DNA of 39,050 nt from assembly GCA_021162655.1 (NCBI GenBank), contig JAGGYI010000175.1, positions 1 to 39,050 of the forward strand, in the 5' to 3' direction. Each line of letters starts with the position of its first letter. Within the stretch, counting starts at the first letter, position 1. This document shows, one piece after another, positions 1 to 39,050 of this stretch. The stretch is from Anaerolineae bacterium. Lineage in GTDB: Bacteria; Chloroflexota; Anaerolineae; UBA1429. Made by a program: the position numbers and the translations under genes. The notes below the pieces were generated by a model. That model saw nothing but the letters and a program-made list of their open reading frames with translations. It did no database searches and had not been told where the DNA came from.

Positions 1-7
1 AGGTGCA

Positions 8-1168
8 ATGATGACCAAGAAAACGCTTCTTTTCAATGGAACTCTCTATACTCGCGATGGAACCCACCGCGAGGGGTGGCTCTTGGTAGACGGGAGCCGC
101 ATCGCTGCCCTAGGTGAGGGGGAACCCCCTGAGATAGAGGCCAGGCGTCTCGACCTAGGAGGGCAGAGGCTGATTCCCGGCCTCATCGACATCCACGTTC
201 ACGGGGCCATGGGCCATGACACTATGGATGCCACTCCCCAAGCTCTGGAAGAGATGGCCCGTTTCTATGCTCGGCACGGCGTCACCGGCTTTCTGGCCAC
301 CACGGTGGCAGCCAGCGAAAAGGCTATCATGGCAGCCCTCGAGAACATCGCCCGAGTGATGCGCCAAGGCACAGGAGGAGCCCGCATCCTCGGGGCCCAC
401 GTTGAAGGTCCCTACCTCAATGTGGAACGCCGAGGCGCCCAGCATGCCGAGGAGGTGCGCCTCGCCCAGCCCCAAGAATACCGGCGCTTTTTTGCTACTG
501 GGGTGGTACGGCTCATCACCCTAGCCCCCGAGTACCCTGAGAATCAGGAGCTGCTCCGCTTCGCCGTGACCCACGGCGCAGCCGTGGCCATTGGGCACAC
601 CAAGGCCAGCTATGAGATCATTCGCCAGGCGGTGGCCTTAGGAGCCACTCAGGTCACTCACCTCTTTAACGGCATGGAACCTATGCATCATCGCAACCCC
701 GGCGTCGTGGGCGCTGCCCTTACGCTGGATGCCCTCTACTGCCAATTGATTGCCGACAATATCCACATCCAGCCCCCAGTGCTCAAGCTCGCCGTGCGCG
801 CCAAAGGCCCAGAGCGGATCATCCTCATCACCGATGCCATGCGCGGCACGGGGATGCCAGATGGCGACTATACCCTCGGTGAAGAAAAGGTCACCGTGCG
901 CCAAGGCATCGCCCGCACCGAGACGGGGGCCCTCGCTGGCAGCACCCTCACCCTAGAACGCGCCCTGGCCAACATCATGGCCGCCACCGAGCTCTCTTTT
1001 GCCGAGGCTTTACCTATGGCCACGCGCATCCCTGCCCAGACCCTTGGGCTAGAACGGCACAAGGGCTCCCTCGCTGTAGGGATGGATGCGGACTTGGCGG
1101 TGATCGACGACAATTTCCAAGTTTCCCTCACCATGGTTGAGGGAGAGATCGTCTACCAGAAGGGATAA
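8..1168 (+). CDS. nagA: N-acetylglucosamine-6-phosphate deacetylase
   Basis: Removes the acetyl group from GlcNAc-6-phosphate, giving glucosamine-6-phosphate and acetate, in cytoplasmic amino-sugar and cell-wall recycling. The 386-residue protein has the full amidohydrolase layout: a small N-terminal beta domain, then the barrel with H63-x-H65 (motif DIHVHG), metal ligand E133 in HVEGPY, H197 in IGHT, H218 in THLFNGM, and the catalytic D276 in ITDAM. The length matches the family. The start is ATG with AGGTG just upstream at the window edge; a second ATG follows directly, so the exact initiator is uncertain by one codon. Its promoter would lie outside the window. No nagB or sugar transporter is visible here. 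A strong hairpin terminator follows the stop. Identification is secure from the motifs. Confidence 0.96.
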   Translation: MMTKKTLLFNGTLYTRDGTHREGWLLVDGSRIAALGEGEPPEIEARRLDLGGQRLIPGLIDIHVHGAMGHDTMDATPQALEEMARFYARHGVTGFLATTVAASEKAIMAALENIARVMRQGTGGARILGAHVEGPYLNVERRGAQHAEEVRLAQPQEYRRFFATGVVRLITLAPEYPENQELLRFAVTHGAAVAIGHTKASYEIIRQAVALGATQVTHLFNGMEPMHHRNPGVVGAALTLDALYCQLIADNIHIQPPVLKLAVRAKGPERIILITDAMRGTGMPDGDYTLGEEKVTVRQGIARTETGALAGSTLTLERALANIMAATELSFAEALPMATRIPAQTLGLERHKGSLAVGMDADLAVIDDNFQVSLTMVEGEIVYQKG

Positions 1169-1179
1169 ACCTCAAGGAA

Positions 1180-1213
1180 AAGAGGGGGCAAGCACAAAAG
1201 CTTGCCCCCTCTT
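1180..1213. terminator. Bidirectional intrinsic terminator between nagA and the AIM24 gene
   Basis: A perfect 13-bp inverted repeat (1180-1192 with 1201-1213, core GGGGGCAAG/CTTGCCCCC) with an 8-nt loop sits between two convergent genes. The stem ends in A/T-rich arms on both sides, so it could end transcription from both strands. Confidence 0.8.
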
Positions 1214-1234
1214 GTATTACCCAATCCCCGTTCA

Positions 1235-1927
1235 TCAGCCAGAACGACGGGAGATCTGCCTCTGTACGTGAGGCATCAACCAAGAGAGAAAAGCATCGGC
1301 GCTGCGTGTCTGCAGGTAGATGCGCCCCGGCCCAGTGAGATCCACCACCAAACCCTCTCCACTGAAAAGGGTGGACTTGAGCCCGCCAACGGCCCGCACC
1401 TTGAAGCCAATCCCCTCATCAAAAGCAACGAGGTGCCCTGTGTCCACCGTATAGCGCTCCCCATCCTCCAGGTCTACCTCGTGAATGGCCCCATAACTGG
1501 AAAGAATAAGCGTTCCCTGGCCGCTACAGCGCAGCAAAAAGAGCCCCTCGCTGGCGAAAAAGGTCTTTGCACCGCCCCATTTGGTGTCTATCTCTATCTC
1601 GATGGCCGACCCCAAATAAGAACCCGACTGCACAAGAAGGGGCCTGTCCGATTCGAGCTCGAGAACAAGGACATCCCCTGGAAGCGCCGGAGCCAGGGTC
1701 ACGGTACCTCCCTGCTCCGAAGCGGCAAACTCGTTCATGAAAAAGCTCTCCCCACCCAAAAGAGAGCGCTTGAGCGAGGCCAAGAACCCACCTGCCGCCT
1801 TGGTTTGCAGCGAAACCCCTGCCGACATGCTCACCATGGCCCCCGCCTCTGCCCGCATACGCTCCCCCGGAGCCAGCTCTACCACAGCGAGAGAATAGGA
1901 AGGCCGATACAACACCTCTGTCTTCAT
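1235..1927 (-). CDS. AIM24 / TIGR00266 family protein
   Basis: A 230-residue soluble protein of the AIM24 (TIGR00266) beta-rich family. Bacterial members have no settled function; the yeast namesake affects mitochondrial membrane organisation. The family pattern is visible: an N-terminal motif with ERMRAEAGAMVSMSAGV, a central segment rich in Gly around FLASLKRSLLGGESFFMNEF, and the later GEGLVVDLTGPGRIYLQTR block near the C-terminus. I chose the ATG at 1927 because AGGTGG lies 7 nt upstream; a TTG eight codons earlier would start inside the previous stop region and has no better site. It is the last gene of a minus-strand run after lgt and the SGNH esterase, about 20 bp behind the latter, so it is probably co-transcribed. 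Family assignment is from conserved blocks; the role is unknown. Confidence 0.85.
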   Translation of the reverse strand: MKTEVLYRPSYSLAVVELAPGERMRAEAGAMVSMSAGVSLQTKAAGGFLASLKRSLLGGESFFMNEFAASEQGGTVTLAPALPGDVLVLELESDRPLLVQSGSYLGSAIEIEIDTKWGGAKTFFASEGLFLLRCSGQGTLILSSYGAIHEVDLEDGERYTVDTGHLVAFDEGIGFKVRAVGGLKSTLFSGEGLVVDLTGPGRIYLQTRSADAFLSWLMPHVQRQISRRSG

Positions 1928-1947
1928 CCCCACACCACCTTTCTTTT

Positions 1948-2982
1948 TCAAAGAGAAACCACCTTTTGCAAGGCCTGGGCGATGCCCTCAGCCATTCGAT
2001 ACATACCGTGTGGATCCGGATGGACGAGATCGACCGTCAAGCCACGCTCATCCCCAATGAGCTGTAATCCATCGAGTAGAGCCAGATGGGGATCCTGCTG
2101 GGCCCGAGCCCGCACCACCTGGGTGATGGCCTCTCGGTAGGCCTGCGGCGTATCCCCTCGGAGGTTGGGCACTGCCGGCGGACCATCCTCTCGGCGCCAA
2201 ATGGGCGTGATGCAGAGGATAGGCTTTTCGGGATGCCTCTCTCGAATGATCTCTAGAAAACGCTCATAGCGCCGTGCAAAGTCCGCAGCGGGCTCTTTGC
2301 TGCCCCCATACGTATTCGTACCAATAGCGATGCTCAGTACATCCCAATCCTGGCGCGAAGCAATATACTCTGCCACAGGGGCATCCCCCCAAGCGGACCC
2401 TCCAAATCCCAGATTCAAGGCATCCCAACCAAGGGCATCCGCCACCAAATGCACATAGGTCATCCCTGGAGAGAGCGCCCTCGCCCCTTGGGTGATGGAA
2501 TCCCCATGGGCCAGCCAACGCAGAGGGCGAGCAGAAGGCGCACTCAGCTCCACCCCCTCTGAAAGATAAAGGGCCTTGACGGCCGTCTGCGCACCATAGG
2601 GGAGGAGGATGCGCCAAGGTGCCTCCTCGATCCCCGGGAAGAGTTCCTCATTCTGATAGAGGGTGAGCCTGCCAGAGAAACGCGGTGTTGGCAAGGAGAT
2701 GAGACGCAGGCAACGATAGCCATGGTAGAGCGCCAAGATCACGGAATAATTCGGCAGTCCCTCGGTGCTTAGCTCCAAGGCGATGTAGCGAGTGGCTGCC
2801 CGAAAACGCAATTCTATACCTGCTGATTGGGTGGCACGGAAAGCCGTCCGCTCTGGAAAGCGTTCCCGCCAGCTCTTGGGAACCCGGTAGAGCATGAGCC
2901 CCCGTCGGCTGGGAACGATCTCGGCGGCATTATGATAGTGAACGGGGAATCCCTCTTTGGTAGAAAGGATGATCTTTTGCAA
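1948..2982 (-). CDS. SGNH/GDSL hydrolase with N-terminal beta domain
   Basis: A 344-residue esterase-type hydrolase. The C-terminal half (about residues 150-340) is an SGNH hydrolase: nucleophile S162 in HGDSITQG, the block-II glycine region NLGFGGSAWG, the block-III motif GTNTYGG, and the catalytic D-x-x-H pair in VDLVHPD near residue 325. The first 145 residues look like the beta-sandwich domain that precedes SGNH domains in CE2/CE3-like carbohydrate esterases, so deacylation of a sugar is a fair inference but the substrate is unknown. No signal peptide is seen, so it should act in the cytoplasm unless exported another way. The start is TTG, supported by AGGAGG six bases upstream. It follows lgt by 15 bp and is followed by the AIM24 gene, forming one minus-strand transcription unit. 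Confidence 0.88.
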   Translation of the reverse strand: MQKIILSTKEGFPVHYHNAAEIVPSRRGLMLYRVPKSWRERFPERTAFRATQSAGIELRFRAATRYIALELSTEGLPNYSVILALYHGYRCLRLISLPTPRFSGRLTLYQNEELFPGIEEAPWRILLPYGAQTAVKALYLSEGVELSAPSARPLRWLAHGDSITQGARALSPGMTYVHLVADALGWDALNLGFGGSAWGDAPVAEYIASRQDWDVLSIAIGTNTYGGSKEPAADFARRYERFLEIIRERHPEKPILCITPIWRREDGPPAVPNLRGDTPQAYREAITQVVRARAQQDPHLALLDGLQLIGDERGLTVDLVHPDPHGMYRMAEGIAQALQKVVSL

Positions 2983-2997
2983 CGTCTCCCTCCTGAT

Positions 2998-3909
2998 CTA
3001 CTTCTCCTCCCCTTCCTTCTCTTGCTCTTCAAGGGGAGAAGGGCCTCCCCCCTCCTCAACCTCGGAGGGTTCGGGGGTTGGTTGCTCTTTCTCCTCGGGC
3101 GGCTGCCAGGGCTCCCCAGGGACATAGATCATCCCCGGACGACGCAGTTTGCGCCGAATGAAAAGCAGCGCCCCGAAAAAGACGATGGACCCTATGGAAA
3201 CCAGCTGCGCCACGGGGATGCCCGCAATCTTCCAAGCATCGGGCCGGAGGAATTCGATAAAGAAGCGAATGACAGGATAGATGATGCCATAGAGGAAAAA
3301 GATGTCGCCATAGAGGCGGTTCTTGCGCCAGTGGCGTGCGACATAATAAAGGATCAAAAAGCCCCCAAAATTGAGCACCGACTCGTAGAAAAAGGTGGGA
3401 TGAAAGTGCGTGTAGGCTTCATACCCTGGCAGACGATGCTCCGGCGCTATATAGATCCCCCAAGGGAGATCTGTCGGTGGGCCATAGAGCTCCTGGTTGA
3501 AAAAGTTGCCCCAGCGCCCGATGGCCTGAGCCAGAAGCAACCCCGGCGCTGCATAATCAGCCCATTCAAGAAAGCGCAGCTTGTAGTACTTGGTAAAGAT
3601 CCAGACGCCAAAAAGCCCGCCAAAGACGGCTCCAAAGATGCCAAAGCCACTCATCTGCAGGCCAAAGATCTGATCGGGATGAAGGCGATAATAATCCCAG
3701 CTAGAGATAACATGATAAAGGCGCGCTCCGATGATGCCCGTCACCAAGCAAACAAGCAAAAGGTTCCAGGCGATCTCGGGATCGTGCCCATTGCGCCGCG
3801 AGAGGATGCTGGCAATGTGGGCAGCCAACATCGCTCCCGAGACGATGAGCACCCCATACCAATAAATAGCAATGGGGCCAATGCGAATCAAAACAGGATT
3901 AGGCTGCAT
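2998..3909 (-). CDS. lgt: Prolipoprotein diacylglyceryl transferase with acidic C-terminal tail
   Basis: Transfers diacylglycerol from phosphatidylglycerol to the lipobox cysteine of prolipoproteins, in the plasma membrane. The 303-residue protein has about seven hydrophobic segments and the Lgt signature GRWGNFFNQE around residues 135-145, with the family Y/H motif region YWYGVL near the N-terminus. The start is the ATG at 3909 with AGGAGGAGG upstream; a longer in-frame extension to 3969 would include the promoter and is rejected. The last 50 or so residues after the final membrane segment are a hydrophilic tail rich in Glu and Pro, longer than usual for Lgt. It is first in a unit with the SGNH hydrolase and AIM24 genes. 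A client lipoprotein is encoded at 12083. Confidence 0.95.
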   Translation of the reverse strand: MQPNPVLIRIGPIAIYWYGVLIVSGAMLAAHIASILSRRNGHDPEIAWNLLLVCLVTGIIGARLYHVISSWDYYRLHPDQIFGLQMSGFGIFGAVFGGLFGVWIFTKYYKLRFLEWADYAAPGLLLAQAIGRWGNFFNQELYGPPTDLPWGIYIAPEHRLPGYEAYTHFHPTFFYESVLNFGGFLILYYVARHWRKNRLYGDIFFLYGIIYPVIRFFIEFLRPDAWKIAGIPVAQLVSIGSIVFFGALLFIRRKLRRPGMIYVPGEPWQPPEEKEQPTPEPSEVEEGGGPSPLEEQEKEGEEK

Positions 3910-3948
3910 GAGAGGACCTCCTCCTCGGCTCAACTTGCAGACTCTACT

Positions 3949-3976
3949 ATTATAGCCCAAAAGATGCACCCGCCAA
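3949..3976 (-). promoter_or_regulatory. Sigma-70-type promoter for lgt
   Basis: Reading the minus strand, TTGGCG (3976-3971), a 16-bp spacer and a perfect TATAAT (3954-3949) precede the lgt start by about 40 bp. It is back to back with the promoter of the divergent gene. Confidence 0.65.
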
Positions 3977-3993
3977 GGACCCTCCCTCCCCGA

Positions 3994-4021
3994 TTGACAG
4001 CCCCTCCGAGCCCTCTATAAT
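3994..4021 (+). promoter_or_regulatory. Consensus sigma-70 promoter for the PH-like membrane gene
   Basis: TTGACA (3994-3999), a 16-bp spacer and TATAAT (4016-4021): both hexamers match consensus exactly. The expected transcript start is near 4028, leaving a leader of about 40 nt before the ATG at 4067. Confidence 0.8.
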
Positions 4022-4066
4022 CGCAAACATATCGTGGATTCTGCACCTACGCCCAACGGAGGCGCC

Positions 4067-4918
4067 ATGGTCTGGAGACCCAAAAGAACGTTGGGGGTCT
4101 TGACAGGGCTTTTTATCTTGGCCGTTCTCGTAGGAATGGGAGCCTTGCTTTTTGAAGGTGCCACCCGGCAGCCCTGGGGGCTGGGGCTCTACCTCACCAT
4201 GCTAGCCTGGGCCCCTCTAGGGGGTGCGCTTTATCTTTGGGGGCGCTGGTACTATGAGCTCCTCACATTGCGCTACTACTTGGATAGGAACACTCTTATC
4301 ATCGTCTGCGGTACCCATCGCCACATCATCCCTCTGCCATCCATCTACCAAGCACAAAAAGGGTATCACCTAGATGAGGTTCAGGGGCTAAGCTGGCCCG
4401 GGTATATCCACGGGCAAGCCCTTTGGGCGGGAAAGCCTCTCCACGTTCAAGCGAGCGAACCTCCGCAGCGGCAAATCCTCCTCCTAACGAAAGAGAGTGC
4501 CTATGGCATCTCTCCCAGCGACCCCGAGGGCTTTCTTCGAGAGCTGGCTAGACACCAAGCCTTGGGCGCCATCCGGCAGCTGGCCCCGCACACAGAGCCG
4601 GCTCCCTGGCTGGCACTGCCCCTCTGGAAAGATCGCACCTTTTGGGGAACGGCACTGGGAGCCTTGATAGTCAATGCAGCTCTCTTGGGGCTGCTCGCTC
4701 TCCACCCAGAGGAGAGCCATCCCCCTGGCTCTTGGCTCTCCTTGGTTCGATCGCCGTTCTTCTTCCCCCTGGCAGGAGCGGCAGTATGGGGAGTGAATAC
4801 CCTTCTGGGTGGGCTCTGTTACCTTCGTGACCGATTGGCAGCCTACTTGCTGACAGGAAGTTCCCTAGTGTTAGAGGGCTTGCTTTGGCTAGCCACTTGG
4901 CAGGCACTGAGAGGATGA
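4067..4918 (+). CDS. Membrane protein with bacterial PH-like domain
   Basis: A 283-residue membrane protein that I only partly recognise. Two hydrophobic segments lie near the N-terminus (about residues 9-30 and 41-62), then a soluble stretch of about 130 residues beginning RYYLDRNTLIIVCGTHRHIIPL, which reads like the first strands of a bacterial pleckstrin-homology domain and ends with a DPEGFLREL helix. Three more hydrophobic segments follow. Proteins of this layout are often annotated as PH domain-containing proteins; no enzymatic motif is seen. The ATG at 4067 has GGAGG four bases upstream; a GTG at 4034 would be almost at the predicted transcript start. The DUF92 gene follows 13 bp later, so the two probably share an mRNA. 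Confidence 0.6.
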   Translation: MVWRPKRTLGVLTGLFILAVLVGMGALLFEGATRQPWGLGLYLTMLAWAPLGGALYLWGRWYYELLTLRYYLDRNTLIIVCGTHRHIIPLPSIYQAQKGYHLDEVQGLSWPGYIHGQALWAGKPLHVQASEPPQRQILLLTKESAYGISPSDPEGFLRELARHQALGAIRQLAPHTEPAPWLALPLWKDRTFWGTALGALIVNAALLGLLALHPEESHPPGSWLSLVRSPFFFPLAGAAVWGVNTLLGGLCYLRDRLAAYLLTGSSLVLEGLLWLATWQALRG

Positions 4919-4931
4919 GGGAAAAGGGGAA

Positions 4932-5783
4932 ATGGTTAAAAACCTGGCCCTAGGATTGATCCTAGGAGGAGCGTTGGGGTTCATCGGCCAGCGCACGCGC
5001 TTTCTCACCTGGAGCGGAGCTCTTGCCCTTACCCTGATGAGTGCCCTCGTTTTCGCCGCCAACGGGTGGACCTGGGGGGCTCCACTGCTCCTCGTCGTGG
5101 CTAGCGAGAACATCTGGGCACGCTACCGAGCCTCCCGTAAGGAGCCCTTGGGCGATCGCTTCCGACAAGGAGCTCGGCGTGGCTGGCCCGCCCTCTTTGC
5201 GCGAATAGGCTGGGCCAGCGTCCTGGCCCTTCTCTACGCCCTAGCCGCCCCCACCAAAGGGATTCACATCGCTTTCATTGGGGCCCTGGCCACAGCGGCA
5301 GCCGACAGCTGGGCCACCGAGCTCGGCGTGCTCAGCGCACAACCCCCTCGGTCTCTGCTCACCTGGCGTCGGGTCAAAGCCGGCCACGAGGGAGCCATCA
5401 GCGTGCTGGGCCTAGTAGCCGCCCTGGGCGCCAGCTGGCTTACCGGCTTTGCCGGGCTCCTCTGCCAAGCCATCGCCAGCTGGTTGCAGAGAAGCCTGGT
5501 CGAGCGAGCCTTCCTCTGGCTGCCCCTAGCCGCCCTGCTAGGAGGGACGGCCGGCTGCCTGCTAGATAGCTTCCTTGGAGCAACGGCCCAAGGCATCTAC
5601 TACTGCGAGCACTGCAACGAGCGCAGCGAGAGCCGGCTACACTCTTGTGGCAGGGAGGCTGAGCAAATTCGGGGGTGGGCTTGGTTGACGAATGACGGCA
5701 TCAACTTTGTGAGCAGCGTGGTAGGCGCAGCAGTGGCCGTAGGGGCGGTTGCTTGGCTTGCGCAAACAAGCTTGCGGTGGTAA
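4932..5783 (+). CDS. DUF92 family integral membrane protein
   Basis: A 283-residue polytopic membrane protein of the DUF92/TMEM19 family. Family marks visible are the ALATAAADSWATELG stretch in the middle, the GHEGAISVLG segment, a GTAGCLLDSFLGATAQ segment, and a short cysteine cluster YYCEHCNE...HSCG near the C-terminus followed by NDGINFVSS. Plant members (VTE6) are phytyl-phosphate kinases; the bacterial substrate is generally unknown, so a polyprenyl-phosphate-related role is only an analogy. ATG start preceded by AAGGGG. It lies directly behind the PH-like membrane gene. Confidence 0.85.
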   Translation: MVKNLALGLILGGALGFIGQRTRFLTWSGALALTLMSALVFAANGWTWGAPLLLVVASENIWARYRASRKEPLGDRFRQGARRGWPALFARIGWASVLALLYALAAPTKGIHIAFIGALATAAADSWATELGVLSAQPPRSLLTWRRVKAGHEGAISVLGLVAALGASWLTGFAGLLCQAIASWLQRSLVERAFLWLPLAALLGGTAGCLLDSFLGATAQGIYYCEHCNERSESRLHSCGREAEQIRGWAWLTNDGINFVSSVVGAAVAVGAVAWLAQTSLRW

Positions 5784-5786
5784 AAT
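5758..5786 (+). promoter_or_regulatory. Putative promoter for the corrinoid protein gene
   Basis: TTGCGC (5758-5763), a 17-bp spacer and TAAAAT (5781-5786), overlapping the end of the DUF92 gene and about 50 bp upstream of the corrinoid protein start. Good -10, moderate -35. Confidence 0.45.
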
Positions 5787-5839
5787 GCTCACACCCTCAT
5801 GAGGTGGCGTCGGCACTTTAGGTTCAAGGAGGTTCAGGA

Positions 5840-6478
5840 ATGGGTCACAAGGAGACGATCTACGAAGGTATCATCAAAGGCAATGCCAAGGCGGTGGAAG
5901 AGGCAGTCAAGGCGGCTTTGGCAGAGGGCATTCCCGCACCAGAGATCTTGGATGAGGCGATGATCCCCGCCATGACAGAGGTGGGGCGGCTGTTCGAAAT
6001 CAACGAGTATTACGTTCCAGAGATGCTCATCGCCGCACGCGCGATGAAGACCGGGCTGGCCGTCCTCAAGCCCGAGTTGGTCAAGGCGGCAGTCGAGCCC
6101 AAGGGGAAAGTAGCCCTGGGCACCGTCAAGGGAGACCTTCACGACATCGGCAAGAACCTTGTCGCCATCATGATCGAGGGTGCAGGCTTTGAGGTAATCG
6201 ACCTGGGCGTGGATGTAAGCCCGGAAAAGTTTGTTCAAACGGTACAAGAGCAAGATGTAGACGTCATTGGCATGTCGGCTCTTTTGACCACCACAATGCC
6301 CAACATGAAAAACACTATCGAGGCCCTCAAAGAGGCCGGCGTGCGAGACAAAGTCAAGGTAATCATCGGCGGCGCCCCAGTGACGCAAAAGTACGCCGAC
6401 GAGATTGGAGCAGATGGCTACAGCCGCGACGCGGCCGGTGCAGCTCGGCTGGTGCAGGAGCTACTCAACGTCGCCTGA
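5840..6478 (+). CDS. Methyltransferase cognate corrinoid protein (B12-binding)
   Basis: A 212-residue cobalamin carrier of the MtbC/MtaC type, which shuttles a methyl group between a substrate-specific methyltransferase and an acceptor methyltransferase in the cytoplasm. The N-terminal helical cap (about residues 1-85) has the family motif EVGRLFEINEYYVPEMLIAARAM. The Rossmann-like B12-binding domain has the ligand H101 in D-x-H-x-x-G (DLHDIGKN), then MSALLTTTM and IIGGAPVT. AGGAGG-type bases precede the ATG. It stands alone: no MtbB/MtaB-like or MtbA/MtaA-like methyltransferase and no corrinoid reductive activator is found nearby, so its partner must be encoded elsewhere. It appears monocistronic, with its own promoter and a strong terminator. 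Confidence 0.93.
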   Translation: MGHKETIYEGIIKGNAKAVEEAVKAALAEGIPAPEILDEAMIPAMTEVGRLFEINEYYVPEMLIAARAMKTGLAVLKPELVKAAVEPKGKVALGTVKGDLHDIGKNLVAIMIEGAGFEVIDLGVDVSPEKFVQTVQEQDVDVIGMSALLTTTMPNMKNTIEALKEAGVRDKVKVIIGGAPVTQKYADEIGADGYSRDAAGAARLVQELLNVA

Positions 6479-6509
6479 CGCGCTGGCCCAAGGCCACACT
6501 AGGAGCAGG

Positions 6510-6541
6510 AGCCCGGCAGGATCTGCTGGGCTTCTTTTTTT
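6510..6541 (+). terminator. Intrinsic terminator after the corrinoid protein gene
   Basis: Stem AGCCCGGCAG (6510-6519) with CTGCTGGGCT (6523-6532), one G-U pair, 3-nt loop, followed by TCTTTTTTTT. A textbook rho-independent terminator. Confidence 0.85.
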
Positions 6542-6567
6542 GCCGGATGACGCCGCAAACCCTCCTG

Positions 6568-6576
6568 TGGTATAAT
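6568..6576 (+). promoter_or_regulatory. Extended -10 promoter for the ruvB-que operon
   Basis: TGG followed by TATAAT (6571-6576) makes an extended -10; the -35 region (TGACGC, 6548-6553, 17-bp spacing) is weak, as is common when TGn is present. It starts about 26 bp before the ruvB ATG. Confidence 0.65.
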
Positions 6577-6601
6577 TAGAGACGACAAGGGAGGAAGGAG
6601 C

Positions 6602-7624
6602 ATGCCAGAACGCGTCATCTCGCCGTCGGCCCAACCGGGGGAACCCCCCATCGAACAGAACCTACGGCCCCGCACTTTGGAGGAATACATCGGCCAAGAA
6701 CGGGTGATCGAAAACCTCAAGATCTGCCTTGAGGCGGCCAAAGCACGAGGCGAAACTCTCGATCACATCCTTCTCTACGGCCCCCCTGGCCTGGGAAAAA
6801 CGACCCTCGCCCACGTCATCGCGGCCGAGATGGGCGTGAACATCAAAGTTACCTCCGGGCCAGTGATTGAACGCCCCGGAGATCTGGCAGCCATCCTAAC
6901 GAACCTCCATCAAGGAGACATCCTCTTTGTCGACGAGGTGCACCGCCTGAGCCGAGCGGTGGAAGAAGTGCTCTATCCAGCGATGGAGGACTTTGCTCTC
7001 GACATCATCATCGGCAAGGGGCCAGCTGCGCGGAGCATCCGGCTGAGCCTTCCTCGCTTCACTCTCATCGGCGCCACCACGCGGATCGCTCTCCTCACAT
7101 CTCCCCTCCGCGACCGTTTTGGCGTCATCTACCGGCTGGATTTCTATAGCCAGGAAGCCATGGAGGCCATCGTCCAGCGTTCGGCAGCTATCCTGGGCAT
7201 TCCCATCGATAAGGGGGGTGCCTATGAGATCGCCAGCCGAGCCAGAGGAACCCCCCGTGTTGCCAACCGTCTCCTCAAACGCGTGCGCGACTATGCCCAG
7301 GTGCGTGGCAAAGGGGTCATCGATCGGGAGACCGCTCGAGAGGCTCTCGACATGCTCGAGGTCGATGAATTGGGGCTCGACAATTCGGACCGACGGGTGC
7401 TCCTCACGCTCATCGACAAGTTCGATGGTGGCCCCGTGGGATTAGATACCATCGCCGCTGCCCTCAATGAGGATGCCGATACCATCATGGACGTCTATGA
7501 GCCGTATCTGATCCAGCTGGGCTTTCTTGAGCGCACCCCACGCGGGCGGGTAGCTACCCGCCGCGCCTATGAGCATCTACAGCGCCCCTATAAACCCGAA
7601 GCACAACAGGCTAGCCTCTTCTAA
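6602..7624 (+). CDS. ruvB: Holliday junction branch migration ATPase RuvB
   Basis: The hexameric AAA+ motor that, with RuvA, drives branch migration of Holliday junctions in recombination and repair. The 340-residue protein has Walker [10 protein letters not shown] with K66, Walker B D111-E112 in LFVDEVHR, the GATTR sensor region with the family motif SPLRDRFG, and the C-terminal winged-helix domain ([16 protein letters not shown], then [13 protein letters not shown]). Length and motifs are normal. The ATG has AAGGGAGG seven bases upstream. It heads an operon with queH (TAATG overlap by one base), a DUF2905 gene and queA, a common ruvB-queA neighbourhood. ruvC and ruvA are 24 kb away in this window. 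Confidence 0.98.
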
Positions 7625-8391
7625 TGAAACGCGCCACCGTTTTGGATGCACGGGGGAAGGAGCTTTCCCCCTGCTCGGAGGATAGAGCCCGCAAACTGGT
7701 ACAGACGGGCAAAGCCGAACTCCTCAGTGAGGATCCTCTCGTTATCCGCCTTTACCGTACGGTGGAACTACCTCCACCCAAACCTCGTGAGGCGGAGACC
7801 CATCCCCTACAGGGTAAAAAATTGCTCCTGCACATCTGCTGCGGCCCCTGTGCAACTTATTCGGTCAAGCGCCTGCGTGAGGAAGGAGCCGAGGTCACCG
7901 GTTATTGGTTCAACCCCAACATCCACCCCTACAGCGAACACGAGCGCCGACGAGAATCGCTGGCCCACTTGGCTGAACAAATTGAACTGCCAATGATCTG
8001 GGAACCAGGCTACGAGATGCCCACCTTTCTGCGAGCTGTAGTAGGCCACGAACGCTTTGGGGAACGCTGCCTGATCTGCTACCGAATGCGCCTGGAGCGC
8101 ACAGCCCAAGTCGCTGCCCGGGAGGGATTCGAGCTCTTTACCACGACACTGCTCATCAGCCCCTATCAGAACCAAAGGGCCATCAAACACATTGGCGAGG
8201 AACTAGCAGAACAATATGGCGTTCCCTTTTACTTTGAGAACCTGCGCCGAGGCTTTGCTGAGCACTACCGCCTGGCCAGAGAGTACGGGCTCTACATGCA
8301 ACGTTATTGCGGCTGCATCTATAGCGAATGGGAGTCCCTCGATCCGGAAGCCTCCACCCATCCCCGGCGCCGGAGCACCCCCTCCGGCTGA
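7624..8391 (+). CDS. queH: Epoxyqueuosine reductase QueH with extra N-terminal PLMP/RRXRR-like domain
   Basis: Reduces epoxyqueuosine to queuosine in tRNA, the last step of Q synthesis, replacing the cobalamin enzyme QueG. Residues 66-240 are a QueH domain with its iron-sulfur/metal cysteines: C72-C73 and C76 in HICCGPCA, C149-x-x-C152 in ERCLICYRMRLE, and C229-x-C231 in RYCGCIYSE. The first 45 residues are additional. They read V-L-D-x-x-G-K-x-L-S-P, then RARKLVQTGKAELL and DPLVIRL, a pattern I recognise from the PLMP/RRXRR domain at the start of IscB and some HNH endonucleases. A linker rich in Pro and Glu joins the two. Its ATG overlaps the ruvB stop by one base and queA lies downstream, so this is a queuosine operon. 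The enzyme call is firm; the N-terminal domain is an inference by eye. Confidence 0.92.
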   Translation: MKRATVLDARGKELSPCSEDRARKLVQTGKAELLSEDPLVIRLYRTVELPPPKPREAETHPLQGKKLLLHICCGPCATYSVKRLREEGAEVTGYWFNPNIHPYSEHERRRESLAHLAEQIELPMIWEPGYEMPTFLRAVVGHERFGERCLICYRMRLERTAQVAAREGFELFTTTLLISPYQNQRAIKHIGEELAEQYGVPFYFENLRRGFAEHYRLAREYGLYMQRYCGCIYSEWESLDPEASTHPRRRSTPSG

Positions 8392-8408
8392 ACATCCTCA
8401 ACCCCTTT

Positions 8409-8438
8409 TTGGCAGCAACGGAGCAGGACCACTATAAT
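8409..8438 (+). promoter_or_regulatory. Internal promoter upstream of the DUF2905 gene
   Basis: TTGGCA (8409-8414), 18-bp spacer, TATAAT (8433-8438) in the 103-bp gap after queH. It could drive the DUF2905 gene and queA separately from ruvB. Confidence 0.55.
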
Positions 8439-8494
8439 GAACAAGAGAAAAGCACCTTGGTCGGAGACCAAGCCCAAGAACAAGGAGGGAAACA

Positions 8495-8728
8495 ATGCCT
8501 GGCATGGAGGAGATGGGACGCGTTCTCCTCATCATGGGTGGACTTATCGTGCTTTTGGGCTTTCTCCTCATCTTGGGGGGGAAGATCCCCTTCCTGGGCA
8601 AGCTCCCTGGGGATATCCACATCCAGCGGGATAACTTTTCCTGTGTCTTTCCACTAGCAACGTGCCTATTGCTCAGCCTTCTCCTCACCATCGTGTTGAA
8701 TATCATCCTGCGCCTGATCCACCGGTAA
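8495..8728 (+). CDS. DUF2905 family small membrane protein
   Basis: A 77-residue protein with two membrane segments (about residues 8-27 and 50-73) separated by the family motif GKLPGDIHIQRDNFSCVFPL. This matches DUF2905, small proteins that commonly sit between ruvB and queA. Function unknown. The ATG at 8495 has AAGGAGG six bases upstream. queA starts 11 bp after its stop. Confidence 0.88.
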   Translation: MPGMEEMGRVLLIMGGLIVLLGFLLILGGKIPFLGKLPGDIHIQRDNFSCVFPLATCLLLSLLLTIVLNIILRLIHR

Positions 8729-8739
8729 AAGGGCTAACG

Positions 8740-9768
8740 ATGCTGACCAAAGAGTTTGACTACGAACTCCCCCCAGAGCTGATCGCGCAGGAACCCATAG
8801 AACCACGGGACGCTTCGCGGCTGCTCGTCCTCCATCGTGATCGCGAGCTGATAGAACACCGCCGCTTTCGCGATATCGTCGAATATCTGCGCCCAGGGGA
8901 CCTTTTGGTAGTCAACGAAACGCGGGTGATCCCCGCACGCCTATATGCCCGCAAGGTGCCCACTGGCGGCAAGGTAGAGCTGCTCCTCCTGGCCAAACGC
9001 GGAGAGCGAGCTTGGGAAGCTCTAGTCAAAGGACGCAAAGTGCCCGTGGGGCAGGAGATCGAGCTCGTCGGCGATGGCAAGCGCACCCTCCGCGGCCAAG
9101 TGCAGGCCATCACCGAGGCAGGGGGAAGGCTCATTCAATTCGAGAAACCCATCGAGCCCTACCTGGATCGGCTGGGGATTGTACCCCTTCCTCCTTACAT
9201 CCACCGCCCTTTAAAAGACAGCGAACGCTACCAGACCGTCTACGCTCGGGTCAAAGGCTCCGTGGCTGCACCTACTGCCGGCCTGCATTTTACCCCCGAG
9301 CTCATCCAGCAAACTCGCGAGATGGGCGTCGAGTGGGTCTCGGTGGTGTTACACATCGGGCTAGATACCTTCCGCCCCGTTCGAGAAGAAATCGTCGAAA
9401 AGCACCGCATCCACACGGAATATTGCCAGTTGAGCCCCGAGGCGGCCCAGCAGATCAACCAGGCCAAAAAGGAAGGCCGGCGAGTCATCGCGGTGGGCAC
9501 AACCTCCGTACGGGTGCTCGAAACGGCCGCGCGGGATGCTCCTTTTGGCGTGCGCCCCTGGGATGGCCCCACCGATCTCTTTATCTACCCTGGGTTCAAA
9601 TTTCGCGTGGTGGATGCGTTGATTACCAACTTTCACCTACCACGCTCCTCCCTGATTATGCTCGTCGCGGCCTTTGCTGGGCTGGAACGCATCAAAAAAG
9701 CCTATGCTGAAGCCGTGCGCCTACGCTACCGCTTCTACAGCTTTGGCGATAGCATGCTCATTCTCTAG
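8740..9768 (+). CDS. queA: S-adenosylmethionine:tRNA ribosyltransferase-isomerase
   Basis: Transfers and isomerises the ribosyl part of SAM onto preQ1 at the tRNA wobble position, making epoxyqueuosine, the substrate of the QueH encoded two genes upstream. The 342-residue protein has the family blocks FDYELPPELIAQEP at the N-terminus, DLLVVNETRVIPARLYA, the PTAGLHFT motif, VVLHIGLDTFRPV, GTTSVRVLE, and the C-terminal TNFHLPRSSLIMLV. The start is the ATG at 8740, 11 bp after the DUF2905 stop, with only a weak GGG ribosome site; an in-frame extension to 8662 would overlap DUF2905 and lacks family similarity. A strong bidirectional terminator follows. Confidence 0.97.
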   Translation: MLTKEFDYELPPELIAQEPIEPRDASRLLVLHRDRELIEHRRFRDIVEYLRPGDLLVVNETRVIPARLYARKVPTGGKVELLLLAKRGERAWEALVKGRKVPVGQEIELVGDGKRTLRGQVQAITEAGGRLIQFEKPIEPYLDRLGIVPLPPYIHRPLKDSERYQTVYARVKGSVAAPTAGLHFTPELIQQTREMGVEWVSVVLHIGLDTFRPVREEIVEKHRIHTEYCQLSPEAAQQINQAKKEGRRVIAVGTTSVRVLETAARDAPFGVRPWDGPTDLFIYPGFKFRVVDALITNFHLPRSSLIMLVAAFAGLERIKKAYAEAVRLRYRFYSFGDSMLIL

Positions 9769-9774
9769 CCCATA

Positions 9775-9806
9775 AAAAGGCCCGCCCCTCAGCGGGCGGG
9801 CCTTTT
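9775..9806. terminator. Bidirectional terminator between queA and the beta-helix gene
   Basis: A perfect 13-bp stem (9775-9787 with 9794-9806, AAAAGGCCCGCCC and its complement) with a 6-nt loop. The AAAA/TTTT ends give U-tracts in both directions, fitting two convergent genes. Confidence 0.9.
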
Positions 9807-9809
9807 CCC

Positions 9810-11915
9810 TTAGGCTTCCCATTCCTCCGAAGGTCTGGGCCCCACATCGCTTAGATCAATTGGCTGAAAGCCCAAAGCAAAAGCGGGAGAATCTTTGGCA
9901 AGGGTAAAATCCCTCTCGGCCAAGTTGCGACAGCGCGGATCGGCCACTATAGAGTGGCGATCTTGCCCCAAAGCCTGCCATTCCTCCATAGAGAAGCGGC
10001 GGGCCACTTCTTGGCGGGCCTTTTCAGTAACGTGATAAACCTTTCCTTCAGAAACATCCCAAAAGAGGTTCAAGTCGCTGAAAAAGCCCCTTTCCTCCAA
10101 GGGGGCCAGCCAGCCTCCCACAAAGCAGGGCTTCCCCTCGGTGATAAAGATATTTCGCTCAAAATAGAGAGCTTGGTGCTTTTCTTCCAATTCGGGGCGA
10201 TACCTTCCCTCACGGCCATGGAGGCGCGTCAACCGCGCCTGCCCCGCACGGCCAAAGGCAAAGATGTTGTTCCGCACAAGGCAAGCCCGGCCGTAATGCA
10301 TATGAAAAGGCTGGTTATCCGTGTCATAACAGACGTTCCCCTCGACAAGGATATGCGAACTGCCTTCATCGAGGTAGACAGCCCAGCCACTATACTCCCA
10401 GCGCTCTACATCGTGGATGAGGTTCCCCCCGATGACCGTCCCCGGCTGGACACCCAAGGTATAGATGCCCCCCATGTCGCTGAGCAAGCCCTTGCCCAGG
10501 TGATGGATGTGATTCTTGAGGATAAGGTTATCCCGGCTGACGCTTTCCCCATATCCCCAAACCCAGCCACAGGAAATGCCACTGTAATACAGATCATGGA
10601 TATGGTTATGCGAGATCTCGTTGCCAAAAGAGTGGGTGAGCAACACCCCTATCGCACTGTGGAAGACATGGCCTCCATCGTAAATGTGGTTATCTGTGAT
10701 GCGGTTATAGCCCGTTCGCAGGGCACGCGGGCCCTGAGCGTCCGCTCCCAGCACCTTGACGCCACCTGCACCCAGGTCATAGATCTCGTTGCCAACAAGG
10801 CGGATGCCATGACAGCCTTCGGCAATCTCGACACCATACCAGCCTATATGGCGAATGGTGCAACCCTGGAAGGTACAATGCCGCGCCCCACGCACCCAGA
10901 GTGCTCCAGGCACGTGCAAGGCTGCCTGCGGAGCCGAGGCATAATCCTTCCTCTCCGCCCACCAAAAGCCCTTGCCACCTCCCTTGGGTTGATACCAAGC
11001 TCCATGCTCAAAGGTAAGCCCTTGGAAGGAAAGAAACTCTACATACTGGCCCTCCTCGGGCGTCCCCTCGAGGCGCAAAAGTTGGGGCAGACGTGGAACA
11101 AAGATCTCGGTCTCCTCCAAAGCTTCCTCTGGGAGGGGCAGATAGTAGAGCGTGCCATCGCTGCGATCGAGATACCATTCGCCCGGCTCGCCGAGCGCTT
11201 CGAAAACGTTCTCTACCCAGTAACGGCAGAATCGGGACCTCCAGCCATCGCGCAATACAAAGATGCTCGTCCGCGAAGAGACGACCGTGTTCGTCTCGGG
11301 ATCAAAGGAAAGGATGGGCATGCGCTCATCAACCCAGAAATGAGGAACGACGATCTCCACATCCGTCAGATTGCGCCACAGCTGAATATCCCCTGGCGCA
11401 CAACGAAAGGTGTTCGTCCCCTCGTGAAAAGGAGTCTCTGGCGTCACTCCGGGGACGTCTGCCATCTGGAAAAAGCCCTCCTTGGGCAGACGCGTCCGGG
11501 GACGGCGCTTTCCATTGACAAAGAGCTGGCGAAAGTACCACTTGCCCGCTGCCACCTCTGGGAGACGCACCGTCCAAACCCTCTGCCCGTGAAGCTCGCT
11601 CTCCTGCCAGCCCGTGATGCGCACCCCTCCATCGAGGATGGGCTCTTCTCCAGGATAGGCCGCATAGGTTACCGGGGCAGCATCCTCGGGGGTAAAGGCC
11701 AGGGGCCGGGCCAACGAATAACGCCCGCCCCGCAACCAAACGGTGATCGGGCCTGCCAACCCACCATAACGCGCAAGCTGCCGAATGCGTTCTTGAGCGG
11801 CTTCAATCGTGGCCAAAGGGCCATCGGTGCCGGCTGCGTTGGGCTCTGGCAACCTACCCGACCAGCTATCCCTCCCCTCTGGGGAAACGTACAACTCGCG
11901 TAAAGAATCAGCCAT
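9810..11915 (-). CDS. Right-handed parallel beta-helix protein, putative carbohydrate-active enzyme
   Basis: A 701-residue protein that starts with the motif ELYVSPEGRDSWSGRLPEPN and DGPLATIEAAQERIR, typical of large beta-helix proteins such as GH141-like and polysaccharide-lyase-like enzymes. The central part (about residues 290-560) shows the coils: repeated N-x-I-x-D/H-L segments such as GNEIYDLGAGGV, ITDNHIYDGGHV, ISHNHIHDLYYSGI, KNHIHHLGKG and GGNLIHDVERWEYSG. It ends with a tail common to this group (DPRCRNLAERDFTL, SPAFALGFQPID). Acting on a polysaccharide or oligosaccharide is likely but the bond and the catalytic residues cannot be named. There is no signal peptide although AAAGGAGG supports the ATG, so the product should be cytoplasmic. 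It is monocistronic with its own promoter and terminator. Confidence 0.82.
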   Translation of the reverse strand: MADSLRELYVSPEGRDSWSGRLPEPNAAGTDGPLATIEAAQERIRQLARYGGLAGPITVWLRGGRYSLARPLAFTPEDAAPVTYAAYPGEEPILDGGVRITGWQESELHGQRVWTVRLPEVAAGKWYFRQLFVNGKRRPRTRLPKEGFFQMADVPGVTPETPFHEGTNTFRCAPGDIQLWRNLTDVEIVVPHFWVDERMPILSFDPETNTVVSSRTSIFVLRDGWRSRFCRYWVENVFEALGEPGEWYLDRSDGTLYYLPLPEEALEETEIFVPRLPQLLRLEGTPEEGQYVEFLSFQGLTFEHGAWYQPKGGGKGFWWAERKDYASAPQAALHVPGALWVRGARHCTFQGCTIRHIGWYGVEIAEGCHGIRLVGNEIYDLGAGGVKVLGADAQGPRALRTGYNRITDNHIYDGGHVFHSAIGVLLTHSFGNEISHNHIHDLYYSGISCGWVWGYGESVSRDNLILKNHIHHLGKGLLSDMGGIYTLGVQPGTVIGGNLIHDVERWEYSGWAVYLDEGSSHILVEGNVCYDTDNQPFHMHYGRACLVRNNIFAFGRAGQARLTRLHGREGRYRPELEEKHQALYFERNIFITEGKPCFVGGWLAPLEERGFFSDLNLFWDVSEGKVYHVTEKARQEVARRFSMEEWQALGQDRHSIVADPRCRNLAERDFTLAKDSPAFALGFQPIDLSDVGPRPSEEWEA

Positions 11916-11944
11916 TGATTCCTCCTTTGCTGGATCACCGCTCC

Positions 11945-11974
11945 AATATAGTCCAAAAGAGGAAGCACCGTCAA
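11945..11974 (-). promoter_or_regulatory. Promoter for the beta-helix gene
   Basis: On the minus strand TTGACG (11974-11969), 18-bp spacer and TATATT (11950-11945), about 30 bp before the ATG. It is divergent from the lipoprotein promoter that begins at 11993. Confidence 0.65.
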
Positions 11975-11992
11975 TGAGATCCTCTAGGCCAT

Positions 11993-12021
11993 TTGACGAA
12001 TACCCTACCCCCTAGTAAACT
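11993..12021 (+). promoter_or_regulatory. Promoter for the lipoprotein-glycosyltransferase operon
   Basis: TTGACG (11993-11998), 17-bp spacer, TAAACT (12016-12021). The in-frame TTG at 11993 is this -35 element rather than a start codon. The transcript should begin near 12028, just before a perfect hairpin. Confidence 0.6.
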
Positions 12022-12034
12022 GTCAAAAGCGTTG

Positions 12035-12055
12035 GGCTCGGGGAATCCCCGAGCC
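12035..12055 (+). promoter_or_regulatory. 5' leader hairpin of the lipoprotein mRNA
   Basis: Perfect 9-bp stem GGCTCGGGG/CCCCGAGCC with a 3-nt loop, starting a few bases after the predicted transcript start and ending 10 bases before the GGAGG. No U-run follows, so it is more likely an mRNA-stabilising or regulatory stem than a terminator. Confidence 0.55.
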
Positions 12056-12082
12056 ATCCTACTCTGGAGGTTCAGCATAAGC

Positions 12083-13288
12083 GTGTCTAGATGGCACCTG
12101 CGCGCCCTCTTGGTGGGTGCGGTTCTTCTCCTCGCTTTGGGAGGGTGCGGGCCACGCAAGTTGCTCTACAACGTGAGCATCCGCCCAAAGGTGATCTCGC
12201 CGAACGCAGACGGCCAGGATGACATCGCCGAGATCAAATATTCCCTCTCGCGTCAGTCCACCATCACCATCTATCTCGTTGACGCGAATGGGCAGCGCCA
12301 CTATTTCCGCCTGAACAAACGCCGTTCCAAAGGGGACCGCACAGCATATTTTGGCGGAGTGATCGATGGGCGCCTTCTCCCCGACGGCGAGTATACCGTC
12401 GTCTTTGAGGCCACCGATGAGCGCGGGCACAAAGAGACTGTGAAGAAAACCATCCGCCTGGTCAATGGAGACAAAGTGCCCCTACGCATCGAGCACCTGA
12501 ACATCTGGCCTCCCAAGTTTACCCCCAACCGAGATGGCATCACCGACCGAGTGACCATTGGCTACAGCTTGAATAAAAAGGCCGTGCGTGTGGAGGTCTA
12601 TTTGCTCGATAAAGAGGGCCACAAGTACCCTGTGCCAGAGGACAAGATCCGTGAAATGGGCGCTCCGGGCACCCACGAGCACGATTACGATGCTGGGGTA
12701 GACTTGGGAGCTACCCCTCCTCCTGACGGCACCTACACCGTAGTCGTCGAGGCAGAAGACGCTGTAGGGAACAAAGCCCGCGTCGAAGGCAAGCTCACCA
12801 TCGAAGGAGGAGGAGTCCCTCGAGTGGAGATCGTCAACCGCGCAGCCGTCTTCTCCCCAACGGTGGTTCCCCTGGGAGGCACACTTACCTTCACCTGCAC
12901 AGTCAAGAACATCGGCACCGTTCCTGTGCGCACCAAAGGGCCAGAATCAGGGACAACCTATACCACCTCACAGAATTTCAACACGCTCAAAGAGTACGAA
13001 GAGCCGGGTGTGTTCCGCATCGGGCTAGACTTTGAAGGAAACAGCGCCGGGCGCGTCTATCCCTTCCGCTGGCAGCTGGGCAAAGACGAGGAGCTCACCG
13101 TCATCAATACAGAGATCGGCCCACAAAAGTACCTTATGCCTGGGCAGACGGTCACTGTCGTCGGGCACCTGCGCATCATCGATAAACCCCCCAAGGCAGA
13201 GCCCTATTATTGGATCGGGCTCATCCACGAACAGGTCGAGATCGTCCAGGACAGAGTAGAGCCCACACCTATCAGCATAGGCTTTTAG
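12083..13288 (+). CDS. Lipoprotein with two FlgD-like Ig domains
   Basis: A secreted lipoprotein of 401 residues. The signal peptide has a basic start (VSRWHLR), a hydrophobic core and a lipobox LGGC with C22 as the lipidation site. Two FlgD_ig/CHU_C-like modules follow, each beginning with a conserved calcium-loop-like motif: VISPNADGQDDIAEIKYSL and KFTPNRDGITDRVTIGYSL, and each containing a P-D-G-x-Y-T-V turn (LLPDGEYTVVFEA, PPDGTYTVVVEA). The last 150 residues form another beta-rich region resembling a CARDB-like domain (GGTLTFTCTVKNIGTVPV). It is probably an outward-facing structural or adhesion protein. I prefer the GTG at 12083; GGAGG is 12 bases upstream, longer than usual, so the start is not certain. 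Two glycosyltransferase genes follow closely. Confidence 0.8.
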   Translation: MSRWHLRALLVGAVLLLALGGCGPRKLLYNVSIRPKVISPNADGQDDIAEIKYSLSRQSTITIYLVDANGQRHYFRLNKRRSKGDRTAYFGGVIDGRLLPDGEYTVVFEATDERGHKETVKKTIRLVNGDKVPLRIEHLNIWPPKFTPNRDGITDRVTIGYSLNKKAVRVEVYLLDKEGHKYPVPEDKIREMGAPGTHEHDYDAGVDLGATPPPDGTYTVVVEAEDAVGNKARVEGKLTIEGGGVPRVEIVNRAAVFSPTVVPLGGTLTFTCTVKNIGTVPVRTKGPESGTTYTTSQNFNTLKEYEEPGVFRIGLDFEGNSAGRVYPFRWQLGKDEELTVINTEIGPQKYLMPGQTVTVVGHLRIIDKPPKAEPYYWIGLIHEQVEIVQDRVEPTPISIGF

Positions 13289-13293
13289 CCCCT

Positions 13294-14229
13294 ATGGACT
13301 TGGGCATTGTCATCGTTAGCTATAACACACGTGAACTGACGGCTCGTTGCTTGGATTCCGTCTATCGGGAACTGGCAAAAGCCCCCTTTACAGCCCACGT
13401 CTGGGTGGTAGATAACGCCTCGCACGATGGCAGTGCCGAGATGATCCGCCAACGCTATCCTCAGGCTACCCTTATCGCCAGCCAGGAAAACCTGGGCTTT
13501 GCCCGTGGCACAAACTTGGCCCTTCAAGAGATCGGCGCCCTCTCCCCTCCACCGAGACACGTCCTTCTCCTCAACCCGGATACTGAGGTCCTTCACGGGG
13601 CCCTGGACGAGATGCTCACCTTCCTCGATAGGCACCCCCAGGTGGGGGCAGTAGGCGCCCAGTTGCTCTATGCTGACGGGCGCTTTCAACATGGAGCCTT
13701 TCATTTTCCAACCTTGGCGATGGCCTTTTTCGATTTTTGGACCATCCACCACCGCCTGCTCGATTCTCGCCTCAATGGGCGCTACCCCAAGCGGCTCTAC
13801 GCTCGAGGGGACCCCTTCCCCATCGACCATCCCTTGGGGGCAGCCATGATGATCCGTTGGCAAGCTTTGGAACAGGTAGGCCCGCTAGACCCTGGCTATT
13901 TTATGTATTGCGAGGAAATCGACTGGTGCCTGCGAGCCAAAGCCCAGGGCTGGCAGATCTACTGCGTGCCCAAGGCCAAGATCATTCACCTCGGGGGCCA
14001 AAGCACTCGCCAATTCCGCGAAAGAATGTTCCTCGCTCTCTGGAAGAGTCGCTACCGGCTCTTTCAACGGCACTATAGCAAAACATACCAAATCCTTGTG
14101 CGGCTCATCGTGCGGGCAGGCCTACAACGACGCATCGCCCAAACCAAACGGGCGCTAAAGCGAGGCGAACTCTCACCGAAAGAGGCTGAGAAGCGCATCA
14201 CAACCTATCGGCAGGTGATGGAGCTGTAG
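13294..14229 (+). CDS. GT2 glycosyltransferase (rhamnosyltransferase-like)
   Basis: A 311-residue cytoplasmic-face glycosyltransferase of family 2, the WbbL/rhamnosyltransferase type. Motifs: IVIVSYNTRELTARCLDS at the N-terminus, VVDNASHDGSAEMI for the nucleotide-sugar site, the metal-binding acidic motif NPDTEVL near residue 95, and EEIDWCLRAKAQGW near residue 205 that contains the probable catalytic acidic cluster. It likely adds a deoxyhexose or similar sugar to a lipid-linked surface glycan; the substrate is not determinable. The ATG lies 5 bp after the lipoprotein stop without a clear ribosome site, suggesting translational coupling. The next GT2 gene begins two bases after its stop. Confidence 0.88.
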   Translation: MDLGIVIVSYNTRELTARCLDSVYRELAKAPFTAHVWVVDNASHDGSAEMIRQRYPQATLIASQENLGFARGTNLALQEIGALSPPPRHVLLLNPDTEVLHGALDEMLTFLDRHPQVGAVGAQLLYADGRFQHGAFHFPTLAMAFFDFWTIHHRLLDSRLNGRYPKRLYARGDPFPIDHPLGAAMMIRWQALEQVGPLDPGYFMYCEEIDWCLRAKAQGWQIYCVPKAKIIHLGGQSTRQFRERMFLALWKSRYRLFQRHYSKTYQILVRLIVRAGLQRRIAQTKRALKRGELSPKEAEKRITTYRQVMEL

Positions 14230-14231
14230 AG

Positions 14232-14990
14232 ATGCCTCATCTCACCGTGGCTATCCTGGCCGGCAATAGTGAAAAGGATATCGGGGAATGTCTGGAGAGC
14301 GTCTCCTGGGCCGATGAGCGAATCGTCATCCTCGACACACGCAGCCAAGACCGTACCGCGGTCATCGCCCAAGAGATGGGGGCCCGCGTCGTGCCCCACA
14401 AGTTCGAGGATTTTGCTCGGCAACGGGAATTCGGCCTGAGCTTGCCCCAGGGAGAGTGGCTCTTTTATGTGGATTCTGACGAGCGCGCCACCCCTGCACT
14501 AGCCGCGGAGATCCGCCGGGTGATCGCGGAGAAGGAGCACGTCGGCTGGTGGGTTCCCCGAAGGAACTTTATCTGGGGCAAAGAGATTCGCCATGGGGGA
14601 TGGTATCCCGACTATCAGCTGCGCTTGCTCAAGCTGGGCCACGCCCACTATGACTTGGCCCGCCCCGTGCATGAAGTCGTCATCCTCGACGGCTCTGCAG
14701 GGTACCTGAAAGAACCCCTGCTCCACTATAACTATCGCTCCCTGAGCGAATTCCTCCACAAGCAGCGGCAATACATCAGCTACGAGGCCGCCATCCTCCT
14801 AGAGAAGGGAATCCGCCCCAAGCCCTGGACCTTTTTCACTCAGCCAGCTCGCGAGTTTTGGCGGCGCTATGTGAGGCTCCAGGGATACAAGGACGGCGCC
14901 CATGGTTTCCTCCTCTGCTCCCTCGTGGCCTACTACTATGGCTTTCGCGTCAGCGTGGAGCTGGCGCGCCTCTGGGCCCAAAAGAGATAA
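14232..14990 (+). CDS. GT2 glycosyltransferase (WaaE/KdtX-like)
   Basis: A 252-residue family 2 glycosyltransferase of the compact type that includes the LPS core enzyme WaaE. It shows LTVAILAGNSEKDIGECLESV at the start, IVILDTRSQDRT, the acidic motif FYVDSDERATP around residue 80, and the characteristic WYPDYQLRLLK and RPVHEVV blocks, ending with a helical segment that may touch the membrane. Chloroflexota usually lack LPS, so a different envelope glycan or glycoprotein is more likely here. The ATG is 2 bp after the preceding GT2 gene, with GGAG upstream; both probably act on the same product. Confidence 0.87.
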   Translation: MPHLTVAILAGNSEKDIGECLESVSWADERIVILDTRSQDRTAVIAQEMGARVVPHKFEDFARQREFGLSLPQGEWLFYVDSDERATPALAAEIRRVIAEKEHVGWWVPRRNFIWGKEIRHGGWYPDYQLRLLKLGHAHYDLARPVHEVVILDGSAGYLKEPLLHYNYRSLSEFLHKQRQYISYEAAILLEKGIRPKPWTFFTQPAREFWRRYVRLQGYKDGAHGFLLCSLVAYYYGFRVSVELARLWAQKR

Positions 14991-14991
14991 C

Positions 14992-15018
14992 AAAAAAGGC
15001 CTGGCAAGTAGCCAGGCC
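14992..15018 (-). terminator. Terminator after hpf (minus strand), possibly bidirectional
   Basis: Stem GGCCTGGC/GCCAGGCC (14998-15005 and 15011-15018), 5-nt loop, followed on the minus strand by a T6 run (14992-14997). It ends hpf transcription and lies at the 3' end of the convergent glycosyltransferase operon. Confidence 0.8.
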
Positions 15019-15042
15019 CTCTATCACTCCTATCCCCGCACT

Positions 15043-15591
15043 TTAGGCCAGCTCGGGGATCAAAAGGCCATACCCTCCATCGCGCCGCCGATAGACCACG
15101 TTGAACTGTTCATCCTCAGCATTGTAAAAGAGGAAAAAGTCGTGCCCCAAAAGCTCCATCTGCTCAATGGCCTCCTCCACGTCCATCGGGCGCGTCTCAA
15201 AGCGCTTGATGCGCACAAGCTCGGCAGTGGTCTCCTCTTCCTCCTCAGGCACTACGGCCTCTTCCACCGCCGCCACCGGCCGGCTTTGGGATTGCCAATG
15301 CTTACCCTTATAACGCTTGATCTGGCGGACCATCTTGTCCAAAGCTGCGTCGAAAGAAGCCCGCAGATCATCAGAGCGCTCCTCGGCCCGCAGGATGAGG
15401 CCATTGGCTGCCCGCAAAGTGATCTGGGCCGCTTGGCGATCCTGGGCACTCTTGGCACTGCGGATGGAGAGATCAACCTCTACCTCGTCGATATTGGGCA
15501 AAAAGCGGTCTAGCTTTTTTATCCTCTTTTCCACATAAGACCTCAAAGCATCCGAGACCTCCAGGTTCCTACCTTTGATTACATATTCCAT
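15043..15591 (-). CDS. hpf: Long-form ribosome hibernation promoting factor
   Basis: Binds the 30S decoding region and promotes 100S ribosome dimers in slow growth. The 182-residue protein has the N-terminal RaiA/YfiA domain (residues 1-100; YVIKGRNLEVSDALRSYVEKRIKKLDR), a Glu-rich linker (about 108-122), and the C-terminal dimerisation domain (residues 125-180) with VRIKRFETRPMDVEEAIEQMELLGHDFFLF and the closing YRRRDGGYGLLIP. That two-domain length marks the long form. ATG with AAAGGAG seven to eight bases upstream. It is monocistronic, with a strong promoter about 100 bp upstream and a terminator downstream. Confidence 0.96.
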   Translation of the reverse strand: MEYVIKGRNLEVSDALRSYVEKRIKKLDRFLPNIDEVEVDLSIRSAKSAQDRQAAQITLRAANGLILRAEERSDDLRASFDAALDKMVRQIKRYKGKHWQSQSRPVAAVEEAVVPEEEEETTAELVRIKRFETRPMDVEEAIEQMELLGHDFFLFYNAEDEQFNVVYRRRDGGYGLLIPELA

Positions 15592-15694
15592 CTTGCAACT
15601 CCTTTCTTATGTTTCGTTCGCCATTGAACGCTCCCAATGCAAAAGGGGGGAAACGTCTGAACCTGGACCTATGGGATAGCTCCCTCTAATTAGG

Positions 15695-15723
15695 AAAATA
15701 ACATTTTAAACCTTAACTGTCAA
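15695..15723 (-). promoter_or_regulatory. Strong promoter for hpf
   Basis: On the minus strand: perfect TTGACA (15723-15718), 17-bp spacer ending in TGT, and TATTTT (15700-15695), an extended -10. The leader to hpf is about 95 nt and contains small inverted repeats (for example 15615-15630). Confidence 0.75.
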
Positions 15724-15735
15724 CCCTTGGGAAGG

Positions 15736-15760
15736 TAAAAAGAGGGCATCCCTATTTTTT
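15736..15760 (-). terminator. Weak terminator after the Gfo/Idh/MocA gene
   Basis: A 4-bp AGGG/CCCT hairpin with a 3-nt loop (15743-15753) followed by T-runs on both strands. The stem is short, so termination is uncertain. Confidence 0.3.
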
Positions 15761-15799
15761 AGACGAAAGGAGGAGAAAGCGGGTTCCCTCAGCCCGAAG

Positions 15800-16831
15800 C
15801 TACCAGCTGAGCTCCTCGGCCAGGCCCCCATTCTTGAGCGAGCGATTCGCCCCCTCAAGGATCTTGACGACATTCAGGCCCACTACGCCATCGCTACGCG
15901 GGGAACGCCCCTCACGGATGCACTCCAAGAAATGGCGACATTCCAGTTCAAGGGGCTCGGCATTAGAGATGGCCGGCGTGGTAATATCTCCATAGCGGTA
16001 GGAGAGACGAAATTCCTCTAACGTATCCGAATAGGGGGGTGCATCGACCCCCTTGTCATAGATTTTGATCTTTTCCGTGGGTTCGACGTCATCATAAACG
16101 ATCATCTTTTTGGACCCCACTACAGTGATGCGGCGAATCTTGCAGGGATCAAGCCAACTCACCCGAATATCCGCCATGATCCCCGTGGGGAAATAAAGGG
16201 TCACATAAGCCACATCCTCAATGTTGGGCTGCACATAGGCTGCCCCGCGGGCACTTACCTGAGTGGGCTTCATCCCCAGGATGTAGAGAAGGATCGAGAC
16301 ATCATGCGGGGCGAGATCCCAGATTACATTGATATCCTGCTGAAAGATACCCAAGTTCACCCTGGTGCAATTGATATAGTAGACTCGGCCCAGCTCCCCT
16401 TTGGCAATATACTCTTTGAGGTACTGCACCGCCGGATTGTACTCAAAAGTGTGCCCCACCATAAGGACACGCCCCCGCTCTTTGGCCAGAGCGATGAGCT
16501 CCTCAGCCTCGCGCGAGTCGCGCGTCAGAGGCTTTTCTACCAAGACATGCTTATTGTGCAAGAGGGCCTCTTTGGCCATCTGGTAGTGGGTCGAGACGGG
16601 TGTGGCAACGGCCACTGCCTCCACCGGAGAAGCCAAAAGCTCCCGATAATCCTTGGTCGTGCGCACCCCGGGGTAAAGGCCGCGGATGTGATCTAAACGG
16701 TCCTGGCGCAGATCCGCCACGATGTACATATCTGCCCCAGGAATAGACTGAAAGTTGCGGACCAGCTTGGGCCCCCAGTAACCACAGCCAACAACCCCTA
16801 CCCGAATATTGCGCATCTTGTTATCGATCAA
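15800..16831 (-). CDS. Gfo/Idh/MocA family NAD(P)-dependent oxidoreductase
   Basis: A 343-residue sugar oxidoreductase of the WlbA/WbpB-like branch. The N-terminal Rossmann domain has VGVVGCGYWGPKLVRNF for the dinucleotide, AVATPVSTHYQMAKEAL, and the catalytic-lysine motif VLVEKPLT. The C-terminal domain carries DLAPHDVSILLYILG with the conserved His of the family. Members of this branch oxidise UDP-N-acetyl-amino sugars at C3 in making surface glycans, which fits the glycosyltransferases nearby, but the substrate here is inferred. The start is TTG with a GAGAGGG site about seven bases upstream; an ATG five codons in has no suitable site. It has its own promoter and no co-directional neighbour. 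Confidence 0.88.
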   Translation of the reverse strand: MIDNKMRNIRVGVVGCGYWGPKLVRNFQSIPGADMYIVADLRQDRLDHIRGLYPGVRTTKDYRELLASPVEAVAVATPVSTHYQMAKEALLHNKHVLVEKPLTRDSREAEELIALAKERGRVLMVGHTFEYNPAVQYLKEYIAKGELGRVYYINCTRVNLGIFQQDINVIWDLAPHDVSILLYILGMKPTQVSARGAAYVQPNIEDVAYVTLYFPTGIMADIRVSWLDPCKIRRITVVGSKKMIVYDDVEPTEKIKIYDKGVDAPPYSDTLEEFRLSYRYGDITTPAISNAEPLELECRHFLECIREGRSPRSDGVVGLNVVKILEGANRSLKNGGLAEELSW

Positions 16832-16858
16832 TGGTCGACCCTCTCACCCTTTTGCCCC

Positions 16859-16887
16859 ATACTACCAGATAACGGCCATAATGTAAA
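16859..16887 (-). promoter_or_regulatory. Promoter for the Gfo/Idh/MocA gene
   Basis: Minus strand TTTACA (16887-16882), 17-bp spacer ending in TGG, TAGTAT (16864-16859). The leader to the TTG start is about 20 nt. Confidence 0.6.
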
Positions 16888-16943
16888 ATGCATTCTCCCA
16901 GCCGCCGAACAGGGGCCCTATCAGCAACCTGGCCCACCTCCCC

Positions 16944-16971
16944 TTGATTTTGCCCCCCAAGCCACTATAAT
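16944..16971 (+). promoter_or_regulatory. Promoter for fdhD
   Basis: TTGATT (16944-16949), 16-bp spacer, TATAAT (16966-16971). It predicts a transcript start near 16978 and a leader of about 85 nt containing a long hairpin. Confidence 0.65.
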
Positions 16972-17007
16972 GAAAGGGAACCTCGTTCTATCATGAGTTC
17001 TTTCATA

Positions 17008-17042
17008 TTGGAGTGGCCGACTATACCTCTTGGCCACTCCAA
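17008..17042 (+). promoter_or_regulatory. Long hairpin in the fdhD leader
   Basis: Thirteen-base arms (17008-17020 and 17030-17042, core GGAGTGGCC/GGCCACTCC, one G-U pair) enclose a 9-nt loop. It ends 8 bases before the AGGAGAG ribosome site and is not followed by a U-run. It could be an operator palindrome or an RNA control element. Confidence 0.6.
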
Positions 17043-17062
17043 GCCGTCTTAGGAGAGCCAAC

Positions 17063-17911
17063 GTGAGGGGAGCCAAGGAGAGTGGTCCACCGATAGCCGA
17101 AAAGCGCGTCTGGATGCTTGAAAATGGGCGCCTGCAGGAGAGAACCATCGCCGTCGTGTTGGAAGAGCCCCTTGCCCTGGAGATCAATGGCCGCCAAGCG
17201 GCGGTGCTGATGCGCCTTCCGGGGATGGAAAAAGAGCTCGCCGTCGGCTTTTGCCTCAGTGAAGGGCTTGTAGAGCGCTTTGAGGACATCCTCCTTGTGC
17301 ACCACTGCGGCCAAGGCTTGCCCGCTCCCGGAGAAGACAGCCCCGAGGGAGAGGGCCTCTCAGGCAACCGAGTTCAGATGCGCGTCCGCACCGAGGCCCT
17401 GAGGGAGGAGGCACGGCTAGAAGTCATCCGCCTGGTCCGGGCAGGATGTGGTGCAGTGGATATTGAAAGAGCCGAACTGCCCTTGCAGGCTCTCGAAGAA
17501 GGCCCCCAAGTAGATGCCCAAGCCCTCCTCAAAATGGGGGAGATCATCCGCAGGGAGCAACCACTTCACAAGCTGGCGGGAGGGGTTCACGCCGCGGCGC
17601 TTTTCCACCTCGATGGCACGCTCGTCGCCCTCTGTGAAGATGTCGGCCGGCACAACGCCGTCGATAAGGCCATCGGCCACTGCCTTTTGCGCCACATCCC
17701 CCTGCGAGATAAAGTCCTCCTCTGCACGGGGAGGCTCAGCTACGAGATGGTCACCAAAGCTATCCGCATAGGCATCCCCATCCTCGCTTCTCTCTCAGCC
17801 CCCACTGCCCTCGCGGTACAACTGGCTGAACAGTTTCGCCTCACCATTGTTGGCTATTTGCGAGGACAACGCATGCGCATCTATGCTCACCCCCAACGCA
17901 TCCGCACCTAG
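17063..17911 (+). CDS. fdhD: Formate dehydrogenase accessory sulfurtransferase FdhD
   Basis: Delivers sulfur to the molybdenum cofactor of formate dehydrogenase before the cofactor is inserted. The 282-residue protein has EEPLALEINGRQAAVLMRLPG near the start, AVGFCLSEGLV, a cysteine motif RAGCGAVD with C129, the GGVHAAALF segment and the family signature CEDVGRHNAVDKAIG, then GRLSYEMVTKA. The E. coli enzyme uses a C-x-x-C pair at this position; only one cysteine is present here, which is known to vary in the family. The start is GTG, supported by AGGAGAG five bases upstream; a TTG 11 codons earlier lies within the leader hairpin. No formate dehydrogenase or cofactor genes are near. Its stop overlaps that of the convergent GT39 gene. 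Confidence 0.94.
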   Translation: MRGAKESGPPIAEKRVWMLENGRLQERTIAVVLEEPLALEINGRQAAVLMRLPGMEKELAVGFCLSEGLVERFEDILLVHHCGQGLPAPGEDSPEGEGLSGNRVQMRVRTEALREEARLEVIRLVRAGCGAVDIERAELPLQALEEGPQVDAQALLKMGEIIRREQPLHKLAGGVHAAALFHLDGTLVALCEDVGRHNAVDKAIGHCLLRHIPLRDKVLLCTGRLSYEMVTKAIRIGIPILASLSAPTALAVQLAEQFRLTIVGYLRGQRMRIYAHPQRIRT

Positions 17912-20259
17912 GGATGGATGGTGAGCCTCTCCAAAAGTTCCTTCTGCCCCATTGCCTGAAGAAATAGCCGATAGCTCCCTGGCTTGAGCTCTGCAGGCAA
18001 GGGGAGCTTGTGTATGTCGCGAACGACCTCTCCTTCCCGCCAATCAGAGGGGGGATAGCTCCCTCCCACAACCTGGATAGGCCAGCGAGCGAGGACGCGC
18101 CCCTCGCGGTCTTGCAACACCGCCTCCAAGGCATATGGGCAGAGAGCCGGCCCCTCTTTGCGCCAAAAGAGCACAAGCTCGAGCACATCCCCTGGGTGGA
18201 GAGGAGCAGTAGGCTGATGAGCGAAACCCAACCGGTGAGCATTATGCCCTAAAAGCCGCAGCCCTCCCCAGGAAACATCATCCTTGGCGCGTAAATCCAG
18301 AGCGGCAAGAGGAGGGGGGGCCTTGGCCGGCAGCACCATCAAGGGTGTCAACTGAAGAGCATCGCCGACTTGCTTGCCAGCCCAGACGATTGGCAGGCGC
18401 TGCCCATCCTCCAGGCCATACATCCCCACCACCAAAGTATGCTGGCCCGGTGGCGTCCCCGGACGAATGAGCACCCCATAGTTATCGGCGAGGGTTTCCC
18501 CAGGTTTCCAGGTAGTGGTCAGGCGTCCCCCACCTCCTGGCTCGCTATCACGCTGACCAACGATGTTCCCCCGAGCATCAACAAGGTGCACAAAAACCTT
18601 GTAGCGCTTGGCTATGGGGGCCAAAGCCTCCCAAAAGAGGGTGAGTTGGACGATTTCCCCACTGCGCGGCCGAGGTGTGAGGAGGGTGTATCCTCGCAGG
18701 CGAATTTTATCCCCCAAGACAACGTCCAAAGGATGGGCGATCTCCTGGGCAGGGGCCCGTGGCACGGCATAGACTACCAACCGCACATTACCAAACCAAC
18801 TATCCATGGCCTTGAAACAGTGGCGATCAAGCCACCCTTCGACGAACCCCTGGGGATCGCTCTCACGCGTGGCCCAAAAGATGGCATAGATGCGCGGATG
18901 CCGGGCGACGATCTCCTTGAGCTCTGCTTCAGTGCGCTGAGGATCCATCGGGCGCTGCCGCGGCAAGGGATACTGGGCAAGAGGGCCGTGATAATAATAA
19001 TCCACCGTCTCAATCTGCGAGGGAGCGTTGATGAGGATGGCATCCTGGGGGCCTGCCGTCGCTTCAATATAGGCAACGATCCCCCGGTAATCATCCCGGA
19101 AACAGGAAGGATCAAAATAAAGGCGTTGAAGGGCCAGAGCATCGCCTAGGCAAAGCCCTATCACCAACACCAAGGCCATCCCCCAAGCGACCCAGCGTTG
19201 CCACGCCAGAGCCCCCCTCAAGAAGGCCAAAGAGAACACCCCCCTTGCCTGAAGAGCCAGAAAAGCTGGACTCACCAAAAGGAGGAACTTGGACTTGAAC
19301 ATGGGACGAGAAAGAGAGAGGAGATAGAGCACTCCCAACGGCACAAGCAAATAAGCTGCTATCATCACAAGGCCCCACCCAGGGCGGGCAACCCTTCGCT
19401 CTCTGGGGAGGCAGAGCCCCAAGATGACAAGCAGAGCCTGACCCCAAGTCAACCAACGCACCCAGGGCAGCCCTTTGCTGGCAACGCCAAAGGAGAGCGT
19501 CCGCACCGCTTGAGCGCCAAAATGCCACAGGTGCAGGGGTTCACTCACCGCAGGCCAACTCCGCAAAGAGGCCCAGGAAAGCCGGAGCCAAGGCAGGTAG
19601 CTCAAGAGGAGAAGTACCTGCACCCCCACCCAAGCTCCAAGCAATCGCCAAGGGTGAAGGGCCTCCCTTCTCAGAGCGACCCAAAGCACAAGGGCCACCC
19701 CCTGGGCTATCAAGAGGAAGAAGGACAGATAATGACTGTAGATGGCCAAGAGGGAAGAAAAGAAATAAGCTGCCCAAAGCCCAAGACCCGCGCGCTTTTT
19801 CTCTGTTCGCAAAAGCGCACTCAATGCCCAGGTAGAGCAGAGCCCCAAAAGGGACATCAGGATGTACATCCGCGCCTCTTGGGAATAGTAAACCTGGAAA
19901 GGGGCCACAGCCACCAAAAAGGCCGCCAGGAGCGCCTCTTCAGGGCTCCACAGAGAGCGCAACCAGCCGTAGAGGCCAGCAACCAAAAGCGTACCCAAAA
20001 GAGCTGAGAGGGCCCGCACAGCCACCTCACTGGTACCCCAAAGCCTCACCCAAAAGTGCAAAAGGTAATAATAGAACGGCGGATGGATATCGTGAGCGGC
20101 GTTTTGGGTAATGGTGGCAAGATCTCGCTGAGCCAGGGCCACACTAGTGCCCTCATCATTCCAGAGGCTCTGGGCAGAGAGGCGATAGAAACGCAGCCCC
20201 AAGGCCAAGCCAAGGATCAAGAGAAAGGCGAGCAACTCCTTCCAACGCGCCGACCTCAT
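17908..20259 (-). CDS. GT39 (ArnT/PMT-like) glycosyltransferase with two C-terminal beta domains
   Basis: A 783-residue polytopic glycosyltransferase using polyprenyl-phosphate sugar donors on the outer face of the membrane. The first 420 or so residues have about eleven membrane segments and the GT39 marks: WNDEGTS in the first outer loop with its acidic pair, AAHDIHPPFYYYLLHFW, and PFQVYYSQEARMYIL. Residues about 420-520 form a soluble loop region. After about 540 come two similar beta-sandwich-like units, one starting GDKIRLRGYTL with VFVHLVDARGNIVGQRDSEP, the other beginning WGGLRLLGHN with ALEAVLQDREGRVLARW. Such tails are often seen in Chloroflexota GT39 proteins. The ATG at 20259 has AGGAGG upstream and overlaps the previous stop (ATGA). 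The glycoside hydrolase gene directly upstream shares its mRNA. Confidence 0.87.
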   Translation of the reverse strand: MRSARWKELLAFLLILGLALGLRFYRLSAQSLWNDEGTSVALAQRDLATITQNAAHDIHPPFYYYLLHFWVRLWGTSEVAVRALSALLGTLLVAGLYGWLRSLWSPEEALLAAFLVAVAPFQVYYSQEARMYILMSLLGLCSTWALSALLRTEKKRAGLGLWAAYFFSSLLAIYSHYLSFFLLIAQGVALVLWVALRREALHPWRLLGAWVGVQVLLLLSYLPWLRLSWASLRSWPAVSEPLHLWHFGAQAVRTLSFGVASKGLPWVRWLTWGQALLVILGLCLPRERRVARPGWGLVMIAAYLLVPLGVLYLLSLSRPMFKSKFLLLVSPAFLALQARGVFSLAFLRGALAWQRWVAWGMALVLVIGLCLGDALALQRLYFDPSCFRDDYRGIVAYIEATAGPQDAILINAPSQIETVDYYYHGPLAQYPLPRQRPMDPQRTEAELKEIVARHPRIYAIFWATRESDPQGFVEGWLDRHCFKAMDSWFGNVRLVVYAVPRAPAQEIAHPLDVVLGDKIRLRGYTLLTPRPRSGEIVQLTLFWEALAPIAKRYKVFVHLVDARGNIVGQRDSEPGGGGRLTTTWKPGETLADNYGVLIRPGTPPGQHTLVVGMYGLEDGQRLPIVWAGKQVGDALQLTPLMVLPAKAPPPLAALDLRAKDDVSWGGLRLLGHNAHRLGFAHQPTAPLHPGDVLELVLFWRKEGPALCPYALEAVLQDREGRVLARWPIQVVGGSYPPSDWREGEVVRDIHKLPLPAELKPGSYRLFLQAMGQKELLERLTIHP

Positions 20260-21725
20260 CGACGCTCCTCCTGATAAAGGCGCTGCCGAAGCACAAGCGC
20301 CAAGCTGGCCAGCAGGGCAATCCCCGCCACCAAGAGGAGGCTCCCAAAGGGCGGCTGCCGCCAAACGATCAGACCATCAAGGGCAAGTTCGCCCTCAGCA
20401 ACAGTCAGGTGTGCACGATGACGGCCATCCTTCAACCACTGGGCCACAGTAATAGCCGATGCTCCCTCTGAAGACCTGACCAGCCGAGGGAGAGACACTC
20501 GGCGCCCGTCGATGCTGAGCTCCAGATGGTCCAGCTGAGCAGGACCCCGCAACACCAAGGCCAAGCCCGTGCCTTCGAAATAGAAATCCAGGGTGGCCCC
20601 TTCTCGCCCCAAGGCATAGGCCCCCAACACGGCCTCCTCGGCACGCAGGTGCTGCCAAGGCCCCGCATAGTGCAAGGCCCAATGATCCTCCTGATGATAG
20701 CCTATGTGCACCACAGGGGGCTGCTTAGCCAACCAGGAGAGAGCCCCATAAACTGGAAGTGGCGTGAAATCTGGCTCGAGCATACGAAAGTAATACCAAG
20801 CCTGATCTTTTTCCAGATCGCTGGGCCGGCGCAGGAACCAATAGTTCATCACCCCCATCCAGGGCCACTCGCGCGCGGCACGCATATAAGCCTCTACCGC
20901 ATAGGCAGCTTGTTGTTCCTCGCTGACTCGCCCATAAATGGCCGGCCCGGCAAAATCCTTGGGGAGAGCATTCCAGCCCACCTCCGTCGCCCAGATAGGC
21001 TTGTGGGCATCGCCATGACGTACCATGATCTCGCGGATCAATTGTACCCGGGCGAAATTCGTGCGATCTGGGCTCACCCGTCGGTCATAGGGGCCCGTCC
21101 AAAGGCCATAGACCATGGCCCCCATAATATCAAAATAATCCTTGGCCCCCGCCTGGTACATCCGCTCAAGGTAGACGAGGTCGCTCATATTGCGGGCGCT
21201 CATCTCGGTCGTCTGAGCCAAGCCGGCCGCCAAGATCACACAGTCAGGATCCGCTTCCTTGGCCCGGCGGTAGGCCACCTTGAGCAGCTCCACATAAGCC
21301 TCTGGATTCGGTGGTTGATCCCCCCACTCGGGGAAGATATTTGGCTCGTTCCAGATCTGGTAATAGCGTACCCGCCCCCGATAACGGCTGACGACAGCAT
21401 AGACGAAATCGCCAAAATCCTCATAATCGTCGGGGGGAGCTTTGGTCCACCCCGGAGCATTACCAACCTTGCGCGACCAAGCAGGAGGATTATCCAAGCG
21501 GGCAATGATCTCCAACCCATATTTATTCGCCAAGTCGACGATGCGGTCGTATTTCTCCCAGGCACTCTTGTTCCAACGGTGATCCCAAAAATCACCCTTG
21601 GCCGAGATCTCGATATCCTCCCAGGGGAACTCTTGACGAATCCAATGGAAACCCGCCGCAGCGACAAGCTGCAAGCTTCGCTCCACCTTGGCGGGCTCCA
21701 CCTCCTGCTCAAGAAAGGTGTTCAC
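20256..21725 (-). CDS. Membrane-anchored glycoside hydrolase, main part (GH39/GH5-like)
   Basis: A 489-residue barrel of the clan-A type that hydrolyses beta-glycosidic bonds, probably in surface polysaccharide. It has AAGFHWIRQEFPWEDIE, the acid/base E127 in WNEPN, and nucleophile E248 in WATEVGWN. After residue 340 comes a beta-rich domain, and a hydrophobic segment at about 457-478 would anchor the C-terminus. The listed start is a GTG that is read as V of PYGVNTFLEQEVE, a motif that in related proteins lies inside the protein, not at its start. The missing N-terminal part is in the 81-codon frame immediately upstream, so the two are probably one gene broken at a G4 run (21740-21743). The downstream GT39 gene overlaps by four bases. 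Confidence 0.8.
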   Translation of the reverse strand: MNTFLEQEVEPAKVERSLQLVAAAGFHWIRQEFPWEDIEISAKGDFWDHRWNKSAWEKYDRIVDLANKYGLEIIARLDNPPAWSRKVGNAPGWTKAPPDDYEDFGDFVYAVVSRYRGRVRYYQIWNEPNIFPEWGDQPPNPEAYVELLKVAYRRAKEADPDCVILAAGLAQTTEMSARNMSDLVYLERMYQAGAKDYFDIMGAMVYGLWTGPYDRRVSPDRTNFARVQLIREIMVRHGDAHKPIWATEVGWNALPKDFAGPAIYGRVSEEQQAAYAVEAYMRAAREWPWMGVMNYWFLRRPSDLEKDQAWYYFRMLEPDFTPLPVYGALSWLAKQPPVVHIGYHQEDHWALHYAGPWQHLRAEEAVLGAYALGREGATLDFYFEGTGLALVLRGPAQLDHLELSIDGRRVSLPRLVRSSEGASAITVAQWLKDGRHRAHLTVAEGELALDGLIVWRQPPFGSLLLVAGIALLASLALVLRQRLYQEERR

Positions 21726-21967
21726 TCCGTACGGAGAGACCCCTGCATGGGCAATAGGACATAGGGGTCAGTACGCGGAGGCAGACGGGTGAGGCGGAGA
21801 TAGGCCAGCGCTAGGGTGCCCTTGATCTGCTCGCGCAGGTCTTCCTCTCCCGTCCAACTGGCCATCAAACGCCGGAGGGACCTTTGCTCGCCATAGACCA
21901 AGGCGGCCAGCACGAGGAGTGCCAGCACCAGCCAGATGAGCTTATACCATTTCGCTGTCCTCTTCAT
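21722..21967 (-). CDS. N-terminal membrane segment of the glycoside hydrolase, in another frame
   Basis: An 81-codon reading frame with a membrane segment (about residues 7-26) after a basic start, then a short soluble linker ending TDPYVLLPMQGSLRTE. Its stop overlaps the start assumed for the glycoside hydrolase by four bases (GTGA). If one G were added to the G4 run at 21740-21743, the reading would continue as QGVSPYGVNTFLEQEVE into the hydrolase. That gives an N-terminally anchored enzyme with the usual layout. It could instead be a separate small protein coupled to the next gene. The ATG at 21967 has an AGGTGAG site close upstream. Confidence 0.6.
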   Translation of the reverse strand: MKRTAKWYKLIWLVLALLVLAALVYGEQRSLRRLMASWTGEEDLREQIKGTLALAYLRLTRLPPRTDPYVLLPMQGSLRTE

Positions 21968-22052
21968 CGCTCACCTCACTGGGGCAAGACGCTCCCCGGC
22001 GAGAGCAGGTTCCCTCAACGGAAACAGGGCTAGGAGAATAAACACTGGCACC

Positions 22053-23390
22053 TCACAAGCGCTGCCGGGTGGAGCGGCGGGGTTTCTTGGACAGTGCCCC
22101 CCGGTAGCTGGGCACATCGATATCCACCAACGTACAGACCGAGGTATCCAAAAGGCGGCTCCGTAGGCGCTCGTCGAGAAGCTCCCAATCAGCAGTGGCA
22201 ACGGTAATGATGGTAGGCAAACGGGCGACATAGCGGTAGTTTAGGATCTGAAAGAGCTTCTCCTGAGCCCAGGGGGTAACGTTTTTGACGCCCAGGTCAT
22301 CGAGAACGAGAAGCCAAGCCCGGCGCACCTCGTTAAAACGCTGATCGTAAGAGACGGGGCTCCCTGGCTGGAAGGTTGCCCGCAGGTGATCGAGGAGATC
22401 GGCCGCCACTACAAAGAGGACGCGCATCCCGCTATGGGCCACTTTGTTTGCCACCGAGGCCGCCAGATGAGTCTTGCCCACGCCATAGCCCCCCCGCAAG
22501 AGCAACCAATTCACCGGGTGCTCGGCATACTCTTTGACCGTCTTGACCACCCGACGGAGATGGCGCACCTGAGCGGGCTCGAGCTCGCCACCACGATCAG
22601 AGAAAGTACCAAAAGTCATCCCACTGTAAAGACCCAGGCTACCAAAGGTCTCATCCTTGCCCTGCACGCGGAAATCGGTAGCATAGATGGGCACCGTGCG
22701 CACAAGGTTCTGATCGCGCAGGCGAGAAGCCAGACGGGGATCCATATCGGCAAAGGTCTGGTTGGTAGTGATGACGGTGGGCAGCTCAGCATTATAGCGA
22801 TAGTTCAACAACTGGTAGAGCTTTTCCACCGCCCAGGGAGTAGCATTCTGGGTACCCAGATCATCCAAAATGAGGAGCTCAATATCCCGCACCTGCTCAA
22901 AGCGCTCATCATAGCTCACCGGGCTGGTAGGGGCATAGGAGGCTCGCAGATAATCCAGCAGATCGGGCACAACAACAAAAAGCACGGGCTGCCCATGCTC
23001 CACGCGATAGTTGGCGATGGCCGCGGCCAGGTGGGTTTTCCCACAGCCATAGGGCCCCATAAAAAGGAGCCACCCCTGCGGATCCGCGGCGAACTCGCGG
23101 GCCGTATTCAACGCATCTCGCAGGCTAAAGGCCACTTCGGTAGAGACATCCTCCCCCACCTGAAAGGTCTCAAAGGTCATATGGCGCAAGTGTTGCAGGT
23201 TGCTCGCTTTACGCAGCTGCGCCAATCGCTTCTCTCGAATCTCACGGCGCTTGCAGATGCAAGGCACCGCCTTCCCAAAGAGGGGATGCCCCACCGGCAC
23301 CTTGAGGCGCACGAAACCCAGCCCACCACAGATGGGACAAACCTCTTGGCTATCTTTTTCAGAAGAAACAGGGATAGGCTTTTCTGCCAA
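22053..23390 (-). CDS. Tandem DnaC/IstB-like AAA+ ATPase, probable double helicase loader
   Basis: A 445-residue protein with two complete DnaC-type AAA+ modules in a row. The N-terminus has a zinc-knuckle-like cysteine set (C18, C21, C44, C46 in VCPICGG and PCICK). Module 1: Walker A GPYGCGKTH with K119, Walker B D176-D177 in LLILDDLGT, arginine R223 in ASRLRD. Module 2: Walker A GGYGVGKTH with K306, Walker B D364-D365 in LLVLDDLGV, and R412 in RSRLLD. Both retain all nucleotide-binding residues. Typical DnaC/DnaI loaders have a single module of about 250-300 residues, so this is a fused duplication. It follows the DnaD-like gene and dnaB in one operon, so loading of DnaB at the origin or forks is the natural role. 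TTG start with AAAGGAAG upstream. Confidence 0.85.
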   Translation of the reverse strand: MAEKPIPVSSEKDSQEVCPICGGLGFVRLKVPVGHPLFGKAVPCICKRREIREKRLAQLRKASNLQHLRHMTFETFQVGEDVSTEVAFSLRDALNTAREFAADPQGWLLFMGPYGCGKTHLAAAIANYRVEHGQPVLFVVVPDLLDYLRASYAPTSPVSYDERFEQVRDIELLILDDLGTQNATPWAVEKLYQLLNYRYNAELPTVITTNQTFADMDPRLASRLRDQNLVRTVPIYATDFRVQGKDETFGSLGLYSGMTFGTFSDRGGELEPAQVRHLRRVVKTVKEYAEHPVNWLLLRGGYGVGKTHLAASVANKVAHSGMRVLFVVAADLLDHLRATFQPGSPVSYDQRFNEVRRAWLLVLDDLGVKNVTPWAQEKLFQILNYRYVARLPTIITVATADWELLDERLRSRLLDTSVCTLVDIDVPSYRGALSKKPRRSTRQRL

Positions 23391-23405
23391 TGTGCTTCCT
23401 TTCCT

Positions 23406-24086
23406 CTACCGCGGGCCAGAGACAGCCCTAGGTCGTGAAAAGCGCGAGCCGTCGTCCTTGCCCTCCGTTGCCCAACGCTCCAAGATGCGTTTGATATAAC
23501 GCCAATTACGCACGTTGCGCTCTACCGCGATGCGAAAGGCCTCCTCGATCCACTCTGCAGGGTAGGTAGCAGCGGCCTCCTCCAGCTCCTCCACTAAAAG
23601 GGGACGAAGGAGACCGATGTTTTCCTCATAGAGAGTAAAAATGTTGGGGCGCGGACGGGGAACATAGGGCTCGCGCACTGGCCCCACCTTATCGAGCACG
23701 AGCTCACCCCGTTTAACCTCCTGAACGGCCTTGCGCCCCTGAGGAGTATTCAAAAAAAGATAATCCGTCGTCCCCTCCTCGTCTTCGATGCTCAACTGCA
23801 AAAGAGTGCCCCGCTGCACGGCCCTGGCCACCGCTTGGTGCAAGAGCTCTACAGGGTTTTGGCCCTCTGCGCCAGCCTCCAGCGCCCGCATCAAGACTCC
23901 CTCCGCCTCCAGCTCAGCCATGGTCATATAGCGAGGATATCCCCGTTGGCGATTGAGGAACCAAAACATATAAAGCGTCACCTTGAGCTCGGCGAGATCA
24001 TCGATAGCGGGCAAGAGCTCGGCAAAAAAAAGATCGGGGATGGGGGTGAAACGCGTCTTTCCCGGAGGGAACCCAGAGAACTTCAT
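23406..24086 (-). CDS. DnaD-domain replication protein
   Basis: A 226-residue protein with an N-terminal winged-helix-like half (residues 1-110; [30 protein letters not shown]) and a C-terminal DnaD/DnaB2 domain (about 150-215). The latter begins with [21 protein letters not shown] and ends with the motif [31 protein letters not shown], which matches the family pattern well. DnaD-type proteins remodel DNA and act before helicase loading in Firmicutes. Sitting between dnaB (overlap ATGA) and the tandem loader gene, it is expected to take part in replication initiation or restart here. Confidence 0.85.
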
Positions 24087-25453
24087 ACGCTGTAATCTTC
24101 GTCAGAGAAAAATTCCTCATCTATCTCGCGCATGACCAGGTCCGAAAACTTGGTCAAGGAAGGATCAAAGTAGAGAGAAACTGTGTCTGTAGGGCCATTA
24201 CGGTGCTTGGCGACGATGATATCGGCGATGTGCTCCCGTTCCGAGGTCTCGTCGTAAAAATCCTGCCGATGGATAAACATTACCACATCGGCATCCTGCT
24301 CGATGGAACCGCTCTCTCGCAGGTCGGAGAGAAGAGGACGCTTGTCGGCCCGGCGTTCGATCTCCCGGGAAAGCTGAGAAAGCGCCACCACCGGCACTTT
24401 GAGCTCTCTGGCCAGCGATTTGAGGGAACGGGAGATATAGGCAATCTCCTGCGCGCGGTTCTCTGCCCGTCGATCGCCCCCTTCCATCAGCTGGAGATAA
24501 TCGATGATGATGAGATCGAGCTTGTATTCGGCGGCCAGACGGCGAGCCTTGGTGCGGATCTCCATCGGCGAGGGCGAAGGGGTGTCATCGATAAAGATCT
24601 GGGCCTCGGAGAGCATTCCGCTGACGCGGGTAAACTCTTCCCACTCTGTGTCCTCGATGCGGCCCAAGCGCAGCCGCTGCGAATCAATCCCCGCGTGGGA
24701 GGAGATCATCCTCTGGACAACCTGCTCGGCCGACATCTCGAGGGTGAAAAAGGCCACCACCGAATTGTAGCGCAGGGCCGCATTGCAAGCGATCGAGATC
24801 GCCAAGCTCGTCTTGCCCATGGCAGGGCGCGCCGCGATGATGATCAGATCCGAGGGCTGTAGGCCACCGAGGAGCCGATCAAGATCCACAAACCCCGTGG
24901 GCACCCCCAGCGACTCGTCGCGATGCTCCACGAGGAACTCGATGCGATCGTAATACTCTTTGATGATATCCCGAATGGGGATCAACGCCCGGCTGATGCG
25001 CCGCTGAGAAACCTCAAAGAGGATCTGCTCTGCCTTGTCGATGACCTCATCAACTTCCTCACGCTCCTCGTAAGCCAGGGCAGCGATCCTGCCGGCGGCG
25101 TCGATCAGCTGGCGCATAATGCTCGTGCGCTCGACGATATGCCCATAATACTCGACGTGGATCGAGGTGGGCACGGCATTGATCAGCGAGGTTAGGTAGG
25201 CCGCTCCTCCGACGAAATCCAACTGCCCCTGGCGCTCAAGCTCATCCGTGACGGTGACGAGGTCGAGGGGCTGGCGCTTCTCATGGAGCTTGAGGAGTGC
25301 CCGGTAGATAGCCTGGTGAGCCTCGTTGTAAAAATCCTCAGGGCGGAGAAAGCTCCCCACCTTGATGATGGCATCAGGGTCGATAAGCAAACTCCCCAGG
25401 ACCGACCTCTCGGCATCGAGGTTCTGGGGAGGGAGGCGATCAACGGAGGCCAT
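24083..25453 (-). CDS. dnaB: Replicative DNA helicase DnaB
   Basis: The hexameric 5'-3' helicase at the replication fork. The 456-residue protein has the N-terminal collar domain ([22 protein letters not shown]), a linker helix region, and a RecA-like motor with Walker [10 protein letters not shown] (K214), [16 protein letters not shown], Walker [13 protein letters not shown], and the C-terminal [17 protein letters not shown] motif. No intein interrupts it. The ATG has a GGGAG site about nine bases away and lies 3 bp after the bfn gene. It overlaps the DnaD-like gene by four bases (ATGA), so replication proteins are translated in sequence from one mRNA. Confidence 0.98.
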
Positions 25454-25456
25454 GGA

Positions 25457-25966
25457 TTAATCTCCCAAATCGTCGAGGTCCAAGGTATCGACAAAATCAC
25501 GAAAGATATCGAGGTTGTCCTCTTCCTCCCCCTGCTCCTCTTCCTCTTTGGCAGAACGAATGTCGGGAGAGGAGACGATGCCCGCCTTGTCCATCACGCT
25601 TTCTTCAACAAAGATGGGTACAGCCGTACGAACGGCCAGGGCGATGGCATCGCTGGGGCGCGAATCGATGAGCTGAAGCTCCCCATCATGGACCACTGCA
25701 ATGCGCGCATAGAAGGTGTTATTATGGAGGTCATTCACTACAATATACTGCACTGCCCCGCCCAGCTCTGCGATCACATTGGCCAGAAGGTCATGGGTCA
25801 GAGGACGAGGCACCGAGGCTCCCTGCAAACGCATCGCTATCGCCTCTGACTCGTACTGCCCGATCCAGATGGGTAGGTAACGCTCACCATGGGTCTCTTT
25901 GAGCAACACGATACGATGGCGCGAGAGCAGGCTATAGAGCACCGCGTACACGCTTACCTCGATCAC
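25457..25966 (-). CDS. Bifunctional nuclease family protein (BFN/DUF151)
   Basis: A 169-residue protein of the BFN (DUF151) family. Residues 1-135 hold the domain: GERYLPIWIGQYESEAIAMRL with its charged cluster, LTHDLLANVIAELGG, and the motif IDSRPSDAIALAVRTAVPIFV. The last 35 residues are acidic. Plant members cleave both RNA and DNA; a bacterial role is not established. The GTG start has AAGGGGGTG upstream. It is first in the operon with dnaB. Confidence 0.9.
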   Translation of the reverse strand: MIEVSVYAVLYSLLSRHRIVLLKETHGERYLPIWIGQYESEAIAMRLQGASVPRPLTHDLLANVIAELGGAVQYIVVNDLHNNTFYARIAVVHDGELQLIDSRPSDAIALAVRTAVPIFVEESVMDKAGIVSSPDIRSAKEEEEQGEEEDNLDIFRDFVDTLDLDDLGD

Positions 25967-26004
25967 GAGCGCACCCCCTTTTATGGCTCAGCAATCTAAA
26001 AATC

Positions 26005-26032
26005 ATTATACCACAAAGCCCAAAGCACTCAA
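26005..26032 (-). promoter_or_regulatory. Promoter for the bfn-dnaB operon
   Basis: Minus strand TTGAGT (26032-26027), 16-bp spacer ending in TGG, perfect TATAAT (26010-26005). Extended -10 type. Transcription would cover bfn, dnaB, the DnaD-like gene and the tandem loader. Confidence 0.7.
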
Positions 26033-26072
26033 CTCGAACCCAAAGATTGCATATAACAAATATGTGAAATTC

Positions 26073-26101
26073 TTGACACACCCTCGAGGATATGCCATAC
26101 T
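26073..26101 (+). promoter_or_regulatory. Promoter for the flavin reductase-tsa operon
   Basis: Perfect TTGACA (26073-26078), 17-bp spacer, CATACT (26096-26101), 27 bp before the ATG of the flavin reductase. Confidence 0.55.
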
Positions 26102-26128
26102 TGGAGCGGCAACTTGGGAGGAAAGGGG

Positions 26129-26692
26129 ATGAAGAAGGAGGTTCCTCTCTCACGTGCGCATCGCTTGTTCGCTGGGCGGCCAACCTGCCTATTGACAGTG
26201 CGCTACAAAGGGCAGGTGAACGTGATGACCATCGCCTGGGTTTGCCCTATTAGCCTGGAACCTCCACTGGTGGCCATGGCCATTCACCCCGCGACCTATA
26301 CCCACGACATGCTCAAACGCAGCGAAGAATGTGTGCTCAACATCCCTGGCCGTCCCCTTGCCGAGCAGGTGCTCAAGTGCGGGCAGGCCTCTGGCGAAGA
26401 TGTAGACAAGATCGAGCTCACGGGGTTAACCCTCGAGTCGGGGCACCGGGTGGAGGTTCCCTGGATCGATGAATGCCTGGCCCACGTGGAATGTGCCGTC
26501 GTCGATATCGTCGCCCCAGGGGATCATTCCCTTTTCATTGCGCAGATCGTGGGCGCCTGGGCCGAAGAAGAAGCCTTTGAAGAGACCTGGCTCGCTCCAG
26601 AGGATACAGAGGAGCTCTTGCCTCTGCTCCACCTGGGCGGCAAGCTTTTTGCGCTCTTGGGGAAAAAGATCGACCTTAGCGGAAAGGCATGA
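26129..26692 (+). CDS. Flavin reductase-like domain protein
   Basis: A 187-residue FMN-binding split-barrel protein of the flavin reductase/DIM6-NTAB family, using NAD(P)H to reduce flavin or serving as an FMN oxidoreductase. The pattern is typical: RPTCLLTVRYKGQVNVMTIAWVCPIS, LVAMAIHPATYTHDML, the ECVLNIPG segment, CGQASGEDVDKIELTGL, and HVECAVVDIVAPGDHSLFIAQIV. No second domain is attached. The ATG at 26129 has GGGAGG seven bases upstream. The tsaE gene follows 21 bp later. Confidence 0.87.
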   Translation: MKKEVPLSRAHRLFAGRPTCLLTVRYKGQVNVMTIAWVCPISLEPPLVAMAIHPATYTHDMLKRSEECVLNIPGRPLAEQVLKCGQASGEDVDKIELTGLTLESGHRVEVPWIDECLAHVECAVVDIVAPGDHSLFIAQIVGAWAEEEAFEETWLAPEDTEELLPLLHLGGKLFALLGKKIDLSGKA

Positions 26693-26713
26693 GCCCTGGC
26701 AAAGGAGCGCACT

Positions 26714-27241
26714 GTGACGCCCATACTGACCGATCACTCGCTGAATATTATCACCCACAGCCCCAAGCAAACCTTTTTGGTGGGCGAGCGGTTGGGGCGT
26801 CTTCTTCGTCCCGGAGATATCGTTTGCCTTCAGGGAGACCTGGGAAGCGGCAAAACCTGCCTTACCCAGGGGATCGGTGCGGGGCTGTGTGTGGAGGGTG
26901 TCATCAACAGCCCCACTTTTGTTTATATCAATGAGCACGCCCCCCTGGATACGGGGCCCTACCTCTATCACGTCGATCTGTATCGCATTCGCGATTACTT
27001 TGACGCCTTTGCCCTCGGGTTGGAAGACTATCTCTATGGCGACGGCGTTACCGTCATCGAGTGGGCCGAGCGAGCAAAGGAGCTTATCCCAGAGGAGCGC
27101 CTTTGGATCACCCTTTCTTACCTCAGCTACACAAAGCGCAGCCTCCTCTTTGAAGCCAGCGGAGAGCACTATTTGGAGATCCTACATACACTCCGCCAAG
27201 AGCTGTTTGGCCCCAAAGCAAAAGGGGGGGAGAAACCCTGA
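26714..27241 (+). CDS. tsaE: tRNA threonylcarbamoyladenosine biosynthesis ATPase TsaE
   Basis: A 175-residue P-loop ATPase that works with TsaB and TsaD to place the t6A37 modification on tRNAs. Walker A is GDLGSGKTCLTQGIG; the switch-like region SPTFVYINEHAP, the YHVDLYRI motif with its conserved acidic residue, and VIEWAERAKELIP are all present. GTG start with AAAGGAG six bases upstream. tsaB follows 20 bp later; tsaD is not in the window. Confidence 0.95.
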   Translation: MTPILTDHSLNIITHSPKQTFLVGERLGRLLRPGDIVCLQGDLGSGKTCLTQGIGAGLCVEGVINSPTFVYINEHAPLDTGPYLYHVDLYRIRDYFDAFALGLEDYLYGDGVTVIEWAERAKELIPEERLWITLSYLSYTKRSLLFEASGEHYLEILHTLRQELFGPKAKGGEKP

Positions 27242-27261
27242 AACTCTCATGAGAGGAGACG

Positions 27262-27951
27262 ATGCTACTAGCCATTGACACGGCAACCCGCTACGCCAGC
27301 GTAGCATTCTATAACAGCTCGGGCATTGTGGCTGAGCAAAGTTGGTACTCACCCAACAACCACTCGGTAGAGATGATGCCTGCCATCGTGCAGATGGCCG
27401 AACGGCAGGGCATCTCTCCAGAGGATCTGACGGCGGTAGCCGTCGCCAAAGGTCCGGGCTCTTTTACCGGGCTACGCATCGGCATGAGCCTTGCTAAAGG
27501 GCTCTGCTTAGCCTTGGGGATCCCTATCATTGCCATTCCAACCCTCGACATCATTACCTATGCAGTGGGAGATCCAGGATGTCCTGTATTGGCTGTACTC
27601 GAAGCAGGGCGTGGGCGCATCTGTGTGGCCACCTACCGCTTTGAAGAGGGGCTCCCTGCCCAGGTAGGCGAGATAGAGCTTGTCAAGGAAAACGAATGGG
27701 TGGTCGATGCCAAAGAGCCCGTTCTGGTAGCGGGGGAGGTCAGTGCAGAGCTGGCCGAGCGCCTTTCTGCCCAACCCAACGCAGAGAACATCGCCATTGC
27801 TTCTCTGGCTGGCTCACTACGGCGGGCAGGGTACCTGGCCGAGCTCGCTTGGGAAAGGCTCCAAGCCGGCCAGACGGACGATCTCGACACCCTCAGCCCC
27901 ATCTATCTTCACTATCCCGCGCCCAACAAGGGACCAAGCGATGCTTCTTGA
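27262..27951 (+). CDS. tsaB: tRNA threonylcarbamoyladenosine biosynthesis protein TsaB
   Basis: The 229-residue scaffold partner of TsaD in t6A synthesis, an actin/HSP70-like ATPase fold. It shows LLAIDTATRYASVAF, the NHSVEMMPAI motif, and AVAKGPGSFTGLRIGMSLAKGL that typify TsaB. The C-terminal half is variable as in the family. ATG with AGAGGAG upstream. Its 3' end overlaps rimI by 11 bases, indicating tight coupling. Confidence 0.95.
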   Translation: MLLAIDTATRYASVAFYNSSGIVAEQSWYSPNNHSVEMMPAIVQMAERQGISPEDLTAVAVAKGPGSFTGLRIGMSLAKGLCLALGIPIIAIPTLDIITYAVGDPGCPVLAVLEAGRGRICVATYRFEEGLPAQVGEIELVKENEWVVDAKEPVLVAGEVSAELAERLSAQPNAENIAIASLAGSLRRAGYLAELAWERLQAGQTDDLDTLSPIYLHYPAPNKGPSDAS

Positions 27952-28627
27952 AGGGTTGCCCTACGTGCTTACCCCAATGACGCTGGACGACGTCCCGTTC
28001 GTCGCCGAGATCGAGCGCCGAGTGTTTCCTTCGCCCTGGCCAGCCACGGCCTTTCGCTACGAAATCGCCCATAATGCCGCTTCGCGGTACCTGGTGCTAC
28101 GCTACCGCCCCTGGATTCACCGAGGCGTAAAGGCCAGAAGACGAGGCCTTTGGCAGTTGCTCCAACGAGCACCAAGCGATGACCCCTCTCTTATTGGCTA
28201 TGGGGGTTTTTGGCTGATCGTCGATGAGGCTCACATCAGCACGCTAGCAGTACGCCCCGAGTGGCGAGGACGGGGACTGGGGGAGTTGATCCTCTCTTCA
28301 CTCATTGCAAAAGCCCTCAAAGAGCATGCTCAGCTCATCACCCTGGAAGTACGGGCGAGCAACGTGGTCGCCCAGAACCTCTACCGCAAATATGGCTTTC
28401 GAGTAGTGGGAAGGCGCAAAGGCTACTACTCTAACAACAGGGAAGATGCTCTCATTATGAGCATCGAGAGGGCCAATGAATTGCTCTATCGCCAGCGCTT
28501 TGCTGAACTGCGCGCCAAATTGCGCGCTAGGCTGCTTGCTCAGCCCAATACCCCTCCGGAGCAGCTTTTGGAAACGGCAGGGAATGGCCGAGGCGAATCG
28601 CACAACCACTCAGAGGATGAGAAATGA
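27941..28627 (+). CDS. rimI: RimI-like N-acetyltransferase with insertion and C-terminal extension
   Basis: A 228-residue GNAT acetyltransferase; RimI acetylates the N-terminal alanine of ribosomal protein S18. The core is present: MTLDDVPFVAEIERRVFPSPW, ISTLAVRPEWRGRGLGELIL with the acetyl-CoA loop RGRGLG, LEVRASNVVAQNLYRKYGF, and RRKGYYSNNREDALIM. It is about 75 residues longer than usual: a basic, Arg-rich insertion lies at about 55-80 and a charged helical tail after 180. Whether S18 or another protein is the target is not proven. The ATG at 27941 lies inside the end of tsaB; the stop overlaps surE (ATGA). Confidence 0.87.
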   Translation: MLLEGLPYVLTPMTLDDVPFVAEIERRVFPSPWPATAFRYEIAHNAASRYLVLRYRPWIHRGVKARRRGLWQLLQRAPSDDPSLIGYGGFWLIVDEAHISTLAVRPEWRGRGLGELILSSLIAKALKEHAQLITLEVRASNVVAQNLYRKYGFRVVGRRKGYYSNNREDALIMSIERANELLYRQRFAELRAKLRARLLAQPNTPPEQLLETAGNGRGESHNHSEDEK

Positions 28628-29424
28628 GCGAGAACACCAAGCCCCTAATCCTATTGACCAATGACGACGGCATCTATGCTCCTGGGCTCATCCCCCTTGC
28701 CCGAGCCCTTGAACGGGTTGGGCAAGTCATCGTCATCGCGCCAGAGCATAACTGGTCAGCAGCAGGCCACTCCAAGACGATGCATAAGCCTCTGCGAGTT
28801 TGGTCAATCGAACTCTCTGACGGCACGGAGGCTTTGGCTTCCAACGGGTCCCCCTCCGACTGCGTTGCTCTAGCTCTCTTGGGCATCGTGGAACGGCCGC
28901 CTCAGCTGGTGGTTTCAGGCATCAACTTGGGGGCCAATGTAGGCACGGACCTCACCTACTCGGGCACAGTGGCCGCCGCCATGGAAGCCGTCATCTGGGG
29001 CATCTCTGGCATCGCCGTCTCGCTGGACTCGTTCACCCCCAACACGTACGAGGCCGCGGCACACTTTACTGCACAGCTCGCCCAGCGCGTCCTCGCCGCT
29101 GGCTTGGAGGAGCCGCTTTTACTCAACGTGAACGTGCCCAACCTTCCAGAAGAGGAGATCAAGGGAGTACAGATTACCCGCTTAGGACGCCGCCTCTACC
29201 GCGACGCCCTGGTAAAGCGCCTCGACCCTCGCGGGCGCCCATACTACTGGATCGGCGGAGACCCTCCAGAGGGAATCCCCGAAGAGGGGACCGACATAGG
29301 GGCCCTTACAGAGGGGTATATCTCTGTCACCCCTATCCTGCTGGATCTGACAGATTATGCCCGGCTACCACTATTGGCCTCTTGGGAGCTCACCTTTCCC
29401 CTAAAGGAAAGCAACAAAACTTAG
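28624..29424 (+). CDS. surE: 5'/3'-nucleotidase SurE
   Basis: A metal-dependent nucleoside monophosphate phosphatase linked to stress survival. The 266-residue protein has the signature LLTNDDGIYAPG with the metal ligands D14-D15, APEHNWSAAGHS, SNGSPSDCVALAL, and VSGINLGANVGTDLTYSGTVAAAMEA. The length is usual. The start overlaps the rimI stop (ATGA) and ends the plus-strand operon. Its stop codon overlaps that of the convergent zinc-ribbon gene (TTAG), with no terminator between them. Confidence 0.96.
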   Translation: MSENTKPLILLTNDDGIYAPGLIPLARALERVGQVIVIAPEHNWSAAGHSKTMHKPLRVWSIELSDGTEALASNGSPSDCVALALLGIVERPPQLVVSGINLGANVGTDLTYSGTVAAAMEAVIWGISGIAVSLDSFTPNTYEAAAHFTAQLAQRVLAAGLEEPLLLNVNVPNLPEEEIKGVQITRLGRRLYRDALVKRLDPRGRPYYWIGGDPPEGIPEEGTDIGALTEGYISVTPILLDLTDYARLPLLASWELTFPLKESNKT

Positions 29425-29720
29425 AGCCACCAGGGGCGTTCCATCTGCCAAACGATGGGGGGACGGCTAGGCATCAGATGGCCAGAAGGTCCCTGCTGTT
29501 GTGGGCTCTGAGGAGGCTGAGGAGACCCAGGAAGTCTGAATCCACAGGTCTGCAGAATGGTGATCACGAAAAAGATAGCCAGAGCGATGTATAACCAAAG
29601 CTTGGCCGTCTGTTGAGGATCGCGCTTCTTTTTCGGCTTGGGCTTGGGAAGCTCTCGATCGCAACGCCAACAGGTTGTGCGGCCTTCGGGATTGTACGCA
29701 CCACAATATGGACAGTCCAT
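29421..29720 (-). CDS. Zinc-ribbon membrane protein, function unknown
   Basis: A 99-residue protein with a zinc-ribbon at the N-terminus (C3-x-x-C6 and C17-x-x-C20 in DCPYCGAYN and TTCWRCDRE), a Lys/Pro-rich stretch, one membrane segment (about 42-60), and a Pro/Gln-rich tail. Proteins of this shape are widespread and uncharacterised. The ATG has a GAGGGAG site. It has its own promoter and ends over the surE stop. Confidence 0.75.
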   Translation of the reverse strand: MDCPYCGAYNPEGRTTCWRCDRELPKPKPKKKRDPQQTAKLWLYIALAIFFVITILQTCGFRLPGSPQPPQSPQQQGPSGHLMPSRPPIVWQMERPWWL

Positions 29721-29753
29721 CTCCCTCGCTCACCACTGAAATGATCACAACCT

Positions 29754-29782
29754 ATTATATCACAGTGGGCAAGGAGGAGCAA
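29754..29782 (-). promoter_or_regulatory. Promoter for the zinc-ribbon gene
   Basis: Minus strand TTGCTC (29782-29777), 17-bp spacer ending in TGA, TATAAT (29759-29754). An inverted repeat CCACTG/CAGTGG (29733-29738 and 29763-29768) flanks the -10. Confidence 0.6.
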
Positions 29783-29799
29783 TCGAGCTAGAGCCTCGC

Positions 29800-29828
29800 T
29801 AGGCAATTTCTCTGGCTGATGGTATAAT
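29800..29828 (+). promoter_or_regulatory. Promoter for the yebC-ruvC-ruvA operon
   Basis: TAGGCA (29800-29805), 17-bp spacer ending in TGG, TATAAT (29823-29828), about 44 bp before the yebC ATG. Extended -10 type. Confidence 0.6.
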
Positions 29829-29871
29829 TTCAGCGAAATGTTCTTGCCGGCGTGATTCAGGAGGTGTGAGG

Positions 29872-30630
29872 ATGTCTGGACATAGCAAATGGGCCACCAT
29901 CAAACGAGCCAAAGCAGCCAACGACGCGAAACGCGGCAAGCTCTTTACCAAGATCGGCCACGAGATCATGGTAGCCGTCCGCCAAGGTGGGCCAGACCCT
30001 GAGGTAAACTTTCGCCTGCGCATGGCCTTGGAAAAGGCCAAGCGAGCGAACATGCCCAAGGACAATATCGAGCGGGCCATTAAGCGCGGAGCAGGCGAGA
30101 CGGGCGAGGGGGCTGACCTTATCGAGTGCATCTATGAGGGCTATGGTCCCCATGGAACAGCCATCATGGTCCAAGCTCTGACGGACAATCGCAACCGTAC
30201 CGTCTCGGAAGTGCGGCACACCTTTGCGCGCTATGGCGGCAACCTCGGAGCTGAGGGCTGCGTCGCGTGGATGTTCTCGCGCAAGGGATATATCGCCATC
30301 AACCCCCGGGACGAAGATCCCGAAGAAGTGGCCCTGGCCGCCATCGATGCAGGCGCCGAGGACGTGGAGATCAGCGATGACCTGGTCGAGGTATACACCC
30401 AAGTCGAGGACTTTAAAGCCGTACAGGAAGCCTTGGAGGCGGCCTCCTATGAGATCGTCAGCGCTCAGCTCTCCTGGATCCCCCAAAGCACGATGAGCCT
30501 GGGGGAGAAAGAAACCCTCCAGACGATGAAGCTGCTCGAGGCATTGGAAGAGTTGGATGATGTACAGGAGGTCTATTCAAACCTCGACATCCAGGATGAG
30601 ATGATCGCCAAGTACGAGGAAGCCGCCTAA
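29872..30630 (+). CDS. yebC: YebC/PmpR family DNA-binding regulatory or translation factor
   Basis: A 252-residue protein with the family opening SGHSKWATIKRAKAANDAKRGKLFTKIG, then the GPHGTAIMVQALTDNRNRTVSEVRH motif, GNLGAEGCVAWMF, and a C-terminal domain ending VQEVYSNLDI. YebC proteins act as transcription regulators in some bacteria and more recently have been linked to translation of difficult motifs. The ATG at 29872 has AGGAGGTG five bases upstream; a GTG two codons earlier is less likely. It is first in an operon with ruvC and ruvA, as in many bacteria. Confidence 0.96.
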   Translation: MSGHSKWATIKRAKAANDAKRGKLFTKIGHEIMVAVRQGGPDPEVNFRLRMALEKAKRANMPKDNIERAIKRGAGETGEGADLIECIYEGYGPHGTAIMVQALTDNRNRTVSEVRHTFARYGGNLGAEGCVAWMFSRKGYIAINPRDEDPEEVALAAIDAGAEDVEISDDLVEVYTQVEDFKAVQEALEAASYEIVSAQLSWIPQSTMSLGEKETLQTMKLLEALEELDDVQEVYSNLDIQDEMIAKYEEAA

Positions 30631-30633
30631 GCG

Positions 30634-31128
30634 ATGTTGGTTCTGGGCCTAGACCCTGGCTTAGCTATCACGGGGTATGGCTTGGTAGAAGGTGACGGAG
30701 AGCATCTGCGCCTAGTCGCCTATGGGGTGTTTCGCACGCCGGCCAAGATGGCCAAGCCCGCCCGACTTTGCCAACTTTACCAGCAACTTGGCCAGGCGCT
30801 GGCCCAATATCAACCAGATGTGGCCGCAGTAGAGAAACTCTTTTTCAGTACGAATGCTCGCACTGCTATGATGGTGGGTGAGGCCAGGGGGGTGCTCCTC
30901 CTGGCTCTCGCAGAAGCGGGTTTAGAGATCGCAGAATACACCCCCCTTCAAATCAAGCAAGCCATCACAGGGTATGGCCAGGCCGATAAGCAGCAGGTGC
31001 AGCAGATGGTGCGCATCCTCCTGCACCTCGACTTTATCCCTCAGCCCGACGATGCTGCCGATGCCCTGGCCGTCTCTATCTGCCATCATCATACCGCCCA
31101 GATGGGCTCGCTCTTGCAACAAGCTTGA
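30634..31128 (+). CDS. ruvC: Crossover junction endodeoxyribonuclease RuvC
   Basis: Resolves Holliday junctions by symmetrical cleavage. The 164-residue protein keeps the four acidic residues: D7 in GLDPG, E67 in AAVEKLFF, D140 and D143 in DDAADALA. It starts three bases after the yebC stop. ruvA follows 16 bp later. Confidence 0.97.
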   Translation: MLVLGLDPGLAITGYGLVEGDGEHLRLVAYGVFRTPAKMAKPARLCQLYQQLGQALAQYQPDVAAVEKLFFSTNARTAMMVGEARGVLLLALAEAGLEIAEYTPLQIKQAITGYGQADKQQVQQMVRILLHLDFIPQPDDAADALAVSICHHHTAQMGSLLQQA

Positions 31129-31144
31129 GCAAGGAGAGAGCGGG

Positions 31145-31720
31145 GTGATCGCAAGTATCCTCGGCGAGATCCAAGCCATCCGAAAAGACTCGCTGGTTAT
31201 CCAGGTGGGGGGTGTGGGCTTTTGTGTCTATGTGCCAAATTCCCTTCTCAACGGCTCCCTTCACGTCGGCCAGACGGTTGAGCTTTACACCCATATGTGC
31301 GTGCGCGAAAACGACATCTCCCTCTATGGTTTTCGCACTCCAGAGGAAGAGCAGATCTTTGGCACCCTCTTGGGCATCAGCGGAATTGGTCCGCGCCTTG
31401 CCCTGAGCATCCTTTCAGCCCTTCCCCCAGAGAGCTTGCGCACAGCGATCGCCCAAGGAGATGTCTCCCTCCTCACACGCATCCCGGGCATCGGCCCCAA
31501 AACAGCACAGCGCCTTCTCTTTAATTTGCGGGAAAAAATCGGAGACCTTTCCGAGCCACAGCTGCCCCCCAGCCAAGAGGATACCGAAGTGCTCAACGCA
31601 CTGACCGCTCTGGGCTACAGCATCAGCGAAGCCCAACGCGCCCTGGCAGCCATCCCGCAGGACGTCCAAGGACTTGACGAGCGCATTCTGGCCGCCCTTC
31701 GCTTCCTGGGAAGCCACTGA
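31145..31720 (+). CDS. ruvA: Holliday junction branch migration subunit RuvA
   Basis: A 191-residue junction-binding protein that recruits RuvB. It has the N-terminal OB domain (IASILGEIQAIRKDSLVIQVGGVGF, then MCVRENDISLYGF), two helix-hairpin-helix motifs (LLGISGIGPRLALSIL, LTRIPGIGPKTAQRLL), and a C-terminal domain with EVLNALTALGYSISEAQRAL. The start is GTG at 31145 with AAGGAG eight bases upstream; longer in-frame versions run through ruvC and are rejected. It lies directly behind ruvC. Confidence 0.96.
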   Translation: MIASILGEIQAIRKDSLVIQVGGVGFCVYVPNSLLNGSLHVGQTVELYTHMCVRENDISLYGFRTPEEEQIFGTLLGISGIGPRLALSILSALPPESLRTAIAQGDVSLLTRIPGIGPKTAQRLLFNLREKIGDLSEPQLPPSQEDTEVLNALTALGYSISEAQRALAAIPQDVQGLDERILAALRFLGSH

Positions 31721-31738
31721 ACATCTCGGAGGAGCACG

Positions 31739-32224
31739 ATGACCAAGGTGGACTGGGCCCTTTTGCTCATTCTCCTCTCCTTTATGGTAATTGGGGCCAT
31801 CCAAGGGCTCGCCCGCCAGCTTTTTGGGCTAGCCGGGTTCTGCCTTGGTTTGGTGGCCACAGCTGCCCTCTGGCACAGGTTTGCTCTCAACCTGGCAGGG
31901 CCCCTCCCCGCTGCCCCCTTGCTCCTCCCCTCCCTTGCTTTCACCATCATCTTTTTAGGCATCTGGGCTCTCTGTGGAGCATTGGGGTTCATCGTCTCGA
32001 AACAGTTCTCCTCAACGAACAGCCATTGGCTAGACGAAGCCACTGGAGCCCTGGTAGGGCTGCTTTCTGGCATCGCTCTACTTGTCGTCCTCTACTGGGG
32101 AGCCACTGCCCTTGGGCTAGATGTCGGTGCAAGTGCGGCGCTCCCGGCTCGGAGTTTGGTTTATCTCTCTCGCCCAAGCCATTGGGCATTCCCTCTACAG
32201 CCACTCCGCCCCGCCCTGAGGTAA
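31739..32224 (+). CDS. CvpA-like membrane protein
   Basis: A 161-residue membrane protein with four hydrophobic segments. The start, VDWALLLILLSFMVIGAIQGLARQLFGLAG, matches the pattern of CvpA/colicin V production family proteins, which have a D-x-x-x-x-x...G-x-x-R-G-x-x-R-Q motif. The function of this family is not settled. ATG with GGAGGAG upstream; the sensor kinase gene follows 21 bp later. Confidence 0.72.
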   Translation: MTKVDWALLLILLSFMVIGAIQGLARQLFGLAGFCLGLVATAALWHRFALNLAGPLPAAPLLLPSLAFTIIFLGIWALCGALGFIVSKQFSSTNSHWLDEATGALVGLLSGIALLVVLYWGATALGLDVGASAALPARSLVYLSRPSHWAFPLQPLRPALR

Positions 32225-32245
32225 AGCGTTCTCTAGGGAGGTCAG

Positions 32246-33715
32246 ATGTTCCACACTTTACGTAGCAAGCTAGTTCTCTCTTACATCCTCCTTGTTCTCC
32301 TCTGCCTCATTCTCCTTGGGCTAGCAGCAGGGGCCCTCATCACCCGCGTCCAACGGAGAGCCAACCTGCAGCGCACCCAAGCCCTAGCCATACTCCTCGC
32401 TAGGCGGCTACACACTTGGGCAGGCTCGTTAGACCCTCAGGCGCTCCTCGGACGAATCAAACGGGAAGGAGAACGCCTGCAAGGGCACCTCCTTATTCTG
32501 AACGAACAAGGGCGCATTCTCATCGACTCAAAGGGAAGCTATGTGGGAGTACGCATCCCCTTGAGGAATATCCCAACAACTATAGATGCGCCACCCACCA
32601 TCCTTCGACACACCTTTGCCGATGGCCGAGAGTACTTTATCGTTATCGCATCCCTGCCCCCACCTCCCCGTGCCGAGGCTTTCCAAGGGCGCTATTTAGG
32701 GATCGCTCTCCAAGTGCGAGAAGTCGATCCCCCTTGGAGAGAGCTTTTCCTCCCTCTCTTGCTCATTGGGGGAGGCGTCATGCTCATCGCCATCGCGGTG
32801 GGGTTTGTCCTCGCCAATTCGATTGCTCGGCCTGTGCGCGAGATGACCCAGGCCGCTCAAGAGATCGCCCGCGGGAACTACCAGCAGGTGATCCACGCCC
32901 ACGGCCAAGACGAGATCGCCCAGCTAGCCCGTAGCTTTTCGCAGATGGCCCAAGAAGTAGCCCGCGCCCAGCGCACCCAGCGCGATTTCCTCGCCAATAT
33001 CTCCCACGACCTACGAACCCCGCTAACCTCTATCCAGGGGTTCTCTCAGGCAATTCTCGAGGGAGCCATCCGCGACGAGGCTGGCTACCGCCGTGCCGCC
33101 GAAATCATCAAAGAAGAAGCCGAACGCATGGCCACCTTAGTGGAGGATCTTCTGGAGCTGGCCCGCTTGGAGGGAGGCCAGCTTGAGCTCCAGCGAGAAC
33201 GCCTCTCCCTGAAGGACCTATTGGAAAAGGAGCTCACCCAAATGCGCCATCGCGCAGAGGAAAAAGGGCTACAGCTTCAGGTATCCCTGCCTCAAGAGTT
33301 GCCCCCAATTTATGGAGATAGCCATTGGCTAAGCCGCGCGTTGGCCAACGTGCTAGATAACGCCTTCAAATACTCGCCCCCCGGGAGCAGTATCATCGTC
33401 AAGGTCTCTCACGTGCATGCGCAAGCCCCTCACCCAGCCCCCCTCCCCGTTTCCTTTGGGCCATCCATCGAAAAGGGGGAGTGGGTCTCCATCGAAGTCC
33501 GCAACCCCTGCGAGCCTATCGGCACGGAGGAGCTACACCGCCTTTTCGAACGCTTTTACCGAGGAGACCGCTCCCGCCGCCGCAGTGAGGGCTCCGGCTT
33601 GGGGCTAGCCATCGTCCGCGAGGCCATACTCGCCCACGGCGGCCGAGTAGAGGCTTCGTACGATGCCAAGGGAGGGGAAGTGCTCTTCCGGCTATGGCTG
33701 CCCATAACTAGCTAG
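32246..33715 (+). CDS. Sensor histidine kinase
   Basis: A 489-residue membrane kinase. It has a first membrane segment (about 8-31), an extracytoplasmic sensor region (about 35-170), a second segment (about 172-192), a HAMP domain (about 193-246; SIARPVREMTQAAQEIARGNY), the HisKA phosphoacceptor H254 in ISHDLRTPLTSIQGF, and a HATPase domain with the N box NVLDNAFKYSPPG, RLFERFYRGDRSR and G boxes GSGLGLAIV and GGR. It should phosphorylate a response regulator, but none is encoded in the window. The ATG has GGGAGG five bases upstream. Its stop lies one base from the stop of the convergent antiporter-like gene, with no terminator. Confidence 0.93.
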   Translation: MFHTLRSKLVLSYILLVLLCLILLGLAAGALITRVQRRANLQRTQALAILLARRLHTWAGSLDPQALLGRIKREGERLQGHLLILNEQGRILIDSKGSYVGVRIPLRNIPTTIDAPPTILRHTFADGREYFIVIASLPPPPRAEAFQGRYLGIALQVREVDPPWRELFLPLLLIGGGVMLIAIAVGFVLANSIARPVREMTQAAQEIARGNYQQVIHAHGQDEIAQLARSFSQMAQEVARAQRTQRDFLANISHDLRTPLTSIQGFSQAILEGAIRDEAGYRRAAEIIKEEAERMATLVEDLLELARLEGGQLELQRERLSLKDLLEKELTQMRHRAEEKGLQLQVSLPQELPPIYGDSHWLSRALANVLDNAFKYSPPGSSIIVKVSHVHAQAPHPAPLPVSFGPSIEKGEWVSIEVRNPCEPIGTEELHRLFERFYRGDRSRRRSEGSGLGLAIVREAILAHGGRVEASYDAKGGEVLFRLWLPITS

Positions 33716-33716
33716 C

Positions 33717-35030
33717 CTAGCCCAGAAGGCGAACCAAAAGATGGGGGAAGGCTACCCCAAAACCCAAGAGCAGAACGCTCAAGGAGAGGGCAAGAAGCCC
33801 CGCAAAAAGGGGTTCACGCCGCCGAGGTGCTGTGAGCGCCGGCAATAGCGCCACAACAAAATAGCGCAAAAAGGCCCAACCCACGCCCAGGCCGCTCAGA
33901 AGGACCACGATGGCCCAGCCAGGGTGCGCCTTGGCAAAATCCTGGAGCAGGAAAAGCCGACTGACAAACCCCACCGCCGGAGGAAGGCCAGAGAGAGAAA
34001 GCCCTCCTACAAGCAATCCCAAAAGGGCCAATGGAGCATGGCGCCCTGCTCCAGCGACGCGTTCATAGGTATCTCCCCCCAAACAGTGATCCAGAATCCC
34101 AACCACGATAGCTACCAAAGCGACGGCCCCATTACGCCAAAGCAGGTGCCACATTGCCATCTGCGAGCTAGCCCCCTCCAAGGCAAGGAGAACCATTCCC
34201 AGATCTGCCAGGGCAGCATAAGCCAGCACCCCCCACAGAGAACGCTGCAAGAGAGCCCCGACCCCGCCGAGGAGAAGGGAGAAAAGCGCGCTCCCCAAGA
34301 GGATATGCAATAACCAGGGCTTCCCTTCGGGCCAGGGAAAAGCTTGCAACACTGCAGAAAACTTCAGCAAGACCGCGGTACACCAGAGGGTCTGAAAGGC
34401 CACCCCGGCCAACACTCCCCCCCTTCTGAAAACGGCAAGCAACCACATCCCCAAAGGGGCCAGCCCCAGAGCAAGCCCAAACCCCAGGGCCAAACCCAAC
34501 CCCGCCCGGCGAGCTAACTCGCTCTCTTCAACCCCCGAAGGAGGATTCTCCATCACCCAGGCCGCCAAGAGCAAAGAGACCATCGACAGAATAAGCAAAA
34601 AGAGCACCCGAGTGCCCACCAAAGTGGAGCGCAGCTCCCTCCAAGGGAGGAGGAAAACCAGCAGGATCCCCCCGATAGTCAACGTAAGAACGGCAAGGGT
34701 AAAGCTCCGCAGAGAAGTTGCTACCGCCAACGATGCCGCAGCTGCTAGAAGAAGGGAATAAGAAGGGACGGACTCTGCCAGGCGGAAGGTAGCCAAGACG
34801 ACAAAGCCCAAGAGCCCATAACAGACTGCCAGAGAAAGCCCCTCCTCTGGAGTGAGGGCAAGGGAACGCCCAAGAAGGATGAACCCCTCCTCCTGAGGTA
34901 CGAGAGCGCTCAACAAAGCCATGCCCCAAAGGGCCGCGACCGTCAGAGGGGCTGCCAGCGGGCGAAACCGCCCCAAAGGCCAGAGGAGCAGAGCGATCAG
35001 CAATGGGAGGAGCACCAACCAAAGAATCAC
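33717..35030 (-). CDS. NuoN-like proton antiporter family membrane protein, degenerate
   Basis: A 437-residue protein with about thirteen membrane segments, related to the NuoL/M/N (proton_antipo_M) subunits of complex I. The stretch SLWGVLAYAALADLGMVLLAL matches the typical LLAYSSIAHxGY region, and the segment GLALGLAPLGMWLL corresponds to the LALVPFHVWLP region. At the latter the lysine normally needed for proton transfer (L-K-x-x-x-x-P) is replaced by a nonpolar residue, and the HVWLPDA tail is lost. It may therefore not pump protons. The start is GTG at 35030 (GTGA overlap with the upstream stop), with GGGAGG upstream. It ends the three-gene unit. Confidence 0.72.
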   Translation of the reverse strand: MILWLVLLPLLIALLLWPLGRFRPLAAPLTVAALWGMALLSALVPQEEGFILLGRSLALTPEEGLSLAVCYGLLGFVVLATFRLAESVPSYSLLLAAAASLAVATSLRSFTLAVLTLTIGGILLVFLLPWRELRSTLVGTRVLFLLILSMVSLLLAAWVMENPPSGVEESELARRAGLGLALGFGLALGLAPLGMWLLAVFRRGGVLAGVAFQTLWCTAVLLKFSAVLQAFPWPEGKPWLLHILLGSALFSLLLGGVGALLQRSLWGVLAYAALADLGMVLLALEGASSQMAMWHLLWRNGAVALVAIVVGILDHCLGGDTYERVAGAGRHAPLALLGLLVGGLSLSGLPPAVGFVSRLFLLQDFAKAHPGWAIVVLLSGLGVGWAFLRYFVVALLPALTAPRRREPLFAGLLALSLSVLLLGFGVAFPHLLVRLLG

Positions 35031-35680
35031 AGCTCCTCCCCCCGGGCCCGAGCTTCGGCCCAACTCTCTGCCAAAAAGGCCACCCCAAGCGCCAGCAAAA
35101 GATCCACCACACCCAAAAGGGTAATGGCCAAAAGGCTTTGCTCCAGGAGGAGGTAAAGCCCCTCAAAGCCACTAAGCGCCACCAAGATTCCCTCCCCCTT
35201 GCCCAAAGGGTCATCGTTGAGCAAAACGAGACAAAGCCCCAGGCCTAGCAGCCAATAGCTGGCGACAGTGAGAGGAGCAGGAGCAAAATAGAGAGGGTAG
35301 GCCCGCCAAAGGCCATAGGCAAAGAGACCATTGAGGGCCAAAGTCAACAAGCGAAAGAGGAGCCGGGCGTTGGGGGCCAGGTGGCGTACCTCTTCAAGAC
35401 AATCGGGAACACCCCCCGCCTTGGCTGCCTTGGCGAGCTTGGCCTGGACCCGAAAAGCCGTCGTGGCGACGATGATGCTGACGGCGATCTGTACACCCAA
35501 TCGAAGCTGCCAGACGGGACGGAACCCCCGCGGGGCAAGCAAAGCAAGCAAGAGATACTGCAAAACAAAAGGCAGGATAGAGAGGCGACGCCTTTCCAAA
35601 AGGAAGAGCAGCGAGATAACTCCCAGCCAAGCGAGGGTCCCCCGCAGAGAAAGCAAGCCGCCTCCTGATGTGAACGCCAT
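35027..35680 (-). CDS. Multi-pass membrane protein, unknown
   Basis: I do not recognise this 217-residue protein. It has six or seven membrane segments; a more polar stretch in the middle (KLAKAAKAGGVPDCLEEVRHLA) could be a cytoplasmic loop, followed by NARLLFRLLTLALNGL. Its place between two antiporter-like genes recalls NuoK/HyfE-type subunits, but no sequence motif for them is seen. Either an ATG at 35692 (inside the previous gene's end) or at 35680 could be the start; the second has more purines upstream. Stop and next start overlap (GTGA). Confidence 0.65.
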   Translation of the reverse strand: MAFTSGGGLLSLRGTLAWLGVISLLFLLERRRLSILPFVLQYLLLALLAPRGFRPVWQLRLGVQIAVSIIVATTAFRVQAKLAKAAKAGGVPDCLEEVRHLAPNARLLFRLLTLALNGLFAYGLWRAYPLYFAPAPLTVASYWLLGLGLCLVLLNDDPLGKGEGILVALSGFEGLYLLLEQSLLAITLLGVVDLLLALGVAFLAESWAEARARGEEL

Positions 35681-35684
35681 CTCT

Positions 35685-37289
35685 TCACTCATGCAAAAAA
35701 TATAGGATAACCGCCAAAGCCCAAAGCAACGTCCAACCCAAGATAAGCCGCTCCTCCAGAGCCAGCAAAAGGCGTCCCCCTAGGTATTGCCCACGCTCCC
35801 AGAGATATTGAACAACCCCATAAAGCCCCTCCAGGGCAAACCCTCGGCGACCTCGGTGCCTGGGCCGCGTGCGCAGGAAATAGCGCCAAAGGTAATAGCT
35901 CCCCACATGAGGAACTAGGACCACGGCCAAGAGCAAGAGCTCTTCACCCCTCTGGGCAGCGAGGAGCCTTTTCCACGAAAGCGACTGGAAGAGCTGCCCA
36001 AAAAGCGGTGGATGCAAGCCAAAAAGAAGAAAACAAAGCCCCACCAAAAGTGAAACCAATTGAGGGACCCTCAACTCTTTCCTCACCTGCCCCCACGTAG
36101 GCAAGGCGAGTAAGGCCTTTTTCACTTGCAAAAAGATGGGCCAACCCGCCGTCTGAGCAAAGAGACCCCCTAGAGCCATCCAGAGAAAGAGCTCTTTAGA
36201 GCCGATCCCTTTGGCAGAAGCGTGCAAAAGAGCCCATCGCGCCACCATCCCCGTGGTCAACGGCCAACCACTTAGAGAGGCTACCCCCAGAAAGGCCAAA
36301 AGCCCTCCCCAAGGGAAGCGGTCCTCTTGCTCACGAGCCGCCAACATGCGCCCTGCCCAGGCCAGCCCCCATCCCCCTACGAGGAAGAGGAAAAAGAGGG
36401 GTGCCAGGCCTTTGACCTCCTCAGGAGCTAATAAAGGGAGAAGTACAAGAAGCCCCAACCCCTGTTGATAAAGCCAGGGAAGAGCGTCCTCCCACCGCGG
36501 CGAGAGCGCCACAAGCAGGCCCATCAAGAGGATAAAAGCGCCCCCCAAAGCAAGCACCCACTGCCGAGGAAGGTGCAACAACCCCAGCGAAGCCACTCCC
36601 AACCAGAGCCCTCCTCCCAACCCAAGGGAAAAAACGGGCAGCGCTCCCGTCCCTCCAGCCCCCGGCAGGGGATAGAGCCCCATGCGTAGGAGAGCGGCCA
36701 AGGCCAAAAGCAAAACGGGCAACCGAGCCATCTCTGGTTCGGACGCCCCCCAAAGGAGGGCGCTCCCCACGACGGCCAACGATGTTGAGGCCATCCGCCC
36801 CCAAGCACGGCGAGCCCGCCAAGGAGCCCCCCTCTCTGGGAACTGGACCGCCTCTATACCCAAAAAGGCCAAATCCGCCACTCCCCAAGCCAGGCAGAAG
36901 GACACGCTGTTCCAAGCCATGCTAGCAGCTACAGTGGCCCCCAACAGCCAAAGGAGTGCCGCCTGCCTTTTAGGAGAAACAGAAGCGCCCCAGGAGGCCA
37001 ATTCAAAGAGGAAAAGCAGACCAATGAGAAGGAGCCCCAGGGAGAACTCTCCCTTCTGAGGAGCAAAGGCTATCCCTCGAGAAAGGTCCCAACTAGCCAC
37101 CCACTTGGTTCTCTCGGGGATAAAGAGGAGCAAACCAAGGGTGAGCCCCGTTAAAAAGAGGGCAAGCAACGTCGTTCCACGCAACAAAGAAGGCTTGCGC
37201 CAGCCAACTGGGCAAAGGGCAAGCACTATCCCAAAGAAAAGAGGTATGACTATCGGCCCCAGAGGAAGAAAAGAGGGGCGCAACCCCAT
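35685..37289 (-). CDS. NuoL/M-like proton antiporter family membrane protein, degenerate
   Basis: A 534-residue protein with about fourteen membrane segments, distantly like NuoM/NuoL and related antiporter subunits. Features suggesting this are LLRMGLYPLPGAGGTGALPVFSLG in the place of the KxxxxPFHxWLPxAxxAPTPVSA block, and the FLGVASLSGWPLTTGMVARWALLHA segment that matches the conserved LSLxGxPPxxGFxxK region. Here the central lysine is an arginine and the following motif is weak. The last 80 residues include an Arg-rich loop and one more membrane segment, reminiscent of NuoL's tail without its long lateral helix. The ATG at 37289 has GGAGGAG upstream. It heads the three-gene unit. Confidence 0.7.
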   Translation of the reverse strand: MGLRPSFLPLGPIVIPLFFGIVLALCPVGWRKPSLLRGTTLLALFLTGLTLGLLLFIPERTKWVASWDLSRGIAFAPQKGEFSLGLLLIGLLFLFELASWGASVSPKRQAALLWLLGATVAASMAWNSVSFCLAWGVADLAFLGIEAVQFPERGAPWRARRAWGRMASTSLAVVGSALLWGASEPEMARLPVLLLALAALLRMGLYPLPGAGGTGALPVFSLGLGGGLWLGVASLGLLHLPRQWVLALGGAFILLMGLLVALSPRWEDALPWLYQQGLGLLVLLPLLAPEEVKGLAPLFFLFLVGGWGLAWAGRMLAAREQEDRFPWGGLLAFLGVASLSGWPLTTGMVARWALLHASAKGIGSKELFLWMALGGLFAQTAGWPIFLQVKKALLALPTWGQVRKELRVPQLVSLLVGLCFLLFGLHPPLFGQLFQSLSWKRLLAAQRGEELLLLAVVLVPHVGSYYLWRYFLRTRPRHRGRRGFALEGLYGVVQYLWERGQYLGGRLLLALEERLILGWTLLWALAVILYFLHE

Positions 37290-37320
37290 CGGCGAACTCC
37301 TCCATTGCATCTAAGATGGG

Positions 37321-37350
37321 ATTCTAGCACAGCGGCGGCACACCTGGCAA
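37321..37350 (-). promoter_or_regulatory. Promoter for the antiporter-like operon
   Basis: Minus strand TTGCCA (37350-37345), 18-bp spacer ending in TGC, TAGAAT (37326-37321). It is divergent from the LCP promoter 20 bp away. Confidence 0.55.
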
Positions 37351-37370
37351 ACGGAACCTAGTCTAGTCCC

Positions 37371-37399
37371 TTGGCGTCAAATGACAAGTATGCTATAAT
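37371..37399 (+). promoter_or_regulatory. Promoter for the LCP gene
   Basis: TTGGCG (37371-37376), 17-bp spacer ending in TGC, perfect TATAAT (37394-37399). An apparent TTG start at 37371 is this -35 element. Confidence 0.7.
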
Positions 37400-37436
37400 G
37401 TGTTTGCTTGCACCTCAAAAAGAAAATCCTGTGACT

Positions 37437-38792
37437 ATGAACTTTCATTTCAAGAACGCTGTCCGGGGGTTCTTTCTTACCCTGCTCATCGCAGGGGCCA
37501 TCTATTCTGGATACCTCTTTTTTACCACTGTGCGCACGATTGTGGCGCAGACCTCTCTGCCTTTCACCGAGGGAGTGATCCAGGCTGGCTCTACGGAGAA
37601 GCGCGCACCCGGTGGCCAGGAACTCCCCGATCTCACCGCAAAAAAAGAGCGGGTCAACATCCTCCTCCTGGGGATCGATCAGCGAGAGAATGACCCAGGC
37701 CCCTGGCGCACCGACACAATGATCCTCGTCTCGGTGGACCCAGCGACCAAGTCGGTCGCGATGCTCTCCATCCCCCGCGACCTCTGGGTGACCATCCCCG
37801 GCTTTGGCGAGAGCCGCATCAACATGGCCCACTTCCTGGGAGATAAGCATGACTACCCTGGGGGAGGGCCCGCCCTGGCCAAAAAGACCGTCTGGTATGC
37901 CTTGGGGGTGCCTGTACATTACTATGTGCGCATCAATTTCACAGGCTTTGAGAAGCTGATCGACGCCATCGGGGGCATTACCATCGATGTGAAAAAGCCC
38001 ATCCACGATGAAAAGTACCCCGACGGCCACTATGGCACGATGGTCATCGATATCCCCGCGGGCGTCCAGCACATGGATGGCAAAACGGCCCTGCAATATG
38101 CCCGTTCACGCCACGGGACGAGCGACTTTGACCGTATGGCCCGCCAACAACAACTAATCTTGGCCGCCAGAGACAAGGTGCTGAGCCTAGACATCCCCAT
38201 CTCACAGATTCCGCACATGCTCGAAGTGCTGGGGGATTCTGTCCAGACGGATATGCCCCTCGAAGAGATCATCGCCCTGGCCCGCATCCTCAAGGATATT
38301 CCTCCCGAGAACATTCGGCACGGGGTCATCGATTCCTCGATGACGACCACGGTGGTCACCCCGCAGAAGTGGATGGTCGAAGTGGCCGACTGGGACAAAG
38401 TGCGCAAGCTGGTAGACGAGCTCTTTCCCCCGCCCGTGCCCTCTGTAGCTCCTACCCCTAGCTTGGTTAAAGATCAGCTGCTCAGCGAAAGGGCGCGCAT
38501 CGTTCTGCGGAACGGCACTCTCACCCCGGGGCTAGCCCAACGGACGGCCCAGGCCCTGCGCGACAAGGGCTTTAACGTGGTGCGCTATGAGAACGCCGAG
38601 CGCTTTGACCACACTGCTACGGTGATCCTCTCCTATACTGACAAACGCTACACGGTGGAAGCGTTGGCAGCCCAGTTGCACGTCTCCCCAGAGAATATCC
38701 GTTGGGAGAATCCCGCCAACGCCCCAGCAAAGATCGACATCGTCGTCATCCTCGGGCGCGACTATGCCCAACGCGTCGCCGCCCAACAATAA
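37437..38792 (+). CDS. LytR-CpsA-Psr (LCP) family protein with LytR_C domain
   Basis: An extracytoplasmic phosphotransferase that links wall polymers or other glycans from polyprenyl-phosphate carriers to peptidoglycan. The 451-residue protein has an N-terminal membrane anchor (about 11-31), then the LCP domain: VNILLLGIDQR, RTDTMILVSVDPATKSVAMLSIPRD, GGITIDVKKPI, and the arginine motif YARSRHGTSDFDRMARQQQ. A Pro-rich linker leads to a LytR_C domain (about 365-448; RIVLRNGTLTPGLAQRTAQALRDKGFNV). The ATG at 37437 has no clear ribosome site; a GTG two codons earlier is possible. It appears monocistronic. Confidence 0.94.
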   Translation: MNFHFKNAVRGFFLTLLIAGAIYSGYLFFTTVRTIVAQTSLPFTEGVIQAGSTEKRAPGGQELPDLTAKKERVNILLLGIDQRENDPGPWRTDTMILVSVDPATKSVAMLSIPRDLWVTIPGFGESRINMAHFLGDKHDYPGGGPALAKKTVWYALGVPVHYYVRINFTGFEKLIDAIGGITIDVKKPIHDEKYPDGHYGTMVIDIPAGVQHMDGKTALQYARSRHGTSDFDRMARQQQLILAARDKVLSLDIPISQIPHMLEVLGDSVQTDMPLEEIIALARILKDIPPENIRHGVIDSSMTTTVVTPQKWMVEVADWDKVRKLVDELFPPPVPSVAPTPSLVKDQLLSERARIVLRNGTLTPGLAQRTAQALRDKGFNVVRYENAERFDHTATVILSYTDKRYTVEALAAQLHVSPENIRWENPANAPAKIDIVVILGRDYAQRVAAQQ

Positions 38793-38831
38793 CCCTCCAC
38801 CTCCCCTCAGAGATTCCCCAAAAGCCATCCA

Positions 38832-38860
38832 TTGCCAAAGCAGAGACCTTGGAGTAACAT
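38832..38860 (+). promoter_or_regulatory. Promoter for the short-chain dehydrogenase gene
   Basis: TTGCCA (38832-38837), 17-bp spacer, TAACAT (38855-38860), 40 bp before the ATG. Confidence 0.45.
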
Positions 38861-38900
38861 ACCCTTAGCATGAAACCATACCCCAGAAAGGAGCTTGTAG

Positions 38901-39050
38901 ATGATTCTCAACAAGTTCAAGCTAGATGGTAAGGTTGCCCTCGTCACTGGCGCTAGCCGCGGACTAGGCCAGGGGATGGCCATCGGCCTCGCCGAAGCTG
39001 GGGCCGATATCGTCGGCGTCTCGCGCGGTTCCTGCAGCGAGACGGAGGCC
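38901..39050 (+). CDS. Short-chain dehydrogenase/reductase, 5' part only
   Basis: The gene runs past the window end; 50 codons are present. They read as an SDR N-terminus: [18 protein letters not shown] with the nucleotide motif T-G-x-x-x-G-x-G, then [20 protein letters not shown]. This opening resembles 2-deoxy-D-gluconate 3-dehydrogenase (KduD) and gluconate 5-dehydrogenase proteins, but substrate residues lie outside. AAAGGAG lies about eight bases before the ATG. It is too short for the first-pass reading frames and was read directly. Confidence 0.88.

Follow-up and report, generated by a model that had tools for sequence, protein, structure and literature searches.

The hydrolase encoded at the locus described here has its closest described counterparts in the GH39 family: PslG of Pseudomonas aeruginosa (PDB 5bx9, 4zn2, 9g17) and an enzyme of Bacteroides cellulosilyticus WH2 (PDB 5jvk). 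For its interrupted reading frame there are two kinds of precedent. One is programmed -1 frameshifting, as in dnaX and the IS3-type transposases, for which Table 1 of PMC3711429 gives conservation of the frameshift site across several homologues as a criterion. The other is the singleton frame transition, and in the treatment given by that source such transitions, when validated by homologues, are expected to stem from errors in sequencing and not from genuine indels.

The window, that is the whole stretch of 39,050 nucleotides analyzed here, is contig C124 in our numbering of a 3.1-Mb Anaerolineae genome in 322 contigs that is 95.7% complete. On its minus strand an ORF of 81 codons (ORF1), starting at an ATG preceded by a GAGGTGA-like ribosome site, runs into one of 489 codons (ORF2), and the stop of the first overlaps the GTG of the second as GTGA (Table 1). 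Both frames are open between 21767 and 21725. It was originally predicted that a -1 frame change splits a single membrane-anchored glycoside hydrolase here, that the GTG is just an internal valine, and that the two parts join perfectly at a run of four guanines (G4).

Table 1. Features of the hydrolase locus, numbered along the window.
Feature	Position	Strand	Basis or remark
ORF1, 81 codons	21722-21967	-	N-terminal membrane anchor; hydrophobic residues 4-31; ends early, in the wrong frame
ORF2, 489 codons, start GTG	20256-21725	-	GH39/PslG-like TIM barrel, beta-sandwich and C-terminal membrane helix (predicted)
Frame-change interval	21756-21769	-	Profile scan with X at the joint; column scores
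C4 run, possible indel site	21764-21767	-	Inside the interval; about 2 bits below the best joint
G4 run, earlier-proposed joint	21740-21743	-	Not the frame-change site, by profile scan and column scores
Perfect 12-bp palindrome, coding S-P-Y-G	21725-21736	-	Weak 4-bp stem, -3.7 kcal/mol
Glu127 of ORF2, NEPN motif	21345-21347	-	Invariant, 19/19; aligned with NEPN of 5jvk
Glu248 of ORF2, ATEVGW motif	20982-20984	-	Invariant, 19/19; aligned with TEIGW of 5jvk
PMT_2-type glycosyltransferase, downstream gene	17908-20259	-	Pfam; order kept in relatives

A single gene in the relatives

A match to the hydrolase is present in 59 of 60 relative genomes, a list that includes the source genome itself. In all 29 of the loci traced upstream the hydrolase frame runs on into a membrane-anchored N-terminus. 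Adding 80 further loci from public genome contigs gave 109 (L004-L112), from which 24 were removed as duplicates by the first 200 residues of the hydrolase. Sixty-eight of the remainder were read by motif, and the 17 without the motif by tblastn; one of the latter (L111) is cut by a contig edge and is left uncounted, so that 84 distinct relatives hold the region. Anchor and hydrolase form one uninterrupted open frame in every one of them. The named relatives are Chloroflexi/Anaerolineae genomes, nearly all metagenome-assembled. The nearest relative is only 72% identical. A simple hydropathy scan predicts N-terminal membrane segments in 68/68 relatives and C-terminal segments in 45/68. Thus the 81- and 489-codon frames are parts of one gene, and the prediction of a membrane-anchored glycoside hydrolase split by a -1 frame change is upheld.

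The predicted product of ORF2 is a TIM barrel resembling GH39 enzymes of the PslG branch, with both presumed catalytic glutamates in place. Among solved structures its best match by sequence is 5jvk (E 2.7e-9), with PslG at E 7.6e-9. An AlphaFold2 model (mean pLDDT 83.2, pTM 0.76) aligns best with PslG (Z 29.6, rmsd 4.8 over 329 residues, 19% identity). PslG and 5jvk occupy Foldseek ranks 1-4, and these two together with GH39-type beta-xylosidases fill VIA-align ranks 1-12 (Z 24.7-29.6). In an alignment of 18 relatives with the window (19 sequences) two glutamates are invariant. We take Glu127, in an NEP motif, to be the acid/base and Glu248, in a TE-GW motif, to be the nucleophile. Pfam gives only sub-threshold matches to GH5 Cellulase and CE2_N for ORF2, and NCBIfam only weak matches to GH1.

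The structure alignments place residue 1 of ORF2 already within the barrel. The GTG therefore encodes a residue of the first strand and is not a natural start; the supposed start is indeed just an internal valine. This bears on the alternative that the locus comprises two translationally coupled genes, encoding a membrane peptide and a hydrolase re-initiated at the GTGA. The overlap of stop and GTG speaks for such coupling, but the valine lies in the first barrel strand, and a properly spaced ribosome site before the GTG was not found. Despite the overlap seen here, neither a conserved stop/start pair nor the arrangement that the original prediction had named as contrary evidence, in which homologues start at the GTG downstream of a separate small membrane gene, occurs in any of the 84 relatives. 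Moreover, among 80 relatives whose frames are intact, 18 carry GTGA at the same V-N pair (the counts of GTGA, palindrome and G4 used a different motif, giving n = 80); the overlap thus arises incidentally from codon choice. On the strength of the one-frame relatives, the GTGA counts and the barrel-strand position we rejected two coupled genes, a reading that we consider very improbable.

Gene neighborhood and paralogues

The order of genes around the hydrolase is conserved in the relatives. The ATG of the downstream glycosyltransferase overlaps the hydrolase stop as ATGA (20256-20259, minus strand) with an AGGAGG-like ribosome site upstream, and the two genes are likely to be translationally coupled. 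A real break upstream could therefore also reduce the glycosyltransferase. The hydrolase may trim an envelope glycan together with this PMT-type neighbor.

Several other features of the region were observed. A 445-residue protein encoded at 22053-23390 (minus strand) has two tandem DnaC/DnaI/IstB-like AAA+ domains, and may be a duplicated, fused helicase loader. Its gene adjoins one with a DnaB_2 domain (23406-24086) and dnaB (24083-25453); the relatives keep the same order of these three genes, and the double-domain protein is matched nearly over its full length. Antisense to the hydrolase there is a 412-codon ORF (20526-21764, plus strand). It has counterparts among the antisense frames of the relatives (44% over 1.2 kb in one example) and appears to be a coding-strand shadow.

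The source genome holds six more matches to the hydrolase, on contigs C284, C312, C194, C172, C169 and C219 (E 2e-120 to 2e-8), some of which sit in ORFs roughly 1000 codons long. The paralogue on C284 runs past the end of its contig, and any anchor would fall beyond that end. In-frame stops had been reported in distant paralogues, and the four cases checked are all the ends of shorter proteins.

Position of the frame change

Each possible crossing between the two frames was scored with an X at the joint against a profile of 68 relatives from which the window was left out. The best crossing lies at 21759-21760, between the residues PYV and PIAH, with 904.6 bits. All joints within the interval of Table 1 score 902.6-904.6 bits, and are thus within about 2 bits of the best. 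The joint at the G4 run (21742-21741) scores 892.8 bits, 12 bits lower. On the upstream side of G4 the window reads PIAHAGVSPYG in the hydrolase frame, where relatives have, for example, PIAHTGVPPYG, while a joint at G4 leaves five residues (LLPMQ) at odds with the family columns. Column scores give the same answer: the block read in the hydrolase frame scores 43.5 bits, within the range of 32.7-47.7 spanned by the 68 relatives, and reading through to G4 gives 16.8 bits, lower than all 68. Because the hydrolase frame still spells the family block PIAHAG upstream of the G4 run, the crossing lies about 15-30 bases upstream of it. Judged by the homologous sequences, the frame change is located to within 14 bases, and the perfect join at G4 that had been proposed does not hold.

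A run of four cytosines (C4) falls inside the interval, and an indel in a short homopolymer is therefore possible; at C4 it would introduce a cysteine at a column for which the residues listed from the 68 relatives include no cysteine.

Is the break a recoding signal?

The original prediction also entertained real slippage, ribosomal or transcriptional, at the G4 run, making an anchored and a truncated form. Whether at G4 or at C4, we regard programmed -1 slippage as extremely unlikely. The elements that might suggest it are the shared open stretch of the two frames, Z_ZZN-type tetramers at both runs, and a small hairpin lying 3 bases past G4. Yet inspection of the overlap 21767-21722 reveals no in-frame X_XXZ_ZZN heptamer, and in the E. 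coli results given in PMC4066793 tetramers alone are barely or not shifty, the G_GG.G signals being ascribed to initiation. For three stretches the predicted pseudoknot-free RNA folds are unexceptional (z -1.16, -0.25 and -0.57). From the true crossing as far as the G4 run, the encoded residues suit the family in the hydrolase frame only. Finally, there is no conserved frameshift site among the relatives, none of which needs a shift to read the gene. Nor is there at the break a tandem repeat, or a homopolymer of about 7 or more, of the kind used in slipped-strand phase variation, the longest runs being C4 and G4. A literature search combining all three topics found no report of a programmed frameshift in an Anaerolineae glycoside hydrolase.

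The G4 run and the palindrome are themselves unremarkable. The plus strand of the window contains 178 guanine runs and 334 cytosine runs of at least four bases, and G4 occurs at the same place in 7 of 80 relatives, all with intact frames. The palindrome is present and perfect, as first noted. On its own it has z -3.09 against shuffles of its 12 bases, yet it can form only a 4-bp stem. Its relevance falls away, since the window has 9 palindromes of 12-bp length where 10.7 are expected and none of the 80 relatives has one at the corresponding place; it is a chance feature. Slippage at G4 with the palindrome as stimulator was thus rejected on the profile and column scores, the folds, the palindrome and G4 counts, and the literature on tetramers. 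Among the interpretations first offered, error or recent mutation stands as the leading one; the weight placed on slippage is not justified, with neither a conserved site nor a slippery heptamer, and no clear stimulatory fold, to carry it.

The suggestion of a soluble form is likewise doubtful. ORF2 retains a C-terminal membrane helix (residues 457-483), so that a product without the N-terminal anchor would be tail-anchored and cytoplasmic. It is conceivable, at very long odds, that the break is fixed in the lineage and that GTGA re-initiation or low-level slippage at C4 yields a little anchor-less hydrolase beside an 81-residue membrane peptide, as a lineage-specific switch of location.

Probable error or recent mutation

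Given that the gene is whole in all the relatives checked, the break most probably reflects faulty sequencing or a mutation of very recent date, and not a new two-protein mechanism. We put the probability that it is a singleton one-base indel, arising by assembly or sequencing error or by very recent mutation taken jointly, at roughly nine in ten. Relative to the family frame one base would have been lost from the linker that separates the membrane anchor from the first strand of the barrel, and the frame break would not be a regulated event.

Within this reading an assembly or sequencing error is, in our estimation, somewhat more likely than not, and likelier than a recent mutation. The gene is otherwise undamaged, with 489 open codons and both catalytic glutamates retained. 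The presence of a match in all but one of the listed genomes, together with the conserved gene order, makes error likelier than a recent gene loss.

A genuine recent indel, making the sampled strain a real frameshift mutant with a young hydrolase pseudogene, is a possibility of lesser but appreciable weight. Were the break real, ribosomes would stop at 21722 to leave an 81-residue membrane stub, and re-initiation at the GTGA could yield a little hydrolase, anchor-less and in the wrong compartment. A genuine mutation is consistent with one clean break at a site free of any long homopolymer; within the interval no homopolymer exceeds C4. The quality of the sequence elsewhere points the same way. 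Genes of the window, along with another six stretches from the same genome (59.4 kb), were screened for frame breaks against ORFs of the relatives; this screen is weak near gene ends because both pieces must pass E 1e-5. In the 28.1 kb of coding DNA (25 segments) that could be compared with relatives there was no other frame break, and a generally error-rich assembly is therefore not suggested. The screen returned six rows. Three belong to the hydrolase gene; the remaining three are antisense frames, located at 25332-25975, that shadow dnaB and the gene adjoining it. Several of the other window ORFs have no Pfam match; in those that do, the Pfam scans gave no sign of a domain interrupted by a frame change. 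Against a genuine mutation, there is no second lesion, the hydrolase part is strongly constrained (pN 0.16-0.24 and pS 0.71-0.82 against six relatives), and position and gene order are conserved in the relatives. All these counter-points are nevertheless compatible with a very young mutation.

Comparison with known systems

The record does contain the break, nothing observed calls for a new mechanism, and singleton frame transitions are already known. For annotation, 20256-21967 is best treated as one interrupted gene, and not as a small membrane protein followed by a GTG-started hydrolase. The locus also carries a caution, that a seemingly perfect join at a homopolymer may be the wrong joint; here comparison with homologues shifted the frame change and left neither the G4 run nor the palindrome with a part in it.

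As an enzyme, the hydrolase matches PslG in its barrel, starting with residue 1 of ORF2. Unlike PslG, it belongs to a Chloroflexota family with N-terminal and often C-terminal membrane helices and an adjoining PMT-type glycosyltransferase. With 5jvk (Z 27.7) it has the catalytic glutamate motifs in common, at 22% identity; the 5jvk chain is longer, with other added parts.

As a frame transition, the locus resembles the programmed frameshifting of dnaX and the IS3-type transposases in its -1 direction and its two overlapping open frames, and differs in having no conserved site, slippery heptamer or clear stimulator. The closest likeness is to the 'H-pseudo / Error' singletons of GeneTack as described in PMC3711429. 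Like these it is a single gene, validated by its homologues, in which the break has neither a conserved site nor a repeat of 7 or more, and in nothing notable does it differ from them.
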